Assembly: GCA_022709905.1 (NCBI GenBank)
Contig: JAKLHY010000024.1
Coordinates: 1 to 64,000 of the forward strand
Source of the DNA: Verrucomicrobiota bacterium
Lineage (GTDB): Bacteria > Verrucomicrobiota > Verrucomicrobiia > Limisphaerales > UBA1319
Reading direction: 5' to 3'
DNA length: 64,000 nucleotides
Shown here: piece by piece, positions 1-64,000 of the stretch
How positions within the stretch are numbered: position 1 is the stretch's first letter
How the letters are laid out: the number at the start of each line of letters is the position of its first letter
Program-made: the position numbers and the translations under genes
Notes under the pieces: generated by a model
What the model was told of the DNA's origin: nothing
What the model saw: only the letters and a program-made list of their open reading frames with translations
Database searches by the model: none

Positions 1-269
1 GTTCGCGGATTTAATGTTGTTTCAATCCGCGCCCCGCGATTGCTCACGGGGCGACGTTGTCTCGGTTGATAACAATATCCTCGCCAAGCTGTTTCAATCC
101 GCGCCCCGCGATTGCTCACGGGGCGACTACGGTCCCATTGGTCAGATTGTCGACGCTCAAGTTTCAATCCGCGCCCCGCGATTGCTCACGGGGCGACGTG
201 TGAGTGCAATCGCCTTATCCCGTGGTTGCGATGTTTCAATCCGCGCCCCGCGATTGCTCACGGGGCGAC
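1..269 (-). CRISPR. Type I-C CRISPR array, leader-proximal part (cut by window edge)
   Basis: Four identical 37-bp repeats are seen at 19-55, 91-127, 161-197 and 233-269, separated by unique spacers of 35, 33 and 35 nt. Bases 1-18 belong to another spacer, so the array runs off the left edge. On the minus strand the repeat begins GTCGCCCCGTGAG and ends GGATTGAAAC. The ATTGAAAC tail is the usual 3' handle of I-C repeats and agrees with the adjacent cas genes on that strand. CGCCCCG pairs with CGGGGCG to give a 7-bp stem around a loop of about 10 nt. Classic I-C repeats are about 32 bp with a shorter loop. Confidence 0.97.
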
Positions 270-457
270 TACGACCAGCCCAACAGGTTTGGTCGCAGGG
301 AGTTTATGAGGCATTTCCGCGAACTTATCCAGTCCGGAGATCTGTGCACCAGTTGGATATGTCAATGAACAGCACGATTGTCCCAAGGAATGGGGTAATC
401 CCGCTCGCCGCGAAACCCTGGGGGATAAGCCGCCACTTGAGGTTCGCGGAGAGGAGT
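270..457 (-). promoter_or_regulatory. Leader of the type I-C array
   Basis: This 188-bp non-coding stretch lies between the end of cas2 and the first repeat, on the side where new spacers should be added given the repeat orientation. No convincing promoter boxes were picked out by eye. The assignment as leader rests on position. Confidence 0.7.
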
Positions 458-748
458 TCATAAAATGAGGGGTTCAGTGAGGTCCATAGGTTTGCCGACA
501 CCGTAATGCTCGGTTTTCTGGACAGAGATTTCATCCAGGAAATAGAACCGCAACGAGTCCTCGTCATCTTTGATCTCCTGAAGCAACCGATGGCGGAGTT
601 GTATCCATTCGGTCTGACCGACCTGGCATTCAAAGACGCTCTTTTGGACGCGGACACCGTAGTCTTCGCAGGCCCGCGCCACTCGGCGCAGCCGGCGCAT
701 GCCGGGTTTGTCGGCCGTTGATACATCGTAAGTCACCAGGACAAGCAT
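458..748 (-). CDS. cas2: CRISPR-associated Cas2 (type I-C)
   Basis: A 96-aa protein starting MLVLVTYDV, the typical first beta strand of Cas2 with its conserved Asp. It is a small ferredoxin-fold protein that bridges two Cas1 dimers in the spacer-integration complex. The reading frame is open about 35 codons further upstream, but the internal ATG at 748 matches family length. It follows cas1 by 16 bp and is the last gene before the leader, so it is probably co-transcribed with cas4 and cas1. Confidence 0.96.
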   Translation of the reverse strand: MLVLVTYDVSTADKPGMRRLRRVARACEDYGVRVQKSVFECQVGQTEWIQLRHRLLQEIKDDEDSLRFYFLDEISVQKTEHYGVGKPMDLTEPLIL

Positions 749-764
749 TGGGGATTCCGTTGGG

Positions 765-1874
765 TTATTTGGGGATGAACGGCACGTAATCCTTGATATC
801 GCCACGAAGATAACGGGCGAGAATTCGCGCCTGGATGAAAGGCAATTGGCCAATCCGCAGGTTCTGGTCCAGCAACGGATGGTTGAGGTTTTCGCGTTTG
901 CGCTCCTGATAAGCGGTGATGACGCGTTTGCGTCCGGTTTCGGTGAACTCGACCGCGCCGCCTTCTCGCAGTTTGAAGTCCTCGGGGCCGACCTGATGAC
1001 GATTGACCAGAGTGACCGCGAGCCGGTCGGCCAGCCACGGCCGGAATTCCTCCATCAGATCGAGTGCCAGGGCGGGTCGGTTGGGACGTTCGGCATGGAG
1101 AAATCCGACAAAGGGATCCAGGCCGGCACAGGTCAGCGCCGCCAGACAATCATGACGAACTAAAGCATAGAGAAAGCTGAGAAGGCAATTGATCCGATCG
1201 CGAGGCGGGCGCCGGCTGCGGGTGGCGAAAGCAAAGGGGTCACGTTGTTGCTTCAGCAGCAGGGTGAAAACGGCGAAGTAGGATTGCGCTCCCATGCCTT
1301 CGGCGCCGCGCAAGGCATCAAGGGACTTGGGGGCCGCCAGGTCTTCGGGTGTCCAACGTCCCAATTCCTGGATCTGCCGGGCCAGCGATTCGGCCGTAGT
1401 GTCCAGTTGCGATCTTTCCTCGGGTAGCTCGGTTTCGCGTGCGGCGCGCAAAATCGAGTTGCGGCTGTTTTGGAGCTTGCCCGCAATGATGGCCCGAGCG
1501 ATCGCCGCGCATCGAGCCGGGTCATCGGCTACCCGGAACTGGGCTCGTCGCAGGGTGACGCTGGTGTCGGCCACCCCCGTCATGCGGGCTTGCAGGTAGC
1601 CCCACTCGCTGAGGAAATGCACCGCCACACCGTGTTCCCAGCACAAGTCCAGGGCGGGCGGCGTCACCACAATCTGGCCAAAAGCGCAAAGGGACTCGAG
1701 ATGGTGGATGGGAATCGCGACCTTGCGCCAATCGGTGGCTTTATCCCTCGAACGCTGTTCAGGCGGCAGATCCTCGGCATAGACCGGCACCTCGACCTGC
1801 AAGGTCAAATGATCGCGGTTCACGAATGTGCCAGTAGTCGTCAGGTAGAGCGTGTTTTGGATGATCTCGGACAT
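765..1874 (-). CDS. cas1: CRISPR-associated endonuclease/integrase Cas1 (type I-C)
   Basis: A 369-aa protein beginning MSEIIQNTLYLTTTGTFV, the standard I-C/Cas1c N-terminus. The metal-binding residues of the Cas1 active site are visible: Glu in GAEGMGAQ, His in GFLHAERPNRPALALD, and the Asp/Glu cluster in LDLMEEFRP. It integrates prespacers together with Cas2 and Cas4. The start at 1874 leaves a 7-bp gap after cas4. An ATG 18 nt upstream (MRFEIP) would overlap the cas4 stop and falls in a heptad-like AT repeat, so the shorter start is preferred. Confidence 0.96.
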   Translation of the reverse strand: MSEIIQNTLYLTTTGTFVNRDHLTLQVEVPVYAEDLPPEQRSRDKATDWRKVAIPIHHLESLCAFGQIVVTPPALDLCWEHGVAVHFLSEWGYLQARMTGVADTSVTLRRAQFRVADDPARCAAIARAIIAGKLQNSRNSILRAARETELPEERSQLDTTAESLARQIQELGRWTPEDLAAPKSLDALRGAEGMGAQSYFAVFTLLLKQQRDPFAFATRSRRPPRDRINCLLSFLYALVRHDCLAALTCAGLDPFVGFLHAERPNRPALALDLMEEFRPWLADRLAVTLVNRHQVGPEDFKLREGGAVEFTETGRKRVITAYQERKRENLNHPLLDQNLRIGQLPFIQARILARYLRGDIKDYVPFIPK

Positions 1875-1881
1875 CGGAATC

Positions 1882-2520
1882 TCAAATCTCATACAGAGTA
1901 CGAGCCAGCCGATCCGTCCGGCTGTTGACGCCGGTGGCCTTGGGCAGGCAGATATCAAACAGCGAACATTCCTCGCAGGCCCGTCTGAATAATGCAGACG
2001 GCATAACCGTTGATCTCAAAAGCGCGTGCAGGTCGCGGGCAGCCGCCTCCGTTTTTTTCCGCAATTCCGGAGTGAACTCGACCTCGCGGCGGCGTTTGCT
2101 ATCGGCGTGAAAAATCGCGCCCCGGGGGATCGACAATTTGAACATTTCTTCCAGGCACAGCGCCTGGGCGCAGACCTGGACGTCGTCGTTCTCCCACTGA
2201 CGGCGCTTGCCGAGCTTAAATTCCACGGGAAAGAGTGAGCCGTCGGATCGTTGTTCCACGATGTCGCACTTGCCCGAGAGGCCGAGGCGTTCGGACCAGA
2301 CCGGCAAGGCGCGGAGGAGTAGGATTTGAGATTTCAGATTTGAGATTTGAGATTCGTAGCCGGACAGGTCGGCGTGCTCGTGGACGATGTCGCCGCGCAA
2401 GGTGTGCTGGTTGGCCTCGCGCGAGCCCTCTATCAGCTTCAATGCCGCTCGCCGCGGACAGTAGAGGAAATCGTTGAGGAGGGATAGAGGTATGGGATCG
2501 TATGTTGTCACCAGAGGCAT
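1882..2520 (-). CDS. cas4: CRISPR-associated exonuclease Cas4 (type I-C)
   Basis: A 212-aa RecB-family nuclease that trims prespacers and helps select the PAM. Visible features are the first cluster Cys in LYCPRRAAL, the catalytic Asp in GKCDIVE, the EFK motif, a QVCAQAL segment, and the C-terminal cysteines in CEECSLFDIC that would complete a 4Fe-4S cluster. It overlaps the VapC stop by 13 nt, which implies translational coupling to the toxin gene. Oddity: about 25 nt of a heptad-type repeat encodes an in-frame SQISNLKSQI insertion around residues 57-66, before the conserved RALPVWSERLGL stretch. Confidence 0.95.
   Translation of the reverse strand: MPLVTTYDPIPLSLLNDFLYCPRRAALKLIEGSREANQHTLRGDIVHEHADLSGYESQISNLKSQILLLRALPVWSERLGLSGKCDIVEQRSDGSLFPVEFKLGKRRQWENDDVQVCAQALCLEEMFKLSIPRGAIFHADSKRRREVEFTPELRKKTEAAARDLHALLRSTVMPSALFRRACEECSLFDICLPKATGVNSRTDRLARTLYEI
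2324..2356. repeat. Heptad-type GAGATTT repeat inside cas4
   Basis: About four imperfect copies of a 7-nt unit (GAGATTT or CAGATTT) lie in tandem within the coding sequence. Similar AT-containing heptads sit at junctions in both cas operons: near 1874-1888, 3262-3292, 4165-4200, 56363-56390 and 57281-57303. Here the repeat is in frame and simply lengthens a loop of Cas4. Confidence 0.6.
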
Positions 2521-2894
2521 TTGATCTCGAATAGCTTAAACGCGTTGTCGGCCGAGACCAGTGTCAGCCGCTCCAGTTGGGCCTGCGCGGCAAGCATGCG
2601 GTCGAAGGGATCGCGGTGGCGTGTTTCCCAGGCTGCGGCCTTGACGGCATGAGCCGGCGAAATGCTGAGAGGTTCCATGCCTTCATCCATGATGATTTCC
2701 GGCAAATCGGCCAGATCATCGGTGGGTAAGAGCAATTTACCCAGACGATGTTTGATGCCGATTTCCCAAATCGAGGCGGCGCTGACATAAATGCCGTTGT
2801 CGGGATGGGCAATCGCTGACACGGCGCGCGCGCTCAGTCTCGGATGTTTCTCGAGCCACCAAAGAAACACGTGTGTATCGAGCAGGAGGTTCAT
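2508..2894 (-). CDS. vapC: PIN-domain toxin, VapC family
   Basis: A 128-aa PIN-domain ribonuclease beginning MNLLLDTHVFLWWLE, which contains the first catalytic Asp. The conserved Glu lies in SAASIWEIGIK, and later Asp residues are in RHRDPFDRMLAAQA and LVSADNAF. This is the WEI(G/A)IK / DPFDRML subgroup usually paired with Phd/YefM-type antitoxins. Its start overlaps the antitoxin stop by 4 nt and its end overlaps cas4 by 13 nt. It therefore lies inside the I-C cas operon, between cas7 and cas4, which is not a standard position. Confidence 0.93.
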   Translation of the reverse strand: MNLLLDTHVFLWWLEKHPRLSARAVSAIAHPDNGIYVSAASIWEIGIKHRLGKLLLPTDDLADLPEIIMDEGMEPLSISPAHAVKAAAWETRHRDPFDRMLAAQAQLERLTLVSADNAFKLFEIKCLW

Positions 2895-3133
2895 CCGGCG
2901 CCCTCCCAGGCCTTGAGCTCGCGTTCGGGCAACGGTTCGAAAAATGTTTCGGGCGTGGCAAAGACTCCTTGGTACCGTCCAGGACGTCGTGGGCGGTGGC
3001 TTCCGAGCGCCACAATTTTGGCGACAGGCTTGCCGTCCTTGGCTACGACCACCTCTTGGCCGCGCCCGACCTGGCGGAGCAATCGGGAGAAATGCGTCTT
3101 GGCTTCGTGAATATTGACCGTGATCGCCTTCAT
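2891..3133 (-). CDS. Antitoxin, Phd/YefM type (VapB partner)
   Basis: An 80-aa protein with the Phd/YefM N-terminus MKAITVNIHEAKTHFSRLL, a DNA-binding and dimerising domain, followed by EVVVAKDGKPVAKIVAL. The C-terminal tail, ending in LPERELKAWEGAG, would be the toxin-neutralising part. It overlaps vapC by 4 nt in the antitoxin-first order typical of these modules. Antitoxins of this family usually repress their own promoter; two direct repeats just upstream are a candidate operator. Confidence 0.92.
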   Translation of the reverse strand: MKAITVNIHEAKTHFSRLLRQVGRGQEVVVAKDGKPVAKIVALGSHRPRRPGRYQGVFATPETFFEPLPERELKAWEGAG

Positions 3134-3146
3134 GATGAAATTAAGA

Positions 3147-3167
3147 TGGACTAAGCAGTGGACTAAG
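3147..3167 (-). promoter_or_regulatory. Direct repeats upstream of the antitoxin; candidate operator
   Basis: Two exact copies of CTTAGTCCA (minus strand) occur with a 12-bp period at 3159-3167 and 3147-3155, 14 bp upstream of the antitoxin start. The spacing, close to one helical turn, suits a dimeric Phd-type repressor. This is inference; no promoter boxes were assigned. Confidence 0.4.
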
Positions 3168-3251
3168 TCAATCCGCCACCACCTTCAACGCCGCCCGTTG
3201 CGGGCAGTCAAGCAAGCCGTCGAGGAGCGAGAGGGATAAGGCCTCCCGCTC
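3168..3251 (-). pseudogene. 5' fragment of a second cas4
   Basis: On the minus strand this stretch reads LSLSLLDGLLDCPQRAALK and then stops after a few codons at 3168-3170. It lines up with residues 11-29 of the intact Cas4 (PLSLLNDFLYCPRRAALKL), including the first cluster cysteine and the RAALK motif. It lies where cas4 would begin in an uninterrupted I-C operon, directly after cas7. It is therefore a truncated original or a partial duplicate left when vapBC entered the operon. Confidence 0.8.
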
Positions 3252-3292
3252 CCCGGAATCTGGAGTCGGCGATTTCTGATTTCCGATTGAGA

Positions 3293-4156
3293 TCACAGGA
3301 TTTCGAGCAGTTCAATTCCCGCAGGCAGATCGTCTCGATTGATCTTCAAGTGCGGCTGGTAGTCGGCAAAATTGCGCGCTGGCGCTGCGTCCTTCGGCCG
3401 CCCAATTGCAACCCGTTCGAATAGCTTGTGCGCGGGGGCGTTTCCGAGCGCAGTCTGATGCTTAAAGACGATGAGTTTCTGGGGGGCCATCGTGCCACGC
3501 GAGGCGGAACGATCGTGGTCAAACATCTGGGTGAGCGCATCCCATAATAACTTGAGATCGTCTTCGCTGAAGCCAGTTTCCGTGGCGAGATGCGCGCTGA
3601 TGAAACCGTGGCATCGATAGAGACCGTACGGAATGAGGTTTTTGCGGCCCATGGTTTGATTGGGAGAGTCGGCCTCCTTCGCTTCGGTTACAGCCATGCG
3701 GGTGATGCTCAGATCGAGCGGCAGGATGGGATCAATACTACGGCTGAAGCTCAACTGGACCGGACCCCGCACCTGGCCTGCGTTTGCTCCGGTGGACATA
3801 ACTGCGCCGAAAGTGCGGACGTCAAAGTATCGTTTGCACATTTCCGCGCGGGCGGATTGCACTTGTTTGCGGTCGGCGGTTTTCTTCTTGCCGTCCACGT
3901 CATTGCCAACAGCCTTGTGGCCTTCGAGAATCTTGTCGTTCAAAACCGAACCCTGCTGGACAAAGATGTCGAAGGGCGGTTGTGCGTTCTTGGCAAGAAG
4001 GACAAAGTTCCGTATCTTTCGCTTGAGGCAGACATCGGAGACGAGACCATGCATGTCCTGCGGATCAATGCGCGGGGAATTGGCGGCGTCGGGATCGCCA
4101 TTAGGGTTTCCGTCTTTGCAGTCGAAGAGATAAACGAAGTCGTAACGATGGTTCAT
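3293..4156 (-). CDS. cas7c: Cas7 backbone subunit (Csd2/Cas7c)
   Basis: A 287-aa RAMP protein with the Csd2 hallmark DCKDGNPNGDPD near residue 13 and the glycine-rich stretch TGANAGQVRGPVQ. Several copies form the helical backbone of the I-C Cascade along the crRNA. It follows cas8c by 51 bp and is the last effector gene before the toxin-antitoxin insertion. Length is normal for the family. Confidence 0.96.
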   Translation of the reverse strand: MNHRYDFVYLFDCKDGNPNGDPDAANSPRIDPQDMHGLVSDVCLKRKIRNFVLLAKNAQPPFDIFVQQGSVLNDKILEGHKAVGNDVDGKKKTADRKQVQSARAEMCKRYFDVRTFGAVMSTGANAGQVRGPVQLSFSRSIDPILPLDLSITRMAVTEAKEADSPNQTMGRKNLIPYGLYRCHGFISAHLATETGFSEDDLKLLWDALTQMFDHDRSASRGTMAPQKLIVFKHQTALGNAPAHKLFERVAIGRPKDAAPARNFADYQPHLKINRDDLPAGIELLEIL

Positions 4157-4207
4157 ATTGAGATGTGTCTTGGTTTTGTGATTTAAAATTGGGGTTTTTC
4201 CATTGAA

Positions 4208-4609
4208 TTATGCGCCAGCCGGATTCGCATTGGCTTCAGCTTCCTTTCGTTCCGCCGAGCGGCGGCGGTATTCAGCTTTCTGGTGGTAGTAACCGAGGGC
4301 GAAACGACCCTGGCCTTCAAGATCGAGCGTCGCGGGAAAGGCATCTCCCAGCGCGTTGGCAATTGCCTCGAAATCCTTGGAGACATTGCCCGCCACGCCA
4401 CCTTCGGCTTTGGCAAGGTGGAACTGCGCATTGCGGAACAGGCGACCCATCACCAGTGCCGGTGTGGTACTGGCGCTGGCATAATAACGCTCGACCACGC
4501 CGGCGTTGACACTGCCGAGCGCGAGGTATTGGAGACGGTCAAAGACTGCGAACAGGCGACCGCACAGGTAAGCGGGGTCGTGGGATTCAGGATTCAAGCA
4601 TTCTGTCAT
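4208..4609 (-). CDS. cas11c: Probable Cas11c small subunit from an internal start in cas8c
   Basis: I-C systems are known to make a Cas11 small subunit by internal translation of cas8c. Here an in-frame ATG at 4609 opens a 133-aa helical product starting MTECLNPESHDPAYL. The preceding DNA is unusually AT-rich for this gene and carries GAAAG about 10 nt upstream as a weak ribosome site. Size and position match the known Cas11c products. The internal start is inferred, not proven. Confidence 0.6.
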   Translation of the reverse strand: MTECLNPESHDPAYLCGRLFAVFDRLQYLALGSVNAGVVERYYASASTTPALVMGRLFRNAQFHLAKAEGGVAGNVSKDFEAIANALGDAFPATLDLEGQGRFALGYYHQKAEYRRRSAERKEAEANANPAGA

Positions 4610-5986
4610 GGTGTAGTCTTTCGTTTGAGTATTATTGTTTTTTGAATTGGAAGAGCGGAGCAGGCATGCCTTGACGAGCGCAAGCCGGGCAACAATAGCG
4701 GCTTTCCGTAGCGCATCTTCGCCTTTCGGCTCGATTTGCTGTCGTTTCAAAGCGGCTGCGAGCACGGATTGCGGGAGTGGGGCACCGCGCAAGGCGGCAT
4801 GGAACAATTGTGTTGAAACCTGTGACGGTAATTCGTCCAGTTCCTTGCGAACCATGCCATAAAGCAGGGCGTAAAATTTGAAGTCATGCTTGATGCCCAC
4901 ACCGTCCGGTGCGACAATGCTGAGGTCTTCAAACCATTTGGCGATGTGTTGACATACTTCGGGCACGGTGCTTTCAAGCCAGTCACGCACCATGACGCGA
5001 GCGCCGTTGCCCGAAAGGCTCAAGGCGTAGTAGGCGTTTTCGTTGAAAGTGGCGGGTGGTTGGCCGGCATGGACGGATTTTAGCAGGTTGGCGACAGCAT
5101 TCTCATCCGCGTTCGCGAGAATGTCTATTGGATCGTAATCCAGCGGCTTGCGCGTCCAATGTAGATGGACGGTGTTGTTGAACACTAGTTTTTGCGCGCG
5201 GCTATTCTCGATAAGGGCATTCAACGCGGAACGAATCTTCAACTCAGCCGGAGCCGACAATGCAGCGTTTTGCGCCTGTTCCAGGCCGAAGGAGCAGAAC
5301 GAGTCTTTGTCGAAACTGATGAGGTTTGTGCCGGTTGCGAGACCTCCCGGAACACCTTTGATCTTTTCGGTGGTATCGAGCGTGTCGGCCAGGATACCAG
5401 TGGCAACACAGATCCGGCGACTCCGGGCTTTTACGCCAGTAATCGCCTGCCTGCGGCGGTTGCGCCAGAATGCCCTGAGGTTTTCCTCGTCGAGGAGGCT
5501 CGCTCCGTCCACGGAGAACGTCGTGTTGTCGGAAGGTTTGGCTTTGGCGGCCAGCAGCTGGCGGTGCAGTTCGGCGAGACCGGCCTCATCACGCAGGAAC
5601 GTGAGGATGGACTGCAACCGCGGGGATTCATCCGGACAAGCCGCAGAGGCTTCTTCAAGGAGTTTTTGGAAATAGGCATGCTGAACACGTCGCGCTTCCG
5701 CCTTCTCCATGGCCTTCCCATCGAGTAGCAGGATCGCTCGTTCCAACGTGTCGCAGAGGAAATGCGATTTCGTGCCTTGGTTCAGCTCATTGGGAGAAGT
5801 GAAAGGGCGAACGAGCACTCTGGGGCGGGGCTTCTTGTCGTCGGGATTTTCCAGCAACGGAATGGGGCCCCCGGCGAGTTTGCCGTTCTGGTCGAGCGGA
5901 ATGAGCCAGCGAACCGCGACTGTTTCAAAATCCGCGTCACCGAGTTGCTCCCGCTCGGCGTAGCCAATGAGGGCTTGGAGCATCAT
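4208..5986 (-). CDS. cas8c: Cas8c large subunit (Csd1)
   Basis: A 592-aa protein with the Csd1 N-terminus MMLQALIGYAEREQL. Later motifs such as SFDKDSFCSFGLEQAQNA and YYALSLSGNGARVMVRDWL are typical of Cas8c. It recognises the PAM in I-C Cascade. Its start overlaps the end of cas5 by 4 nt. Near residue 455 there is a low-complexity stretch, SNSKNNNTQTKDYT, followed by an internal Met; the C-terminal 133 residues from there probably also make the separate small subunit Cas11c. Confidence 0.95.
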   Translation of the reverse strand: MMLQALIGYAEREQLGDADFETVAVRWLIPLDQNGKLAGGPIPLLENPDDKKPRPRVLVRPFTSPNELNQGTKSHFLCDTLERAILLLDGKAMEKAEARRVQHAYFQKLLEEASAACPDESPRLQSILTFLRDEAGLAELHRQLLAAKAKPSDNTTFSVDGASLLDEENLRAFWRNRRRQAITGVKARSRRICVATGILADTLDTTEKIKGVPGGLATGTNLISFDKDSFCSFGLEQAQNAALSAPAELKIRSALNALIENSRAQKLVFNNTVHLHWTRKPLDYDPIDILANADENAVANLLKSVHAGQPPATFNENAYYALSLSGNGARVMVRDWLESTVPEVCQHIAKWFEDLSIVAPDGVGIKHDFKFYALLYGMVRKELDELPSQVSTQLFHAALRGAPLPQSVLAAALKRQQIEPKGEDALRKAAIVARLALVKACLLRSSNSKNNNTQTKDYTMTECLNPESHDPAYLCGRLFAVFDRLQYLALGSVNAGVVERYYASASTTPALVMGRLFRNAQFHLAKAEGGVAGNVSKDFEAIANALGDAFPATLDLEGQGRFALGYYHQKAEYRRRSAERKEAEANANPAGA

Positions 5987-6699
5987 GCCGCACCTCCGAG
6001 TTGTTGTTTCATTTCGTTCCAGTCGGGGACGTTCACAATCCCGTCTTTGATTCTGGCGGGGAACAAAGTGATCCGTGGGTCGGGCTTTTCCACCTTGCCG
6101 GGCAGTTGGTCCTTGGACACATCGAGGTTGAACACGTCGTAAAGCATGAGGCCGAGGTCGGTGTCGGGATTGAGGCCGGGGGCGACGCGCATGGCGGATT
6201 CGTCAGCCAACTCGAAATGCGCAGGGAATTCACGGCAGCCGAAGCAGGGTTGGGCGAAGCATTGGCCCTTCTCCGCACGGCGTTGGAACATGGCGAGATA
6301 CTTGACGGGGGTGTCGTCGCCGTTGTCTTCGTCGCCGGCCGGAACGCGACGCGGCAAGCCGGCCAGCGGGGTCAGATGCAAACTGGCTTCGATGACGTAT
6401 TCCACGTCGCGCAGGGCGAGCGTGTTGCGCTGGGTGCGGTCATCGTCGGCCAGCAAGGGTGCTGGATTACGCGGCGAGAGGCGGGATTTGACCTCGTTAC
6501 GCCGGAAAGCGAGAAAGCGGATGGGTTTCTTGACGGCGATGCGCCGGATGCGCCAGCGGAATTGAGGCTTGTATAGAATGGCCTCGAGCAAGCCGCGGGC
6601 GGCGCTCGGGGTGATAACGGCGTAGCTCACGCGTTCCACTTTCATTTCGGGCCGGGTGAAACAGGCGAGGTCGCCCCAGGCGCGGAGATGGATGGTCAT
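5983..6699 (-). CDS. cas5c: Cas5c (Cas5d) crRNA-processing endonuclease
   Basis: A 238-aa RAMP protein which, in I-C systems, replaces Cas6 and cuts the repeat. Typical segments are seen: ITPSAARGLLEAILYKPQF with the conserved Tyr (about residue 43), FRRNEVKSRLS, and RRAEKGQCF followed by the GCREF motif. In the TPVKYLAMF segment the lysine is followed by Tyr; the structurally studied Bacillus halodurans enzyme has Lys-His there. It starts 13 bp after cas3. Confidence 0.94.
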   Translation of the reverse strand: MTIHLRAWGDLACFTRPEMKVERVSYAVITPSAARGLLEAILYKPQFRWRIRRIAVKKPIRFLAFRRNEVKSRLSPRNPAPLLADDDRTQRNTLALRDVEYVIEASLHLTPLAGLPRRVPAGDEDNGDDTPVKYLAMFQRRAEKGQCFAQPCFGCREFPAHFELADESAMRVAPGLNPDTDLGLMLYDVFNLDVSKDQLPGKVEKPDPRITLFPARIKDGIVNVPDWNEMKQQLGGAA

Positions 6700-6712
6700 A
6701 AGTCGGTTCCTT

Positions 6713-9007
6713 TCATAGGCAATAGTTTGCTGCGTCTAGATGGCCAAGGCCAAGGTCTTCGTCGTAATCGGAATTCCAAACCCAGAAGTCCCAATCCTCG
6801 GCAGGCTGGTAGAGGTAGCCTTTGGCCTGTGCGTCGAAGAATTCGCCCTGGTAAAGATTCACGGAGTAACACTGGGCTTCGCGGCATTCGGCACCGGTCA
6901 GGTGTTTCTGGACGCGGAGCTTTTCAGCCAGATCCGTGCCCCGCTTCCATTTCACGAGCACGGCGCGCGTTTCGTTGCCGACCAACTGACATTCCCGCGC
7001 TGCCTTTGGGAAATTGAATTCCTGGCAGGCGGCGAACACCGGATCGTTCTTGAAGGATTCCGGTCCGAGCAGACCGTAGAGTTCAGCAAAGTATCTGGCG
7101 TAAAAGGACGGCTGGTGAATGCGCGACTGCGCCTGGTCGAACCGGGAGAAAAAGCTTTCCGTGATCTTCATGACTTGTTCGTAACCTTTGGGTAAATGAC
7201 CGCCGTCCTTGGGCCGGAACACGGTCACCGGGCAAGGACTAGTGTGAAGCCCCTCGCGGTTGCAGCGGCCGGCGGTTTGGATGATGGAATCCAGCGGGCC
7301 GAGCGCGCGAAAGGCGACGGGGAAATCTACGTCCACGCCCGCTTCGATCAGTTGTGTGGAAACCAACCGGCAGGATTCGCTGATGCCGGGATCAAGCCGG
7401 CGGCGGATTTCCTCGAGCTTTTCCTGACGGTGCGCCGGGCACATCCGGGCCGAGAGATGAAAACAGGCGGACGGTTCGGTTTTCCGCACCTGTTTGAATA
7501 ATTCGCGGGCGTCCCTGGTGGTGTTAACTACGCACAGCGCCTGCGGAACGGCGGTCAGTTTCGCCGCAAGTTCGGGCCAGGCGATTTCTTCCTGCTGTTT
7601 CGGGAGAATGATGTTTGTCCGCCGCAACGTTTCAGCCATTGCGCCGGGATTGGACGAGATTTCAACGGGGGTCCAACCATACGGAAGCGCATTTCCGGTG
7701 GAGGCGAAAGCCGGTTGTGTGGCTGTCATGAAAACAGCCGTCACGCCGTAATCGCGGACAAGCAGGCTCACGCTGGAAAGAAGCGACGGCACGAGGCAAG
7801 TGGGCAGTGTTTGGACTTCGTCGAAGAGAACAACAGAACGACCGATGTTATGCAGCTTGCGGCAATCCGAGGGGCGATTGCTGAAAAGGCTTTGGAAAAA
7901 CTGGACGTTGGTGGTGACGACCAGCGGAGCGGCCCAGTTTTCCGCCGCGAGCCGCGCGCGACGCAACCGTTCCTCCTCTGCGTCGCGGCCCTGGTCTTCC
8001 TTTCGCTCGCGTGGCGCGACAGCGCTGTGATGTTCAAGCACGCAGTCGGGGCCGAATTCCAACTCGAACAACTCGCGATAGACCCGGGCGGTTTGCTCGA
8101 TGATGCTAGTGAACGGTATGACCACAATCACCCGGCGGAAACGGCGCGGATCAGCCTCCGGCACCCGGGCGTTGTGGTGAACGATGTGTTGCAGGGCGAA
8201 GGCCAGGGAAGACAGAGTCTTGCCGCTGCCTGTGGGCGCGGTCAGCGTGAACAGGCCCGGCGGCTTGAAGGCGGCCTCTATACAATCCTTGAGTAATTGT
8301 TGGCGGAGCGTAATGACCGCTCCGCTTCCGGACTTGGACGTCAGATGATCTTGAAGGATTTGCAGGGCGCGCTCCGGTTGAAGCCCTGGCGTGCGACGTT
8401 CAGATGTTTGGACCGGATTGAAATGCGCCTCCGTGTCGAGAAAGTCGGCGTCAACGAGGCAGCTAAATATCATCCTCGTCCGAAGAGATTCCTCAAACCA
8501 CTGGTCTTTTTGAATTGGACGGGGTGAGTAATGCGGCAACTTCAGTCCATCCCGCTCAAACCGTGATAACAACGTGCCTGTATCCTCCGGGCATTGTCCG
8601 GTCAATTCAAGCCGTCGGGCAGAGTCGCCGAAATCGGCGACCGTTGTCTTCAAAGGTGTTCCCGCCTCGCCATCGTGCAAGGCTGGGATGCCAGTGTGGT
8701 GTCCGTCAGCCGCAAAGGCCACGGTCAAGGCTTTCAACTGGGCCGCATACGCTGCTCCGGCGGCCCAATGATTCAAGCCGTGGATCGCAGGATTGCGGAG
8801 ACGTGATAGAAATCGTTCCGCATACTTTCCCAAGTCATGGAGCAGTCCGGCAATTTGTGCCTCTTCGTCCAAGCGCAACGGTTCCGCAAATTTCTTCGCT
8901 AGCGCGGAAACATTGCGGAGGTGTGTGGAAAGTCGTTGCCAGTGGTCCAGGTCCGGATCACGTGTGCCGTTCGGCAATTCTGCCGTATGCGCGTAGAATC
9001 TTATCAT
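6713..9007 (-). CDS. cas3: Cas3 nuclease-helicase (type I-C), HD-helicase fusion
   Basis: A 764-aa protein and the first gene of the I-C operon. The N-terminal HD nuclease motif is LLHDLGKY (residues 55-62), with a later His in LNHWAAG and DGHHTG. The SF2 helicase part has Walker A APTGSGKT, the DEVQ box LFDEVQTLP, the SAT-like FMTATQPAF, and a C-terminal motif VI, QTAGRCNREG. It unwinds and degrades the target strand once Cascade is bound. The start is ATG at 9007, about 74 bp downstream of a palindrome shared with the I-E cas3 gene. Confidence 0.97.
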   Translation of the reverse strand: MIRFYAHTAELPNGTRDPDLDHWQRLSTHLRNVSALAKKFAEPLRLDEEAQIAGLLHDLGKYAERFLSRLRNPAIHGLNHWAAGAAYAAQLKALTVAFAADGHHTGIPALHDGEAGTPLKTTVADFGDSARRLELTGQCPEDTGTLLSRFERDGLKLPHYSPRPIQKDQWFEESLRTRMIFSCLVDADFLDTEAHFNPVQTSERRTPGLQPERALQILQDHLTSKSGSGAVITLRQQLLKDCIEAAFKPPGLFTLTAPTGSGKTLSSLAFALQHIVHHNARVPEADPRRFRRVIVVIPFTSIIEQTARVYRELFELEFGPDCVLEHHSAVAPRERKEDQGRDAEEERLRRARLAAENWAAPLVVTTNVQFFQSLFSNRPSDCRKLHNIGRSVVLFDEVQTLPTCLVPSLLSSVSLLVRDYGVTAVFMTATQPAFASTGNALPYGWTPVEISSNPGAMAETLRRTNIILPKQQEEIAWPELAAKLTAVPQALCVVNTTRDARELFKQVRKTEPSACFHLSARMCPAHRQEKLEEIRRRLDPGISESCRLVSTQLIEAGVDVDFPVAFRALGPLDSIIQTAGRCNREGLHTSPCPVTVFRPKDGGHLPKGYEQVMKITESFFSRFDQAQSRIHQPSFYARYFAELYGLLGPESFKNDPVFAACQEFNFPKAARECQLVGNETRAVLVKWKRGTDLAEKLRVQKHLTGAECREAQCYSVNLYQGEFFDAQAKGYLYQPAEDWDFWVWNSDYDEDLGLGHLDAANYCL

Positions 9008-9080
9008 GCTTGGTCTGAACTGTTCATTTTCGGCTTTGATTTCATCGCCTGAAAGTCATTTGTTTTGAATGATCTTAGCA

Positions 9081-9110
9081 GGGGGGGTGTGACAAATACG
9101 GTCACTCCCC
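9081..9110 (-). promoter_or_regulatory. GC-rich palindrome upstream of I-C cas3, shared with the I-E operon
   Basis: On the plus strand GGGG-T-GTGAC and GTCAC-T-CCCC flank a short loop containing AAATACG. The core CAAATACGGTC is identical to the core of the palindrome at 49079-49107, upstream of the I-E cas3. Both face their cas3 gene the same way. The arms differ but remain complementary. It is a likely operator or 5' UTR hairpin. Confidence 0.6.
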
Positions 9111-9265
9111 TAAATTTCTTTCCGATTTTTTCGGGACCACTACCAGAAGCAGCACATCCATTTATACCATTGGTTTTGAAACAGATGCGCAGCTCTTGAC
9201 GCGATATGCGGCTGATATTAACCTTGTTTGCTGGTCGCTTGGCGGCTGGCATCCTGTCAATAGAA

Positions 9266-9475
9266 TTAGTTGCCTCGCTTGACCGCAGCCAGCTGGTAAT
9301 CAAAGAGGATATTGCCGAACTCGGACGGGATTCGGAACTCGGACAATCCAGCGCGAGTTTGCTGCGCCAGGTGATCAGCCATCTTAACGTAGATGTCGTA
9401 CGGATGGATGGCAACCTTGCGAGCCCAGCTTTGGTCGATGATCTGGACGAGTTCGGCAGAAAAATACCGAGGCAC
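9266..9475 (-). CDS. Small hypothetical protein
   Basis: A 69-aa frame with a GTG start reads like real protein (MPRYFSAELVQIIDQSWARK ... SEFGNILFDYQLAAVKRGN) and lies divergently behind cas3. No family was recognised. It may be a fragment of a longer decayed gene. The rest of 9111-9878 shows no convincing gene. Confidence 0.3.
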   Translation of the reverse strand: MPRYFSAELVQIIDQSWARKVAIHPYDIYVKMADHLAQQTRAGLSEFRIPSEFGNILFDYQLAAVKRGN

Positions 9476-9878
9476 CAGACACTCCTACACTTTAGTCCAA
9501 CGAAGAAACCAAGAGCTGGTCTTCTTGGCCTGACAGAACGACAAAAAGATTCCGCATCACTCCTTCTCATCGTGAAGGCAAAACAGCATTCTCCTCATCC
9601 AAACGCTGCAACATCCTGGCGCATGGAAGATTACGCTTGGAATTTTTGACGACAAATCCGAGCTGAGTCAATCATGGAAAGTGATTTTTCGCGTGGCAAG
9701 CATTACCAATGGTGATCCTCGCCTCAAACGTATTTCACTCTCCCCGTGACGGATCTGCTGGTCCGTGCGACCGTTTCACCGAGCCGGATGCTTTGCCACC
9801 TTAGACAGCTAGCCCGGCAGCGAAATATCGATACCTCATCAAGCCGATCAATCTACAACACACCGGTAGAACACCATG
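9476..9878. other. Intergenic stretch, no gene seen
   Basis: Only short overlapping frames without recognisable protein character are present. It separates the I-C locus from an oxidoreductase fragment. Confidence 0.5.
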
Positions 9879-10115
9879 CTAAACCTTGGGCAAGGTATAA
9901 GGGTCGCGGTAGATCCGGCCCAATAGGGCAGCAGCCTCGGAATCGTTCGCAATCGTCTCGCGTTCGCCATCCCACTGGATTCGGCGGTTGACACGATAGG
10001 CGATATTGGCGAGGTGTCCCGGGATGCTGCCGAGGTGTCTGAGTTCGACGTCGGCGTTGGGGAGTTTGCGGCTGCGGATGCAGTCCAGCCAATTGCGTTT
10101 GTGCGGGAAGAGGTA
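9879..10115 (-). pseudogene. C-terminal fragment of a Gfo/Idh/MocA-family oxidoreductase
   Basis: The minus strand reads HKRNWLDCIRSRKLPNADVE, then HLANIAYRVNRRIQWD, and ends in LLGRIYRDPYTLPKV. This is the usual C-terminus of secreted Gfo/Idh/MocA oxidoreductases of Verrucomicrobiota and Planctomycetes. The NAD-binding N-terminus is absent; the frame is cut at about 10115, next to an integron-like attC hairpin. It is a remnant and not functional. Confidence 0.75.
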
Positions 10116-10144
10116 CTGTACAACACAACACACTCAAATCGCTC

Positions 10145-10233
10145 GACCGAATGACGAGGAGCGCGGTCAGCCGCATATTTCAGGGCGAACGTCCTCGGCG
10201 CGCTCCTCGTCATCGGTCAGCTTTGCGTTAGCC
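10145..10233 (+). other. attC-like recombination site
   Basis: Two 20-nt arms (10145-10165 and 10199-10218) are inverted repeats except for one extra A in the left arm, like the unpaired bases of integron attC hairpins. Eight bases further on is a GTTAGCC core (10227-10233), one base away from the GTTRRRY consensus. A small gene starts 10 nt later. The left inverse core is not clear. Confidence 0.45.
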
Positions 10234-10243
10234 AGTTCGCACT

Positions 10244-10582
10244 GTGAAGGCGTTGCGCATCATTCTTGTTTTTGCGGTAGTCCACTTTGTTGTGGCCTTT
10301 GGTCTGTTCCTTCGTTCTTTTGGCAGCACGATGCGTCGTTTTGACAGCGGTGAGATGCCGAGCACGTTCGATCGATTCCTCGGAATAGTTGTACATGTGC
10401 TATGGTTTCCATTTGTGCAGGTGGCGAAAGTGACGCACATCGGAGGCGGTGGTCCGGCTGAGTGGCTATTATTAGTGGCCAGTAGTCTTTTGTGGGGGCT
10501 TTTCATTTACGGCGTCATTTTCGGATGCCGACGGTTGTGGTGCTCGCGACAGCCGAGGCACGGCTATGGGAGCGTGGCCTAA
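10244..10582 (+). CDS. Small membrane protein in a cassette-like setting
   Basis: A 112-aa protein from a GTG start with an N-terminal membrane segment (ALRIILVFAVVHFVVAFGLFL), a second hydrophobic stretch near residue 45, and a third (LLLVASSLLWGLFIYGVIFG) near residue 78. No family was recognised. The stop codon TAA lies inside GCCTAAC (10577-10583), a perfect attC inverse core, and the gene begins just after another attC-like site. One small gene between two such sites is the layout of an integron cassette. No integrase gene is present nearby. Confidence 0.55.
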   Translation: MKALRIILVFAVVHFVVAFGLFLRSFGSTMRRFDSGEMPSTFDRFLGIVVHVLWFPFVQVAKVTHIGGGGPAEWLLLVASSLLWGLFIYGVIFGCRRLWCSRQPRHGYGSVA

Positions 10583-10810
10583 CATTTAGCTAGCAAGGAT
10601 TGGAGCCTTGGATCAAGACTCAATGATGTTTTCGGCAGCTGGAATGGATGCCGGTGGCACACCGACGCTTTCCGGGCATAGGTCTCTTGGGATTGAAAAA
10701 GGGTGTGGTTGGTGGATTGGTTGGTTTTTGTTCGTGGTGTTTCAGTATGTTCGCCATGTTTCACTGACATGCCATAGAAGGGATCAACTCACTGGAACCC
10801 CAATAAAAAT

Positions 10811-10836
10811 GGGCCTAAAACCTGCGTTTTAGGCCC
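10811..10836 (-). terminator. Orphan rho-independent terminator (original tRNA terminator)
   Basis: A perfect 11-bp stem (GGGCCTAAAAC with GTTTTAGGCCC, loop 4 nt) is followed on the minus strand by ATTTTTATT. It lies just beyond the partial tRNA copy at 10838-10886. It was most likely the terminator of the initiator tRNA gene before the island separated them. Confidence 0.8.
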
Positions 10837-10837
10837 G

Positions 10838-10886
10838 AAATTGGTTGCGGGGACAGGATTTGAACCTGTGACCTTCAGGTTATGAG
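10838..10886. other. attL: 49-bp copy of the 3' half of tRNA-fMet
   Basis: These 49 bases are identical to 58287-58335, which covers the 3' half of the initiator tRNA gene up to the anticodon loop. Beyond ATGAG the match ends, so this is a displaced 3' piece and not a tRNA gene. Together with the integrase gene 130 bp away it marks the left end of an integrated element. Confidence 0.92.
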
Positions 10887-10929
10887 TCTAAAGCTGCATG
10901 ATTGATCTCCAGTCAGTTATACGGCTTTT

Positions 10930-11011
10930 ATGCAATTTATTTGGCAATTATTTGGAAACGCCCCTAAAGTCTTTCACAGTATTGCACAGTCTTTCAAAGC
11001 GTTGCACAAAC
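10930..11011. other. Arm-type integrase-binding repeats, left end
   Basis: TTATTTGGCAATTATTTGG is followed by AGTATTGCACAG and AAGCGTTGCAC. Versions of all three occur at the right end of the island (58152-58216: ATATTTGGCAA, AATTTGGCAA, AGCGTTGCAG, AGTATTGCACAG). Short repeats inside both ends of an element are typical arm sites for tyrosine integrases. Confidence 0.6.
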
Positions 11012-11018
11012 TGAACAT

Positions 11019-12608
11019 ATGTCTCTGGAAATCCGAAAATCGAGTAAATGGTGGTACGGGGTGTTCATGGTTAACGGCCAACGCACCGTCATCAATCTGG
11101 GCGTTCCCATCACGGGTCGGCGTCCCCCCAAACGAACCATGCTGGGGGATGATGAATTTGAACGTTCCCGGGGCCGGGCCATGCAGGCCTACGCCAAGCA
11201 GCGCAAGAAAATGGATGAAGACCGAACCGGTGAGAAGGCCCTCACCAAACTGGCCGAGATGAAGACAGGGCGGGAGGTTTCCTTCCCCATGCTGATCGAC
11301 CTGCCTCAACACTGGGAAGCGATTCCACGACGCAAGACCCCGGATGGACGCTATGCCCACCAGTGCAAAACCACGTTGGAACGGTTCGCCGCGTTCGTGG
11401 TCGAGCGTCAGCGGGGGGCCGATGAGTTTGTGTCGGTGAAACCGGAGACGGCCAGGGCTTTCATGGCCGCTGAAGAGGCCCGAGGGGTGTCCCCCAAGAC
11501 CTGGAACGACACACTAAAGCTCTTGAGAGCTACCTTCCGGCATCTGCATCCGCACCTCAATGACGGGAGCAATCCATTTCATGGCTTGGTGACCAAGGCG
11601 ACCGAGACGGTCAATCGGGAGCCATTCACGGTCGAGGAACTCAAGGCGATTACCGAGGCCTGTGCCGGGGATGACTTCATCCGGCCGATTATTGTGACCG
11701 GCATGTGCACGGCCATGCGTCGGGGCGACTGCTGCATGCTGAAATGGGACGATGTGGATCTGAAGGCTGGATTCATCACGGTGAAAACGGCCAAGACAGG
11801 GGAAACGGTCGATATCCCGGTGTTCCCGATGTTGAGGGATGAACTACAGCGGGCGTTGGCATCAACCGGGGGCAAGGGATGCTGTTTTCCGGAACAGGCC
11901 CAGATGTATACCACCAATCCCGACGGGATTACCTGGCGGGTGAAGCAGGTTCTGGCCAAGGCGCTGAAATCGCCGACAGGCCCGAACACGCCTGAACCGT
12001 CTGTGTCCACCGATGAAGTGCGGACCAAAGGACTGGCCTACATTAAAGGCCTGGGCGAGACGTCGAAGGCTGAGAACATGCGAGTGGTGTTCACGGCATA
12101 CGTGGACGGGCAGAACCTCAAGGAAGTGATGGCCGGGACTTGTTGTAGCCGAGGGACGGTGTCAAATTACCTGAATGAACTCGAGCGTGACACTGGTTTT
12201 CCCATTCTGCGCGGGAAACAGCGGGCATTGAAGACCGACGGATTACAGACGGAGCGGGAAAACGGGAAACGTCGGGCGTCGGTTCATGATTTCCATAGTT
12301 TTCGGGTGACTTGGATCACGCTGGCCTTGGCGGCGGGTGTGCCGTTGGAACTGGTCCAAAGGGTGACTGGCCATCGAACGGTTGCGGTCGTGATGAAGCA
12401 CTACTTCCGTCCGGGGCGGGAAGACTTCCGGCAGGCACTGAATGCTGCGATGCCGCAATTCTTGGTGAACGGACATAAGAAATCAGAAACCAAGGGCGAG
12501 GTGGTATTGTCGCCAAAGGACGAGATCCGAAGGATCGTCGAACATGTCACGCCCCGAACATGGAAGAAGGATAAAGCGCGAATTCTTCAATTGCTTGAAA
12601 TTGTATAA
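11019..12608 (+). CDS. int: Tyrosine integrase of the tRNA-fMet island
   Basis: A 529-aa tyrosine recombinase. The first catalytic Arg is in TAMRRGDCCMLKWDDV (about residue 230); box II is HDFHSFRVTWITLALAAG, then VTGHRTVAVVMKHYF with the nucleophile Tyr near residue 461. Between the two boxes is an insertion of roughly 100 residues holding an HTH-like stretch, EVMAGTCCSRGTVSNYLNEL, which is unusual for the family. The gene starts 133 bp inside attL and points into the island, as expected for the enzyme that inserted it. Length exceeds the usual 350-450 aa because of the insertion. Confidence 0.93.
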   Translation: MSLEIRKSSKWWYGVFMVNGQRTVINLGVPITGRRPPKRTMLGDDEFERSRGRAMQAYAKQRKKMDEDRTGEKALTKLAEMKTGREVSFPMLIDLPQHWEAIPRRKTPDGRYAHQCKTTLERFAAFVVERQRGADEFVSVKPETARAFMAAEEARGVSPKTWNDTLKLLRATFRHLHPHLNDGSNPFHGLVTKATETVNREPFTVEELKAITEACAGDDFIRPIIVTGMCTAMRRGDCCMLKWDDVDLKAGFITVKTAKTGETVDIPVFPMLRDELQRALASTGGKGCCFPEQAQMYTTNPDGITWRVKQVLAKALKSPTGPNTPEPSVSTDEVRTKGLAYIKGLGETSKAENMRVVFTAYVDGQNLKEVMAGTCCSRGTVSNYLNELERDTGFPILRGKQRALKTDGLQTERENGKRRASVHDFHSFRVTWITLALAAGVPLELVQRVTGHRTVAVVMKHYFRPGREDFRQALNAAMPQFLVNGHKKSETKGEVVLSPKDEIRRIVEHVTPRTWKKDKARILQLLEIV

Positions 12609-12692
12609 CAACGGCGTGGTGAGTGGTAAAAGAGGGAAGTGGTCAGACGATTATCAGCGCGCCCTTGTTGCTGATCGCATTGAGAACCTCAC

Positions 12693-13115
12693 ATGAGCAA
12701 TTCGGTGCCATATCAATTTCTCGCCGATCTGGTGTTGATCGTGCACTTCGCCATCGTTGTGTTCATCATTGGCGGCCTGGTCTTCATTGGGGTCGGCGGT
12801 TGGCGAGGCTGGCGGCTGGCGCGATTGCTTTGGTTTCGTGTTATGCACCTGGTGGCCATCGCTGTGGTTGTCGCTCAAGTTTGGCTTGGGAAACTGTGCG
12901 CGCTCACAACGCTGGAAATGGGGCTCCGTACCAAGGCTCATGAAACGACATACACAGGAAGCTTTATCGAGTATTGGCTGGATCGCTTGCTGTTTTTCGA
13001 GGCGCCCACCTGGGTTTTCACTCTCGCCTACTCGGCCTTCGGGTTGGCGGTCCTGGCCGCCTGGTGGGTCTTTCCACCTCGATCAAGGTCTCGTGCGCAA
13101 TCAGGCGATGCTTAA
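12693..13115 (+). CDS. DUF2784-family membrane protein
   Basis: A 140-aa protein with four hydrophobic segments, beginning YQFLADLVLIVHFAIVVFII and containing WWRG-like and GSFIEYWLDRLLF segments characteristic of DUF2784. The function of this family is unknown. It stands alone, 84 bp after the integrase, and is probably island cargo. Confidence 0.8.
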   Translation: MSNSVPYQFLADLVLIVHFAIVVFIIGGLVFIGVGGWRGWRLARLLWFRVMHLVAIAVVVAQVWLGKLCALTTLEMGLRTKAHETTYTGSFIEYWLDRLLFFEAPTWVFTLAYSAFGLAVLAAWWVFPPRSRSRAQSGDA

Positions 13116-13144
13116 GCCTTCCCTGCCTTGTCAAAATCCCGGCA

Positions 13145-13717
13145 TTATCCTTTCGGCATATAGCGGGAATCGTCCTGCGGGGGGAGATCATTTCTCCGTG
13201 TTTCCTTCTTTGGGAGCTTTCCTCTCGATTTTGCATCGAGAATCATCTCATACAAAGCCGTTGGCTCGGGCATAAACTGCATGTGGAAGGGTGTGCCGCC
13301 GGTTCCAACGGCCACAACCGTTCCGTATCCCAGTAACCTGCCTAAAAGTGGTTGCCTCAAGAAAACCGATTCAATGTCACCTACATTAAGGATAGCCACA
13401 TTTCGCGAAATAAAGCCGCTCCTGATTGCCAGGGTGTTGGTTGTCAACCTCACAACGTTATTACGGTGTGCTAGCCATATCACAATGAAGAAACCTGCGT
13501 TGGCTATTAGGAACAGCATGATCGGCAATGTAATGAGCCATGTTAAGTGAGGTGCCGAATTGGGCTGCATCTGCCGAATCGGCATCATGATTATGTTGAA
13601 AGATAAATAGAGAAACCCTAGCGGAAAAACGCTTATCACCAGGGCAAGGAATGGGAGAACGAATATGCCATAGTGCAGTTTTTGCTCGTAGATTATGTTG
13701 TCTTTTTCAGGGGCCAT
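13145..13717 (-). CDS. Membrane protein with a bacterial PH (bPH2/DUF304-like) domain
   Basis: A 190-aa protein with two membrane segments (about residues 18-40 and 58-80), followed by a bacterial PH-like domain: RLTTNTLAIRSGFISRNVAI, then a VGDIESVFLRQPLLGRLLGYG motif and a GGTPFHM strand. This matches the YdbS/YdbT-type bPH2 family. Start at 13717 (MAPEKDN) is chosen; the frame is open 20 codons upstream. Convergent with the DUF2784 gene. Role unknown. Confidence 0.75.
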   Translation of the reverse strand: MAPEKDNIIYEQKLHYGIFVLPFLALVISVFPLGFLYLSFNIIMMPIRQMQPNSAPHLTWLITLPIMLFLIANAGFFIVIWLAHRNNVVRLTTNTLAIRSGFISRNVAILNVGDIESVFLRQPLLGRLLGYGTVVAVGTGGTPFHMQFMPEPTALYEMILDAKSRGKLPKKETRRNDLPPQDDSRYMPKG

Positions 13718-13786
13718 AATGGTTTTCAAGCACTGTATAATGCTTAAGATTCTTGCCATTTTCCCATTGTTCTTCAAGCAATTATG

Positions 13787-14630
13787 CTAATTATTGCTGC
13801 AGCCTTGTTGGCTGCATTGGCTACGATGTGGTTTCGAAGTGAGATTGCTGGAAGTCATTGGCCCATGGATCATAAGAGAATGAACGCCTTTACACAGGCG
13901 GGCTGCGGTTTCGATTATCTCAGACAGACCTTTGACGAGTGCTGAATTCTGCCGGGTACTAAATGCCGGGTGTTGTGGGTAATCATTTGGCCTGTCCAGC
14001 GGCCTCCGCCACCGCCCGCACCATGGCTGACCGTCCGTCGTATCGATCCGCGCCAATGTCAGATCCCGGTCCACCGCCCCATTTCCCCGGCGGTTCCGGT
14101 TCCAATCCATCAATACGTGCGTGCTGGAACCGGCAGCGATCGGCACAGGATTTCGCGCGGCGTTTTGGATCACTTCGGCGAGCTTGGCCACAGTCCAAGC
14201 GTGCAGTTCTTTGTGGAAAAGACCTAGCTGCGGAATTTGGAGCGTGTTCTTCGGATTGAGAGCCGTCATATCGAAACTCGTGTGCGTGTGGCTGGGCAGC
14301 AGGAGCAAATCATCTGCTTGCCAGCCCTCGGCCCCAAGGGCCAGCGCGACCGTTTCGCGGAAACCGGGAGGAAACGCCAGCACATCGGCGGTCACCAGGG
14401 CGCGGCGTTTTTCGCCATCACGAAATACCAGCGCCTTCGCCCATACACGATCGTGCACACCTGTAGCGGGTCGGCTCATCCGTTCGCCATAGCCACCAAG
14501 GGCGGCCTTCATCTCCAGCGGTGGGGTCCAGATCGATGCGCGCGACGCCAGCTTGAAGTGGCGCGGCAGCCACATTTAAGGCCGTGAGGGCAAACAAACC
14601 AATCCCGGCGACTAGGTTTTCAAATGACAT
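13787..14630 (-). pseudogene. Decayed neutral/alkaline ceramidase-like gene
   Basis: A signal-peptide start, MSFENLVAGIGLFALTALNV, leads into LQAGVARIDLDPT in one frame, then continues in another frame with GGYGERMSRPATGVHDRVWA, LLLLPSHTHTSFD and NGAVDRDLTLARIDTTDG. These are family motifs of neutral/alkaline non-lysosomal ceramidase-type proteins. The frame change near 14530 and loss of the C-terminal half after about 13990 show that it is broken. The tail of the long open frame (residues after about 190) does not match the family. Confidence 0.75.
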
Positions 14631-14662
14631 TCTTGGTTCAAAAGGAATATATACAAACCAAA

Positions 14663-15514
14663 ATGAATCGAACACCAGAGAATGCCGAGAATTGTCCTGA
14701 CAGACTCACCCCGGAACAGGCGATTGAAATGGCCGTGAAAGCTGGTTTTAAAGCAGGAGTGCACCACAGCGGGGAGCAAGAGCGACAAAGCAAGAACGTC
14801 TTACGTGCCCTCAAGGGAGACGCTTTGGTAGTCAAGGCTGTTCGGGTATGCCACGAACTCGATGATTTGATCAGGAACTTGGAGAAGGCAAAAAATCGCC
14901 GAGGTGTTTCGGACAAAATGTTAAAGGCTGCATGGCTTTCAGTATCGGCTGCGCTCCGAGAGGGTGTTCGCGCAATGAATACCCATGCAGCTAAAAATCC
15001 TCGCCTCTTTGGTTTTGCTGCCAAGGCATGTTATTGGCCTGTCATTAAGTCACCAGGATTGGGCTTTGTAGAGGAGGAGCAAAACGAAAAATGGCTATTT
15101 GCCCAGTTAAAAATAGGTACGGAGGCCGAGCTTAAAGTCGTAGGTAGCAAGTGGAAAGCAAATGACAAAGTTGGAGAATTAGCAGTCCATTTATTGAAAA
15201 GAGTCATTAACGGTCGGCTTTTTGAGGATCCCTTAGATGACGATGATCCCGCTGATGACCGAAAAGCAGCCCAAGAATTTCGCAACAGAGTATCGAAACT
15301 CCCTCCGCTCAAGAAACGTGGGGCCTGGAAAAAGTACTGGGTTTTGGCCGAGGAAATTCTTCTTCGTCTCTGGCAGGATCCGGTACAGCGGCAGAGGCTC
15401 TCACTACTTGTAACCGCGCAGTCGAAACAACAAAGTCCGGGCCGAATGAAGGCATATCTTTTTTCAACACTTAAGGAACGGTTTGCTAGTATGGCTGGAC
15501 AGTGGGATGCCTAA
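14663..15514 (+). CDS. Hypothetical protein
   Basis: A 283-aa mostly helical, charged protein starting MNRTPENAENCPDRLTPEQA. No family was recognised. An acidic patch (FEDPLDDDDPADDRK) lies near residue 190, followed by a basic C-terminal region with ILLRLWQDPVQRQRLSLL. No signal peptide or membrane segment. It is followed by a gene-free AT-rich stretch. The upstream open frame (10 more codons) is not preferred because the ATG at 14663 gives a better N-terminus. Confidence 0.6.
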   Translation: MNRTPENAENCPDRLTPEQAIEMAVKAGFKAGVHHSGEQERQSKNVLRALKGDALVVKAVRVCHELDDLIRNLEKAKNRRGVSDKMLKAAWLSVSAALREGVRAMNTHAAKNPRLFGFAAKACYWPVIKSPGLGFVEEEQNEKWLFAQLKIGTEAELKVVGSKWKANDKVGELAVHLLKRVINGRLFEDPLDDDDPADDRKAAQEFRNRVSKLPPLKKRGAWKKYWVLAEEILLRLWQDPVQRQRLSLLVTAQSKQQSPGRMKAYLFSTLKERFASMAGQWDA

Positions 15515-16202
15515 AGACCACGGATTCGGACAGGTCAACTGCTGAATCTCAAAAGGGAGTTTTTTGTTCGCAAGCCGGGTGCTCTGCAAAATTTGTCGCC
15601 AGGGACGGTGACAGTCGCTGCTATTCCCGTTTTTTGATCCATAAAGAAACAGTTTTTTTGATATTTGTATTATATTGGTAATGAGTTAAATGCATATAAT
15701 GGTCTTTCTTTAGCAGGCAAATATTATTGGAAAATATAGGTTTTGCCTGGCCACATTTTATTCTCCTAGCGGATCGATAGATCCATGCCTTTTCCTGATT
15801 CAATGGTGAAATAGATATCTGTATCATATTGCTGCGTAGTTATTTAGAATTCATAATGTTCCCAGTGCCCAGAGCAAATTAGCCATCTTTTTTTGCAGGT
15901 ATTTTTTCTTCTTCCGACCAGCAATCGGAGTCATGAAATACGCATCATACTGTATAACAATGCGTTACGTTGCAGGAGTTGCCCCCTATTGCTCCTGCAA
16001 AGTGGCTTAATGGAGAGTGATGTCGTGAAATCGAATGATATCACAACTGATGATGCGAGGGGCAACATGCAAAGCTGCATGGGACTGCTCGTTAGACGAT
16101 CGATGCCAGATTGTGCTGCAAATGTCCAAAGCTTGTCGGCTACTGGACTCATTGAGCAGACGGATCCAGCGCTGGTGTTGTCCGTAATTTTCTGAATTCC
16201 CA
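15515..16202. other. AT-rich gap without a convincing gene
   Basis: Nearly 700 bp, clearly more AT-rich than its neighbours. A 100-codon plus-strand frame (15893-16195) lacks protein character. It may hold the control region of the phage-like genes that follow. Confidence 0.5.
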
Positions 16203-16637
16203 ATGACCACACTCGAACAAATCATTCAAGCCGCAATGGTTGCCGATGCTGATCTTCGGCTTGCCGCTTTGTGTGTATTGCAGAGGAAGGCCCATGTCAC
16301 TGACACCAGCGACGAGATCATTCAAAACGAACCTTACTTAACCTGCCGAACTCTGGCGCAACGCTTGGGGGTTAGCCCCTGCACGGTTTGGCGTTGGCAG
16401 CCCCCGTCGCATGACCTGGGCGGTCGCCGTCGTTACCGGTTTTCGGAAGTCCAGGCCTATCTGGCCAGCGACGATTTCGAGCGCCGGGCCGCGGCCTTGC
16501 GGGCTGAGCGGCGGAACGGTTTCGCTGCAAAACGAACAGACGAGCAGTCACAGGCCAAACCCGACGGTACAGACGAATGCCAACAAACGGCAGGCCCGGC
16601 CAGGTGTAAAAAATTCCGAACAACTACTTCCGAATGA
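16203..16637 (+). CDS. Helix-turn-helix protein, AlpA/excisionase-like
   Basis: A 144-aa protein with a MerR/AlpA-type winged helix: YLTCRTLAQRLGVSPCTVWRW, then DLGGRRRYRFSEVQAYL. Proteins of this type control excision or early genes in phages and satellites. The C-terminal 50 residues are charged and low in complexity. It overlaps the primase gene by 4 nt and starts the replication module. Confidence 0.75.
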   Translation: MTTLEQIIQAAMVADADLRLAALCVLQRKAHVTDTSDEIIQNEPYLTCRTLAQRLGVSPCTVWRWQPPSHDLGGRRRYRFSEVQAYLASDDFERRAAALRAERRNGFAAKRTDEQSQAKPDGTDECQQTAGPARCKKFRTTTSE

Positions 16638-17521
16638 CTACAAATTTTCGCTTTCAACCTTGTCCTAAAACCGGAAATGGCGTGCACCGCTGGTTATTAA
16701 GCCAAGCCAATCGCTGCCGGCTCGAAGGCATGCAGCCAGAAACCACCCACTCGGTTCTGCGGGACGGCACTCGCGCCTGCGGGCGGACTGTGCCGGATTC
16801 GGAAATCAGGGCGGCCGTAAAAACGGCCTATGAATCGACCTGGTCACCGATTCCAAGAAGCCATACGCCTGGTGCCCATGCATGTTCGCCTTCATCGGCA
16901 TGGCCCAAACCAAACCAAGACTCCATCGAGAAGATCACCGCCAGCGGCTTCGGCTTGGCAGATCTGTGGGAGGAATCTCCGGTGCGCATCGAGGACAACC
17001 GAAGCCGGGCGGAGGAACTGATTACCGCCCTTTTCCCCGGCGATCCACTGCTGTGCATCGCCAAAGCCAAACCGGCTGATGCAAAGACGGCGCCACGGTC
17101 AACGTGGATCGGGCAACTTGACACTTCGGCCCTCATCGTTCCCTCGCCAATGTCGGCACTCACGGGCAAGACCAAGGACGGACGTGAGTCATCACGGTGT
17201 TTGGAGAATACGGGACCACGCCGGTTCCTGGTCATTGAGTTCGACCAGGGGGATTTAGATTCACAAGCCGGCCGAATCTGGCACCTGGCCCAGCTTGCTC
17301 CGCTTGCGCTTGCTGTTCATTCCGGTGGTAAATCACTGCATGGTTGGTTTCCGACTCATGGTAAATGCGAAACGGAGCTGAAAAGATTCATGGCTCGCGC
17401 CGTGATGATTGGTGCCGATCCAGCAACTTGGACGAAATGCCAGATGGTAAGGTTGCCCGAAGGTCAGCGTGAGGATGGCTCCCCCCAGCGTTGTTTTTAT
17501 TTTAATCCCGCAATCCTTTAA
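16634..17521 (+). CDS. Primase-like protein (phage/satellite replication)
   Basis: A 295-aa protein. The C-terminal half looks like an archaeo-eukaryotic-type primase core: FLVIEFDQGD with acidic residues, LALAVHSGGKSLHGWF, and a late motif KCQMVRLPEGQREDGSPQ. This set is found in primases of phages and integrative elements. It is coupled by a 4-nt overlap to the HTH gene and by 4 bp to the helicase gene, so they probably form one operon. No zinc finger is obvious. Confidence 0.65.
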   Translation: MTTNFRFQPCPKTGNGVHRWLLSQANRCRLEGMQPETTHSVLRDGTRACGRTVPDSEIRAAVKTAYESTWSPIPRSHTPGAHACSPSSAWPKPNQDSIEKITASGFGLADLWEESPVRIEDNRSRAEELITALFPGDPLLCIAKAKPADAKTAPRSTWIGQLDTSALIVPSPMSALTGKTKDGRESSRCLENTGPRRFLVIEFDQGDLDSQAGRIWHLAQLAPLALAVHSGGKSLHGWFPTHGKCETELKRFMARAVMIGADPATWTKCQMVRLPEGQREDGSPQRCFYFNPAIL

Positions 17522-17525
17522 ACCT

Positions 17526-19145
17526 ATGCCAGCTACCACATGGACTCCCGACGCGGTTGCCGAATTGCCGGATCCAGTCAATCAAGGTGAAGGGGCGACT
17601 TCTCCATTTCGGCCTTCCGACTGTAACGGAACACCCCACATCGTTCTTCCGGGCAGTGAAGTGAGCATCATGGCAACCGCATCGAACCTTTATCAGATCA
17701 TCGCTCCGACTCATCAGCTCTTTGTCCGTGGCAAAGTAATCGTCTTCCTAACCCAAAACCTCACTCGGCAGCTAGTGATTGAACCCTTGCGCCCAAGTGC
17801 GGCTCGCAGTTACTTCGAAAAGTTCGCTCGCTTCTTTGCATGGCGGTCAGGCAAGGATGGCAAGCCGGTTCTAAAGCCAACGGTAATACCGGAGGAGACG
17901 GCCCGGGCACTCCTGGATTGTCACATTGCCGCAGAACTACTGCCGCCCATTAAAGGATTGGTCAATTGTCCTCTACTCACAGAAGTCGACGGTCAACTAA
18001 TCGTCAGCTCGAAAGGCTACGATTCCCGGACTGGAATGTTGGTGCTAGACGGTAGCCAGCCTGAAGATGTGTCTCTGCCCGAAGCCGTTAAGTCGTTAGA
18101 GCAACTGCTTATCAACTTTGAATTTCAGACCCTATCGGATGCGTCACGGGCGATGGCGGCGATGATTACGCCCGCGCTCAAAATGGGGGATTTGCTCAAG
18201 GGACATATTCCGGCGGATGTGGCCGAAGCCGACCAGTCCCAAAGCGGGAAAACTTATCGGCAAAAGTTGATTGCCGCCATTTACAATGAAACACCGGCTT
18301 TGGTTCCTCAGAAACGAACCGGGGTGGGCGGGATCGATGAAAGTTTTTTTGAAAAGCTCGTTAATGGCCGTCCTTTTATCCAATTCGACAATATTCGGGG
18401 TGAGCTGGATTCCCCGGCTCTTGAAACTTTCCTTACGGGGACTGGCTCATTCCCGTGTCGCATACCGCACTGTCGCGAGATCGAGGTCGATCCTTCTCGG
18501 TTCATGGTGCTGGTGACCAGCAATGGTGTTGAGACCACGCGGGACCTTGCCAACCGTGCAAGCATCGTGCGTATCCGCAAGCGTCACCAGGTTCAATTCC
18601 CCGACACCCTGGGTGAGGTCACCAAAAGACAATCCCATTATCTGGGCTGCGTTTTTGCAGTCATTCGGGAATGGCACCGCCAAGGAAAGCCGCGAACCCA
18701 AGAGGTGCGCCATGATTTTCGCGAGTGGTGCCAAATACTGGACTGGATCGTTCAAAACGTCTGTGGGATGGCACCGCTCATGGATGGACACCTGGATGCA
18801 CAGCAAAGGGTAAGCAGCCCCATTCTCACCTTTCTGCGGCGGATCGCACTTGAAATAGAATTAACAGAGCAGCTTGGAAGTCCTTTAAGCGCGTCTTCCA
18901 TTATCGAACTAGCCAACAATGCTGACCTAGTAGTGCCCGGACTAAGCCGCGACGATACCCTTAACGAGGAAAAGGCCAAGAAATTGCTTGGCATGAAGTT
19001 GGGAACTGTTTTCAAAAAACAAAACACCATCGAACTCGATAACTTCACTGTTACTCGAAGTGAGGAAACACGTTCTCGACAGGAGGGAGGTTGCTATTGC
19101 CTCAAAACTTACACCTTTGATCACAAGTCCGCAGTAACGCAGTAA
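17526..19145 (+). CDS. Helicase-like ATPase of the replication module
   Basis: A 539-aa protein. A P-loop-like motif ADQSQSGKTY lies near residue 240 and a Walker B-like FIQFDN near residue 285, followed by sensor-type FMVLVTSNGVETTRDLANR with an Arg-finger-like R. The layout resembles phage-type replicative helicases. It begins MPATTWTPDAVAEL, 4 bp after the primase stop; the frame is open upstream, but the extension would overlap the primase. It probably works with that primase at an element-specific origin. Confidence 0.65.
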   Translation: MPATTWTPDAVAELPDPVNQGEGATSPFRPSDCNGTPHIVLPGSEVSIMATASNLYQIIAPTHQLFVRGKVIVFLTQNLTRQLVIEPLRPSAARSYFEKFARFFAWRSGKDGKPVLKPTVIPEETARALLDCHIAAELLPPIKGLVNCPLLTEVDGQLIVSSKGYDSRTGMLVLDGSQPEDVSLPEAVKSLEQLLINFEFQTLSDASRAMAAMITPALKMGDLLKGHIPADVAEADQSQSGKTYRQKLIAAIYNETPALVPQKRTGVGGIDESFFEKLVNGRPFIQFDNIRGELDSPALETFLTGTGSFPCRIPHCREIEVDPSRFMVLVTSNGVETTRDLANRASIVRIRKRHQVQFPDTLGEVTKRQSHYLGCVFAVIREWHRQGKPRTQEVRHDFREWCQILDWIVQNVCGMAPLMDGHLDAQQRVSSPILTFLRRIALEIELTEQLGSPLSASSIIELANNADLVVPGLSRDDTLNEEKAKKLLGMKLGTVFKKQNTIELDNFTVTRSEETRSRQEGGCYCLKTYTFDHKSAVTQ

Positions 19146-19352
19146 CTGCAGCAACCCCTACAACCCTATGGAAAACGGTACCATTTTTCTAAAAGTATTG
19201 AGGGTTACTGCGGCTACTGCGGACTGTATCGGCGTGGACCGTGCCGAGCCCAGTGGGCGGCCTCTTGGTTCTGCTCTGAGACAGGGGGCCAGCCCTCACT
19301 GCTCCCTTGGCATTTTTCTGTTAACGGCAATCAATCAATACACATCACTCTT

Positions 19353-19865
19353 ATGCGCAAAGAACTCAAATTAACTGTCAAGCACCTCAATATTGAGCAG
19401 CTGAAACCACACCCCAAAAACCCCCGCATCCATCCCGAACCGGGATCGGCGGAATGGGAGTCTCTCAAAGCCTCCCTGGAGCACGATTACTTTGATCCGA
19501 TCGTTTGGAACGAGCGCAATGAGTGCCTGGTCTCGGGCCACCTCCGGGCCAAGGTCCTGGAAGCCGAGGGGGTCCAGTCTGTTGATGCGGTGGTCGTGGA
19601 CTACGACGAACCGACTCACGAAGCCCGCATGATCGCGGCCAACCAGCAGGTTGGGTCCTTTGACGACGGCCTGCTGGCTGAACTGCTGGCCAATTGCCAA
19701 CAACCAGCCTTGGCTGGCATGACCGATGCCCAGCTGGCAGCCGTCCTCGAACAGACGGCAACCGACCAGGTCCCCCCAGAAGACTTCAAATCGGTCGATG
19801 AAAGCCTGCCGACCGAATTCCGGTGTCCGAAGTGCAACTACCAATGGAGCGGAAAGCCATTATGA
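19353..19865 (+). CDS. ParB/sulfiredoxin-fold protein with zinc-finger tail
   Basis: A 170-aa protein whose first 95 residues form a ParB N-terminal-like domain: LKPHPKNPRIHPEPG and the CLVSGHLRAKVLEAEG motif, which often precedes DNA methylases in phages. The C-terminus has RCPKCNYQWSG, half of a zinc ribbon. Its stop overlaps the next start (ATGA). Such proteins in phages are often nuclease- or modification-associated. Confidence 0.8.
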   Translation: MRKELKLTVKHLNIEQLKPHPKNPRIHPEPGSAEWESLKASLEHDYFDPIVWNERNECLVSGHLRAKVLEAEGVQSVDAVVVDYDEPTHEARMIAANQQVGSFDDGLLAELLANCQQPALAGMTDAQLAAVLEQTATDQVPPEDFKSVDESLPTEFRCPKCNYQWSGKPL

Positions 19866-20152
19866 TCAACACCCCAATTTCCGAACTGTACGAACTGCGT
19901 CGGGCTATCAACAATGTGGATCTTGCCTTGGCCACCATGCTCGCTTACCGGGCGGACCTTTCCCGCCGCGCCCAAGCGGTTAAGACCCTGGCAGGTCTGC
20001 CCAAACTCGATCCCCAACGAGAGGCTGAAATCGCCTTTCGCTATGATTCGATTGCCCCGGGATCGGTGGCGATCGCAGCATCCATCCTCCATTACTGCCG
20101 TGATAACCATGAACAAGCCCCCCTACAAAATCCCAACTGTAGCCGAAATTGA
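19862..20152 (+). CDS. Small protein resembling AroQ chorismate mutase
   Basis: A 96-aa helical protein with the spacing of AroQ-class chorismate mutase: ELRRAINNVDLALATMLAYR, then KTLAGLPKLDPQREAEI. The Arg, the Lys of the K..G.P segment, and RE all match conserved positions. It overlaps the ParB-like gene by 4 nt and the methylase by 44 nt, so it is part of the phage-like operon. An activity is not shown; similar small proteins in phages have unknown roles. Confidence 0.5.
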   Translation: MINTPISELYELRRAINNVDLALATMLAYRADLSRRAQAVKTLAGLPKLDPQREAEIAFRYDSIAPGSVAIAASILHYCRDNHEQAPLQNPNCSRN

Positions 20153-21458
20153 AGCAGTGCCGTTGAACGGTCTGAAGGTGGTTTCCACGTTCAGCGGCTG
20201 CGGCGGAAGTTGTCTTGGTTTCCGGATGGCCGGTTTCAACGTGATCTGGGCCAACGAATTCATCCCGGCCGCCGCTGAAGTCTACCGACTGAACCACGCG
20301 GACACGATCCTCGACACCCGGGATATCCGAAAGGTCCAGCCCCAGGACATCCTCAATGCCACCGGCCTAAAACCCGGCGAACTCGACGTATTCAACGGCT
20401 CGCCCCCCTGTGCCAGCTTCAGCACCGCCGGGAAGCGAGAAAAGCACTGGGGCAAGGCCAAGAAATACAGTGACACCGTCCAACGGACCGATGACCTGTT
20501 TTTCGAATACGCCCGGCTCCTGGAAGGACTCAAACCCAAGGTCTTCGTGGCCGAAAACGTCAGTGGCTTGGTCAAAGGCGTCGCCAAGGGTTACTTCCTC
20601 GAAATCCTCAGGAAACTGAAATCCTGCGGTTACCGGGTTGGGTGCAAGGTCCTCGATGCCCAATGGCTCGGGGTTCCCCAGGCCCGCCAACGGACCATTT
20701 TCATCGGCGTCCGGGAAGACTTGGGCAAAGAACCAGTGTTCCCCAAGCCATTGCCTTACCGCTACACCCTGCGAGACGCGTTGCCGTGGCTGGTCAGGGC
20801 TAAATACGGGCCGACCTGGAAACAAGCTGACTCGCCCTGTCCTACGGTCAGCGCGCACGGGTCCTACAACCCGGCCACCAGTCACCAGGGGCTTGAACTG
20901 GTTGAAGCCAAGGTTATTCAGGGGCCTCAGGGCAATGGGTGGAAGGCGGGCAAAGACCTCACCGATGGCCCGGCTCCAACGGTCCTGGCTACGGCGACAC
21001 AATCGATGTTGGTCGAGGCTCGGCTCAAGGGCGGGACCGGCGCGGCCTTCGAACAGAAAGGCCAAGCCTTTGACCTCGACCGACCGTGTCCGACCGTCCT
21101 GGGCACCAAACCCAATCAGTTCGAGGTCGATTTCAGCGGTTTTGCTATCGCCAAGGAATGGGACCGGCTGAAACCGGGTCAGGCCTCGGACAAGTACTTC
21201 AACCTGGTCAAACCCCACCCCGATGAACCGTGCCCCACGATCTGCGCTTCTCATGGCCACCCCGGCATCGCATCGGTCACCCACCCCACTGAAAGGCGCA
21301 AACTCACCATCGACGAACTTAAACGGATCTGTTCCTTCCCGGAGGACTTCCAATTGACCGGCACCTATGCTCAGCAATGGGAACGCCTCGGAAGAGCCGT
21401 GCCGCCAACGATGATGTTCCATATCGCAAAAACAATTCACCATGAAATCCTCTCTTAA
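20109..21458 (+). CDS. DNA cytosine-C5 methyltransferase
   Basis: A 449-aa protein with the ordered C5-methylase motifs: I (STFSGCGGSCLGFRMAG), IV (GSPPCASFS, catalytic Cys), VI (VAENVSGL), VIII (GVPQARQRTIFIG), and the C-terminal IX/X region (RKLTIDELKRICSFPEDF, RLGRAVPPTM). The target-recognition part contains three PxPT-type repeats (SPCPTVSAHGSYNP, GPAPTVLATA, RPCPTVLGTK). No partner restriction gene is adjacent, so it is probably an orphan phage-type methylase. Start at 20109 is chosen; upstream codons overlap the preceding gene. Confidence 0.93.
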   Translation: MNKPPYKIPTVAEIEAVPLNGLKVVSTFSGCGGSCLGFRMAGFNVIWANEFIPAAAEVYRLNHADTILDTRDIRKVQPQDILNATGLKPGELDVFNGSPPCASFSTAGKREKHWGKAKKYSDTVQRTDDLFFEYARLLEGLKPKVFVAENVSGLVKGVAKGYFLEILRKLKSCGYRVGCKVLDAQWLGVPQARQRTIFIGVREDLGKEPVFPKPLPYRYTLRDALPWLVRAKYGPTWKQADSPCPTVSAHGSYNPATSHQGLELVEAKVIQGPQGNGWKAGKDLTDGPAPTVLATATQSMLVEARLKGGTGAAFEQKGQAFDLDRPCPTVLGTKPNQFEVDFSGFAIAKEWDRLKPGQASDKYFNLVKPHPDEPCPTICASHGHPGIASVTHPTERRKLTIDELKRICSFPEDFQLTGTYAQQWERLGRAVPPTMMFHIAKTIHHEILS

Positions 21459-22128
21459 AATCCCCAAGCATTGGACCTTTCGGAATCAGGCTGTCGCCAA
21501 ACACTTCGACCGCCATGTCCGAGAACAACTCCCCTGGTATGGCCTGGCTACCCAGGCGATGGCCAATTTCGGACGCCATTACATCCCCAGCAAAGGGATG
21601 GTCTATGACATCGGGGCTTCAACCGGCAATATCGGTCTGGCCATCAAGGACACCGTCGACCAACGCCAGGCCCGGTTCATCGCCATCGAAGAAAGCCAGG
21701 AAATGGCCGACCGGTATCAGGGACCGCCCGAACTGGTCGTGGCCGACGCCATGGCCTATGAGTATGAGCCATTTGACTTTGCGGTCTGTTTCCTGGTCCT
21801 GATGTTCCTGCCGGTCCAGGTCCGGGCGGCGTTCCTGCACCGTTTACAGGAGTTAACCAAGCCCGGCGGCGCCCTCGTGGTCGTTGACAAGGTCCAAATG
21901 CCCCCCGGTTATGTCGGGACCGCCTTCAGCCGGCTGACGCTCCAGCAAAAGCTCATTACCGGCACGCCCCCAGAGGCCATCATACGCAAGGAACTGTCTT
22001 TGGCGGGCTATCAGCGCCCGCTGGACCCAAAATCACTCCCAGCATCGGCTCGGACCTTCTTTCAGATGGGCGAGTTTGTCGGCTGGATCATTGAAAAGGA
22101 GGAAACTCATGGAACGATTGCCCGGTGA
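21442..22128 (+). CDS. Class I SAM-dependent methyltransferase
   Basis: A 228-aa protein with a Rossmann methyltransferase core: motif I VYDIGASTGNIGLA, the acidic loop FIAIEESQEMADRY, and VVADAMAYEY followed by FAVCFLVLMFLP. The substrate cannot be told. It overlaps the C5 methylase by 17 nt and the next gene by 20 nt, so it is in the phage operon. Similar proteins in phages may modify DNA, RNA or small molecules. Confidence 0.8.
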   Translation: MKSSLKIPKHWTFRNQAVAKHFDRHVREQLPWYGLATQAMANFGRHYIPSKGMVYDIGASTGNIGLAIKDTVDQRQARFIAIEESQEMADRYQGPPELVVADAMAYEYEPFDFAVCFLVLMFLPVQVRAAFLHRLQELTKPGGALVVVDKVQMPPGYVGTAFSRLTLQQKLITGTPPEAIIRKELSLAGYQRPLDPKSLPASARTFFQMGEFVGWIIEKEETHGTIAR

Positions 22129-22657
22129 GTCAACCCAAGCCTATGAGGCATTCAGAACCTATGCCGGTCTGGGGCCTGGTCGATCGACTCGTGAGGTATG
22201 CAAGCGTCTGAACAAAAGCATAGCCTTGATTGGAAAGTGGTCGGCAAAGCACCACTGGGTGGAAAGGGCAGCGGCTTTCGATGATCGGTTGGACCGGATC
22301 ACCCAGGAAGCCGAGGAAGCCAAGCTGATCGAGAAGGCCGGGGAGTGGGCTGAACGGATGCAGCACACACGGGAAGAGGCCTATCAGATGGCCAGTCGGC
22401 TGGTGGAAAAGGCTGAGGCCATGCTGAAGTTCCCCTTGGCTGAAACGATCAGCAAGGACGGCAAGACCATCATCAAGCCGGGGCGCTGGACCTTCGCGGA
22501 TGCCGCGAAGATGCTCGACGTGGCCCATCGGCTCAAACAGCTGGTCACCGGCCTGCCGACTGACCGGCATGAACATTCCGGACCCGAGGGCCAACCCTTG
22601 CCCGTGGTAAACTCTCAAGTTCTGTTCTACCTGCCCAACAATGGCCGCGATAACTGA
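22109..22657 (+). CDS. terS: Phage terminase small subunit-like protein
   Basis: A 182-aa protein with an HTH-like N-terminus (RSTREVCKRLNKSIALIGKW) and a helical middle, matching the small packaging subunit that binds phage DNA. A strong ribosome site AAAAGGAGG lies 7 bp before the ATG at 22109 and fixes the start. It overlaps the large subunit gene by 17 nt. Confidence 0.8.
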   Translation: MERLPGESTQAYEAFRTYAGLGPGRSTREVCKRLNKSIALIGKWSAKHHWVERAAAFDDRLDRITQEAEEAKLIEKAGEWAERMQHTREEAYQMASRLVEKAEAMLKFPLAETISKDGKTIIKPGRWTFADAAKMLDVAHRLKQLVTGLPTDRHEHSGPEGQPLPVVNSQVLFYLPNNGRDN

Positions 22658-24014
22658 ACAACAGCCGGGGACCGAGGAATCGGTGGCCATCCGGCCTCAA
22701 CCGGCCCAGGAACGGTTTTTGACCTCACCGGCTGACATTGCCATCTACGGCGGTGCTGCCGGTGGGGGCAAGAGTTTTGCCCTGTTGTTGGAACCAATCC
22801 GGCATTATCACCGGCCGGGTTTCTTTGGGGTGATCTTTCGGCGTCAGGCGACACAGATCAAAAACGAGGGTGGCCTCTGGGATGAGTCCGAACAGTTGTA
22901 TCCCAATCTGTCGGCCATTGGCTCACGGCACCAGTTGATCTGGACTTTCCCCAGCGGGGCACGGTTGCGGTTTGCGCACCTGGAGCATGAGGAAGACAAG
23001 TTCGGCTGGATGGGGGCGCAAGTCGCCTTCATCGGTTTTGATGAACTGACGCACTTCACCGAAGGGCAGTTCTGGTACCTGCTGAGCCGGAATCGGAGCA
23101 CGTGTGGCGTCAAACCGTATGTCCGGGCAACCTGCAATCCGGATCCGGATTCCTTCGTGGCCCAGTTGGTCAGTTGGTGGATTGATCAGGAAACGGGCTT
23201 TGCCATTCCGGAACGCGCGGGCGTGATTCGATGGTTCATTCGGAGCGGGGATGACCTCTTGTGGGCCGATTCGAAAGAGGAATTACTCAGCCAGCACGGA
23301 GACTCGGTTCACCCGAAGAGCCTGACCTTCATCCCGGCCAGCATTCGGGACAACTCGATCCTGCTCAGCAAAGACCCAGGTTACATGGCGAACTTGACCG
23401 CCTTGCCCCGGGTTGACCGGGAACGGCTCTTGAATGGCAACTGGCTGGTTCGACCGTCGGCGGGTCTCCTGTTCAAGCGCCAGTGGTTCGAAGTGGTCGA
23501 TGCCATCCCGGACAATCACAATGTCGTGCGGTATTGGGACCGGGCGGCGACTGAAGCCCGAGCGGGGACCGATCCGGATTGGACGGTGGGCTTGAAGATG
23601 TCCCGTGGGCGCAACGGGATTTTCTGCGTGGAAAACATCGTGCGGTTTCGAGGCACGCCAGCACGGGTCGAGGAAACCATCCGGAACACGGCGCAGGCTG
23701 ACGGACATCAAGTGAGGATCGTTCTGGAACAAGATCCCGGGCAGGCAGGGGTCGCGGAAGTCAACTACTACATTCGGGCCTTGGCGGGCTACGCGGTCCG
23801 GGCCAATGTGGTGACGAAGGACAAGCAGACCCGCGCCCGACCGGTATCAGCCCAGAGCGAGGCGGGAAACGTCAAGCTGGTCCGGGGGCCTTGGAACGAG
23901 GCATTCCTGCGGGAACTGGAAAACTTCCCGGAGGGAAACCATGATGATCAGGTCGATGCCTTGAGTGGGGCCTTCAAGAACCTGCTCGGGACACACAAGA
24001 TCTTCGTGGCGTGA
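22641..24014 (+). CDS. terL: Phage terminase large subunit
   Basis: A 457-aa packaging motor and nuclease. Walker A is YGGAAGGGKSFALLLEP (about residues 36-52); Walker B is FIGFDELTHF; the motif RATCNPDP follows. The nuclease part has the acidic residues RYWDRAATEA and a late EGNHDDQVDALSGA. Length is normal. It is the last gene of the phage module: no portal, capsid or tail gene follows, only a formylglycine-type protein on the other strand. Confidence 0.92.
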   Translation: MAAITEQQPGTEESVAIRPQPAQERFLTSPADIAIYGGAAGGGKSFALLLEPIRHYHRPGFFGVIFRRQATQIKNEGGLWDESEQLYPNLSAIGSRHQLIWTFPSGARLRFAHLEHEEDKFGWMGAQVAFIGFDELTHFTEGQFWYLLSRNRSTCGVKPYVRATCNPDPDSFVAQLVSWWIDQETGFAIPERAGVIRWFIRSGDDLLWADSKEELLSQHGDSVHPKSLTFIPASIRDNSILLSKDPGYMANLTALPRVDRERLLNGNWLVRPSAGLLFKRQWFEVVDAIPDNHNVVRYWDRAATEARAGTDPDWTVGLKMSRGRNGIFCVENIVRFRGTPARVEETIRNTAQADGHQVRIVLEQDPGQAGVAEVNYYIRALAGYAVRANVVTKDKQTRARPVSAQSEAGNVKLVRGPWNEAFLRELENFPEGNHDDQVDALSGAFKNLLGTHKIFVA

Positions 24015-24113
24015 TCGGTACCGGCACAGCGGGTCCGTAGGGGCCGATACGTTTTTTTTACTTTAGGGGGTCATGTAAATGCTTCCCCTCATGGTAGGCT
24101 GGTCCCACTACAG

Positions 24114-25145
24114 TTATTGTTGCGACTCCTCAGGAGCGAGGACAACTCGAAATCCCAGAGTGGCCAACTTTGTGGTTGGCCCAAAGGCCTTGCCGCGTAA
24201 AGCCGATCGACAGAGCCCGGCAACCTCGTACCACGCCCCACCTCGGTAAACACGAGACGTGCCTGAGGCTGGACCTTTCGGATCCATTTGACTCCCACCA
24301 CTGTAGGGACCGTACCAACTCTGAGTCCACTCGAATACGTTCCCATGCATGTCATACAAGCCCCAGGGATTGGGCTGCTTCATGCCAACGGGATGCGTGG
24401 TGCCACCGCTATTGTCTCCGTACCATGCGTAACGAGTGAGATTAGTGTAGCCCGGATCATCCCCGTAGCTAAACCGTGTTGAAGTCCATGCTCGGCAAGC
24501 GTACTCCCACTCCGCCTCCGTGGGCAGTCGATACGCGCTGCCCATCGGAATTAGACCCAATGCTCTTTCATGCCGGGTGAGCATCGCGCAGTAATTCGTG
24601 GCAGAGAACCAATCGACCTGTTCCACTGGCCGACTTGAGTTGCCGATAAAACGGCTTGGATTACTCCCCACTACCTTCCGATACTCCTCTTGGGTCACGG
24701 GATACTTACCCATCCAAAACCCTCGGCTTATCGTGACTGCGGTCTGCGGTCCCTCATTGGTCGATCTGCCGGCTTCAGTAGTTGGACTGCCCATCCAAAA
24801 GGTTCCAGGCGGGATGAATACCATCTGATTCGGGGCGGCAAAGGCAACAGCCCGATAAAACCGCTTGTCTTTTGCCGGAGCAGACTTATCGACCCATAGA
24901 AAGGAGCTGGCAGGCAATTTGAGGAATTCCACGCAGCTCCATGCGCTTGCATTGTTCGTCTGGGCAAAATCGGTGACGCATTCCACGGAATAGATGGTGT
25001 CGATCGTGCCCGTGATGGTCAGCCCAGCATACAATTGAAGGTCAAGATCGGCAGGGTTTTGAGCGGACGTCGGCAACTTTCCCACCGCGAGAACCGTGGC
25101 CATTACCAATAAGAACCGAAAAAGTTTCTGGAAGTGGGTCTGCAT
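24114..25145 (-). CDS. Secreted formylglycine-generating-enzyme-like (SUMF1) protein
   Basis: A 343-aa exported protein. A signal peptide (KLFRFLLVMATVLAVGKLPTSA) is followed by a short domain and a SUMF1 domain: FIPPGTFWMGSPTTEAG, MGKYPVTQEEYRKVVG, YRLPTEAEWEYACRAW, YDMHGNVFEWTQSWYG and a GFRVV end. In many PVC bacteria such proteins are expanded, and most lack shown enzyme activity. Start MQTHFQ at 25145; two more codons are possible. Opposite strand to the terminase, so it is separate cargo. Confidence 0.85.
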   Translation of the reverse strand: MQTHFQKLFRFLLVMATVLAVGKLPTSAQNPADLDLQLYAGLTITGTIDTIYSVECVTDFAQTNNASAWSCVEFLKLPASSFLWVDKSAPAKDKRFYRAVAFAAPNQMVFIPPGTFWMGSPTTEAGRSTNEGPQTAVTISRGFWMGKYPVTQEEYRKVVGSNPSRFIGNSSRPVEQVDWFSATNYCAMLTRHERALGLIPMGSAYRLPTEAEWEYACRAWTSTRFSYGDDPGYTNLTRYAWYGDNSGGTTHPVGMKQPNPWGLYDMHGNVFEWTQSWYGPYSGGSQMDPKGPASGTSRVYRGGAWYEVAGLCRSALRGKAFGPTTKLATLGFRVVLAPEESQQ

Positions 25146-25388
25146 AACCAAAATGTAAAGGTTGCTTCGCAGCCCAGCCTCAGCCGGAATTCATCAGCGA
25201 AGTCCATCGACAAAACAAAAGTGAATCACCGGCTTGTCTGGGAAATTACGCTCCTTATCGCGCAGGTTTGCCTGCCACGCAAGGGAATATTCTCCTGATG
25301 AAAACCAACGTAATCCCAGAGATCATTGCATGTGACGGACCGGTTTTTGTGTGGATAAGATATTCTATCTGCATTAGGAGGCTCTCTT

Positions 25389-26414
25389 ATGAGTCTCGAT
25401 ACAACGATCAGTGCGGATGGAAAAGGCACCGGTAACGCGACGGTAGGGGGATCACAGCATCCGGTAGTTCTGCGAAATGGCCACCGGGCGCTGAGTGCCG
25501 ATGAGTTCAGCCACCTGGCCGACGTGCCGCCCGAGATCGAGTGGTTTGCCAATATCGTCAATCCAAGGACCCGGAAGGCCTATCGGATCGACATTGAGGA
25601 CTTCAGGCGGTTTGCGGGCATCCAGAAGCCCGAGGAATTCCGCACTGTGGTCCGTGCCCATGTCATCGCCTGGCGGAAGACCTTGGAGCAACGCAATCTC
25701 TCCGCGGCGACCATTCGAAGGAAGCTCTCGGCCTTATCAGCGTTGTTTAACCACTTGTGCGAATCGAATGCGGTGTTCTTCAACCCGACCCTCGGTGTGA
25801 AACGGCCCAACGGCGGGGCGAACGAGGGCAAAACCCCAGCGATCAGCAACGACCACGCCCGGGCATTGCTGGAAGCACCTGATCCGACCACCCTGAAGGG
25901 CCTGCGGGACCGGGCGATTCTGTCCACGTTCCTTTACCACGGCCTGAGGCTCCAGGAACTGTGCCTGATGAAGGTCAGGGATATTCAACTACGGAGTGGT
26001 GTTCTCCATTTGAAGATCCACGGGAAAGGCGGGAAGTTGCGGTTCGTCCCGGCCCATCCTGGCACCTTGGAACGGATCGATGCTTATCTTGAAAAGGCAG
26101 GGCACCGGGATGACCTCGACGGTCCCTTGTTCCGATCGACAAGGTCAAGGCCGGGGAAGGCGAGCAGGCCGTTGTCCCCTTCAAACGTGCACCACCGAAT
26201 CGTGAAAAAGTATGCCCGGCGGATTGGGGTCGGGGTGCGAGGCTTCTGCGTTCACTCCCTGCGTGCGACGGCAGCGACGAACGCCCTCGAGCACGCGGCG
26301 GACATCGCGAGAGTCCAGGAATGGCTGGGCCATTCGAACATAGCGACCACGCGGCTATACGACCGGCGAAGGACCAGGCCGGAAGATTCACCGACGTTTA
26401 GGGTGGTGTATTGA
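25389..26414 (+). CDS. Tyrosine recombinase, XerC/XerD-like
   Basis: A 341-aa recombinase with an N-terminal SAM-like domain (ARKAYRID-type region, residues 45-130) and a catalytic domain: [21 protein letters not shown] (first Arg), [34 protein letters not shown] and [16 protein letters not shown] (nucleophile Tyr). A ribosome-like AGGAGG lies about 8 bp upstream of the ATG. A 75-bp copy of its [19 protein letters not shown] region occurs at 36349-36423, so it or a relative was duplicated. This is a second integrase, distinct from the one next to attL. Confidence 0.9.
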
Positions 26415-26792
26415 GGGAAAACCAGGAATCCCGTGCATTCGTCAAGCCGTAGGTCACGTCCGTAGTAACCGTAGCAACTGCCGACCGGGTTCACACGCTT
26501 GGCGCGAGGGGGAAGAGGCCTGTTCAAAAATAGCATTCCGAAGCACCGATGTCAGGATTTTGCCGGTCCTTCCATCAGCTGAGTTCGATCGCATGCTATT
26601 TCGCCACCGATTGATGCCCAAGCAACCCATTCCTCGGCTTTCGACCGCTTGGCAGCATCCTTGGCTAAGGATTCAGATCCCAGGCCAAAAACACTAAAAT
26701 AGCTTGCCACCCGCCCAGAGCGGCGTAAATTAAACTTCATTGGAGCCGACGTAAAAGCAGTTCTCCCTAACCGGCGTCAGCCTCAAAGGCAA
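26415..26792. other. Intergenic stretch
   Basis: No clear gene. A 62-codon minus-strand frame (26552-26740, MKFNLRRSGRVASYF) is possible, but it has no recognisable family. Confidence 0.4.
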
Positions 26793-29700
26793 ATGCCTAT
26801 CAGTCAGCAATTTTGGCAGGTTCTTACCTCCCTGCTTCGCCGCTCGACACAAAACGGCTTTCACATGGACCTGGTGGCCTTAGCGATGTTGCTGGTGCAT
26901 CTTTTGGGAGTGACTGCCCGAGCTGCTGAGGAAACCAACTTCACGTGGACAGGGCACTACCGGCCTTTTTGGGGCGTTGATGTTGGGATTGAAGGCGCCT
27001 TCAAGGCCAACGTGCATGCGGTGGTTCAGAATTCTCTGTCTTCCGAAGGCGCTTGGCTCCGGCATTACTCCGTCACTTCAGTGAAACTGGAACTTCCCTT
27101 GAGCTACCTTGCTTATGCGGTGCCGCCAGAACCTGATCCACCTATTCCGCCTCCTATCTCTGAAGACTATTTAGTGACTTTGGAGTCCTCGGATTTCGAT
27201 TTGACTTATCATTCACCGCCCATAGTGGGTTTTGGGCCAGGCTCGTTTGTGATTGAGGCCTACTCGCCCGCTCAGGGTTACTCTCTCTACATTTTTCTAG
27301 GCCACCCTCGCAGACAGGTTTTTTCCACACCAAAAGGCGCCACATTAATCATTGGCGGCACCTCGCATACTCCCCCTGATGCTTTCGTGCTGACCGTGGG
27401 ATCGGGTGTCACTGGAGTAGGTGGTGTTGGCCAGTGGCCTAGCGCAAGTAACTTCCTTTATCCTGTGGGTTATGATTGGACCCACCTTCCGCCAGCTTGG
27501 GGAATACCCGACTGGCCCGATAACTGGTTCGCTGTTCAATGTCGAGCCTTTCAGGATGACGACATATGGGCTAGCTTGTCCCTGCACCGGGTCACGTACG
27601 AAGGGTTGGTGGCAGACACCCCAAGCGACATTGATGCGCCACTTATGGTGAAGCCCGATGCCGCCATACTTGCCCGCATGCCGCCGCTGGGACTTGGAGT
27701 GGTAGCTGATGGAGTAACCCCCGTGCTGCTTAAGATCGAAGCTCACCCGTTGACCACGACAACTTACAGAATTGTGCTTGATTCTCGGACGGGTTCGGTA
27801 GATTTGAGCAATAAGATCAGTGTGCTTTCAGAGGGCGCTTTCAAGTTGGGCACGACCATATCCCTCTCGCCGACGTCCACGAGTGCATTCGCCTATATCC
27901 AAGGCATCGACCGGCAAGACCTCACCCTCGGCGCGGATAATGAGGTTGTTGTCGGTGTGTCCCTTCAGACTCTGGATGGCAAGTCCGTGGCGACAACGCA
28001 CTTAGGAATTAGGCGACCACCAGTCGTGCTCGTGCACGGAATCGGTTCGACGGCTAAGTGGGAATTCTCGCAGCCGTTCTTGGACTGGATGTACAGACAT
28101 TACCCCAAGGACTTTGTGCTGCCTATCGAGTATGGGGTGTCCGGGCCAGATCATGACGACCCGACGCTGAATATTCGCAGTCCTCTGATCGAATGTGCCC
28201 GATTACTGCATGGGTCTTTGCTCGCGGCCTTGGAGTCTCCCACTGCGACAATTCGACAATCCTGGGCGTTTACCCGCTATGACATCGTCGGCCACAGTCA
28301 GGGAGGGCTGATCCTGCGTTACTTGGCTCAACCTCAGCCACTAGGACTGATGATACCAGCTTTTTGCGCTCCAGAAAATCTCCACCGGGGACGGTTTGAC
28401 CGCCTGATCACGATCGGATCCCCACATAACGGATCCCTCAACTACTTCTACATGAACGCTACCTGCCGGCTGAGCCCGTTCCCATTGGACAAGCTCGCAA
28501 CTTTGTGGTTCGACAACGATGGAAACCATAAATTCGATCCGTTTGGCAGAGAAATTGAGAGCATCAACTCCCCTTATTTCGTCACCGATCCTGCCGCTCG
28601 CTTCCACTGCATCCGATCGACCATCTATGATGGCAGACCCCCCGGCGAGGCGGATCGACCGTGCCCCAAGGGTTACTGGGTGCTGGATCATGTGCTTCCG
28701 GAGGATCGAGGACTTCGGTCGCTGTACAAAACGCTCTGGCCAGAAGCTCCTGACATTCCTGCTAGTTCACCCTTGCGAAAGGGCCATTTCGTATTGCCGG
28801 TTGGTTCGGACGGGGTGGTGGACTTTGATAGCCAGCGAGGGGGGTGCACTACCAATGTGACCGATCTTCGAGAGCTAACCAAGCGCGATTTCGCGCATCT
28901 GTTCTACTTCTGGAAAATGAACCCCGGCTACCGTGTGACCTTCGAGAAAGTGTGGATGCCAGAGATTTTTCCACGTCCCTTGGGCAGAGACCTGTTTGGC
29001 GTGAAAGACGACTCAGAAAGCCAAATCGACAGTGCCCATGTTGCGGATACTGTGTGCAAGCTGTTGAGGGAGGCCAAAACCGCGTTTGGGCCATTCCAGA
29101 GTGCGATTCCCAGGCCAACTGCCTTGAAAGAGACGATCGAGGCTCTCATCAAAGCAGGCGTCGGCAAGCCCCCACTTTTCCTTGACGCCCTGCAGCAGAC
29201 TCCTGGCACGTGGCGTATCTCGGTTCGATCTTCATCGGCTCCCCCAGTGAAGGGGAGCATGGTGTGGTCCGCAGTGCACTTCGGAGTCGCCGGCCTTGAT
29301 CTGGATGGATTTATTTTGGAGCCTGATGCCACTGGCGGAACCAGTGCCACCCTCAAAGTTACGCCGGCGCTGATTGGCGATATCGCGGTAGCTGCGACGT
29401 ACCAAGACGCTGCCGGTGAAACCCTTGTCACCGTACCGTTGAGGGCCTATCGGAATGACGGAGGCGCATCGCTCGTGGGGATTTCATTGGTCATACCAAA
29501 TCAACTACTGCGCACAGGACAGACGGTACCGTTCGCTGTGTCCGGCGCCTATTCCGACGGTTCGCAGCGGCTCTTGTTTGCAGTACCGGACGACGGATTC
29601 GTCTATGAAAGCTCCGACACCAATGTCTCCATCCTGCACCCTAATGGCATTATGGACGCCCTGCGCAGCGGATCCTGTAACGTGACAGTTCGTCTAGGAA

Positions 29701-30338
29701 CTTTATCCGGAATGTGCACTGTCACTGTCGTGCCGGCAAACGATGACTTCCTGCAACGCGAGACGCTCATCGGCCGTCAAGCGGCAGGTTCGAACCGTAA
29801 TGCGACGAAAGAGGAAATGGAGTTGAACCATGCCGGCAACGCGGGCGGGCACTCCGTTTGGTACGAATGGCTGGCGCCGATCCGCGGAGCAGTCGTAATA
29901 GACACGATTGGGAGCGATTTTGATACGTTGCTGGCAGTGTATCAAGGGGACGCTCTAAATCGGTTGACCACGGTATCCAGCGACCGTGGCAGCGCAACCA
30001 ACGGAGCCAGCAGGCTTACGTTCCAAGCGGCAGCAGGGGCCAAGTACGCGATTGCGGTGGACGGAGCTAACGGGGCCTCCGGCAACCTCATGCTCAACGT
30101 TGACTACGTAGGTGGGGAAATGTCTCTGAAGATCTATGATCCTAAGATAGAGGGTAACACTTTCAGTTGTTCGGTTGTCACGCAGAGCCTCAGAACTTAC
30201 ACGCTTCAGTTCAAGGAACTGATAAGTGATGAGAAGTGGATGGACGGACACACAATGGGTGGGAATGGAAGCACGATTGTACTTACAAATCGGTGTGATG
30301 CCATAGGGGGTAGATTCTACAGGATTCAAGCCCAATGA
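26793..30338 (+). CDS. Large secreted lipase-like alpha/beta hydrolase with Ig-like and PPC-type domains
   Basis: A 1181-aa exported protein. A hydrophobic signal (MDLVALAMLLVHLLGVTARA, from an internal Met at 26865) lies near the N-terminus; translation may start at either Met. Residues 1-400 show no clear family. From about residue 408 a lipase-like hydrolase appears: VVLVHGIGSTAKWEF and YDIVGHSQGGLILRYLA, with nucleophile Ser502, and a HNGSLNYF loop. Then come a bacterial Ig-like part (SDTNVSILHPNGIMDALRSG) and a PPC-like beta domain (GHSVWYEWLAPIRGAVVIDT). Likely acts outside the cell on lipids or esters. Confidence 0.8.
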   Translation: MPISQQFWQVLTSLLRRSTQNGFHMDLVALAMLLVHLLGVTARAAEETNFTWTGHYRPFWGVDVGIEGAFKANVHAVVQNSLSSEGAWLRHYSVTSVKLELPLSYLAYAVPPEPDPPIPPPISEDYLVTLESSDFDLTYHSPPIVGFGPGSFVIEAYSPAQGYSLYIFLGHPRRQVFSTPKGATLIIGGTSHTPPDAFVLTVGSGVTGVGGVGQWPSASNFLYPVGYDWTHLPPAWGIPDWPDNWFAVQCRAFQDDDIWASLSLHRVTYEGLVADTPSDIDAPLMVKPDAAILARMPPLGLGVVADGVTPVLLKIEAHPLTTTTYRIVLDSRTGSVDLSNKISVLSEGAFKLGTTISLSPTSTSAFAYIQGIDRQDLTLGADNEVVVGVSLQTLDGKSVATTHLGIRRPPVVLVHGIGSTAKWEFSQPFLDWMYRHYPKDFVLPIEYGVSGPDHDDPTLNIRSPLIECARLLHGSLLAALESPTATIRQSWAFTRYDIVGHSQGGLILRYLAQPQPLGLMIPAFCAPENLHRGRFDRLITIGSPHNGSLNYFYMNATCRLSPFPLDKLATLWFDNDGNHKFDPFGREIESINSPYFVTDPAARFHCIRSTIYDGRPPGEADRPCPKGYWVLDHVLPEDRGLRSLYKTLWPEAPDIPASSPLRKGHFVLPVGSDGVVDFDSQRGGCTTNVTDLRELTKRDFAHLFYFWKMNPGYRVTFEKVWMPEIFPRPLGRDLFGVKDDSESQIDSAHVADTVCKLLREAKTAFGPFQSAIPRPTALKETIEALIKAGVGKPPLFLDALQQTPGTWRISVRSSSAPPVKGSMVWSAVHFGVAGLDLDGFILEPDATGGTSATLKVTPALIGDIAVAATYQDAAGETLVTVPLRAYRNDGGASLVGISLVIPNQLLRTGQTVPFAVSGAYSDGSQRLLFAVPDDGFVYESSDTNVSILHPNGIMDALRSGSCNVTVRLGTLSGMCTVTVVPANDDFLQRETLIGRQAAGSNRNATKEEMELNHAGNAGGHSVWYEWLAPIRGAVVIDTIGSDFDTLLAVYQGDALNRLTTVSSDRGSATNGASRLTFQAAAGAKYAIAVDGANGASGNLMLNVDYVGGEMSLKIYDPKIEGNTFSCSVVTQSLRTYTLQFKELISDEKWMDGHTMGGNGSTIVLTNRCDAIGGRFYRIQAQ

Positions 30339-30686
30339 TCGACGCATAGCTGTTACTACTTAGCAGTCCGTTAAGGAAACGTTATAAGGAAGCAAACCGG
30401 AGCACCTACGAGCATTGAGTGTGGAAACGGGATCCTGTAGCCGCTATCTTCAGGCTCAATGGATTCGGTCAGCCACATCTCACTTTCCCTCCGAGTCCGT
30501 GTGCATGCTTCCTGCGCGCTCTCCAAACAGCTGCTGCACTTCTGGATCGGAGAAAAGGCCTTCCAGCAACTGCACAAGTGCGTCATCGAGTCGGGTTGCC
30601 AACCGGGGACGCGAACCTGGTGTTCCTTTTGTTGTTCCTGGGCTCTGGGTTGTTTGGCGCCTTGCCGACGTTGGTTCATCCCACAC
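30339..30686. other. Intergenic stretch with weak coding potential
   Basis: A minus-strand frame at 30480-30686 contains RLDDALVQLLEGLFSDPEVQ, which looks protein-like and could be a fragment, but no family was recognised. Nothing else was seen. Confidence 0.35.
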
Positions 30687-31293
30687 TTAAGGCAGCGCCC
30701 TCACGCGGTAAAAACGTGCCTCACCCCTCAACGGAAGCTGGACCAGGAATCGCCCAGCCGCAGCACCGGTGATTACCGCATCGGACTCAACGATCCATGG
30801 GATTGGAGGATTTAGTGTACCGGTGCTTTCCACGATAAAAGTCGACGGTGCAAACCCAGTGGTCTCAACAACCATCTTCGTGTGACCAGTCTCCACTTGA
30901 AGGCTCAGGATCCGCATCTCACTCTGCCCTCCAGAGTTGCGAATCTTCGCCACAAAAGAATCCGTGCCGTATATACCACCTCCATTGAACGTGGTATCGA
31001 ATCCACCAGAAATCCAGGTCTGAGATGTGGTTCCGCCGCCTACCAGGATATTGCCCGCAGCATCCACATCAATGCTATTACCCCAGTCTTTAGCGGCTCC
31101 TCCCAGATAGGTTGACCAGATTCGCGCTCCAGTAGGGCTGAACTTCATCACAAACGCATCATAGAGACCGTCCATCGTAGCATCATAACCTCCACGGACC
31201 CTGCTGTTGAAACCCGTCTTTCCAGTTACTAGGATGTTGTCTTCACCGTCCACAATGATGCCGCGACCCTCTGTGCGCCATCCAGAACGGGGT
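30687..31293 (-). pseudogene. C-terminal part of an SBBP-repeat (beta-propeller) protein
   Basis: The minus strand encodes repeats of the SBBP type: GGYDATMDGLYDAFVMKFSP, then STYLGGAAKDWGNSIDVDAA and NILVGG. These continue into a C-terminal domain ending FYRVRALP. Such extracellular beta-propellers are common in this phylum. Its reading frame ends at a mobile sequence near 31293, so it has lost its N-terminus, signal peptide and most repeats. Confidence 0.75.
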
Positions 31294-31433
31294 CAGTCAA
31301 TAGTATATTGCATTTTCTTAATCTTGCAACGTTGCCATTATGATAAACGCGCCATGAAGACCGGCTCCCACGCTATGTTCGACTACTAATGTATAAACAT
31401 CAATAATGTCAATACTATGTTACTATTGACTGA
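31293..31433. mobile_element. Short inverted-repeat element (MITE-like)
   Basis: A 13-bp sequence TCAGTCAATAGTA (31293-31305) is repeated inverted and perfect at 31421-31433, bounding a 141-bp AT-rich unit. It truncates the SBBP gene and lies directly before the remains of a transposase. It may be the terminal part of that transposon or a small non-autonomous element. Confidence 0.55.
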
Positions 31434-31465
31434 TCCCGATACGCGCGATCACTGAATCCCCGGTG

Positions 31466-31850
31466 CGCCAGGAGCGGCTGGAGAGCCTTTGGAAAGGGGT
31501 GGTCGGCGGACTGGTCCTGGGCTCGAAGGAGTTCGCGGCAAAGGTGCTGATGCCCCGGGGTGCCGATACGGACTCATATCCGGGGGTAACATATCGAGCG
31601 TTGGAACGGCGTCCGGAGTGGGCGGCGATGGTCAGAGGCGGTGGAGGCGCACAGGGACTGGGTGCGCGACGGGGTCCTGTACACGGCGGTGCGACACCTG
31701 GGTTATCGACTGGTGGAGGTGTATCGGGGCGTTACAGGACTGAAGTATCCGGCGGCGGCGCAGGCGGTGAAGCGGTTTGGGCGGAGGCTGGCGGATGACG
31801 CGGGACGGGAACGATTCGTCCGGCAATTGCGGCGTGCGCTGGAGAGGTGA
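31466..31850 (+). pseudogene. Remnant of a REP-associated Y1-type transposase
   Basis: Two frames together give the C-terminus of a TnpA-REP-like protein: ERLESLWKGVVGGLVLGSKEF in one, and after a frameshift near 31630 VLYTAVRHLGYRLVEVYRGV, GLKYPAAAQAVKRFGRRL in the other. The catalytic N-terminal half (HUH) is missing. The DnaA-like C-terminal helices are what remain. Confidence 0.6.
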
Positions 31851-31951
31851 CACGCTGGCGCCCGTGGTGCGAGATATGCGCGATGCGGAAACCAGCAAGG
31901 GCTCCTGGCCAATGCATTTGTTGACTATCGTGACCCTATTGTTTTTGCCTG

Positions 31952-33265
31952 CTAATTGCCGTATTTATTCTTGTTCTCATCCCACCATTTCTGCCAATTC
32001 GCCTTTTCTTTACCCAGATCAACACCGGTTATCTTGTACAGAGCGTAACCTCCTGCGTAATACTCACATTTGTACGAGCCTGTTAATCTCCTTTCGGTGA
32101 CTATTTCGAGTTCGAGTTTAAGTTCGATATCTGGCATGGGTACGCTTACGCTCTTAGTCATTTCGACAACCCCAGAGGATGAGATATTGACATAATTTCC
32201 AGATGTTTTATCGCCTTTTCCAGGAACATAGTACTGTATTTTATCGACTGGTACGCTTTCATTTATTATCGGAAAAGATTCAAGAATTAGGGGAATTGCT
32301 TTCACTGCGCTTGGTCCCACGATAGCGAGGGCAGTGGCGGCATATCCTGCCGCAAGACCGCTTACACTCGGTTTCCTTAAGACGCCCATGAGTTCAGTAA
32401 TTAAGGATGTGTCTGCGCGTGCCAGAATTCCTAGTGCGGTTGAGGCTTTGCTTCTAACTTCATAATCGCGATCCTCAAAAAGGGATATTATCTGTTTGAT
32501 CGTTTCTGCTTTGCGAACAATACTATTGTTGATCATTGCATCGCATAGGTCGTGGACCGCTTCAATCTTGTCTTCCGCTTTAGTCGATTGTAGAGCAGCG
32601 GTTAAAACATTTTCAATTCGGGTCCATTCTTCCACGGTCAAAGGCTTTGAGCGTTGTTGTATCGACTGAAGCGAATAATCGCGCTCAATTTCCTCGCAGG
32701 TCTTATCGCACGCTAATCCGAATGCAATGCTTATTGCCTCCTCATCCGCCTGATCTGATATCCTGTCTAATCGCTTCACTTCCCCTTGTTGCTGGTACAC
32801 TTTGACAGTCCTTCCGTCGCGGTCTTCAAGCTGCATCTCGGCTGCAATAAGATAGATAAAACCGCTGAGCTTTCTCGTAAGTGTTAATTCCAGTAGGCGT
32901 GCCCTGAGCACGAAGTCAGAATTGCCTTCAATACACTTCATACTCTTGAACGTTCCGCGTTTCCTTAAATAGTTAACCAGGGATTCCTTCAGCTTCTGCG
33001 AATCTAGCGCCCAAGGTGTCGAGCGCCATCCATAATTGTTCTTCACGGGTGCGAATTCAATCCGGCATGAAGCGGGCAACTGAGTCAATGACGTGCGATT
33101 TGGATTGGCCGATATATTTATGGGTTTCGTAGACGCACACCCGGTTAAAAAGAACGAAAACAATAATAGAAAAGCGGCAGCACATTCATAGCATGCTATT
33201 CCCATACTTGAAAGGCATGTTCTCTGTGTGGGATTATCGCGGTGGAATATGCTGGTATTATTCAT
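31952..33265 (-). CDS. HEAT-repeat lipoprotein
   Basis: A 437-aa protein with a lipobox at FLLLFSFFLTGCAS (Cys about residue 43 from this start), thus anchored to a membrane on the outside. A middle region (VEVYQQQGE-like beta strands) is followed by HEAT repeats: EDRDYEVRSKASTALGILAR and GLAAGYAATALAIVGPSAVK. The start is uncertain: Met codons exist at 33349, 33265 and 33205; the middle one leaves a fairly long signal region. No function can be assigned. Preceded on the same strand by another lipoprotein gene. Confidence 0.65.
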   Translation of the reverse strand: MNNTSIFHRDNPTQRTCLSSMGIACYECAAAFLLLFSFFLTGCASTKPINISANPNRTSLTQLPASCRIEFAPVKNNYGWRSTPWALDSQKLKESLVNYLRKRGTFKSMKCIEGNSDFVLRARLLELTLTRKLSGFIYLIAAEMQLEDRDGRTVKVYQQQGEVKRLDRISDQADEEAISIAFGLACDKTCEEIERDYSLQSIQQRSKPLTVEEWTRIENVLTAALQSTKAEDKIEAVHDLCDAMINNSIVRKAETIKQIISLFEDRDYEVRSKASTALGILARADTSLITELMGVLRKPSVSGLAAGYAATALAIVGPSAVKAIPLILESFPIINESVPVDKIQYYVPGKGDKTSGNYVNISSSGVVEMTKSVSVPMPDIELKLELEIVTERRLTGSYKCEYYAGGYALYKITGVDLGKEKANWQKWWDENKNKYGN

Positions 33266-33467
33266 AGCATGTTTTGCGGTCGAAATCACGCTGTGATTGT
33301 TTATTGGCTTGGCTTTGAGTCTTCTTTTAAAACTAATATCGGTATGCATTTATTTATCGTGCGGATAATATTACATACCTGCAACTAAGGCTGCCGGGTA
33401 TTCATTTCGGTTTTGTCTTCATTGGTATTGATTTCTTCAGTGAATTCTGTCGTCATTCTTCTCTGAA

Positions 33468-34067
33468 CTACTTGCGGCGAACGACGCTATGGTTCTTCTC
33501 ATTAACTATAACTGACGAGCTCACATCCAGCGGAATAATCCGACCAGAATGTGTGAAGTCTTGTACGACTAAATAATACACTTTTCCCGGTTGAGCAGTA
33601 ACAAAAACCAGCTGATCGTGAAAGTCCTCGTACGTCCGAGTGTAAAAAATTCCTTCGGGCGTATAATTTACATCAGGATAATATAGGCCCGCAGTTCCTA
33701 TAATAAACTCGTAATCCCCAGGCGTGACCTCTATTACGTCATTGGTGATACTGCCGTGGTAATTTTCATATTGCCAGGAATTCGGCCCCACCTCTCTTAA
33801 GGTACCGCTGATTCCACGAAAGTACAGGTTTGGTGCACATGCAATGAAGGCGATGTGGTCGACGGGTTTTTGATCGCCGCTATAGTATTGCTGGGCACTG
33901 CTGCGAGGATAACCTGCACTAGGATCTCGGGTTGTTGGGGCGGTCGACTTGCAGCCAACTGAGATTATAATGATGCAAATGCTCTGCGATGCTATGCTTA
34001 GAACTGATAGGAATATGCTTTTAAGGCTATCACCGCTTAAGGGGAATTGCTTTTGCCTTGGGTTCAC
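33468..34067 (-). CDS. Small lipoprotein with a beta-rich domain
   Basis: A 199-aa protein. A hydrophobic segment ending IIIISVGCKSTAP with a lipobox Cys near residue 39 indicates membrane anchoring. The mature part carries short beta strands (IEVTPGDYEFIIGTAGLYYP and VTAQPGKVYYLVVQD), the kind of PEGA-like surface domain seen in many outer-membrane lipoproteins. Oriented like the HEAT-repeat lipoprotein gene and separated from it by about 200 bp. Confidence 0.65.
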   Translation of the reverse strand: MNPRQKQFPLSGDSLKSIFLSVLSIASQSICIIIISVGCKSTAPTTRDPSAGYPRSSAQQYYSGDQKPVDHIAFIACAPNLYFRGISGTLREVGPNSWQYENYHGSITNDVIEVTPGDYEFIIGTAGLYYPDVNYTPEGIFYTRTYEDFHDQLVFVTAQPGKVYYLVVQDFTHSGRIIPLDVSSSVIVNEKNHSVVRRK

Positions 34068-34201
34068 TTGGAGGAATATTATACCCCTTGCCGGAGGGGC
34101 GCAAGCGCGTTATAAGGGTTTTCTGCAACTCGGGGCAGCTCAGGTTATTCGGTGGACAGTTCTCCGCGCAAGTGGTTGACATCTGGTAGTGGCTTTGAGG
34201 G

Positions 34202-34905
34202 TTAATTGTTTTTCATAGGTGCAAGGGATTCGGCGTGTGGGAAGAGTAGATGCCAACGGTCATTACGATAGAGGGTCTCCAAAGCTAATAGTGCCTCGTC
34301 ACCGTCCAGACTCCAGAACTGCCCCCGGCGTTTGAAGCGACATTGGTATTGACGGCAGGTGGATTCAATAGCTCCGGATCCCAGGGGTTCGCCAGCCGTC
34401 TTGGCTTGAGCATAATCCATCCGGTGCTGATGGTTTTTGACGTATTCAATTTCGCGGCTCAGCATGGTTTTTTGGTTCTCGGTCAAATGCGTCAGGGTCT
34501 GTTTCAGGTGCTCGAGCCGGGACAGGAACTTCACCGCACCATCCGTGCGGTTTTCCAACTGTCGGAACAAGGGCTGGACCCAGGCCCGGGCTTCCGGGGT
34601 GCCTTGGCCGTGAAGTTCGTGAGCGACCTCCCAGAGATGCTCTTTGAGATGCCATAGATCCAGGCGGTGGGTGGCGTATTGGAAGCGATCCTGAGCATAA
34701 TTCCAAATCCATAGGGCGCCATCGGCGATGACCAAAACCTTGTCGGCCTGCAGGCAGGAGTCCGCGTTGCAGGGCCTCGGCATACAACTGCCGATCAAAG
34801 GCTTCCAGAGCAAGCCGGGTCGCTACATAGCCCCGCTCGGTGATGATGGGACGTCCCCCGGCGGTGCAGCCGCGTTGGTCCAACCGAAAACTGGTGCCCA
34901 CATAA
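34202..34905 (-). pseudogene. ISKra4-family transposase, truncated and frameshifted
   Basis: The C-terminal two thirds read cleanly on the minus strand: DKVLVIADGALWIWNYAQDR, HRLDLWHLKEHLWEVAHEL, AKTAGEPLGSGAIESTCRQY and FKRRGQFWS. The upstream part (GYVATRLALEAFDRQLYAEAL) is in another frame after a shift near 34745, and the N-terminus beyond about 34905 is missing. It therefore cannot make a full transposase. It truncates the start of the small phage-like operon that follows. Confidence 0.85.
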
Positions 34906-34957
34906 ACCCAATGCCAACGGGAGATTTCCAGCCCCTGCTGGATTCGTCGATTACGAG

Positions 34958-35197
34958 GTCGGCTTACAATGCCAGGTCAACGGCAAGCGGGGTAAGGCTT
35001 GGACCTTAATCATCGCTTACGAACCTGATGACACCTACACCGTTTGGCTGGTGGAGGGCCACAGGGAACGGTCGGCCGAATCGATGGTCCTCGCCCGGGT
35101 GGAGGACGTTTACTGTGACTGCCTCCAATCGGTCATTGAATCGGTTTACGATCGGGCCATCGAAGAGCACAACAGCGGCTTCATCCCCTTGTCATGA
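34958..35197 (+). pseudogene. Small phage-like gene A1, 5' truncated (copy A)
   Basis: The frame is open from about 34958 to the stop at 35195-35197: VGLQCQVNGKRGKAWTLIIA, then AESMVLARVEDVYCDCLQSV and HNSGFIPLS. The same protein is encoded at 40950-41189 (copy B, with a stop codon in the middle). There is no start codon in a clean position; the 5' end has been replaced by the ISKra4 remnant. It overlaps the next gene by 4 nt (ATGA), so these small genes formed an operon. Confidence 0.55.
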
Positions 35198-35406
35198 GCC
35201 AGTTCACCGTCACCCGTTACGGCCACAGCCGGTTCTGGGCGGTGCGTGATTCGGCTGGGGACCTGGTCTGCGTGTGCGTCTACAAGCGAGGCGCAACCGA
35301 GGTCGCCCGGCGATTGGCCAATCTAGCCTGCGTCAACCAACTCCAAGAAACGTCATCGGCCTACAAACCCCCTCTATGGACGCCAAAGACTTTGGCAACC
35401 GATTGA
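35194..35406 (+). CDS. Small phage-like protein A2
   Basis: A 70-aa protein, MSQFTVTRYGHSRFWAVRDS, AGDLVCVCVYKRGATEVARR. Two strands and a helix are plausible. No family was recognised. Only its first codons survive in copy B (near 41186-41210). It overlaps A1 by 4 nt and A3 by 31 nt. Because a second copy is decayed in the same island, it is likely a mobile-element accessory gene. Confidence 0.55.
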   Translation: MSQFTVTRYGHSRFWAVRDSAGDLVCVCVYKRGATEVARRLANLACVNQLQETSSAYKPPLWTPKTLATD

Positions 35407-35630
35407 TTGCTCGCCGGTGGGCGCAGAACGAGGTGGCGGACCTTAAACGGCTGGGAGCCGAATACGTCGCCCGAGACGATAAGCGGCACGAAGCCATTTT
35501 TGTCCGCCGCCGACAACGGTCGGTGATTTTCCAGGATACCCGGACGGGGCATTGGACTGAATATCCGTATCCACAGGTCAATCCCCGGCATTGGGCCTAC
35601 GACCTGATCCAGGCGGCTTTAGATCGCTGA
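35376..35630 (+). CDS. Small phage-like protein A3
   Basis: An 84-aa protein starting MDAKDFGNRLIARRWAQNEV, with a charged middle (AIFVRRRQRSVIFQDTRTGH) and NPRHWAYDLIQAAL at the end. The interrupted copy B has its parts at 42803-42840 and 46353-46499. No family was recognised. Confidence 0.55.
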   Translation: MDAKDFGNRLIARRWAQNEVADLKRLGAEYVARDDKRHEAIFVRRRQRSVIFQDTRTGHWTEYPYPQVNPRHWAYDLIQAALDR

Positions 35631-35777
35631 TGCCATCGGCCTTTTCCGGCCCGAGACCGGCCGAGAACCGGTGCGAGGGCTGTCGAACGCCACCGTCGCG
35701 GGTGAATAGGCGGTCGCGGATCCCGAACAGGCCTAATCCGGGATGTCATGGAATTTCCGCGATTCTCTTGGACACTC

Positions 35778-36077
35778 TCACCCCATCACCGTAACGAGGC
35801 TCATGTTGGGGTGCTGCCGATACTGATCGACCAGCGCTTGCTGAAGCTTTGGTTTTAGCGCCGGGTGTTGGCCTCGATCGGAGCGCTCTTTGCGCTGGAG
35901 CACCCGGACCGGATCCTTGGCCTCGTTGCGGGCGGTGTAGTACCAGCGCTCGATCGTCGAGCGACCGAACTGCACCCACTGACCGGAGTGGGGGTGACGC
36001 CACTTCTGGGCAGCCAGTTGACCGAGTTGGACTTGGATTTCGCCCCGGCCGGGCGGCGCGGCGAGCAACGGTCCCAC
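35778..36077 (-). pseudogene. N-terminal fragment of a DDE-type transposase
   Basis: The minus strand encodes HTH-like segments of the kind that precede a DDE core: VQFGRSTIERWYYTARNEAK, DPVRVLQRKERSDRG and LKPKLQQALVDQYRQHPN. The catalytic core is missing; the frame stops just after entering the sequence shared with copy B (end of copy A). Confidence 0.6.
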
Positions 36078-36097
36078 GTGGTAATGCAGCCACGGTG

Positions 36098-36319
36098 ATG
36101 AAAGGGCCGTACAAAAGCGACCAGTTGAGCGTGGACCACATCATTCCGCGCGCCGTGGCCCCAGAACTCGACAACGTGATCGCCAACCTGGAACTGATGC
36201 CCAGCCGCATGAAGTCGGCCAAGCGAGACAGGATCGGTTCCCGACAACATGACATGGCCAAGAAGTTGCATCAGGCCGGATTGCTGGGCAGGAAAGGGAT
36301 GGAGGCCGTGTTGCGGTGA
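36098..36319 (+). pseudogene. C-terminal part of a phage-type HNH endonuclease
   Basis: Reads SDQLSVDHIIPRAVAPELDN, VIANLELMPSRMKSAKRDRI. DHIIP and the following N...NLELMP form the HNH core. The N-terminus is lost at the junction with the transposase fragment. Phage HNH enzymes often sit next to terminase genes, so this fits a prophage relic. Confidence 0.65.
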
Positions 36320-36348
36320 AATCGCAGCCGTCTCCATAGGTCGGATTG

Positions 36349-36423
36349 TGCGTCCATTCCCTCCGGGCGACAGCGGCGACGAACGCCCTGGAACACGCGG
36401 CGGATATTGCCAAGGTTCAGGAG
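36349..36423 (+). pseudogene. Fragment of a XerC/D-like recombinase
   Basis: About 75 bp match the stretch encoding [19 protein letters not shown] of the recombinase gene at 25389-26414. It is cut at both sides and runs into a stop. It is a relic of a second related gene. Confidence 0.8.
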
Positions 36424-36429
36424 AAATAA

Positions 36430-36607
36430 ACCATAGCCTAATTAGCCTACCCTCGCCGAAGAGTAAAAGGCAAAGCCGCTTGTGATTCCCAAAAATAAGC
36501 TCATGAAAACAATAAATGCTGCACTTCAGATCCCGTCACTACCCGGAACCCTTAGGCTCGGAATATCAGATAGACGTGTCGTCATGCTGCAATGATCGCA
36601 AAAGAAC
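36430..36607. other. Intergenic stretch before the four-gene transposon
   Basis: No gene was seen. It contains a TGTCGTC sequence at 36577 that was considered as a transposon end and set aside. Confidence 0.4.
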
Positions 36608-36772
36608 CGGCATTGATGTAGCGCTGCGAATTAAAGAGCGAGCGTGAGGCTGGACGGTGGTGAGGAGGGCCGTTGGAGTTGAGACGAGGAGCTCAGAAGA
36701 AAGCGGCTTGATGCTGCGTTAGGATTTTGGAGATCCTCCGCGATCCAATTCCGCGAAGATCAGCTCAAAGGA

Positions 36773-37252
36773 ATGCGTCCTGTCTGTCCCTGGGGTTGTC
36801 CGGGGACCGTCCACCGCCATGGATACTACGAACGCTACGCCGATCCGGAAGAGACCCAGAAGGAGAGGATTCAGCGTTACCTCTGTCGTCCTTGCGGTCT
36901 GAGCTTCTCGGTCCTTCCACCTCACCGATTACCCTATCGATCCATTCGCGCTGAACGGCTGCAAGCGGATTTCGACAAGAGGGCGGAGATCCAAACCCAG
37001 GGTCTGGATCCTCCGCCCCGCGTCGTGGAGGCCGGTTGCCTCCAACGAGCGTGGAGTGCCTTGACCAAGCGCGTAACCCCCCTCAAAGACGCCTTCGGAC
37101 AACTGGTTTCAAGCACGGTTTCCGACGGTGCCTCACTCTGGGCAAGCTTGCGTCAGTCATTCGACTCGGTGGCAAAGATGCTCTGTTTTCTTTCCGAGCA
37201 CCACCGTATTTCGCTCTTGGGCAACCACCGATGCCTGCAACCGCCTGGCTGA
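36773..37252 (+). CDS. Zinc-ribbon protein (DUF6431-like) of the four-gene transposon
   Basis: A 159-aa protein with an N-terminal zinc ribbon: PVCPWGCPGTVHRHGYYERY, then RYLCRPCGLSFSVLPPH. The C-terminal part is helical (SLWASLRQSFDSVAKMLCF). This arrangement resembles the DUF6431 family, which is found in transposon contexts. In the present setting it may serve as a target- or end-binding factor, much as TniQ does in other systems, but that is a guess. Confidence 0.6.
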   Translation: MRPVCPWGCPGTVHRHGYYERYADPEETQKERIQRYLCRPCGLSFSVLPPHRLPYRSIRAERLQADFDKRAEIQTQGLDPPPRVVEAGCLQRAWSALTKRVTPLKDAFGQLVSSTVSDGASLWASLRQSFDSVAKMLCFLSEHHRISLLGNHRCLQPPG

Positions 37253-37338
37253 ATGTTACGTTGGACCGCAGGGGGTTATCCGTCCCACACAACGGTGTTT
37301 TTGGAAGAGGGGCGACGGCGTGAAAGGCTCCGTGGCGC

Positions 37339-38604
37339 ATGAAAAACACCTCTACATCGGTTCACGAGGCCATCGCCCTGCGGCGGTTGAGCCTGGTTCA
37401 ACAAATTATCGAGCTGATTCAGCAGCATTGGCCCTTATCGGCCGCGCTGGAACAGGTGGCCTCTGCTCATCCCCTGCCTGGGGACGCCGACGCTCCCCCT
37501 CAGTTCGTGGCCCAACGCACCCTCGAAGATTGGTATTACGCCTTCAAGAAGGGCGGTTTCGAGGGCTTAAAACCCAAACGGCGGTCCGATCGGGGCAAAC
37601 CGCGCCGTCTCTCCGCCGCCCAACAGCAGTGGATCCTGGAACGGGTTCGTTCCTTTCCCGGGGTGCCCGTCAAATTGCTCTACCGGCAATGGAAACAAGC
37701 CGATGCCACCCTGCCGGCTCTCTCGGCGATCTATCGCTGGCTGGAACAGAACGATCTGGATGCCCAGGGCCGCCGCTACCTTTTGCGCCAGAACATTCCC
37801 GGTCCCACCAAGGCTTTCGAAGCCCCCGGCGTTAACGATCTCTGGATCGTAGACTTCTCTCCCGGTCCTTTCCTGGCGCTGCACCCCAAGGCGGTGGCCA
37901 CTCACCTGTGCGTGATCATCGATGATCACTCTCGATTAATCCCGTATGCGTCCTACGCACGAGCGGCCGACACCCAGGCGCTTTTGGGTTGCCTCAAAGA
38001 GGCTTTGCGGCGCAGGGGGTTGCCCAGAAAGTTGTATGCTGACAATGGGGGACCCTTCGTCAACAACCACCTCAAGATCGTCTGCGCCAACCTGGGCATC
38101 CGGCTCATCCATTCCAAGCCTGGAAAACCATGGAGCCGTGGTAAGGTGGAGCGGGTTTTCCGGACCTTGCAGCAGGATTTTGAAGCCGGCTTGCGTTTGC
38201 CCGGCCAAGGGGTTGGGTCTTTGGAGGAACTTAACGGCAAACTCGCCCGTTGGCTGCAGGAGGTCTATCACCCTCGCCATCACGATGGCATCGGCGAAAG
38301 TCCTCAGGATCGTTTCGCCCGAGCTTTGCCGCTTCTGCGTCCCTTGGATCCCCAACTGGACCTGGATCAGCTCTGCTACACCCGCATCGACCGAGTCGTG
38401 CGCAAAGACGGGACCGTACGCATCGACAACGACCTCTACGAAGTGAATCTCGCTTTGCGCGGGCTCAAGATTCAGTTGGAATTGGATCCCTGGGTCATGA
38501 ACCCGATCCTGGTCCGCTATAAGGGGCAAGACTTCGGAGCCGCCCGCAAGGTCGATCGCCATCTCAACAGCCAGATCCAGGGAGGCAGGTCCAGCCATGA
38601 ATGA
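37339..38604 (+). CDS. DDE-type transposase/integrase (rve core)
   Basis: A 421-aa transposase. An HTH-containing N-terminus (TLEDWYYAFKKGGFEGLKPK) is followed by an rve core: LWIVDFSPGPFLALHPKAVA (first Asp), YADNGGPFVNNHLKIVC (second Asp), and the Glu in KVERVFRTLQQDF. The C-terminal part is a Mu-type beta domain. It overlaps the ATPase gene by 8 nt, as in tnsB-tnsC, tniA-tniB and istA-istB pairs. It is the catalytic subunit of the element. Confidence 0.88.
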   Translation: MKNTSTSVHEAIALRRLSLVQQIIELIQQHWPLSAALEQVASAHPLPGDADAPPQFVAQRTLEDWYYAFKKGGFEGLKPKRRSDRGKPRRLSAAQQQWILERVRSFPGVPVKLLYRQWKQADATLPALSAIYRWLEQNDLDAQGRRYLLRQNIPGPTKAFEAPGVNDLWIVDFSPGPFLALHPKAVATHLCVIIDDHSRLIPYASYARAADTQALLGCLKEALRRRGLPRKLYADNGGPFVNNHLKIVCANLGIRLIHSKPGKPWSRGKVERVFRTLQQDFEAGLRLPGQGVGSLEELNGKLARWLQEVYHPRHHDGIGESPQDRFARALPLLRPLDPQLDLDQLCYTRIDRVVRKDGTVRIDNDLYEVNLALRGLKIQLELDPWVMNPILVRYKGQDFGAARKVDRHLNSQIQGGRSSHE

Positions 38605-39430
38605 TCTCGAACTCTATACCCGAAGCTGGGGCGCCACCGCCGTGCCTTTCGGTCCTTTGTCCGAAACCCAATGGGTGGCGATTGCTTCGCAGCAACGGGC
38701 CGTGACTCTGCTCAACCAAACGGTGGCCTTGCGTGGCGTCATGCTCTTGAGCGGAGGCAATGGCATGGGCAAGTCCACCTTGGTCGGCCGTTGGGTGCGG
38801 CAGTTGGAGAACCGGCTCTACACTCCGGTCAATCTGACCCAAGCCACTTTGAGCAGCAGTGGACTCTTGGCCAGCCTGGCCCGAGGAGTGGGCAAACGGG
38901 CCAGCATGCGCCGGGAACGCAACCTGGATGAACTCTCCAGCTACCTTTCCGAGCACGACCGAGAGACACTGGTCATTATCTTGGATGACGCGCAAAACAG
39001 CTCCCACAGCACACTGGAGGAGCTTCGTTTGCTCCTGGGACTCAACCTGCCCAGCCAGCCCACCTTCGCCCTGGTGTTGATCGGCGATGAGTATCTGTTG
39101 GGTCAACTCCAGTTGCGTAATCACCGGGCGCTCTGTTCCCGTCTGGGCGCTCATCATCTGCTCACCCCCTGGACGTTGGAGGAGATCCAGACCTATCTCA
39201 AAACGGGGTTGGAAGCGGTGGGGATCAATCGCTCGAAGGTCTTCGAGCCGGCGGCGGTGGATCTCTTGGTGCGGGCCACGGCGGGCGTGCCGCGCAGCGT
39301 CTGCCTTTTGGCCCGGGCGGCCTGGCTGGAAGCGGCTCGAGCCGAAGCCAGGGAAATCAACGCTCAGACCCTGCAGCAGGCCATGGAACAGGTGCCTGGG
39401 CTGACGGGCCTCACCCGCCACAACCCATGA
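38597..39430 (+). CDS. AAA+ ATPase, ExeA/TniB-like, transposition helper
   Basis: A 277-aa ATPase starting LYTRSWGATAVPFGPL. Walker A is MLLSGGNGMGKSTLVGR (about residues 48-64), Walker B LVIILDDAQN, sensor I-like ALVLIGDEYL, and an arginine-rich C-terminal lid ATAGVPRSVCLLARAAWLEA. The family includes ExeA and the transposition regulators TniB/TnsC. It is expected to select targets and activate the DDE enzyme. Confidence 0.82.
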   Translation: MNDLELYTRSWGATAVPFGPLSETQWVAIASQQRAVTLLNQTVALRGVMLLSGGNGMGKSTLVGRWVRQLENRLYTPVNLTQATLSSSGLLASLARGVGKRASMRRERNLDELSSYLSEHDRETLVIILDDAQNSSHSTLEELRLLLGLNLPSQPTFALVLIGDEYLLGQLQLRNHRALCSRLGAHHLLTPWTLEEIQTYLKTGLEAVGINRSKVFEPAAVDLLVRATAGVPRSVCLLARAAWLEAARAEAREINAQTLQQAMEQVPGLTGLTRHNP

Positions 39431-39807
39431 TCGAGCGGATTCAACAGGCTCACGCGTTGTATTGCCGCCTGACCGGCCAGCGCGTGAGCCTGCGCTTTGA
39501 TCGGGAACGGCTTTGGTATGAGCTCTTCCACGCCGGCTTCAACGAAGCCGACCTCCAGAGGGTCATCCGCTATCTCCAGCGGGAGATCCGCCAGGCACGC
39601 AGGAATGTTGGCGCGCTCAAGCTCTCCAACCTCCTGCAGGTCGACCGCTTCGAAGAAGATTTGAATATATGCCGCGTTCAGCTCTACGCGCCCAAACCTC
39701 CGGCTCCAGCACCTCCCACTCCACCGCCAAAGCCCGAAGAACGAGAGGCGACGCGCCAACGGGCTCTGCAGCTGCTGGCCAAATTACGCACCGAGCAGGG
39801 GCTGTAG
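39427..39807 (+). CDS. Small accessory protein of the four-gene transposon
   Basis: A 126-aa protein, helical at first (IERIQQAHALYCRLTGQRVS; FNEADLQRVIRYLQREIRQA), then a proline linker (PKPPAPAPPTPPPKP) and a short basic helix. It overlaps the ATPase gene by 4 nt, so it is part of the same unit. No family was recognised. Its helical shape suggests binding to DNA or to the ATPase. Confidence 0.6.
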   Translation: MIERIQQAHALYCRLTGQRVSLRFDRERLWYELFHAGFNEADLQRVIRYLQREIRQARRNVGALKLSNLLQVDRFEEDLNICRVQLYAPKPPAPAPPTPPPKPEEREATRQRALQLLAKLRTEQGL

Positions 39808-39854
39808 CGCCCACGGCCCATTCCGAAGCCGCCCCCACCCGCCAACGCCTTACC

Positions 39855-39879
39855 GTCTCTCGGTCCGATTCCGAGAGAC
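39855..39879 (+). terminator. Hairpin after the transposon genes
   Basis: GTCTCTCGG and CCGAGAGAC form a perfect 9-bp stem with a 7-nt loop, 48 bp after the last gene. No T-run follows, so termination is uncertain. Confidence 0.4.
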
Positions 39880-40052
39880 CAGCGACAATCCTCCTCAAGA
39901 CTCTTATCCTACGCCACCGCGCTTTTCACCCCACGGCCCAATCCGCTCATCTCCCCCGTTGCTCCTCAATCGACTCCGCTCCTGCCTCCACAGATCAATT
40001 CGCTGCTGTACAGCATTGACAGTCTTCGATATTTCTATACATAATAGTATTC

Positions 40053-40877
40053 ATGAAAAACTGCGCAATCCGTTACCTTCATTGCTGTAAATTCATCACT
40101 TGGCTAATCTCAATTTTTGGAGCAACCTCGATTATCACATCGCTAGCACAAGATGTTAAGATCGATGGAGTGAACCAGCAGGGTATATTATCCTGGACTG
40201 CCCCAATCAACTCCGACTGCTCGATTGAGTGGGCGAACATCCTTTCTCCATCTGCTTTTTCCCGTCAATGGATAGAATCTCAATACATTTATATTACCAA
40301 TAGCCATAATGAAATTACAGTGCCCACGCTATACCGCATTCAATGTTGGTCTAACGGTCTTTTCGTTAGGCCTAAAGTAGCTCAAACACTGGTTTTCAGC
40401 TGTAAAAATGCATTCAATCATACTTGGGAAGAGCGGTATAGTTTTGTTGGATTGGCGGCGATTCCAACGATGTCGAACAATTATGTGATTCTGAATTTGA
40501 CTCATAATTACTCTGGTAACCCTCCAGCCGGTATTACAGACGATCAAGTTATTTTGATCCGGTCAACTGATGACTCGCTCTTTGCACTTAAAGATTTTAA
40601 TTCGGAAATTATAGCCTGGAAAAAAGGTCCAGTAGGCACGACCTGGACGTATGGTGACACTACAGCTACGATCGAAGCCATTGAGAATGTCACCGTGCCT
40701 GCGGGAACCTACACACAATGCCTGAAGATTAAGAAGACAGATAAGGGCAGTTCCAATTCACCATGGTACGAGTGGATTAAACCAGGTTTCTTTCAAGTAA
40801 AATGGGTTGACTACCAAATCTCTCCAGCTAGTGCTGCTCCAGTCATCTATGAATTAAAGCAAATCCTTGGTCCTTAA
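40053..40877 (+). CDS. Secreted hypothetical protein
   Basis: A 274-aa exported protein with a signal-like N-terminus (KFITWLISIFGATSIITSLA). The C-terminal half has the pattern GPVGTTWTYGDTTATIEAIE, VTVPAGTYTQCLKIKKT, found in a broad group of secreted proteins of this phylum that carry a beta-rich domain of the DUF3108 type. Its AT content is higher than its surroundings. It stands alone between the transposon and the decayed copy B. Confidence 0.6.
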   Translation: MKNCAIRYLHCCKFITWLISIFGATSIITSLAQDVKIDGVNQQGILSWTAPINSDCSIEWANILSPSAFSRQWIESQYIYITNSHNEITVPTLYRIQCWSNGLFVRPKVAQTLVFSCKNAFNHTWEERYSFVGLAAIPTMSNNYVILNLTHNYSGNPPAGITDDQVILIRSTDDSLFALKDFNSEIIAWKKGPVGTTWTYGDTTATIEAIENVTVPAGTYTQCLKIKKTDKGSSNSPWYEWIKPGFFQVKWVDYQISPASAAPVIYELKQILGP

Positions 40878-40949
40878 ATAGACACAAGGGATTCACGGTG
40901 GTCGCACAAGGACAAGATATCAGGATAAGCCGATCAGTATCCTGAAAAA

Positions 40950-41189
40950 GTCGGACTTCAATGCCAAGTCAACGGCAAACGCGGAAAGGCCTGGACCTTG
41001 ATTATCGCCTACGAACCGGACGATACATACCTCGTCTAGCTGGTCGAAGGCCATAGGGAACGGTCGGCCGATTCGATGGTTCTGGCCCGGGTGGAAGATG
41101 TTTACTGTGATTGCCTCCAATCGGTCATTGAATCGGTTTATGACCAGGCCATCAACGAGCATAACAGCGGCTTCATCCCCTTGTCATGA
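40950..41189 (+). pseudogene. Decayed copy B of small gene A1
   Basis: It is the same gene as 34958-35197 and equal in length. A TAG stop at 41037-41039 in the middle (VWL becomes V-stop-L) inactivates it. The first bases of A2 follow, then similarity ends. It is the left part of copy B of the small operon. Confidence 0.85.
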
Positions 41190-41295
41190 ACCAGTTCACT
41201 GTCAGCCGATCGGATTCTGCTCGCTTATTCATTGACAGGAACCAGAACTCTCCTGGAGTATATCCGTACTCGGGGATGCCGATTATTCATCTGCG

Positions 41296-42717
41296 ATGGA
41301 TATTAGGTTCGAGTGTCCAAATTGCGGCCAGCATTTAACCGTTGATGCTGAGGGGAGCGGGTTCTTGTTGCATTGCCCCAGTTGCGAAAAGCCAATTCGT
41401 ATCCCCACTGAAACACCCGCGAGATGCACCGCCGACGTGTCTCGGAGTTTTAAGCGATCTTTCCCGTTGAGCCTTTTAATTTTGCTTGGGGCTGTCATTG
41501 TCGTTCTGGTCTTTTTCGGCATACCGAGATCTCTGAAACGTGAATCAGTGATTCCCGTGGATCAGTCGAATTTCTCGCTCACTCCAACTTCGCTGCAGAA
41601 AAGCCGGGCTTATTTATTGATTACGTGTGAGAAACTCGTGGGCTGCTTTCAGCCGCTGATTCACCTCAGGCAGCAGCAGGACTTCAGCGTTGCGATTAGG
41701 AGCATTGAAAACATTGATCGAGAGCTTGAAGGTCGTGATCTACAGGAAAAAATTAGGAACTGCATTCGGAAGCAACAGGTGCAATCTGCACGGCCATTGT
41801 ATGTGCTGCTGGGGGGCGATGACGTCATCATCCCGATTCGCTACTGCCAGGCTAAACCTCGAGCCACATCGGATATTAAGGCCTGGGTTCCGAGTGACCT
41901 GTATTATTCGGATACGAGTCTTGGCACCTGGGACGCAGATCAAGATGGCCGTTACGGTGAGTTGGGTGACGATGATAGCCAAGTGTGCCTTGTGCCCTCC
42001 GTCTGTTTAGGCCGTATTCCGGTGCGTGAAGCAGAGGAAGCCACCGGTTATGTGAATAAAGTCCTTTGCTACGAAAATCAAGCACAAGCTCGACAAGGCC
42101 ATTCGTTCCTCTTCCTGGGCGGCCCGGCCTATATGGGCGACACCTACCGGCGTATCGTCTTGCCGGGATGTCCGGACTCACGTGCCGTGTTTCTTGGTGA
42201 AAAGCCATCGACCTCGATCGCGAAGGAATTTGAGGCTCTGACGCCTGATAATGCCGTTCGCTTGCTGAACAATGGCTATGATATGGTGACATATTCAGGC
42301 GAAGGTAGTGAACAAGCATGGGGGTGGTCCAATGGGGCCTTTGGGATAGCCGAGGCCTGGGCTTTGACCAACATGCAGTGCTTAAGTGTTGTGCGGAGCG
42401 GCGGCTGCAAGACGGCTTGGTTTGACGGAGCTAACGATCCCTGTTTAGCAGAAGCCTGGCTGCGTAATTCTCGAGGTGGCGCAGTCATTTACGCGGGTTT
42501 TGCCCGAGTTTTGTGCCATGGTCCGGTAGCCGGAGGAGGACAATACCAGGATGAGTATTATCGAAAACTGTTTCGCACTCCTGGTATCAGTGTCGGCCAG
42601 GCGTTCATGGAAATGAAGCAGAGCATGGCCAAGCGCAGCGAAACCTCACGGTGGCATCAGCACGGTTACATGTTACTCGGTGATCCAGCGATCGTCCCCG
42701 TTCGTTTTCCCAGATAG
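41296..42717 (+). CDS. Gingipain-like (peptidase C25) protein with zinc ribbon and membrane anchor; catalytic His replaced
   Basis: A 473-aa protein. An N-terminal zinc ribbon (FECPNCGQHLTVD, HCPSCEKPI) is followed by a membrane helix (PLSLLILLGAVIVVLVFFGI, about residues 55-75), then a C25-like domain: PLYVLLGGDDVIIPIRY, YDMVTYSGEGSEQAWGW, SGGCKTAWFD and GGAVIYAGFARV. In gingipain the first of these motifs reads TGHGSE with the catalytic His; here it is GEGSE (Glu336). Cys371 is in the position of the nucleophile. It may be an inactive or altered protease. It lies between the halves of copy B. Confidence 0.75.
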   Translation: MDIRFECPNCGQHLTVDAEGSGFLLHCPSCEKPIRIPTETPARCTADVSRSFKRSFPLSLLILLGAVIVVLVFFGIPRSLKRESVIPVDQSNFSLTPTSLQKSRAYLLITCEKLVGCFQPLIHLRQQQDFSVAIRSIENIDRELEGRDLQEKIRNCIRKQQVQSARPLYVLLGGDDVIIPIRYCQAKPRATSDIKAWVPSDLYYSDTSLGTWDADQDGRYGELGDDDSQVCLVPSVCLGRIPVREAEEATGYVNKVLCYENQAQARQGHSFLFLGGPAYMGDTYRRIVLPGCPDSRAVFLGEKPSTSIAKEFEALTPDNAVRLLNNGYDMVTYSGEGSEQAWGWSNGAFGIAEAWALTNMQCLSVVRSGGCKTAWFDGANDPCLAEAWLRNSRGGAVIYAGFARVLCHGPVAGGGQYQDEYYRKLFRTPGISVGQAFMEMKQSMAKRSETSRWHQHGYMLLGDPAIVPVRFPR

Positions 42718-42802
42718 GCCAAGTCAGAGGACAAACCAGCATTCAGTTCGCCCTGTGGGTTTGAGAGCATAAACCCCGTGATTGCGCAACGGATTCCCCT
42801 GG

Positions 42803-42840
42803 GAGCCGAATACGTCGCCCGAGACGATCACCGGTAGGAA
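42803..42840 (+). pseudogene. Left half of copy B gene A3
   Basis: Matches CTGGGAGCCGAATACGTCGC and the following bases of A3 up to the IS66 target site. The other half is at 46353-46499. Bases 42833-42840 (GGTAGGAA) are the target duplication. Confidence 0.85.
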
Positions 42841-42880
42841 GTAACCGTCCGGCGGAGCCGTCTTACGCAGAGGGGAGAGG

Positions 42881-43258
42881 GTGTGGCAGGATGGAGGGGT
42901 GAAACGACCATCATCCATAAACGGCACGGTCCGGCGACATCGCACCCCCAAAGAGATCGCTGGGATTTTCAGAGACCACCGACGGAGCGGGCTTTCGCTG
43001 CTGGCCTTTGCCCGAAAGGAGGGACTGTGCTACGCGAGCCTTTTGCGCTGGAGATCCCGGCAATGCCAAGAAGCCAACGTTCTGGTGCCGCCAGCACCCC
43101 AGGCTGATCCACGATTTGTTCCGGTGAAGATCGAGGGTGAGGGGTTGGGCGGGGATTACGTCCTAAGCTGGCCCGCAGGACGTTCCCTGAAGATCCCGCT
43201 GCAATTCGAAACGGATTCTTTGCGCCGATTGCTCAGCGTGCTGGAGGCCGTGAGATGA
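42881..43258 (+). CDS. tnpA: IS66 TnpA (orf1)
   Basis: A 125-aa protein with the IS66 orf1 N-terminal HTH (PKEIAGIFRDHRRSGLSLLA, FARKEGLCYASLLRWR) and a C-terminal beta segment ending RRLLSVLEAVR. Start GTG at 42881; another GTG at 42899 is equally possible. It overlaps tnpB by 4 nt. Confidence 0.88.
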   Translation: MWQDGGVKRPSSINGTVRRHRTPKEIAGIFRDHRRSGLSLLAFARKEGLCYASLLRWRSRQCQEANVLVPPAPQADPRFVPVKIEGEGLGGDYVLSWPAGRSLKIPLQFETDSLRRLLSVLEAVR

Positions 43259-43611
43259 TTGGCCTCTTGCCCACGACGGCGATTTTCCTGGCCACCGCAC
43301 CCACGGATTTACGCAAAGCGTATGACGGGCTGGCGGTCTTGGTGCGCCAGAGCCTGGGTCAAGATCCCCTGAGTGGCAGCCTGTACGTTTTCTGTAATCG
43401 CCGAAAGGATCGAATTAAGATCCTCTTCTGGGAACCGGGGGGATATTGGTTGTGCGCGCGACGGCTTGAGGCCGGGACTTTTCGGTGGCCGCAAAAGGAG
43501 GGAGCCTGCGCGTGCTACCGGCGCGAGGAACTCTTGCTGCTCTTGGGAGGCATCGATCTCAAGCAGACCCACGAGCGGAAGTGGTATCGACGAGAGGCTG
43601 AAAAGAAATAG
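43255..43611 (+). CDS. tnpB: IS66 TnpB (orf2)
   Basis: A 118-aa protein with the typical orf2 sequence: TAPTDLRKAYDGLAVLVRQ, YVFCNRRKDRIKILFWEPGG and YWLCARRLEAGTFRWP. Normal length for IS66 Orf2. Required for transposition in this family. Confidence 0.95.
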   Translation: MIGLLPTTAIFLATAPTDLRKAYDGLAVLVRQSLGQDPLSGSLYVFCNRRKDRIKILFWEPGGYWLCARRLEAGTFRWPQKEGACACYRREELLLLLGGIDLKQTHERKWYRREAEKK

Positions 43612-43658
43612 ATTTTTCGCTGGACTCTGGAACCGATCTCAGCTTTTCTGGTTCCCAG

Positions 43659-44534
43659 ATGAGCGAAACGATCGAACTGCAAGGACGAAGCTGGCGCGCC
43701 CAGCAGATCCAAGAGATTGGCCAATGGGTGAGGGAAAACCCCGGCTGGAGCCGCTACCGGCTCTCGCGCGAGCTCTGCACCCGGTGCGGTTGGAGGCGCC
43801 CCAACGGGCAGTTGGCGGACATGGCGGCGCGTAGTTTCCTGAATAAGCTCCAGGAGCGAGCCCTGATCCAACTGCCCCCCTGCCGGCGGGAGAGTCCCAA
43901 CCGCATGAAGCACCGGCGGCTGGAATGCGTGGCGGTGGACACCGGTCCGGTGGCTGGAGAGCTCCGCCAGTTGGGAGCCCTTCAGCTTCACGAGGTGAGT
44001 TCGGATCCGGGCCGGCGCGCGGTCTTCGAAACGCTGCTGGCCACCGAGCATTATCTGAGCTACCGCAGTCCCATTGGAGAGAACCTCAAATATCTCTTGT
44101 GCACCGAGCAGGATCGTCCGGTGGCCGCCTGGCTTTTCGGGGCGGCCGCTTGGCGATGTGAGGCGCGGGATCGGTGGATCGGCTGGAACGATCAAGAGCG
44201 AGCCGCAGGCCTCCATCGACTGACGAACAACACCCGCTTCCTCATCCCCCGGTGGGTCCAGGTCCGTGGACTGGCCAGCTGGGGTTGGAGCCGGGTGAGT
44301 CGACGTCTGGTGGAAGATTGGCAGTCCAAGTATGGGCATGGGATTGAACTGGTGGAAACGTTTGTGGATCGGAGTCGGTTCCATGGGGGCGCTTATGCGG
44401 CCAGCAATTGGTTGGAGGTGGGGCTCACCCAGGGACGCAGCCGTGGGGATCGAGAGCGCCGGATCCAGGTTCCCAAGAAAGCCGTGTTTGTTTATCCGCT
44501 CAGCCGCCAGGCTCGCCAAAGGTTGTGCCGATGA
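43659..44534 (+). CDS. druA: DruA-family (DUF4338) protein inside IS66
   Basis: A 291-aa protein with DUF4338 features: AWLFGAAAWRCEARDRWIGW, LTNNTRFLIPRWVQVRGLAS, RRLVEDWQSKYGHGIELVET, FVDRSRFHGGAYAASNW. DUF4338 is the domain of DruA from the Druantia anti-phage system; no other Druantia genes are present. It lies between tnpB and tnpC and overlaps tnpC by 4 nt (ATGA). It must move with the element. Its role here may be defence or help in transposition; the sequence cannot decide. Confidence 0.85.
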   Translation: MSETIELQGRSWRAQQIQEIGQWVRENPGWSRYRLSRELCTRCGWRRPNGQLADMAARSFLNKLQERALIQLPPCRRESPNRMKHRRLECVAVDTGPVAGELRQLGALQLHEVSSDPGRRAVFETLLATEHYLSYRSPIGENLKYLLCTEQDRPVAAWLFGAAAWRCEARDRWIGWNDQERAAGLHRLTNNTRFLIPRWVQVRGLASWGWSRVSRRLVEDWQSKYGHGIELVETFVDRSRFHGGAYAASNWLEVGLTQGRSRGDRERRIQVPKKAVFVYPLSRQARQRLCR

Positions 44535-46255
44535 GCGCGACTCCAGAGGAAATGTTGGCGGAGGAAAACCAGCGGCTGCGCCAGGAGAACGAAGCATTGC
44601 GAAACCAGCGGAACACCCTTGAGTCTGAGAAGGAGGCGTTGCGACTCCAGCGGGATAGCCTTGAGTCTGAGAAGGAGGCGTTGCGACTCCAGCTCCAGGA
44701 GCTTGAAGTCATTCGGCGCAACCTGGAACATACGGTGGCTGTTTACAAGCGGTGTCTCTTTGGTTCTCGTTCGGAAAAGATTGATCCCAAGGAACTGGAG
44801 GCCCGGATTGCCAAAGCAGCTGCCGAGGCCCGGGACCAACTGGCCCAGGAGAAACGCCCGGGAGATCCTCCCCCGGAAGCCGAGGAAGAACAGCCTGAAG
44901 AGAAGGCGAACCCCTCGGCCGATCAAGCCAACCCGCCCGCAGATCAACCGGGCGACCCACAGAAAGAGAAGAAACGCCAAGCCCGCCCGCACGGCCGGGG
45001 TGGTTTTCCCGCGCATTTGCCGCGTCGCCGGATCGAGCATCCCGTCGATCCCGCCCAGGCCGTCTGTGGGTGTTGCCCGGATCATCCGCCCCTGATCCAG
45101 GTGGGGGAGGATACGTGTGAGAAACTGGTCAAGCTGCCCGTTCAATATGAGGTGCAGGTCCATGTGTATCCCCAGATGGCCTGCCAACGATGTCATGAGG
45201 GGGTGACCAGCGCGCCTCGCCAGGACAATAGCCTCCGAGCCGATGTGAGCGTGATCGCCGATGTCGTGGTCAAGAAGTACGTGGAACACCAACCCCTTTA
45301 CCGCCAGCAACAAGCCTTTGACCGATTAGAGATCCCGATCAGTCGGCAGACGCTCTGCGATTGGACCGGCTGGTGCAGCGATCAAGTCGAGCCGATCGTC
45401 CAGGCGATGGCCGACTATATCTGTGCCCAGCCGCTGATCCAGTCCGACGAGACCCCGGTGCGGATGCAATTAGCCAATGGCCAGATGGAGACGGCACGAC
45501 TCTTTGCCTACGGATTGCCGTGGGCGGAGGTGGTCTTTGATTTTCGAACGGACAAGAGCCAGAAAGGTCCCAAGGAGTTTCTTCAAAGGACCAGGGCTGG
45601 CTTTTTACAGACCGATGGGGGCAGTTCGTATGTGCCGGTGTTTAAAGCTCTGGAACTGTTGCATGTGGCGTGCATGGCGCATATTCGTCGAGGTCTATTC
45701 GAGGCTCGATCCGACGCGCCCCTGGCTGTGGATTTGTTGCTGGCTGCCATCCAGAAACTCTATCGGATCGAGAGCCAGGCCAAGGCGATGGGTCTGTGCC
45801 TGGAAGCCCGTTTGCAATTACGGCAGCAGGAAGCCAAGCCGATCTTTAACGACGTGGGCGATCTCATCGCCACGCTGCGCAAGGATGTCCTGCCCAAGAG
45901 CCCATTGGGCCGGGCGCTCAGCTATGCGCAGCACCAATGGCCGGCCATGGCTCGATACCTGGAGGTCCCTCAAGCCGAGTTGGACAATAACTCGACCGAA
46001 CATGGCCTCAGAGGAGTCGTGCTCGGTCGCCGTAACTGGCTGCACGTCGGCCAGGAAGCAGGCGGAGAGAAGGCGGCCCATCTCTTCTCGCTCATGATCA
46101 CCTGCAAGCGGCTGGGGGTCGAACCTTACGCCTACCTTCACGATATCCTGCGCCGGTTACCCACTCATCCCAACAAGCACATCTGGCAGCTCACTCCCAG
46201 GGGCTGGAAGGAAACCTTCGCGCCCAAGAGCCCGCCGCCCAGTCCCAGCGACTGA
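44531..46255 (+). CDS. tnpC: IS66 TnpC transposase
   Basis: A 574-aa IS66 transposase. A long coiled coil (about residues 8-75) leads to the zinc-finger part (YRQQQAFDRLEIPISRQTLC after CGCCPDHPPL) and the DDE domain: IQSDETPVRM (Asp), LQTDGGSSYVPVF (Asp), and LDNNSTEHGLRGVVLGRRNW (Glu). The IS66 C-terminal domain ends in PYAYLHDILRRLPTHP. Full length, thus probably active. A 42-bp tandem repeat (44617-44692) doubles LESEKEALRLQ in the coiled coil. Confidence 0.96.
   Translation: MSATPEEMLAEENQRLRQENEALRNQRNTLESEKEALRLQRDSLESEKEALRLQLQELEVIRRNLEHTVAVYKRCLFGSRSEKIDPKELEARIAKAAAEARDQLAQEKRPGDPPPEAEEEQPEEKANPSADQANPPADQPGDPQKEKKRQARPHGRGGFPAHLPRRRIEHPVDPAQAVCGCCPDHPPLIQVGEDTCEKLVKLPVQYEVQVHVYPQMACQRCHEGVTSAPRQDNSLRADVSVIADVVVKKYVEHQPLYRQQQAFDRLEIPISRQTLCDWTGWCSDQVEPIVQAMADYICAQPLIQSDETPVRMQLANGQMETARLFAYGLPWAEVVFDFRTDKSQKGPKEFLQRTRAGFLQTDGGSSYVPVFKALELLHVACMAHIRRGLFEARSDAPLAVDLLLAAIQKLYRIESQAKAMGLCLEARLQLRQQEAKPIFNDVGDLIATLRKDVLPKSPLGRALSYAQHQWPAMARYLEVPQAELDNNSTEHGLRGVVLGRRNWLHVGQEAGGEKAAHLFSLMITCKRLGVEPYAYLHDILRRLPTHPNKHIWQLTPRGWKETFAPKSPPPSPSD
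44617..44692 (+). repeat. In-frame 42-bp tandem repeat in tnpC
   Basis: Two copies of a 34-bp sequence with a 42-bp period (14 codons, two heptads) encode SLESEKEALRLQ-type segments. The repeat lengthens the coiled coil without breaking its register. Confidence 0.85.
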
Positions 46256-46352
46256 GTCCCACCCACTCTAGCCTTAACTGTCAGCCGGTTCGCTCGCCTC
46301 GCGCAATTACCCGACGCGCCCCGCGCCCCACACGGTTCCGCCGGACGGTTAC

Positions 46353-46499
46353 GGTAGGAAGCCATATTTGTCCGCCGCCGACAACGGACGGTGGTCTTTC
46401 AGGATACCCCGACGGGGCATTGGACTGAACATCCGTATCCACAGGTCAGTCCCCGGCATTGGGCCTACGCACTGATCCGGGCGGCTTTAGATCGCTGAT
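46353..46499 (+). pseudogene. Right half of copy B gene A3 (after IS66)
   Basis: Starts with the target duplication GGTAGGAA and continues as FVRRRQR-type sequence to the end of A3 (GHWTEHPYPQVSPRHWAY). It joins with 42803-42840 if the element is removed. Similarity to copy A continues to about 46665. Confidence 0.9.
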
Positions 46500-46694
46500 G
46501 CCACTGATCTTTTCCGGTCCGAGACCGGCCGAGAACCGGTGCGAGGACGATCGGATGCCGCCGTCACGGGGAAAGAGGCGGGCGCTGATCCCGAACAGGC
46601 CTAATCCCGGATGCCATGGAATTCCCGCGATTCCCTTGGACATGTCAGGAACGCCACCGTAACGAGGCTCATGTTGGGATTAAACACACAAAAA

Positions 46695-47075
46695 ATGAAG
46701 CCTATGACAAACACCGTAGAAACAACGGAGGAACCGACCAAGAAGACCACCCCGAAAACCAAGACCACGAAAACACAAGACCCGAAGGCCGATACAGCAC
46801 CGGCTGCAAAAGACAAGACTCCAAAACCGGGGAAAGTCAACAAGGCCAGCGCCGAGTTGGGTGACCGTCTGCCGACGACGATCGAGGAATTGAAGGCGAC
46901 CAAAGGCGGATTAGTCTGCTTCCTATTCCTTTCCGGTAAGGAAAAGGCGGAGATCGCCAAGGAACTCAAAACCGCCTTCGGCCTGGGCGACACCCAGGCG
47001 GTTAAGATCGTGCGGCGAATGAGCGGCCGGGCGCGGTTTTTCCGGCGGGTATTCGAGCTAATGGCGGCGAAGTAA
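46695..47075 (+). CDS. Hypothetical protein with Thr/Lys-rich N-terminus
   Basis: A 126-aa protein. Residues 1-55 form a low-complexity tail (EEPTKKTTPKTKTTKTQDPK), and the folded part is LPTTIEELKATKGGLVCFLF, SGKEKAEIAKELKTAFGLG, DTQAVKIVRRMSGRARFF: a helical HTH-like domain. No family was recognised. A strong terminator follows. ATG choices at 46671, 46695 and 46704 are all possible. Confidence 0.6.
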   Translation: MKPMTNTVETTEEPTKKTTPKTKTTKTQDPKADTAPAAKDKTPKPGKVNKASAELGDRLPTTIEELKATKGGLVCFLFLSGKEKAEIAKELKTAFGLGDTQAVKIVRRMSGRARFFRRVFELMAAK

Positions 47076-47097
47076 GGAACAGTCCAGCGACGTACAG

Positions 47098-47126
47098 GCC
47101 CCTGGAGAAATCCGGGGGCTTTTTTT
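47098..47126 (+). terminator. Rho-independent terminator
   Basis: GGCCCCTGG and CCGGGGGC pair to form a stem with a 6-nt loop, followed by seven T. It ends the preceding hypothetical gene. Confidence 0.85.
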
Positions 47127-47235
47127 ATGCCCTGATCGGCCGAGGAGGCCGCCATGAGACAAGCTGCGCGGACTGTGCGCGTTGCGTTGCTATGTTTTTG
47201 TTGCCAATCATTCATCCCAATTTACACTCCGTTGC

Positions 47236-48036
47236 GTGCGAAATAACTTGCCCACAATCTTCGTGGTTCTGTTGGAAATGGCTGTTTGCTTTTCCTGTGC
47301 GCAAACCCCGGTGCCTCCTCTTGCCCAGCTCAAGAACGCGGCCGAAAAAGGCGATCCAATTGCCCAGGATCGACTGGCTGACGCCTATCAAAGTCGTCTT
47401 GATTTTACCACAGCGGAAGTCTGGTATCGCAAGGCCGCCCAAAAAGGCATCCCCAATTCACAATACCGCTTGGGGTGCAAGCTCTATGAGCGGTCAACCA
47501 AGCCATGGTCGGCAAAGGAAACGCGGCAGGCCGAAACCGAGGAAGCGATCCAATGGTTTCTACGGGCGGCCAACCAGGGGCATTTTGAGGCACAAGTTCA
47601 GCTTGCTTCACTTTGTACCGATGGCAAATACCTGCCTCAGGATAATGCGGAAGCTTACAAATGGCTCACGGTGGCCATGCGATCTCCCACGCCGATAGTA
47701 CCGCGTGTGCACCGAGACAATCTTATCCTCAAAATGACCCAGGAGCAGATTCAGGAAGGGGAAAGGCGGGCCAAGGCTTTTGTTCCGCACAAGACAACCG
47801 TAGATGAGCTGCCCGAGCCTGCTTTTCTAAAGCAGATTAAGCTGAATGGCATCACGGGTATCGGCAACAATCGGTTGGCGATGATCAATGGGAAACCTCT
47901 GGGTGTTGGCGAGCAAGGATCAATTAAAGTCGCCAATCATTCTCTCAATATCCGCTGTGTCAGCATTCAGGACACGGCGGTAAAGATAACCGTCGAAAAC
48001 TACTCAGGTTTTCTCCTGCTCCGAATGCCGGACTAG
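47236..48036 (+). CDS. Secreted Sel1-repeat protein
   Basis: A 266-aa exported protein. The GTG start at 47236 gives a good signal peptide (NNLPTIFVVLLEMAVCFSCA); an ATG 18 codons upstream is also possible. Sel1/TPR-like repeats follow: LKNAAEKGDPIAQDRLADAY, AEVWYRKAAQKGIPNSQYRL, AIQWFLRAANQGHFEAQVQL, AYKWLTVAMR. The C-terminal domain (about residues 180-266) is beta-rich and resembles pilus-type assembly domains (GKPLGVGEQGSIKVANHSLN). Likely a protein-interaction scaffold outside the cytoplasm. Confidence 0.75.
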   Translation: MRNNLPTIFVVLLEMAVCFSCAQTPVPPLAQLKNAAEKGDPIAQDRLADAYQSRLDFTTAEVWYRKAAQKGIPNSQYRLGCKLYERSTKPWSAKETRQAETEEAIQWFLRAANQGHFEAQVQLASLCTDGKYLPQDNAEAYKWLTVAMRSPTPIVPRVHRDNLILKMTQEQIQEGERRAKAFVPHKTTVDELPEPAFLKQIKLNGITGIGNNRLAMINGKPLGVGEQGSIKVANHSLNIRCVSIQDTAVKITVENYSGFLLLRMPD

Positions 48037-48148
48037 AAACCGATGGGTCCCAACAACTGGCGAAGCCTTCCGAGCAGTTTTTTGTCGAGACTCTTCTCAT
48101 CGGTGCGAATGTCGATTGGCATTCGGCTTGCTGGATTTAACCTTCTCT

Positions 48149-49012
48149 ATGGCAAGAAGTAGAAGAAGGAAAAATGATCCGTTGGAACTGATTGCCCCCA
48201 TTGCGGGTTTAGTGATGTTGGTAGGAATGGTCTCGCCCAAAGCCCGTGAGGCCATCTTTGCCGTCAGCATCGCCGCCTTCTGGCTCATGGGTATATTCCT
48301 GGTAGGATTGATTTGCTTCGGCATTTACAGATGGACGACACGATCGCTGAGGTCAACTTCGAGCCGCTCACTCCCTGAATCATCTTCCGATGAGACAAGT
48401 TCACTTTCTGTGATCGTCCCTGAAATGGAAGTTCCGAACCAAACTCGAAACACCCGGCAGAAGTCAATAGCTGAGCTTCTGGAGCAACTCCACTCTATCG
48501 ATTGGTTCCAATTTGAGAAGCTGGTTGCGCTGACTTATCGGAAACTGGGCTACATGGTGACCCGGAGAGGCGGAGCAAATCCTGATGGGGGCATTGACCT
48601 CCTGATTGAAAAGGAGGGGCAGCGGACAGCGGTCCAGTGCAAACACTGGAAAGCCTGGAAAGTGGGGGTCAAGGCGGTGCGTGAATTCCTGGGGGCTCTG
48701 ACCGATGCTGGAATTCAGAAAGGGATTTTCATTACGCTTCGAGGCTACAGTTCTGAGGCAAGGCAATTGGCCGAAAAGCATGGCATTGAAATCGTCCATG
48801 AGGTGGGGCTGGCGAAATTACTTGAGGCAACAGACGCCAATTACGATCCTGAAACGCTGGCGATCCTCCGGGATACATCCAAGTACTGTCCGAAGTGCGA
48901 ACGGGAGATGGTTTTGCGGACCGCCGCTAAAGGTGCGGGAGCAGGCAAACAGTTCTGGGGTTGCTCAGGCTACCCGAGGTGTCGGTATACGATGCCCGTG
49001 TCGGAAGACTAA
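48149..49012 (+). CDS. Membrane-anchored Mrr-type restriction endonuclease with zinc ribbon
   Basis: A 287-aa protein. Two membrane helices (ELIAPIAGLVMLVGMV; AAFWLMGIFLVGLICFGIYR) precede an Mrr-cat nuclease: FEKLVALTYRKLGYMVTRRG, NPDGGIDLLIE (catalytic Asp) and AVQCKHWK (QxK), then GAGKQFWGCSGYPRCRYT, a topoisomerase-type zinc ribbon. Such proteins are linked with restriction of foreign DNA. The shorter start at 48149 (MARSRRRKNDP) gives a basic N-terminus before the first helix. It stands directly before the I-E operon on the same strand. Confidence 0.85.
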   Translation: MARSRRRKNDPLELIAPIAGLVMLVGMVSPKAREAIFAVSIAAFWLMGIFLVGLICFGIYRWTTRSLRSTSSRSLPESSSDETSSLSVIVPEMEVPNQTRNTRQKSIAELLEQLHSIDWFQFEKLVALTYRKLGYMVTRRGGANPDGGIDLLIEKEGQRTAVQCKHWKAWKVGVKAVREFLGALTDAGIQKGIFITLRGYSSEARQLAEKHGIEIVHEVGLAKLLEATDANYDPETLAILRDTSKYCPKCEREMVLRTAAKGAGAGKQFWGCSGYPRCRYTMPVSED

Positions 49013-49078
49013 AAGCCATCGATCTCTTTTGCAGAAATGAGGGAATCGATGCTACAAAATTGAGCCGAAGAAAAATAT

Positions 49079-49107
49079 GGGGGTTGGACCGTATTTGACC
49101 AACCCCC
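49079..49107 (+). promoter_or_regulatory. GC-rich palindrome upstream of I-E cas3, shared with the I-C operon
   Basis: GGGGGTTGG and CCAACCCCC form a perfect 9-bp inverted repeat around ACCGTATTTGA. The 11-nt core (CAAATACGGTC on the reverse strand) is the same as at 9081-9110. It ends 20 bp before the cas3 ATG at 49128. The longest open frame begins inside the palindrome, which argues for the later start codon. Confidence 0.6.
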
Positions 49108-49127
49108 TATGCTTAAATCTTGAGGTA

Positions 49128-51752
49128 ATGGATCCGGACAACATTCATTTTTGGGCGAAGACCACGAAGAATGCCGAGGGAATAGATATGCCCGGCATTT
49201 CTGTCTATGACCACTGCCTCAATGTCGGTTGCGTGGCGGAGGCGCTGATCGCGGCGTTGCCGCCACGCGTGCAAGCCTTGCTCCCGCCGGGCGCGGTCAC
49301 ACTGGCGGCGCTGCATGACATCGGGAAGATCACGCTTGGCTTCCAGGCCAAGTGTCCGATGTGGCTGGAAGACGACCGGTTGCCGAAGTTCTCACCGGGC
49401 GAGATTGTGCTATCCGTTTCCGATCATGCTTTGGTCAGCCAGGTGTTCCTCCAAAATTCGCTTCAGCCTGCGCCTGCCCGGCTCTGGGCCGCTGCCGTTG
49501 GTGCGCATCATGGTCGGCCGAAAGGTAGAACTGCGCAGTTACCCAAAAGCACGCCGGAAGCCCTCGCCAAATGGGCGGAGCTTCATCGCGGCAAACTTGC
49601 TCGGGAACTTATTTCACTATTTGGCGCTCTACCTGACTTACCGCCTGATCCTCGCTTCGTTCCGCATCACTCCGACCTGTGGCTTCTCGCAGGACTCATA
49701 ACTGTCGCGGACTGGATTGGTTCGAACGAAACGTGGTTCTCACCCAAACGTGGGCTGCCACAGGAAGTTGCCCGGCAGCAGGCGCGGAGCGCGCTGGTTC
49801 GGATCGGCTGGCCGGGTGGGCGGCTCAAGCAGACCGACTTTGCGACCGCATTCTTCGCCGGACAGCAAACCCCTTTCATCCCGAATCCGCTGCAACAGGC
49901 CGTGGTGGAGGCCGCACAAGCTCCCGGCGTCATCATCATCGAAGGCCCAATGGGCTGCGGCAAAACCGAGGCAGCCCTGTTCGCCGCACAGCAATGGATC
50001 GCTGTCGGCCCCAACCACGGAATCTACTTTGCGCTCCCCACCCAGGTGACCAGCAACCGGATTCACAAGCGCGTCGAACAATTCCTCCGCAATACGCTGG
50101 TGGACGAAGCGCCGCTGCGACTGGCCCACGGAAACGCCTGGCTAGAAGACGATTTCGATCTTCGCCTCCGGCCGACGTTCCACTGGCGATCCGATAGAAG
50201 CAGTGACGACCCCGCCGAGAGTGTTCGTGAATCCCGCTCTTGGTTTGCCTCGGCCAAACAAGCACTACTGGCCACTTACGGTGTGGGCACAATTGACCAA
50301 GCTCTTCAAGCCGTGGTGGCGGTGAAACACTTCTTTGTCAGGCGTTTTGCCCTCGCCGGCAAGGTCGTCATCCTCGACGAAGTCCATTCCTACGACATCT
50401 ACACCGGCACGCTCGTCGCGGCGCTCATCCGCGAGCTGGTGAATCTCCGCTGTTCTGTCGTCGTCCTGAGCGCCACGCTCACCGCCGCCCGGCGCAGGGA
50501 ATTGCTCAAGGGAGCGGGTGTAATCGAAACCGATTCGCCGCAAACCTACCCGCTCATCACCACAGGCGTAAACGGAAACGCCCGACACTTCGCCCCTGAC
50601 TGGAAATCGAAACGCCGCATCGCTCTGCGTCCGGCTGTTATCCCCGAAGCCGAAACTGTTGCCGAGCTTGTCCGGCGCGCCGAGGCCGGTCAACAGGTTC
50701 TCTGGATTCGCAACACGGTGATCGAGGCGCAGGAAGCATTTCGAGAGGCTTGTTGCTCAGCGCGTGAATGCCTCGTGCGCGTCGGCCTGCTGCACAGCCG
50801 GTTTCCCTTTCAACGCCGCGCGCAACTTGAGGACGACTGGCTGGAACGGCTCGGCAAAAACCGTCCCGCCGATGGGCCAGGCTCCATCCTCATAGCAACC
50901 CAGGTCGTGGAGCAAAGCGTGGACATCGACTTGGATTTCATCATCTCCGACCTCGCTCCCACCGATATGCTACTTCAGCGCCTCGGACGCTTGTGGCGGC
51001 ACGAACGTCCCCACCGCCCCACCTCGCAACCGGAGTTTTGGATTCGCCTACCGGAGTTGCCTGCCAATGCGGATGCCGGCGCATTGAAAAAGTCCTTCGG
51101 ACGCAGTGCCCGCGTCTATGCGCCTTATGTCCTCTTGCGGACGATGGATGTCTGGCAATCGCAAACGGAAATCAATCTCCCAGCCGATATCCGCCCACTG
51201 CTCGAAGCCACCTACGCCGAACCGGACAAGAACGAGGCAGACGCCTGGAGGGAAGTCCATGCGGAATTGGAAACCGAGAAGGCCACCCTTGCCGCCAATG
51301 CTGCTGCCGCCACCCGTGTGCTGGGCAATCCCGTGCTCGCCGACAAGGAGGAAATCCTCACCCGGCGCAAAGGCCCTCCCACCACACCGGTCATCCTGCT
51401 TCGCTCCATCACGGGCGGGCTCAACGGCCTCACCACGCTCGCGGCGCTTGATGGCTCGCGCGTCGAAATAAGCGAACACGAATGGCGGCGTGCCCATGCC
51501 CGCTTCCTGCTCGAATGGATGGTGCGCGCCCCGCATTGGATGGTTCCCGCGAATGCGCCCCGCCCGCGATGGCTCGACCTGCACGGTCCTTCCGATGCTG
51601 TGGTCGCCGTGGTGCGCGACGACGGGCGCTGCCTTTTCGGCGAAGACGTTTCCCCGATGACATACGATCCGCGCCTCGGCCTTTTTGCCGAACGCGCTCC
51701 ACAACCCGCACCGCAAACCTGGAAGGACGACGACGATGAATTTGACTATTGA
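49128..51752 (+). CDS. cas3: Cas3 nuclease-helicase (type I-E)
   Basis: An 874-aa protein. HD motif LAALHDIGKITLGFQ and NVGCVAEAL-type N-terminus (residues about 20-90); helicase Walker A EGPMGCGKTEAALF, DEVH box VVILDEVHSYD, motif III VVLSATLTAARR, and motif VI LLQRLGRLWRH. It begins with MDPDNIHFWAKT, the usual I-E start, with GAGGT close upstream. Target-strand unwinding and cleavage are expected. It overlaps cse1 by 17 nt. Confidence 0.97.
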   Translation: MDPDNIHFWAKTTKNAEGIDMPGISVYDHCLNVGCVAEALIAALPPRVQALLPPGAVTLAALHDIGKITLGFQAKCPMWLEDDRLPKFSPGEIVLSVSDHALVSQVFLQNSLQPAPARLWAAAVGAHHGRPKGRTAQLPKSTPEALAKWAELHRGKLARELISLFGALPDLPPDPRFVPHHSDLWLLAGLITVADWIGSNETWFSPKRGLPQEVARQQARSALVRIGWPGGRLKQTDFATAFFAGQQTPFIPNPLQQAVVEAAQAPGVIIIEGPMGCGKTEAALFAAQQWIAVGPNHGIYFALPTQVTSNRIHKRVEQFLRNTLVDEAPLRLAHGNAWLEDDFDLRLRPTFHWRSDRSSDDPAESVRESRSWFASAKQALLATYGVGTIDQALQAVVAVKHFFVRRFALAGKVVILDEVHSYDIYTGTLVAALIRELVNLRCSVVVLSATLTAARRRELLKGAGVIETDSPQTYPLITTGVNGNARHFAPDWKSKRRIALRPAVIPEAETVAELVRRAEAGQQVLWIRNTVIEAQEAFREACCSARECLVRVGLLHSRFPFQRRAQLEDDWLERLGKNRPADGPGSILIATQVVEQSVDIDLDFIISDLAPTDMLLQRLGRLWRHERPHRPTSQPEFWIRLPELPANADAGALKKSFGRSARVYAPYVLLRTMDVWQSQTEINLPADIRPLLEATYAEPDKNEADAWREVHAELETEKATLAANAAAATRVLGNPVLADKEEILTRRKGPPTTPVILLRSITGGLNGLTTLAALDGSRVEISEHEWRRAHARFLLEWMVRAPHWMVPANAPRPRWLDLHGPSDAVVAVVRDDGRCLFGEDVSPMTYDPRLGLFAERAPQPAPQTWKDDDDEFDY

Positions 51753-53196
51753 CCCTTGGATTCCAGCGCTTCGTGCCGATGGCCGCCGCGAACTGTTCAG
51801 CCTCCAAGACCTGTTCGCCCAGGCCCACAACCTGCGCGACCTCGCCGCCAAGCCGCACGAACGCATCGCCCTCATGCGCCTGCTGCTCTGCATCACCCAG
51901 GCCGCGCTCGACGGCCCGGCGGACGAAGCGGCATGGGAAACGTGCGAACCGCTCATCCAACCGCGCGTCCGCGACTATCTGGCGAAGTGGAAGGCGGCGT
52001 TTGAATTGTTTGGAGACGGTCAACGGTTTCTGCAAGTGAAACCAGGGAGTATCGCCGATCCCGCCCCAGTCATGGAGAACGAAGGCATCACGCGACTGAA
52101 CCTTTGTCTCGCATCTGGAGAGAGCAACGCCACCCTCTTTGACAATTCAGCTTCGGATGCAAGAGAATTCAGCGCAGCCCAAGCAGCACTATACCTCCTG
52201 ACCTACCAGTGCTATTCACCATTGCTTGGGCGCGGCTATAAGGGGCGTTCTCCGTGTGCTGACGAAAGCATGCTCCATTCGTTTCTTCTGGGCGAAAACT
52301 TGCTTGGAACGATCCACCTGAACCTCTTGACCTTGGAGACAATCACCGACTGCTATTCACCATCAGGTGCAGGCCGCCCAGTTTGGGAGATCAAACTTAC
52401 CAAGAAGCCTTCAAATACAGAATTGCATGCCCTTACTCAAAGCTACCTGGGCCGTCTTGTTCCGCTCGCGCGAGCCATTTGGCTGGATTCTTACAGGACT
52501 ATGACCCTCGCGAACGCACTGGTTTACGAAGGCATGGAGGACTCGGGCTTTCGGGAAGCTACTGCAACGGTCGTCGCAAGGAACTCCAAGGTTGTGCCTT
52601 TGAGCATCCGCGCAGACAAAGCGATTTGGCGCGAGTTGCCCGCGATCTGCGTCAAGGGTCGGCAGACGGACGGCGTCTCAGGCCCGCTGGCCTTGCGCAA
52701 TCCGATTCCCGATTCCGGAATTACCATTTGGTCAGGTGCGATGATCTTCCCGAAGAAGAACGCGAAGATCGAGGATGTGGTTGAATCCACCTACTCAATC
52801 CCGCCGGGCATGTTCACTGAGTTGGGCCGTGCCGCGTATGAACGAGGCATCGCCCATGCGGAGGAGCGCGAGGGCGTCTTGATTCAAGCGGTCAAAACCT
52901 ACGCCGCCACCTTGAAGATTGGCTCTCCCGCCTACGATCGCGCCCGACAACAGTTCTGGACACGCGTCGAACAACACCTGCCTGCCCTCTTTGCTCTCGC
53001 CCGCAACCCGGATCTTTTCGCCGACATCCCCAGCAGCGATTGGGGCATTGCTGTCACCGATGCGGCGCTCGGAGCCTATGAACAATCTTGTCCGCGCCAG
53101 AGCCCACGCCAGATCGAAGCCTACGCGCTCGGCTTGCGTAAACTTGCCTATCGTCCGAAACCAAATCCTGAACCCAAGTCCAAAGCCCATGAGTGA
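51736..53196 (+). CDS. cse1: Cse1/Cas8e large subunit (type I-E)
   Basis: A 486-aa protein with the CasA N-terminus LTIDPWIPALRADGRRELFSL, conserved regions RDLAAKPHERIALMRLLLCI and VYEGMEDSGF, and a C-terminal helical bundle. It recognises the PAM and recruits Cas3. It starts within cas3 (17-nt overlap) and overlaps cse2 by 8 nt, so expression is coupled. Length is usual for the family. Confidence 0.95.
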   Translation: MNLTIDPWIPALRADGRRELFSLQDLFAQAHNLRDLAAKPHERIALMRLLLCITQAALDGPADEAAWETCEPLIQPRVRDYLAKWKAAFELFGDGQRFLQVKPGSIADPAPVMENEGITRLNLCLASGESNATLFDNSASDAREFSAAQAALYLLTYQCYSPLLGRGYKGRSPCADESMLHSFLLGENLLGTIHLNLLTLETITDCYSPSGAGRPVWEIKLTKKPSNTELHALTQSYLGRLVPLARAIWLDSYRTMTLANALVYEGMEDSGFREATATVVARNSKVVPLSIRADKAIWRELPAICVKGRQTDGVSGPLALRNPIPDSGITIWSGAMIFPKKNAKIEDVVESTYSIPPGMFTELGRAAYERGIAHAEEREGVLIQAVKTYAATLKIGSPAYDRARQQFWTRVEQHLPALFALARNPDLFADIPSSDWGIAVTDAALGAYEQSCPRQSPRQIEAYALGLRKLAYRPKPNPEPKSKAHE

Positions 53197-53734
53197 AACC
53201 AAACGTACCCCCAAGGATCGCGCCGCCGATTTCGTCGGCGCGCTGCGCCGCGCCTGCAATGACCGCGGCAAACTTGCCACCCTCCGTCGCGGCCTCACCG
53301 AGAATCCGCGTCTGCACGTGGACGCCTGGCCCGTCATTGCCAGCCTCGGCGGCGACATCGGCCAGCCCGCATATGTGGCCATCGCGGCGCTCTTTGCCAT
53401 CCATCCCGATGAATCCACCGCCCGCAGCTTTGGCGAAACTTGCCGTCGCCTTGCCCAAGGCGACAGCAAGGACATCGCGAAGAGCTTCGAGCACCGCTTC
53501 CGTCGCCTGCTTGCCTGCGACAGCGTCGAGGATGTGATCGGCCAGCTTCGCTCCTGGATTCGCCTCGCTGCCAGCAAGGGCATTGGAGTGAACTATGAAA
53601 GCCTCTTTGCCGACCTTTGGAACTGGCCGTGGTATTCGGACGACATACGCATAAAATGGGCCAAAGCCTTCTGGCAATCAGGCGAAGCCGCCGTCCCCGA
53701 GGCGATTCCAACCTCCAACCCCGCATTTGTATGA
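53189..53734 (+). CDS. cse2: Cse2/Cas11e small subunit (type I-E)
   Basis: A 181-aa helical protein: DRAADFVGALRRACNDRGKL, LATLRRGLTENPRLHVDAWP and FEHRFRRLLACDSVEDVIGQ are family features. Two copies form the belly of Cascade and hold the non-target strand. The start at 53189 is fixed by an ATGA-like overlap with cse1; the long open frame upstream overlaps cse1 and is not used. Confidence 0.93.
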   Translation: MSETKRTPKDRAADFVGALRRACNDRGKLATLRRGLTENPRLHVDAWPVIASLGGDIGQPAYVAIAALFAIHPDESTARSFGETCRRLAQGDSKDIAKSFEHRFRRLLACDSVEDVIGQLRSWIRLAASKGIGVNYESLFADLWNWPWYSDDIRIKWAKAFWQSGEAAVPEAIPTSNPAFV

Positions 53735-54405
53735 GTACGGCAACCCTTGAGACTCCGACCGCCACCCCCACGCTGCACCTCACACAGATTCTCGTTTCCT
53801 ACGAGGACGCCATCCGTCTGCTCCGCATTCGCGACACCTACGATTGGCACCAGCGCGTTTGGCAGGCCTTCGGCGGTCGAGATGGCCAAGTCCGCGACTT
53901 TCTCGTCCGCGTGGACCGAAAAGAAGAAGACTATCGTGTTCTGATTCTTTCCCGCTCCGTTCCCGCTAAGCCCGATTGGTGTCCCACAGATTGCTTCGGC
54001 ACCAAGGATATTCCCGAGCGTTTCTTCGCGCGCACCCGCTACCGGTTCAGCCTTCTGGCCAACCCAACCTGGAAGCCGGTGAAGGACAAGGACGGCAACT
54101 ACATCGCCGACGCCAAGAAACGCAAGCGTCGCGCGATTACCAAACGCGAAGATCTGATCACCTGGCTGCAACGCAAAGCCGAATCTGGAGGCTTCCAGGT
54201 TTCTGCCGACTCGCTTCGGACCCTTCCGCGTGGCCAGGAATACTTCCACAAAGACAGGCGCTCGCACGGCACGCACACCGCCGTCGAGTTCCAGGGTGAA
54301 CTTACAGTCACCGATCCAACGCAGTTCCGCGTCACCGTCGCCTCCGGCATCGGCTCGGCCAAGGCCTTCGGCTTCGGCCTGCTCGTGTTGGCACCGATTT
54401 CCTGA
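53731..54405 (+). CDS. cas6e: Cas6e crRNA endonuclease (type I-E)
   Basis: A 224-aa RAMP protein that cuts pre-crRNA in the repeat stem. The family motif IRDTYDWHQRVWQAF contains the catalytic His (about residue 37), and GIGSAKAFGFGLLVLAP at the end is the glycine-rich loop. It overlaps cse2 by 4 nt (ATGA). Position is unusual compared with the E. coli order: here it lies between cse2 and cas7, not after cas5. Confidence 0.94.
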   Translation: MSTATLETPTATPTLHLTQILVSYEDAIRLLRIRDTYDWHQRVWQAFGGRDGQVRDFLVRVDRKEEDYRVLILSRSVPAKPDWCPTDCFGTKDIPERFFARTRYRFSLLANPTWKPVKDKDGNYIADAKKRKRRAITKREDLITWLQRKAESGGFQVSADSLRTLPRGQEYFHKDRRSHGTHTAVEFQGELTVTDPTQFRVTVASGIGSAKAFGFGLLVLAPIS

Positions 54406-54443
54406 TCTCTCAACAATCAACTTTTAACCCTCAACAAAACAAA

Positions 54444-55622
54444 ATGAAACTGATTGAACTCCACATCCTCCAATCGTTCCCTGTCTCCTGTCTGAACCGT
54501 GATGACGTCGGCTCGCCCAAGACTGCCGTCTTCGGCGGCGTCAACCGCGCCAGGCTTTCCAGCCAGTCGCTCAAACGACCGATTAGACTCGCACTTCAAG
54601 AACAAGCGCCCTCCATATTTGCAGGCGAGCGCAGCAAGCTGATCATCATCCCACTGGCAGATCGGATCGAAAAGATCGGCGTAGAACGCGAACGCGCATT
54701 GGAGCTTGCCCGCGCTACGGGGGCTTATTTGGCAACATTGGACGAGAAAGCTGCCGCCAAGGGAGTCGAGAAAGTGAAAACCCTCATGTTTCTTTCTCCG
54801 GCGGAACTCGACAGCATTGCCAAAGATCTCGCTCATGCGTCGAAAGCAGCGCCCCCGGCCGCATCACAGCCCGACGAATCTGGCGCGAAGATAAAGAAGA
54901 AGGGAGACAGCAGTCTGGACGTAGGCAAGATCGCAGCAAAAGCCTGTAACAATGTGGCGCTTAAAGACGCGGCAGACATCGCTCTGTTCGGTCGTATGGT
55001 CGCGAGTGATCATTCCATTACGGTGGAAGGGGCCGCCATGTTTGGCCATGCTCTTTCCACACACAAGGCCGACAACGATCTGGATTTTTTTACAGCCGTT
55101 GATGACCGTCAAAAGGAAGACCCCACCGTCGGCGAAGAAGATCGGACAGGCAGTGGAATGATGGGAACTTTGGAATTCTCCTCCGCTGTCTACTACCGCT
55201 ACGTGGCACTAAACTTGGATCAACTATTCTACCAGACAGATCGAGACGGCAAACCAAGCGCGAATCTGAGCAGTCTTCTTGGGGCGGATCACCTGTCAAT
55301 TCGGCAGAAGATCGTCGACGCCTTTATTCGCGCCACGCTCATGACCGTTCCCGGCGCGCGGAAGAACTCCATGAACGCCCACACCCTTCCTGGATGCGTA
55401 ATCGGAACATTCAAGTCCGCCGGACAACCCGTCCAGTTGATCAATGCCTTCGAAACGCCCGTTCGCCCGAAATCCGGACTGATGAATGCCTCTATCGAAG
55501 CCCTGAAGGCTCATCACGCCCAACTGAAGGAAACGTGGGGTATTGCCTGCGATGAGGAAGTGATCCTGCCCAACAAGAACCTCAACGCCTTCTGCGAGGC
55601 CCTCACCAAGCATGTTAGCTAA
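54444..55622 (+). CDS. cas7e: Cas7e backbone subunit (CasC/Cse4)
   Basis: A 392-aa protein with the CasC N-terminus IELHILQSFPVSCLNRDDVG, SPKTAVFGGVNRARLSSQSL and the core AALFGRMVASDH-type segment (ADIALFGRMVASDHSITVEG), then SAVYYRYVALNLDQL. Six copies form the crRNA-binding backbone. A variable lysine-rich insert (KAAPPAASQPDESGAKIKKK) lies in the middle at about residues 133-152. Follows cas6e by 38 bp with no clear terminator. Confidence 0.95.
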   Translation: MKLIELHILQSFPVSCLNRDDVGSPKTAVFGGVNRARLSSQSLKRPIRLALQEQAPSIFAGERSKLIIIPLADRIEKIGVERERALELARATGAYLATLDEKAAAKGVEKVKTLMFLSPAELDSIAKDLAHASKAAPPAASQPDESGAKIKKKGDSSLDVGKIAAKACNNVALKDAADIALFGRMVASDHSITVEGAAMFGHALSTHKADNDLDFFTAVDDRQKEDPTVGEEDRTGSGMMGTLEFSSAVYYRYVALNLDQLFYQTDRDGKPSANLSSLLGADHLSIRQKIVDAFIRATLMTVPGARKNSMNAHTLPGCVIGTFKSAGQPVQLINAFETPVRPKSGLMNASIEALKAHHAQLKETWGIACDEEVILPNKNLNAFCEALTKHVS

Positions 55623-56382
55623 CGCTTGCCTCGCCCTGTTGCTCGACGGCCCCATGCAGTCGTGGGGCCACGCCTCGCGCTTTGAACGCCGCACCACGGC
55701 GCTTCATCCAACCCGTAGCGGGGTGTTTGGGTTGATCGCCGCTGCGATGGGAATCAACAAACACGACCTAGACGAAGCCGACCAACTGGCTCGGCTGCAG
55801 CCTTTGCGTATCACCACGGTAACTCTGCTCCGCCGCAATCGGCGCGGAGACGAACTGCCGATTCTCCGCTTGGAGGATTACCACACGGTCGCTTTTACCC
55901 GCGAAGCAGGGGCGAATGCATCAAGGGTGGCCAAACTGCTGGCGAAAGCAAATGGTCCCATAACCGCTGAAGATCGCGATTCCGAGATCAAGCCTACAAA
56001 GCGCCACTACCTCCTTGACGCCCGGTTCGGCGTGCTGCTCGAAGGCCCAGCAGGCTTGATCGAAGAAGTCGCCGCCGCCCTGAGCAATCCCAAGTGGGGT
56101 GTCTGGCTCGGGCGCAAGTGCTGCCTTCCCGCCAGCCCGGTGCTGGCAGCCCCGCCCGGCAAGCGGGCAAATGTCTGGCCGCACCTGCTCCAGCGCGCCG
56201 GGTTCGCCGGAACAGAATCCATAGAGCAATTCGACCACGTTATAGAGACCGCGCCCGGCGCCGCCGGCTCCGACACGATTGACGATGCGCCGCTCGGCTA
56301 CGGCAAGTCCATCGGCGAGCGCCACGCCCCGCGTTGGATTCGTCGCTTCTCCAAATCGCCATTCGCAAATCCAAAATCCTAA
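55612..56382 (+). CDS. cas5e: Cas5e (CasD) subunit
   Basis: A 256-aa RAMP protein starting LANACLALLLDGPMQSWGHA, with RRTTALHPTRSGVFGLIAAA and a conserved GRKCCLPASPVLA segment. It caps the 5' end of the crRNA. Overlaps cas7e by 11 nt. Its last codons (PFANPKS) fall in a heptad-like sequence (AAATCC-type) that also forms the gap to cas1. Confidence 0.95.
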   Translation: MLANACLALLLDGPMQSWGHASRFERRTTALHPTRSGVFGLIAAAMGINKHDLDEADQLARLQPLRITTVTLLRRNRRGDELPILRLEDYHTVAFTREAGANASRVAKLLAKANGPITAEDRDSEIKPTKRHYLLDARFGVLLEGPAGLIEEVAAALSNPKWGVWLGRKCCLPASPVLAAPPGKRANVWPHLLQRAGFAGTESIEQFDHVIETAPGAAGSDTIDDAPLGYGKSIGERHAPRWIRRFSKSPFANPKS

Positions 56383-56389
56383 ATCGCTC

Positions 56390-57277
56390 ATGCCCTTATT
56401 CGAACGCCCGCCGCTGGAAACCCTGGCCCCGGCCAAGGACCGCTGGACCCCCCTCTACCTCGAACACGGTCGGCTCGAAGTGGACGATTCAAGCGTGAAA
56501 TGGATCAGCGCCGACGGACTGTTCTGTCGCCTGCCCGTGGCCACGGTCTCGGCACTCATCCTCGGCCCTGGCACCACCGTCACCCACGCCGCCATGAAGG
56601 CTTGCGCTGAGTCCAACACCCCCGTGTGCTGGACCGGCGAGGAATCACTGCGCTTTTACGCCTTCGGCCTCACGCCAAATCACACCAACGACATGCCCCG
56701 CCTCCACGCCGAGGCGTGGGCGGACAAACGCCGCCGTGCCCAGATCGCTCGCGCCATGTTCAAGATGCGATTCCCCGATGCCGACGTGGAAGGTAAACCC
56801 GTCAAGGAACTGCGCGGCATGGAGGGTTTGCGTGTCCGTGCTCTCTACACTGAACTCGGCCTGAAGCACGGCGTCACCTGGAAAGGCCGCAACTACGACC
56901 GACAGAACTGGGACACCGCCGACAACATCAACCGCGCCCTCTCCGCCGCCAATGCCAGCCTTTACGCCCTCTGCGCCGCCGTCATTTGCTCGCTCGGTTA
57001 CGTGCCAGCGCTCGGCTTCATCCACGATGCCGGCACACTCCCATTCGTCTATGACGTGGCCGACCTCTACAAGCACCTCACCAGCATTCCCGCTGCGTTT
57101 CTCGCCGTCCGGCAGGACCCGAAGGACGAGGGTGATCTGGTGCGGAAACTGTTGAAGCAACGAGTCGAGGAGGAACGCCTCCTGCAACGGATGCCAAAAG
57201 ATCTGGCCGCCTTGTTCGATACCGCCGAAGCCGCCCCCGTCCAGGCTGGTGGCCGCCCGCCTTCGGCTCTGAGCTGA
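56390..57277 (+). CDS. cas1e: Cas1e integrase (type I-E)
   Basis: A 295-aa Cas1 of the I-E subgroup beginning PLFERPPLETLAPAKDRWTP, with VATVSALILGPGTTVTHAAM, then active-site residues: Glu in RVRALYTELG, His in GFIHDAGTLPFVYDVADLYK with the Asp following. Start at 56390; the frame is open 37 codons upstream but overlaps cas5. No cas4 belongs to this system. Confidence 0.96.
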   Translation: MPLFERPPLETLAPAKDRWTPLYLEHGRLEVDDSSVKWISADGLFCRLPVATVSALILGPGTTVTHAAMKACAESNTPVCWTGEESLRFYAFGLTPNHTNDMPRLHAEAWADKRRRAQIARAMFKMRFPDADVEGKPVKELRGMEGLRVRALYTELGLKHGVTWKGRNYDRQNWDTADNINRALSAANASLYALCAAVICSLGYVPALGFIHDAGTLPFVYDVADLYKHLTSIPAAFLAVRQDPKDEGDLVRKLLKQRVEEERLLQRMPKDLAALFDTAEAAPVQAGGRPPSALS

Positions 57278-57303
57278 TTCCATAATCCGCAATCCGCAAT
57301 CGA

Positions 57304-57603
57304 ATGACCGTCCTCATAGCCAATGACACTCCACCCGCCATTCGTGGCATCCTCAAACGCTGGTTCTTGGAGCCTAAGCCCAATGTCTTCGTCGGAACAG
57401 TGAACCGACGTACCCGTGACAAGGTGCTTGACTATGTAAAGCGCAATGCGAAAGGCATGAGCCTGCTAGTTCTTACCAGCGAGCCCAATTGCCAGGGATT
57501 TAAGATCGAACGTTGGGGCGAACCCGACCGGCGCGACACCGAGATTAGTGGCCTCTGGTTGGTGGCCGAACAATGGGTAGAGGCAGAAAACCAGCCCTTC
57601 TAA
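57304..57603 (+). CDS. cas2e: Cas2e (type I-E)
   Basis: A 99-aa Cas2 of the CT1978 type: VLIANDTPPAIRGILKRWFL, EPKPNVFVGTVNRRTRDKVL. The last gene of the I-E operon, 26 bp after cas1e. The gap consists of AATCCGC-type heptads, and no ribosome site is visible. It ends 49 bp before the first repeat. Confidence 0.95.
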   Translation: MTVLIANDTPPAIRGILKRWFLEPKPNVFVGTVNRRTRDKVLDYVKRNAKGMSLLVLTSEPNCQGFKIERWGEPDRRDTEISGLWLVAEQWVEAENQPF

Positions 57604-57652
57604 TCTCCGGAAAAAGCTCGAAAACGGCCGCGTAACCTGCTGGTATTTCAGT
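57604..57652 (+). promoter_or_regulatory. Leader of the type I-E array
   Basis: Only 49 bp lie between the cas2e stop and the first repeat. That is short for an I-E leader. Part of the leader may lie inside cas2e. Confidence 0.55.
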
Positions 57653-58047
57653 GTTCTCCCCACCCGCGTGGGGATGGTCCGAAGAGGTAACGTTCATCGA
57701 CGTAACCGCCTTCGTTCTCCCCACCCGCGTGGGGATGGTCCGGAAAAAGACAGAAACAAAACAAAGCAAGAAGCGTTCTCCCCACCCGCGTGGGGATGGT
57801 CCGAGCTGTGCCTCGGTGATTCCTGCCTTCACGCAGTTCTCCCCACCCGCGTGGGGATGGTCCGCGGGCTCAGGAACCGGGTTTGGGCATCCGTGCGTTC
57901 TCCCCACCCGCGTGGGGATGGTCCGCTCTTAAGGCAATCCAAGCGGCGGCATACGCGGTTCTCCCCACCCGCGTGGGGATGGTCCGGAACACGCCGAATC
58001 GTTTTTCAACCACTACGAGTTCTCCCCACCCGCGTGGGGATGGCTTT
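57653..58047 (+). CRISPR. Type I-E CRISPR array, 7 repeats and 6 spacers
   Basis: 29-bp repeats beginning GTTCTCCCCACCCGC and ending GGGGATGGTCCG start at 57653, 57714, 57775, 57836, 57897, 57958 and 58019. All six spacers are exactly 32 nt. The repeat is typical of I-E (CCCCACCCGCGTGGGG stem). The last repeat is degenerate after GGGGATGG, which marks the trailer end; the array reads on the plus strand with cas genes upstream. Spacer 6 (from 57987) reads as protein-like sequence EHAESFFNHY. No spacer match was seen by eye in this window. Confidence 0.98.
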
Positions 58048-58151
58048 ATTCGGATTTATGGCCATTTTAGAACTTAAGACTAGGCGTCATCAAAATGGTG
58101 TAGCTCCTTGCCGATCCCAAAACAATGCCAACTTGCCAGGTTTGAAAGGCC

Positions 58152-58218
58152 AAATATTTGGCAAAAATTTGGCAATCGATCACAGCGTTGCAGAGTATTG
58201 CAGAGTATTGCACAGGGA
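58152..58218. other. Arm-type repeats, right end of the island
   Basis: ATATTTGGCAA and AATTTGGCAA are followed by AGCGTTGCAG, AGTATTGCAG and AGTATTGCACAG. They match the set at 10930-11011 near attL. They lie between the CRISPR array and the tRNA gene. Confidence 0.6.
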
Positions 58219-58260
58219 GGGAGTCGGGCGGTGTCGAGATCGTAACCCGTTAATAAAAAA

Positions 58261-58282
58261 GGGCTTTCCTGATGGAAAACCC
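58261..58282 (-). terminator. Island-supplied terminator for tRNA-fMet
   Basis: On the minus strand GGGTTTTCC and GGAAAGCCC (one G-T pair) form a stem with a 4-nt loop, followed by TTTTTTATT. It lies where the original terminator (now at 10811-10836) should be. The island thus brings a replacement. Confidence 0.75.
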
Positions 58283-58286
58283 TGGA

Positions 58287-58367
<81 letters not shown>

Positions 58368-58509
58368 TCTCAAAGGATCTCCTTTTTAAATCAGCGGCAG
58401 GATGGGTGCAAGGGTTTTTGCGTGTTTTTTTGGATTGCACCGGTTTTTGGGTACCGGCCAGTGAAGGACGACTGACGGGCAGGGGGAGGCCGGGCACAAA
58501 GCCATGGGG

Positions 58510-59412
58510 TCAACGTTCGCGGCTTCGGACTTCGATATAGGCCCAGAGGATGCCAAGGAGAAGGCCGGCGGCATGGGCGGTATTTGCGATCTTGCCCACA
58601 AGTCCAAATAAGCAGAGGAAAAACCAGATCAACATCATGATCACAGTGCTGGGATGCAGAAATAATCCTGAGAGCGGGTCCAACCGACCGCGAATCCAAA
58701 CATAGCCCAACAGCCCATAGACAACGCCGGACATGCCTCCGAAGTTGGGGCCTCCGACGAGATACTGGCAGAGGTTGGAGAAGATGGCGAGGCCGAGAAA
58801 TAACGTGGCGGTGCGGAGGCGGCCGGTTCGGAGTTCGAGCATGGTGCCGAGGTCGAGAAGCCACATCATGTTGAAGATAAGGTGCATCCATCCAAAGTGA
58901 AGGAACACCGGGGTGACAAGCCGCCAGATTTGGCCGTGCTGGATTTCGGTTAACGCGCCGAGGCGATCCAGAATTCCGCCCATGGACTGATAACTGCCGA
59001 TGAACAGCCAGCCGACATTTCGCATGTCCTGTCCGAAGCGAGAGAGGAAGAAGACCACCCCGCAGACGATGATCAGGGCCAGGGAAATGTATCCGTAACC
59101 CGGGGTGTTGGTGGACCGCCAGAGGATGGAGCCATCGAGGACTTTCTTGCGGTAAGCCCGGTCGGATTGTTCGTTGTGCGACCGGCGTCTGCGGGCCTCG
59201 CGGGAGGCGGCGGCGTATTTGGGGTCGGCGGATTGCGCCTGGAATTCTTTGAGGAGACTCCGGGCTTTCTCCAATTCTTCTTCCGCATGAACCCAGACAC
59301 TCCAGGAGCCGTCTTTTTCGGATTCGACAAGGTTGTCGATACCCTGGACGTAAAGGAAATCGCCAAAAATCCTGGCGGATTCCTCGGCGTTCAGATGACC
59401 AATCATCCGCAT
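58510..59412 (-). CDS. Rhomboid-family intramembrane serine protease
   Basis: A 300-aa membrane protein. An N-terminal cytosolic domain of about 100 residues (IGHLNAEESARIFGDFLYVQ), as in GlpG, is followed by six helices. The catalytic Ser is in GGMSGVVYGLLGY, and the His in NTAHAAGLLLG; HFGWMHLIFNMMWLLDLG is the HxxxN helix. Start MRMIGHLN at 59412. It is part of the chromosomal flank and shows no link with the island. Confidence 0.93.
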   Translation of the reverse strand: MRMIGHLNAEESARIFGDFLYVQGIDNLVESEKDGSWSVWVHAEEELEKARSLLKEFQAQSADPKYAAASREARRRRSHNEQSDRAYRKKVLDGSILWRSTNTPGYGYISLALIIVCGVVFFLSRFGQDMRNVGWLFIGSYQSMGGILDRLGALTEIQHGQIWRLVTPVFLHFGWMHLIFNMMWLLDLGTMLELRTGRLRTATLFLGLAIFSNLCQYLVGGPNFGGMSGVVYGLLGYVWIRGRLDPLSGLFLHPSTVIMMLIWFFLCLFGLVGKIANTAHAAGLLLGILWAYIEVRSRER

Positions 59413-59429
59413 AACAAAGGATTTGGGGT

Positions 59430-60056
59430 TTATTGGGTTTCCGGAGAGTCGGCTGGGGGGGTGTCTTTCATGAATCGATGAACGAACACGTAATACATGG
59501 CGGCAAGGATGAGGACAGCGCCGCCGATCCAATAGGACAATCGATGGAGGTCATGGGCGTTGGCGCCGGCTTTGATCCCGAACCAACATAGCACAGCGCA
59601 CCAAAGGGCGGATCCGATCAGGGTGTAGAAGCTGAATTTCATGTAGTCCAGGCGCACAATCCCGGCGGGGAGGCCGATGAGATGGCGGACCACGGGGAGC
59701 AGACGGGAGATGAAAACCCCCATGGATCCATAGCGGGCGGCCCAGCGTTCGGCGCCTCGGAGTTTTTCCTGGGTCACGAGGATGAGGTATCCGTAGCGCA
59801 TGACGAGGGGGCGACCGCCCCAGCGGGCGATGGCGTACATGACGGTGGCGCCGATCCAGGAGCCGATGGCGCCGGCGATGACAATGCCGGTCATGCCCAT
59901 GATGCCTTTGGTGTGGGCGAGGTGGGCGGCTGGGGGAATGATGACTTCGCTGGGCAGGGGGACGATTGAGCTTTCGATGGCCATCAGGAGGGCGATCAAA
60001 GGGTAGCCCCCGGTTTCCAGCGTATTCAAATACCAATCAATCAGACCCTTGAACAT
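59430..60056 (-). CDS. DedA-family membrane protein
   Basis: A 208-aa protein with the DedA pattern: IESSIVPLPSEVIIPPAAHL, then GSWIGATVMYAIARWGGRPL and RLLPVVRHLIGLPAGIVRL. Members act as lipid-carrier (undecaprenyl phosphate) flippases or affect membrane balance. Start MFKGLIDW at 60056. It lies 17 bp upstream of the rhomboid gene on the same strand, so the two are probably co-transcribed. Confidence 0.92.
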   Translation of the reverse strand: MFKGLIDWYLNTLETGGYPLIALLMAIESSIVPLPSEVIIPPAAHLAHTKGIMGMTGIVIAGAIGSWIGATVMYAIARWGGRPLVMRYGYLILVTQEKLRGAERWAARYGSMGVFISRLLPVVRHLIGLPAGIVRLDYMKFSFYTLIGSALWCAVLCWFGIKAGANAHDLHRLSYWIGGAVLILAAMYYVFVHRFMKDTPPADSPETQ

Positions 60057-60212
60057 ACGGCCGCATTTTATCGGGAAAAAACCGGCGGTCTGCAAGCTTT
60101 CGTGAGGAAAAAAGGCGCTGATTCAAATCATGAGTTCGCAGGAGGACGAGGATTTCGCAATTTGGAAATTGTGGTTGTGATCGAAATTAAAAGCTGAGGC
60201 ATCTCGGAATTC

Positions 60213-60320
60213 GATCCCGATGACGAAGACGATCCCGATGACGAAGACGATCCCGATGACGAAGACGATCCCGATGACGAAGACGATTACGATTATGATT
60301 ATGATTATGATTATGATTAC
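60213..60320 (+). repeat. 18-bp minisatellite with acidic coding sense
   Basis: Four exact copies of GATCCCGATGACGAAGAC are followed by about six GATTAT/GATTAC hexamers. In one plus-strand frame it would read DPDDED repeats and then DYDYDY, but an upstream TGA leaves no start codon. Probably non-coding or a relic of an acidic tail. Confidence 0.85.
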
Positions 60321-60407
60321 GAAGGAGGCAAGGAAATGCGAATGGCGGCGAGGGATTGTGATGAGCAGAGTTCCACAGGCACGGGGAGATCCCTGCGATA
60401 GACGGCC

Positions 60408-60845
60408 TTAATGATGTCCCTCGGGGGGTGGCTTGGGGGGGTGACGGTGATCGGGGCCTTTATCGCCCGGACCAGGACCGGGGCCGGGACCAGGACGGCC
60501 GAGTTCCTCGAGTTTGGTTTTTTGGGCCTCGGAGAGGAAGGGGGCCATGCGCTGGTGGGATTCCCGGATCAAGGCCATGGTATTGGTGCGGGTTTCCTGG
60601 TGGAGGGCGTTGATTTTGAGGGTGGTTTCTTCAAGGATCGGCTCGATTTGGCGGGCTTGTTCGGGGGAAAGCTGGAGCTCGGTTTTCAACCAGTTCATGA
60701 TATTGCGGGAGACTCGATCCGGGGGGGGCGGTTTAAAAAAGGATTGCCGTCCGTAGTTAAAGCCAAGGACACCGCCGGCGATGAGGCCGGCAACAAAGAT
60801 GGCGGCCAGGTAGCCCAGCAGTTTGCCTTTGGTCAGGTGGTTCAT
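60408..60845 (-). CDS. Periplasmic Spy/CpxP-like (heavy-metal-resistance-type) protein
   Basis: A 145-aa protein with one N-terminal membrane segment (LLGYLAAIFVAGLIAGGVLG) and a helical region LKTELQLSPEQARQIEPILE, TRTNTMALIRESHQRMAPFL that fits the LTxxQ-type Spy/CpxP fold. The tail is rich in Gly/Pro/His (GPDHRHPPKPPPEG). Start at 60845 overlaps the next gene by 4 nt. Together with the following small membrane protein and sigma factor it forms an operon. Confidence 0.75.
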   Translation of the reverse strand: MNHLTKGKLLGYLAAIFVAGLIAGGVLGFNYGRQSFFKPPPPDRVSRNIMNWLKTELQLSPEQARQIEPILEETTLKINALHQETRTNTMALIRESHQRMAPFLSEAQKTKLEELGRPGPGPGPGPGDKGPDHRHPPKPPPEGHH

Positions 60846-61135
60846 CGGTTGAGGGTCAGGTGGGTCAGGGTGTTGGCGTATTGCCATTCAGTTTCGGGCT
60901 GGGGATTGCCGTGGAGAAGACCCAGCGTGACGGAAGCCACCATGAGAATGCAGGCGCAGATCAGGCCGTGGCGCAATAGAGTGACGCACTCCCAGCCGTT
61001 GGAGGGCGTTTCACTTCGACGCCAGGCGGCCATGAGCCGGGCTTCGGTGGCAAAACTGAGCTCCTCGGACTCAGCCCGGTATGCCCGGGAGGCGGCCCGA
61101 AAAAGCCGGTCCAAATGGTTGTCGTTGATTCTCAT
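60842..61135 (-). CDS. Small membrane protein between sigma factor and Spy-like gene (possible anti-sigma)
   Basis: A 97-aa protein with a soluble N-terminus (DNHLDRLFRAASRAYRAESE) and one membrane helix (LICACILMVASVTLGLL). It overlaps the sigma factor by 4 nt. Position and shape are those of small anti-sigma factors in ECF operons with Spy-like proteins. No zinc motif is visible. Confidence 0.6.
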   Translation of the reverse strand: MRINDNHLDRLFRAASRAYRAESEELSFATEARLMAAWRRSETPSNGWECVTLLRHGLICACILMVASVTLGLLHGNPQPETEWQYANTLTHLTLNR

Positions 61136-61743
61136 GTTGGCTCCTTTAAAAGCAATTGGAGGTGTTTTTTCAGCTTTTGCCGGGCGCGAAAGGCGCGCAC
61201 CTTGATGAGCGGGGAGGACCAGCCGGTCATTTTGCGGATATCTTCGATGCTGCGGGATTCGAGATGCAGCAAGGTGATCACCAGGCGTTCTTCGGGTTTC
61301 AGGTGTTCGAGCAGTTTTTCCACCAATTCGCGTGCGGCCAGTTGTTCGGAAGCGGGCAGTTCGTTGGCGGATGCGGTGAGGTTTTCGATGACGCGTTCCT
61401 GTTCCTCGGTCAGGTCGGACCATCGGAACTCGGGGCGGACGCGTTCGCGGGCGATCTGATTCAGGCAGGTGTTAATGGCGATCCGTGAGACCCAATGTTC
61501 CAGGGGGACCTGGCCTGAGAACTGGTCGAGCTTGGCAAATATTCTGGTGAAAACCATTTGTACGAGATCATCTTCGGAAACCATCCGGGTTTGGCGGCTG
61601 CGCACCAGTTTGATGACCAATGGATAGAGCCGCTGAACCAAGTCCCGGGCGGCGTCTTCGTCACCCTCGCGCACCCGTTGCAGCAAGAGATGATCGTTGT
61701 CTATCCGCTCCTGGCTGGATGGTTCCACTGTGTTGACTAGCAC
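61132..61743 (-). CDS. ECF-type RNA polymerase sigma factor
   Basis: A 203-aa protein with region 2 (EDAARDLVQRLYPLVIKLVR, DDLVQMVFTRIFAKLDQF) and region 4 (LKPEERLVITLLHLESRSIE, DIRKMTGWSSPLIKVRAFRA). First gene of an operon with a small membrane protein and a Spy-like protein, suggesting envelope- or metal-stress control. Confidence 0.92.
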   Translation of the reverse strand: MLVNTVEPSSQERIDNDHLLLQRVREGDEDAARDLVQRLYPLVIKLVRSRQTRMVSEDDLVQMVFTRIFAKLDQFSGQVPLEHWVSRIAINTCLNQIARERVRPEFRWSDLTEEQERVIENLTASANELPASEQLAARELVEKLLEHLKPEERLVITLLHLESRSIEDIRKMTGWSSPLIKVRAFRARQKLKKHLQLLLKEPT

Positions 61744-61799
61744 ATCAAAGGTTTATGACCGTTCATTATCGAGCCGGTTACAGGTCATTATTTACCGGC

Positions 61800-63128
61800 T
61801 CAAGGCTTTCTCTGAAAGCGTGCCACATAAGCGCCGTCGGTTCCATCGCGGAACGGGATCAGTTGGCGTTCGGTGTGCAGGACATAATCGGGTGCCGCAG
61901 TCAGGAATTTGCGGACCAGTTGTTCGTTTTCCTCGGATTCGAGGCTGCAGGTGCTGTAGACCAGGGTTGCGCCGGGTTTCAGACGGCGGCTGGCGCGAAG
62001 CAACAGGTCAAATTGAATTCGGGACAGGCGCTGGATTTCCTCGAGGCGCAGTCGCCATCGCAGTTCAACGCGCCGCCGCATAACTCCAGTATTGGAGCAG
62101 GGCACATCGACCAGGGCCCGATCGAAGGCGGCTGTGGATTCACTTGATGGCGAGGGGGTTGGGGATGCGGTGTCGGAGGATAAAGGGATGTGACGAGTAT
62201 GGACGCAGGTGACGCCGAGGCGGCGGCAATTGCTTTCGAGGCGCTGGATGCGGGTCTCGTCCGTGTCTTCGGCCACGATTCGGCCCCGGTTGTTCATGAA
62301 TTGGGCGATGAGAGTGGTTTTGCCTCCCGGGGCAGCGCAGGCGTCGAGGATCTGTTCACCGGGTTGGGGATTCAGGAGGTGGACAGCGAGGAGGGTGCTG
62401 GGATCCTGGACATAGAAAGCGCCCTTCTTGAAACTCGGGAGTGTATCCAGGGGAGGATGTTCCAGAAGTTCGAAGACCAGGTTGGTCCCGGTCCAGTCAA
62501 AGGCGCAGGGGGCGGTCTTGATTTTTTCGAGGTCCCATTGGGGTAGGAGGTCGGTGGTTGCGGTTCGGAGGCTGTTGATTCGGGCGTAAGTGCTGGCCGG
62601 GCCGTTGTTCCAAGCCATGAGGAGAGAAGTATTTTCGGCGTCCCAGCGCTGATTCCAGCGTTCGTAAAGCCAGTGGGGATGGGAGTAGCCGAGCCAGGGA
62701 TGGGTTTTTTTCAGGTCATCGAGGAGGAGCCGGGTTGGATCAAGTTCGCGGCCATAGGCGCGGAGGACGGCATTCACGAAACCGGCCTGGGCGGTGAAGC
62801 CGGTTTGACGGGCTAGTTGGACGGTTTCGTTGACGGCGGCGTAGGCGGGGATTCGGTCGAGCCAGAACATCTGATAAAGGCCGAGGCGCAGAAGGATTCG
62901 GAGGCCGGGTTTGGGGGGGCGTCCGGTTGTTTTTCGATCGATCAGCCAATCGAGGGCGATCTGCCAGCGAACCACTCCGAGGACGAGTTCGCGGACGAGC
63001 GCCTTATCGAGAGGGTTGAAGGGGCATCGATCAAGCGCTTCGTTCAGAAGCGTTTCAATAAAGGCCTCGTGTTCCTCACGCTGGCGCAACAAATTTACGG
63101 CAATTTCTCTTGGTTTTGTTGCAAGCAC
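61800..63128 (-). CDS. rsmB: 16S rRNA m5C methyltransferase RsmB (Fmu/Sun)
   Basis: A 442-aa protein. The N-terminal NusB-like domain (LVLGVVRWQIALDWLIDRKT) is followed by the methyltransferase: motif I ILDACAAPGGKTTLIAQFM, the Cys motifs VDVPCSNTGVMRRRVELRWR and VYSTCSLESEENEQLV. It methylates C967 of 16S rRNA (E. coli numbering). The ATG at 63128 is right after TAATTG. Divergent from the GreA-like gene. Confidence 0.93.
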   Translation of the reverse strand: MLATKPREIAVNLLRQREEHEAFIETLLNEALDRCPFNPLDKALVRELVLGVVRWQIALDWLIDRKTTGRPPKPGLRILLRLGLYQMFWLDRIPAYAAVNETVQLARQTGFTAQAGFVNAVLRAYGRELDPTRLLLDDLKKTHPWLGYSHPHWLYERWNQRWDAENTSLLMAWNNGPASTYARINSLRTATTDLLPQWDLEKIKTAPCAFDWTGTNLVFELLEHPPLDTLPSFKKGAFYVQDPSTLLAVHLLNPQPGEQILDACAAPGGKTTLIAQFMNNRGRIVAEDTDETRIQRLESNCRRLGVTCVHTRHIPLSSDTASPTPSPSSESTAAFDRALVDVPCSNTGVMRRRVELRWRLRLEEIQRLSRIQFDLLLRASRRLKPGATLVYSTCSLESEENEQLVRKFLTAAPDYVLHTERQLIPFRDGTDGAYVARFQRKP

Positions 63129-63170
63129 AACTCATAATTGCACAACCTGGGCAGCAGGAAACAGCGAATT

Positions 63171-64000
63171 ATGAAAGAAGAGCTCGAGAAAATGGTTGCC
63201 GCCGGCAAGATCAGTCGGCTCCATGTGGCGCCGCTACTGCAACTGATTCAGTGCGGTTTCTGTTCGCATCGAAGCTGGGGGTTCGGCCGCATCACGACGA
63301 TGGACACGGTTTTTGGCCGGTTTACGATCGATTTTTCCTCCAAGCCTGGCCATCAGATGGACTTAAACTTTGCCGCGGAATCGCTTAAACCGATCCCCAA
63401 GGACCACATCATGGCCCGCAAGGCGGCGGATCTGGCCGGGCTTCGAGAGATGGCGGCTCTGAATCATCTGAACCTGATCCAGATTGTTCTGTCGAGTTAC
63501 GGGGGCAAAGCTACCATTGAGCAGATCCAGCAGATCCTGGTCCCAGACGTTATCACGGAGGATTGGCGCAAATGGTGGGAAGTCGCGAAGCGCGAGTTGA
63601 AGAAAGACGGGCACTTTATCGTTCCAATCAAGAAGACGGACCCGATTCTTTATCAGCCTGAGGAAGTATCCTTGCAGGCGCGGCTCCTGAAGGCCTTTCG
63701 TTCCGCCAAGGGGCTCAAGGCGAGGTTGGTGCATGCCCACGAGCTTTTTAAAAGCCGCCAGGACCTTGATGACGCGTCGGCGGCCATTCAGGAGATGGTG
63801 GAGACCCTCAACAACGACATTGCGAGTCACCAGCGCACAATCCCGTCCCTGGCCTTGGAGGCTGTCTTTCTGCGGGATGAGATCCAATCCACGCTGAATT
63901 TGCCGGTTCCGGCCGATCAGGTGACGGCGTTATCGATATGGCAACAGGCCCAGAATTTAAACCAGGTTCTGGAACAGATCCAAAGCGTCAGACACAAACA
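63171..64000 (+). CDS. GreA-like transcription factor with long N-terminus (partial)
   Basis: The first 276 residues of a protein that runs off the right edge. It begins KEELEKMVAAGKISRLHVAP, then SWGFGRITTMDTVFGRFTID, DHIMARKAADLAGLREMAAL and TEDWRKWWEVAKRELKKDGH. This resembles the long N-terminal domain of GreA-like proteins of Chlamydiae and Verrucomicrobiota. The GreA core would be beyond the window, so the call is tentative. Confidence 0.55.
   Translation, partial: MKEELEKMVAAGKISRLHVAPLLQLIQCGFCSHRSWGFGRITTMDTVFGRFTIDFSSKPGHQMDLNFAAESLKPIPKDHIMARKAADLAGLREMAALNHLNLIQIVLSSYGGKATIEQIQQILVPDVITEDWRKWWEVAKRELKKDGHFIVPIKKTDPILYQPEEVSLQARLLKAFRSAKGLKARLVHAHELFKSRQDLDDASAAIQEMVETLNNDIASHQRTIPSLALEAVFLRDEIQSTLNLPVPADQVTALSIWQQAQNLNQVLEQIQSVRHK

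What the first reader, a model, noticed from the sequence alone, without database searches (positions are those of the whole stretch)
43659..44534. DruA (DUF4338) gene carried inside an intact IS66 element
DUF4338 defines DruA of the Druantia anti-phage system. Here it lies between tnpB and tnpC, overlaps tnpC by 4 nt, and is bounded by terminal repeats and 8-bp target duplications, so it moves with the element. It may be a portable defence gene or, alternatively, a transposition factor from which Druantia DruA was recruited.
Basis: partly seen in the sequence, partly recalled or inferred. Interest (0 to 1): 0.75.

Follow-up and report, generated by a model that had tools for sequence, protein, structure and literature searches.

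The report
Transposon gene resembling phage Mom enzyme
A jumping-gene family (IS66) carries, as one of its regular genes, a protein that public databases label an anti-phage 'DruA' but that looks much more like Mom, the enzyme with which phage Mu chemically modifies DNA, so transposons may modify DNA as part of how they move or survive.

Summary
An intact 3512-bp IS66 element (42841-46352; 21-bp inverted repeats, 20/21 complementary; perfect 8-bp target duplication) carries a 291-aa PF14236 (DruA/DUF4338) gene between tnpB and tnpC, overlapping tnpC by ATGA. It is not a chance insertion. Of the 80 best relatives from a genome-wide scan, 72 lie directly upstream of a transposase: 62 IS66, 6 ISKra4, 4 IS4-like. 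In other relatives the domain is fused to IS4/Tn5 or ISAs1 transposases. Identical multi-copy elements show that it moves with the IS. It co-diverges with TnpC and is under purifying selection. It is not Druantia DruA: the IS-linked forms and true Druantia DruA fall on opposite sides of a very long branch. The IS forms match phage Mu Mom: profile-profile E 1.2e-8, Mom crystal structure the top structural match. Mom's key residues (HY, R, S124, D149, Y159, N163) are kept, and nearly all are lost in Druantia DruA. Best reading: an HTH-like domain plus a Mom-like acyltransferase that chemically modifies DNA, used as a transposition accessory. The IS placement and Mom-like nature are well supported; catalysis, substrate and the step served are inferred. 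In the papers searched I found no link between DUF4338 and IS66.

The parts
42833..42840 (.). left copy of 8-bp target duplication GGTAGGAA
   Evidence: read from sequence; identical to 46353-46360
42841..42861 (+). left terminal inverted repeat, begins GTAA
   Evidence: 20/21 complementary to 46332-46352; 2 matches in window against 0 in 100 shuffles
42881..43258 (+). tnpA (IS66 accessory protein TnpA-like), GTG start as listed
   Evidence: NCBIfam NF047593 E 2.5e-8, above cut-off
43255..43611 (+). tnpB, overlaps tnpA by 4 nt
   Evidence: PF05717 E 8.9e-35
43659..44534 (+). DruA/DUF4338 gene: N-terminal HTH-like domain (about aa 1-80) plus Mom-like GNAT domain (about aa 100-291)
   Evidence: PF14236 E 5.8e-34; AF2 pLDDT 92.5; top VIA-align match Mu Mom 8bv8 Z 14.2; hhalign of its family to the Mom profile E 1.2e-8
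44531..44534 (+). ATGA overlap: druA stop TGA with tnpC start ATG
   Evidence: read from sequence; the 4-nt overlap recurs in 32 of 69 IS66 loci with DruA
44531..46255 (+). tnpC (IS66 DDE transposase)
   Evidence: PF03050 E 3.2e-69, NF033517 332.7 bits
46332..46352 (-). right terminal inverted repeat
46353..46360 (.). right copy of 8-bp target duplication GGTAGGAA
   Evidence: read from sequence

Best explanation
The gene is a regular accessory gene of a large class of IS66 elements and of several unrelated IS families. Its product has an N-terminal HTH-like domain and a C-terminal GNAT domain related to phage Mu Mom. Most likely it binds DNA and acyl-modifies a base (by analogy with Mom, the N6 of adenine) in transposon or target DNA, working next to the transposase with which it is translationally coupled or fused. 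The mark would either regulate or mark transposing DNA, or shield it from nucleases during transposition. Shown: IS membership, mobility of relatives, coupling, co-divergence with TnpC, purifying selection, Mom-like fold and residues, separation from Druantia. Inferred: catalysis, DNA as substrate, and the step served.
For: IS gene: of the 80 best relatives kept, 62 precede IS66 TnpC, 6 an ISKra4-like and 4 an IS4-like transposase. Fusions: DruA domain N-terminal to IS4/Tn5 and ISAs1 transposases. Mobility: 4 identical copies of a 3475-bp IS66 with DruA, 4 copies of a 2556-bp IS4-like element with 9-bp duplications in all 4, 2 copies of a 2494-bp IS66 holding only DruA and TnpC; ISKra4-like element L061 with 20/20 inverted repeats and a 9-bp duplication. 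Coupling: 4-nt overlap with TnpC in 32 of 69; ATGA also before the unrelated transposases of L061 and L076. Co-divergence of DruA and TnpC distances r 0.68, n 56, 0 of 2000 permutations as high; 0.84 in the TnpB-bearing class, n 31. dN/dS 0.08-0.26 in 8 pairs against 0.06-0.21 for TnpC. Mom: profile-profile 95.6%, E 1.2e-8, 173 columns; 53 of 78 relatives match Pfam Mom at E<=1 (best 1.9e-6), 2 of 78 Acetyltransf_7; Mu Mom S124A top VIA match Z 14.2, 3.8 A, 169 aligned. Residues: equivalents of H58, Y59, R111, S124, F147, G156, Y159, A161, N163, G168 present in 74-78 of 78; D149 is D in 53, E in 24 (the mapping follows the alignment, S207 opposite S124 counted by eye).
Against: The window protein itself has no Pfam Mom match at E<=1, and 0 of 12 phage Moms match PF14236. 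hhalign against Mu Mom alone aligned 30 columns with probability 7%. The second VIA row (Z 13.3) is formally tied with Mom, and Foldseek's own top matches are generic GNATs. D149 is E in 24 of 78, Y59 is P in all 5 IS4/Tn5 fusions and N163 is G in 8 of 11 ISAs1 fusions, so some may be inactive or differ in substrate. The N-terminal domain has only weak HTH-like matches (best Z 4.8). In the order-level TnpB sample 15 of 22 readable IS66 elements lack DruA, so it is not essential to IS66. No activity is shown.
Confidence: 0.5

Rival explanations
1. Anti-restriction passenger: the protein is Mom-like and active, but its benefit is that of Mom in phage Mu: it modifies DNA so that host or new-host restriction enzymes spare the element and its carrier replicon. 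It is not a step of transposition.
For: Same Mom evidence. A paper abstract (PMC6483171) and passages say Mom protects Mu DNA from restriction; a jumbo-phage paper passage gives the N6-adenine acyl chemistry (PMC7824862).
Against: Fusion to the transposase polypeptide in two IS families and ATGA coupling tie it to transposase level and place. IS elements do not normally enter cells as naked DNA.
Confidence: 0.22
2. Catalytically dead GNAT scaffold: a DNA- or transposase-binding accessory protein comparable in role to TnpA/TnpB, which helps to assemble the transpososome.
For: An element with only DruA and TnpC (L070/L072) has no TnpA/TnpB, so DruA could stand in for them. HTH-like N-terminus (HTH_32 in 13 of 78). 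D149 and Y59 vary in some lineages.
Against: Near-invariance of the whole Mom residue set, including the serine whose mutation inactivates Mom (title of 8bv8), is more than a scaffold needs.
Confidence: 0.18
3. Acyltransferase acting on a protein or RNA (for example the transposase, a nucleoid protein or a tRNA) rather than on DNA.
For: The GNAT fold is shared with protein acetyltransferases: top Foldseek hits are RimI and SpeG.
Against: The closest match over the full domain is Mom rather than a protein acetyltransferase. Mom-specific motifs are kept.
Confidence: 0.08
4. Portable Druantia anti-phage gene riding in an IS.
For: Pfam names the domain DruA. The element lies 1.8-9 kb from Mrr and type I-E-like CRISPR genes.
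Against: Separate clade on a very long branch; Druantia DruA lacks the H, R, S, D, A and N equivalents; PADLOC match only 13.4 bits; no DruB-E in the element; present in three unrelated IS families without Druantia partners.
Confidence: 0.02

Closest known systems
Phage Mu Mom (PF25680; PDB 8bv8)
   Same: GNAT fold over aa 101-291, Z 14.2; profile-profile E 1.2e-8; HY, ELNR-type R, S124, Q/E-S/T-F-A/V-D, G..Y.A.N..G motifs conserved
   Different: Extra N-terminal HTH-like domain; carried by IS elements, not phages; 17% identity in the structural alignment; window protein alone below Pfam Mom detection; D149 often E
Druantia type I DruA (PF14236; PADLOC DruA1)
   Same: Same Pfam family; shared segment GENLKYLV...RDRFIGW (hhalign E 1e-7 over 82 columns)
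   Different: 410-aa protein with its own C-terminal part, beside DruE helicase; no HY, R, S, D, A, N; separate clade
IS66 family elements with tnpA, tnpB, tnpC
   Same: Genes, terminal repeats starting GTAA, 8-bp duplication
   Different: A fourth gene, DruA, between tnpB and tnpC; a second form has only DruA and TnpC (L070/L072)
ISAs1 and IS4/Tn5 transposases with N-terminal PF14236 domain; ISKra4-like and IS4-like elements with an upstream DruA gene
   Same: Same domain placed just before the transposase
   Different: Unrelated transposases; fusion instead of a separate gene in two of them
DndF with GNAT domain annotated DUF4338 (PMC10853773, passage)
   Same: Independent statement that DUF4338 is a GNAT domain
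   Different: A defence protein fusion, not an IS gene

Membership tests
IS66 insertion sequence | DDE transposase TnpC of the IS66 family | tested here: met
   PF03050 E 3.2e-69; NF033517 332.7 bits, cut-off 180
IS66 insertion sequence | TnpB and TnpA accessory genes upstream | tested here: met
   PF05717 E 8.9e-35; NF047593 34.3 bits, cut-off 28
IS66 insertion sequence | terminal inverted repeats (GTAA ends, recalled as typical) and 8-bp target duplication | tested here: met
PF14236 DruA/DUF4338 | profile score above curated cut-off | tested here: met
   118 bits, cut-off 27, profile positions 47-222 of 297
Druantia type I | DruA of the Druantia clade | tested here: not met
   PADLOC DruA1 E 0.0078, 13.4 bits; separate clade, 99% SH-aLRT
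Druantia type I | DruB, DruC, DruD and the large helicase DruE alongside | tested here: not met
   between the element's ends only tnpA, tnpB, druA and tnpC match families
Mom family (PF25680) | profile match of the window protein | tested here: not met
   no Mom match at E<=1; but 53 of 78 relatives match at E<=1, best 1.9e-6
Mom family (PF25680) | profile-profile homology of the protein family over the whole domain | tested here: met
   95.6%, E 1.2e-8, 173 columns
Mom family (PF25680) | Mom fold | tested here: met
   8bv8 top VIA-align row, Z 14.2, rmsd 3.8, 169 aligned; tied within 1 with one other GNAT
Mom family (PF25680) | residues invariant in 12 phage Moms (H58, Y59, R111, D149, G156, Y159, A161, N163, G168) and the S124 mutated in 8bv8 | tested here: met
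   74-78 of 78 for each except D149, which is D 53, E 24, Q 1
Mom family (PF25680) | acyl modification of adenine in DNA | not testable with these tools
   needs LC-MS/MS of DNA

The most novel reading that the evidence does not exclude
A Mom-like DNA hypermodification enzyme is a common accessory module of bacterial transposons. It is shared by IS66, ISKra4-like and IS4-like elements as a translationally coupled gene, and by IS4/Tn5 and ISAs1 elements as an N-terminal fusion to the transposase. It chemically marks DNA as part of transposition, and in two-gene IS66 elements it replaces TnpA/TnpB. Druantia DruA is a derived, catalytically dead member of this module.
Probability: 0.4. Interest if true: 0.86.

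Novelty: new variant of a known kind. Interest (0 to 1): 0.72.

Why it matters
If true, non-methyl DNA modification would be part of the life cycle of ordinary insertion sequences, not only of phages. It would suggest a function for a widespread domain of unknown function, show that most IS-linked genes named 'Druantia DruA' are misnamed (which inflates defence-system counts that rely on the domain alone), and suggest how Druantia type I obtained a component. It also gives a direct test: nucleoside analysis of DNA from a cell expressing one 291-aa protein. IS66 TnpA and TnpB have no clear role (recalled), and elements that replace them with DruA offer a handle on that question.

Tried and rejected
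Druantia portable defence gene: rejected. Chance insertion: rejected, since the arrangement recurs in many phyla. Direct homology of Druantia DruA to Mom: not detectable (hhalign E 0.049, probability 1.1%); with only 3 Druantia rows this is weak evidence. Plain phmmer and profile search of PDB sequences: nothing useful (0 matches; one chance hit). Window DruA against the phage collection by tblastn: no match; against plasmids: 2 records. The N-terminal domain was folded alone (pLDDT 83.6); Foldseek gave no match at E<=0.001 and VIA-align gave LexA, MarR and Z-alpha-like winged helices at Z<=4.8, so the HTH reading is weak. An IS91 association (L037) was seen once and not established. L055 and L067 (ISKra4-like) showed no clear terminal repeats in the stretches examined. 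L080 has 26/26 repeats but no duplication. Of the multi-copy elements L090 and L072 lack a duplication, and L088 has a 9-bp rather than an 8-bp match. Rows dropped: L001, L035 and L036 (window duplicates) were left out of counts and trees; L037 and L038 were left out of the counts; 8 of the 30 TnpB loci L180-L209 were undetermined and were left out of the TnpB tree, as was one more that fell short of its length limit. IS66 loci called 'without TnpB' include many cut by contig ends; only L070/L072 were shown complete. L046 and L047 were assigned to IS66 by hand after the rule missed them; for the tree I also relabelled L095 by hand as TnpB-bearing (TnpB 2 kb upstream).

Full report
OBSERVATION. 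Window 42841-46352 is an IS66 element of 3512 bp: inverted repeats 20/21, matched twice in 64 kb against 0 in 100 shuffles; exact 8-bp duplication GGTAGGAA; tnpA, tnpB, DruA and tnpC in one direction. DruA scores 118 bits to PF14236 and its stop overlaps the tnpC start as ATGA. The genome holds 5 PF14236 hits: this one; a second tnpB-DruA-tnpC element with 40% identical DruA on contig C1; an ISAs1 fusion on C27 (L004); and two fragments (L003, L005). The element itself is present once, apart from a 138-bp partial match.

SURVEY. In 97 related genomes searched, 41 have a PF14236 match. In the same 97, 30 TnpB loci were read: 7 have DruA between tnpB and tnpC, 15 have TnpC without DruA, 8 could not be read. 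A scan of GTDB species genomes gave 506 relatives and kept the best 80. Of these 80, 62 stand before an IS66 TnpC, 6 before an ISKra4-like transposase, 4 before an IS4-like transposase, and 8 are unassigned, 3 of them at a contig end. They come from Verrucomicrobiota, Acidobacteriota, Planctomycetota, Pseudomonadota, Bacillota, Elusimicrobiota and others (titles; tree). Among relatives fetched the domain is fused N-terminally to IS4/Tn5 transposases (L009, L012, L018, L019, L024) or to ISAs1 transposases (L004, L017, L020, L021, L030-L034). The plasmid record behind L038 is annotated ISAs1 transposase.

IT MOVES WITH THE ELEMENT. In one Verrucomicrobiales MAG four copies of a 3475-bp IS66 with TnpB-DruA-TnpC are identical, with 8-bp duplications in two, a 9-bp match in one and none in one. 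Four copies of a 2556-bp IS4-like element with DruA are 99.96-100% identical, with 9-bp duplications in all four. In Alicyclobacillus sp. ALC3 (complete genome) two copies of a 2494-bp IS66 contain only DruA and TnpC; one has an 8-bp duplication. An ISKra4-like element (L061, 2702 bp) has 20/20 repeats and a 9-bp duplication. In each case DruA lies between the element's two ends.

IT BEHAVES LIKE AN IS GENE. Of 69 IS66 loci examined, 32 have the 4-nt overlap with TnpC and most of the rest have a TnpC start within 16 nt (the count includes the four identical copies L087-L090). The same ATGA occurs before the unrelated ISKra4-like (L061) and IS4-like (L076) transposases. DruA and TnpC distances correlate (r 0.68, n 56; 0.84 in the TnpB-bearing class, n 31; 0.48 in the other, n 25; 0 of 2000 permutations as high in each). 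On a TnpB tree presence of DruA needs 5 changes against 12.4 in shuffles, so it is inherited but may have been gained or lost several times. dN/dS of DruA is 0.08-0.26 in 8 pairs, like TnpC at 0.06-0.21. The ten labels (IS types, Druantia forms and unassigned rows) need 28 changes on the DruA tree where 9 is the least possible: the module appears to have switched between transposases.

WHAT THE PROTEIN IS. AlphaFold2 on 78 relatives gives pLDDT 92.5: an N-terminal beta-hairpin plus three-helix domain and a GNAT domain. Foldseek finds GNATs (RimI E 4.3e-6). By sequence, 53 of 78 relatives match Pfam Mom at E<=1 (best 1.9e-6) while 2 of 78 match Acetyltransf_7 and 13 of 78 HTH_32. Profile against profile, DruA and 12 phage Moms align over 173 columns with E 1.2e-8. 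In that alignment H131-Y132, R193, S207, D237, G243, Y246, A248, N250 and G255 fall opposite Mom H58-Y59, R111, S124, D149, G156, Y159, A161, N163 and G168 (241-residue numbering; paired by me from the printed alignment; that the S124 of 8bv8 uses this same numbering is my inference). Each is present in 74-78 of 78 except D237 (D 53, E 24, Q 1). S124A is the inactive mutant named in the title of 8bv8. Against this: the window protein alone does not match Pfam Mom, 0 of 12 Moms match PF14236, and the comparison with Mu Mom alone was weak.

NOT DRUANTIA. True Druantia DruAs were taken from Nitrosococcus watsonii, Pseudomonas putida and Meiothermus plasmids, where they lie with a DEAD/DEAH-box helicase. 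They score 271-273 bits to PF14236 over its whole length and have no Mom match. They share with the IS form only an 82-column segment (E 1e-7) and have W, S, V, G, K and S where the IS form has H131, Y132, R193, S207, D237 and G243 (outside the anchored segment the alignment is uncertain). In a tree of 108 rows they and two long DruA forms separate from the other 103 rows (99% SH-aLRT, branches 4.4 and 3.1); the window groups with two IS66 DruAs (100%). The program warns that long branches meet there, so the inner order of the Druantia side is unsure.

MECHANISM. The best reading is a DNA-binding, Mom-like acyltransferase acting with the transposase. Shown: the IS context, coupling, selection, fold and residues. 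Inferred: catalysis, DNA as substrate, adenine N6 as site (from Mom, PMC7824862 passages), and the step served. Marking or protecting transposing DNA explains the fusion and coupling to transposases; genome-wide anti-restriction explains the likeness to Mu. The two-gene DruA-TnpC elements suggest that DruA can take the place of TnpA/TnpB.

LITERATURE. The library (open-licence PMC only) holds no paper with both DUF4338 and IS66 and three with DUF4338. One of them calls it a GNAT domain in DndF (PMC10853773, passage). Searches for IS66 passenger or accessory genes and for Mom-like acetyltransferase with transposase listed nothing on this; I read those listings only. A phage annotation paper reports Synechococcus phage proteins structurally like DruA (PMC12774648, passages). 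Subscription journals and ISfinder pages were not searchable.

Noticed in passing
window 48116-55622: An Mrr-type restriction endonuclease with a topoisomerase-type zinc ribbon (48116-49012), Cas3 (49077-51752) and a CT1975/Cas7-type gene (54444-55622) lie 1.8-9 kb downstream of the element: a type I-E-like CRISPR-Cas locus next to a modification-dependent-type nuclease.
   Followed up: no
window 41296-42717: A peptidase C25 (gingipain-like) gene with an N-terminal CPNCG...HCPSC zinc-ribbon-like start lies just upstream of the element.
   Followed up: no
window 44585-44710: Three 42-bp tandem repeats in tnpC add 14-residue units to its predicted N-terminal coiled coil.
   Followed up: no
L211 7015-10915: An IS66 without DruA lies directly upstream of a true Druantia type I druA on a Pseudomonas putida plasmid.
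   Followed up: no
L175 145-878: A Mom-like gene of Microbacterium phage Appa sits beside a tRNA-Gly gene; suggestive, as the Mom modification contains a glycine-like group (recalled).
   Followed up: no
L167 6075-9698: A 1207-aa protein joins a long DruA region to an SspF-like region, beside three genes with no PADLOC match: a possible unlisted defence system.
   Followed up: no
G075 contig 1 (L019 is one copy): One 4.9-Mb single-contig genome of the same order has 21 PF14236 matches, several in open frames of about 790 aa of the transposase-fusion size.
   Followed up: partly
L037 3980-7182: A DUF4338 gene precedes an integrase and an IS91 transposase on a Thiodictyon plasmid: a possible further IS family with this module.
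   Followed up: no

Follow-up and report, generated by a model that had tools for sequence, protein, structure and literature searches.

A shared promoter palindrome probably places cas3 genes of Verrucomicrobiia within a DNA-damage response

Outside a few model species, little is known about what turns on the expression of CRISPR-Cas systems in nature. In the 64,000-nucleotide stretch of a Verrucomicrobiota contig analyzed here (the window), the first-pass annotation had pointed to two palindromes sharing an exact 11-nt core, one just 5' of a type I-E cas3 gene and the other just 5' of a type I-C cas3 gene, which raises the question of what two unrelated CRISPR types have in common at this position. 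We consider it likely that the palindrome is the site of a homodimeric, DriD-like activator of the WYL family that would co-induce both cas3 genes and, in relatives, recA, dinB, integrase, Wadjet and BREX-like genes. On this account, cas3 is probably switched on within a DNA-damage response.

The two boxes and their cas3 operons

Both palindromes were found where they had been reported, with the core CAAATACGGTC on the minus strand at 49079-49107 and on the plus strand at 9081-9110; read in the direction of cas3, the core is GACCGTATTTG at both boxes. Brought into register with the I-E copy, the I-C palindrome, given as 9081-9110, corresponds to a box at 9083-9111. Matches were scored with R1, a covariance model of the hairpin, and with R2, a second model that includes the -10. 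The start site of the I-E cas3 gene is predicted at about 49125, and the features of the two operons are the following.

49079..49107, plus strand: putative operator box of the I-E cas3, GGGGGTTGG-ACCGTATTTGA-CCAACCCCC; GAC-N7 core centred near -32; R2 49.2 bits, E 5e-10
49110..49118, plus strand: predicted extended -10 of the I-E cas3, TGCTTAAAT, in the conserved register
49128..51752, plus strand: type I-E cas3, 874 aa; probable ATG about 3 nt past the predicted +1, leaderless or nearly so
51685..53196, plus strand: cse1/cas8e, next in the I-E operon (PF09481)
54444..55622, plus strand: cas7e (CT1975-like), I-E operon (PF09344)
9083..9111, minus strand: putative operator box of the I-C cas3, minus-strand reading AGGGGAGTGACCGTATTTGTCACACCCCC; R2 48.5 bits, E 8.5e-10
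9072..9080, minus strand: predicted extended -10 of the I-C cas3, TGCTAAGAT; predicted +1 at about 9065
6713..9007, minus strand: type I-C cas3, 764 aa, about 58 nt past the predicted +1
5983..6699, minus strand: cas5c, I-C operon (PF09704)
4208..5986, minus strand: cas8c (Csd1), I-C operon (PF09709)
3293..4156, minus strand: cas7c, I-C operon (PF05107)
1882..2520, minus strand: cas4, I-C operon (PF01930)

The box is separated from the ATG by 21 nt at the I-E cas3 (ATG at 49128) and by 76 nt at the I-C cas3 (ATG at 9007). Just 5' of the I-E operon and on the same strand, the window also encodes an Mrr-type restriction endonuclease with a topoisomerase zinc ribbon (48116-49012).

Searching the window for the core, exact or with one mismatch, returned two sites, both of them the boxes; taken alone, this is weak evidence, since shuffled sequences are expected to hold 0.78 such sites and two or more occurred in 16 of 100 shuffles. 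The exact 11-mer occurs six times in the whole assembly (8.17 Mb, 347 contigs), against about four copies expected by composition-free arithmetic. The full pattern of G-run, core and C-run was found at four places, against none for a reversed-pattern control, namely, at the two boxes of the window, 5' of a degraded I-E cas3 (contig C323) and 5' of a short I-C cas3 fragment (contig C20). The earlier claim that the boxes lie just 5' of cas3 and in the same orientation to it is true for all four of these best genome matches, which comprise two I-E and two I-C genes. Every cas3 gene detected in the genome has a box, and an HD search revealed no further clear cas3. The top four R1 matches (E 1.6e-5 to 3.3e-5) each precede cas3, while the fifth (E 0.16, C308:43177) adjoins the gene of a WYL-domain regulator. 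R2 gave seven matches, among them the four cas3 boxes (5e-10 to 4e-8) and two that flank the C308 WYL gene (1.5e-7 and 9e-4). The linkage of the four boxes to cas3 is far beyond chance, and a chance origin was rejected on the basis of this linkage and of the empty reversed-pattern controls. The species' own recA has no box, and the regulon may therefore be centred on CRISPR in this species.

Two of these loci show further features. On C20 (L001, 84-371 and 822-968), a promoter almost identical to that of the I-C operon precedes a fragment of about 95 aa of I-C cas3, and the contig also contains a group II intron-like match (RF02003). On C308 (L160/L125, at 41610 and 43177), box and leader are duplicated on either side of the WYL gene and are followed by GGCCGGTGGCC-type simple repeats.

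Layout of the box and its promoter

The operator consensus spans 29 bp, GGGtNg-GAC-N7-GTC-cNaCCC, and an extended -10, TGnYAnnnT, lies beyond it at a fixed distance. In a GAC-anchored alignment of 59 instances, the palindrome is accompanied by the pattern T32 G33 n Y35 A36 nnn T40, which is independent of how the instances were found and which places the conserved -10 about 6 nt past the end of the palindrome. G9, A10, C11, G19 and C21 are invariant or almost so in 35 to 59 instances, in a set that was itself anchored on GAC. Of 126 instances for which the palindrome was the sole search criterion, 66% have YAnnnT at offset 35, compared with about 0 to 7% at any other offset, and ATG is nearly absent from box positions 40 to 46 and jumps at positions 47 to 54. 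With T35 set as -12, the palindrome extends from -46 to -18, its centre falls within the -35 slot and +1 corresponds to position 47; the jump of ATG at 47 to 54 is thus expected from a start site near 47 with short leaders. The -35 slot showed no -35 consensus in the same 126 palindrome-selected instances (about 0.8 to 1.4 of six TTGACA matches), and G33, that is, -14, is present in 60% of instances. Transcripts predicted to be leaderless or nearly so include those of a WYL gene of G254 (start at 47), the I-E cas3 of G085 (48) and the I-E cas3 genes of G057 and of the window (50).

A conserved -10 on the 3' side of the palindrome, together with the onset of ATG at the predicted +1, indicates that the palindrome is, as judged from these sequence features, untranscribed promoter DNA. 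The first-pass annotation had suggested either a common regulator or an RNA structure, and of the two it is the regulator that found support. A hairpin in the cas3 leader, with a conserved loop and a covarying stem to which a protein or a small RNA would bind, agrees with the conservation of the asymmetric loop ACCGTATTTG and with the significant covariation of the stem, which DNA palindromes can show likewise. However, the fixed-distance extended -10 located 3' of the hairpin and the start codons that begin at the predicted +1 would put the hairpin upstream of the transcript, and none of the Rfam family models matched the motif, the sole Rfam match being the unrelated group II intron on C20. 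We therefore regard an RNA hairpin as very improbable.

As had been claimed, the arms differ in sequence yet stay complementary; the double-changed cells number 47, compared with 17.7 in shuffles. This covariation exceeds what an operator with additive half-sites needs, and its possible causes are a symmetric indirect readout, template-switching repair of quasi-palindromes or a role of the extruded hairpin. The asymmetric core CGTATTT occupies the -35 slot, which may explain why the core is conserved despite a symmetric operator.

Box targets in related genomes

The strict pattern matched in 5 of 196 genomes of relatives, the genome studied here (G000) counted, with no control match. R1 gave matches in 38 of the 320 genomes of the order and R2, at E 0.05, in 93 of 384 genomes of the class, other orders included. 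When 84,980 species were scanned with the exact pattern, eight contigs were returned, four from Verrucomicrobia/Verrucomicrobiia, one from the same order (G104) and three from elsewhere, the three outside the group being single matches with poor R1 scores.

The box precedes cas3 in eight genomes of six families: type I-E in G000, G057 and G085, and type I-C in G000, G057, G135, G236, G260, G019 and G208, some of these I-C genes being assigned by similarity only. It also precedes recA, with profile confirmation in G159, G169 and G026 and by similarity in G060 and G311 (from a targeted recA set), and genes of DinB/IMS polymerase, with a profile match in G176 and by similarity in G165, G175 and G161 (the last two from a lexA-fetched set). 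Family f25 repeatedly shows a recA box that keeps the register but has another spacer, GGACAACAAATGTCC, and that lies about 700 nt 5' of the RecA domain. Profile matches identified the following additional targets.

G133: integron integrase (IntI)
G203: ERCC4 nuclease operon
G063: SprT-like gene
G121: Wadjet jetA (JetA)
G116: BrxC-like (BREX-like) operon
G252: DUF3631 gene

Part of the recA, WYL and dinB cases come from sets fetched by gene or through lexA, and the rest from model searches that took no account of gene content. Among the targets, the most frequent is an uncharacterised "QLEL" protein of 65 to 97 aa ("QLELGF...RAxWWFxxMRxAV...RPEQ"), possibly a small protein induced by damage, which is encoded directly 3' of the box at L291, L234, L287, L260, L297 and about 20 other loci. 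Boxes in G131 (L237) and G201 (L064) stand before similar-looking proteins of about 400 aa, for which no Pfam or PADLOC match was obtained and which possibly represent an undescribed defence gene; the G131 box adjoins a WYL gene. In G057 (L088, C76:7000-14500), the box and the 5' end of an I-C cas3 are present in three tandem copies, about 1.8 kb apart and with the same upstream flank.

A regulator site dedicated to CRISPR was rejected, since the box is nearly cas-only in the genome studied here but has other targets in relatives. The expectation that the motif would occur mainly before cas or defence operons thus held for this genome and failed in relatives, where boxes precede recA, dinB, WYL genes and small ORFs. 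Many copies in unrelated regions, raised at the outset as the mark of a common repeat, were seen in one relative (G071) and were absent from the genome studied here. A mobile promoter or repeat spreading without a common function would account for the near-identical promoter copies found before HTH-like and other small ORFs, more than 10 in G071 (L083-L087, L103) and seven in G087. Most genomes, however, have one to three copies with diverged arms and flanks and a constant register, the targets are functionally coherent and control-pattern matches are nil, making such a repeat extremely improbable.

A candidate WYL regulator and its relation to known damage regulons

At least 12 genomes, from several orders, have a box next to a WYL gene, and in several genomes the box sits between such a gene and a divergent one. 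A box lies within 350 nt upstream in 6 of 30 WYL loci, against 0.22 in shuffles (maximum of 2 in 300); the corresponding count for lexA was 0 of 30 loci, against 0.16 expected. Model searches that were not aimed at WYL reached WYL neighbours in three genomes of other orders (G539, G454 and G554) and likewise in G254, G243 and G261. The box-linked proteins have the architecture HTH-WYL-WCX (winged-HTH, WYL, WCX), their HTH matches being near or below the Pfam cut-offs and HTH_11 weak, and a WYL profile run against the PDB found PafBC and DriD. In a small tree, the box-linked WYL genes fell outside the clade of a rho-linked WYL gene (L124 and relatives). The best candidate among the three WYL genes of the genome studied here is the following.

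C308, 41863-42870, minus strand: candidate WYL regulator gene

Both C308 boxes point away from this gene. Because the WYL family is near-universal in the order (176 of 196 relatives), the co-occurrence of box and WYL genes cannot single out WYL, and two box-bearing metagenome-assembled genomes (G112 and G151) had no WYL relative at E 1e-40.

The assignment draws on a likeness to DriD, an activator of the WYL family in Caulobacter crescentus that senses single-stranded DNA (ssDNA) and recognizes ATACGAC-N7-GTCGTAT; this site overlaps the -35, its distance to the -10 does not vary, and its promoters have a poor -35 and a conserved G-14 (PMC12340889). DriD sites are located at didA, bapE, recJ, dnaG and driD/CCNA_03891, and through the one in the intergenic region of driD the divergent operon is activated (PMC12340889). 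The box shares with them GAC-N7-GTC, the overlap with the -35, the fixed -10 distance, the weak -35 and the G at -14, as well as an intergenic position beside a gene of the regulator family and DNA-damage targets. Unlike DriD sites, it has outer arms of the type GGGtNg/cNaCCC instead of ATAC/GTAT, a difference that could be a lineage-specific readout, as well as the conserved asymmetric core CGTATTT, and its targets, in the phylum Verrucomicrobia, include recA, dinB, CRISPR cas3, Wadjet and BREX-like operons. The assignment to WYL rests on gene adjacency and on the DriD analogy, and WYL genes could adjoin boxes merely as targets, so that the protein acting on the box might be an activator from another family that responds to DNA damage or stress. 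We consider this unlikely, as half-sites, spacing, -35 overlap and -10 distance are all those of DriD, and WYL genes recur beside the box across several orders.

It also appears quite unlikely that a LexA-type SOS repressor acts on the box and that cas3 is an ordinary SOS gene. The recA, dinB and integron integrase targets are classic SOS genes, and lexA is present in 106 of 196 relatives and in the genome studied here. However, LexA is without a match in about half of the relatives, the boxes found within lexA loci mostly belong to adjacent dinB genes, and repression would call for a promoter with a -35 of its own, which the box promoters do not have. In the order, the lexA promoters (loci L190-L219) bear other dyads, TACTGT-N8-ACAGTA-like in 10 of 30 and TGTTC-N4-GAACA in 4 of 30, while the box is at none of the 30. 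The CTGT-N8-ACAG-like and TGTTC-N4-GAACA dyads make LexA a poor candidate, and they indicate that this single order contains two or more types of LexA motif. The second dyad was reportedly described by Erill et al. in 2016 as the LexA motif of Verrucomicrobia; the box resembles it in being a putative DNA-damage operator at SOS genes of the same phylum and differs from it in half-sites and spacing.

Other regulators offer partial parallels to the proposed WYL activator. The RecA-NDp promoter of PafBC, with TTGTC upstream of TAnnnT, presumably resembles the box promoter. PafBC, a WYL-family activator of DNA-damage genes in mycobacteria, is a heterodimer or a fusion and has a non-palindromic site (PMC6789036); the regulator proposed here would likewise be a WYL-family activator of damage genes, whereas the box is palindromic. 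BrxR and CapW are reported to be WYL repressors of BREX and CBASS operons (PMC9122589, PMC9122588). They have in common with the proposed regulator its type and its place at defence operons, but they are local and encoded with one operon, whereas the box is common to unrelated operons and has an activator-type layout. In the CapK/CapS system, defence operons are induced by ssDNA through a kinase and a STAS-domain repressor encoded upstream of the operon (PMC13373217); DNA-damage control of defence operons, as proposed here, would be shared, while the protein family is different.

What the sequences show directly is the box with a -10 in fixed register, the genes that it precedes, the repeated adjacency of WYL genes and the presence of other boxes at lexA. 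We infer that a WYL protein would bind the box, that it would activate rather than repress and, by analogy with DriD, that ssDNA would be its signal. Damage, stalled forks or phage attack would give rise to ssDNA, which would switch on a DriD-like protein with winged-HTH, WYL and WCX domains. Its dimer would touch the GAC and GTC half-sites, one to each side of the -35 slot, flanking sigma region 4, and would recruit RNA polymerase to promoters that have a good extended -10 and no usable -35. As a result, cas3 and the operon behind it would be induced, together, in relatives, with recA, dinB and other targets. Since Cas3 itself generates ssDNA, interference could amplify its own expression if the ssDNA-sensing reading is true. 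A wider proposal, that an ssDNA-sensing WYL activator constitutes a LexA-independent damage regulon throughout the Verrucomicrobiia, which has repeatedly recruited cas3 of two unrelated CRISPR types, Wadjet and BREX, seems to us evenly balanced. The type of regulator and site is already known from Caulobacter; its presence in Verrucomicrobia and a target set containing cas3 were not found in the literature searched, nor was a link between cas3 and a WYL damage activator in the open literature searched.

A common damage-type promoter at I-E and I-C cas3 genes of several families leads to a testable prediction, namely, that one activator induces cas3, recA and dinB, and the 42-nt signature makes it possible to search for a DNA-damage regulon in a phylum for which genetic tools are scarce. 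One signal would tie adaptive immunity, Wadjet, BREX and integron recombination together and, if this is true, the CRISPR nuclease would be made while DNA is being broken.
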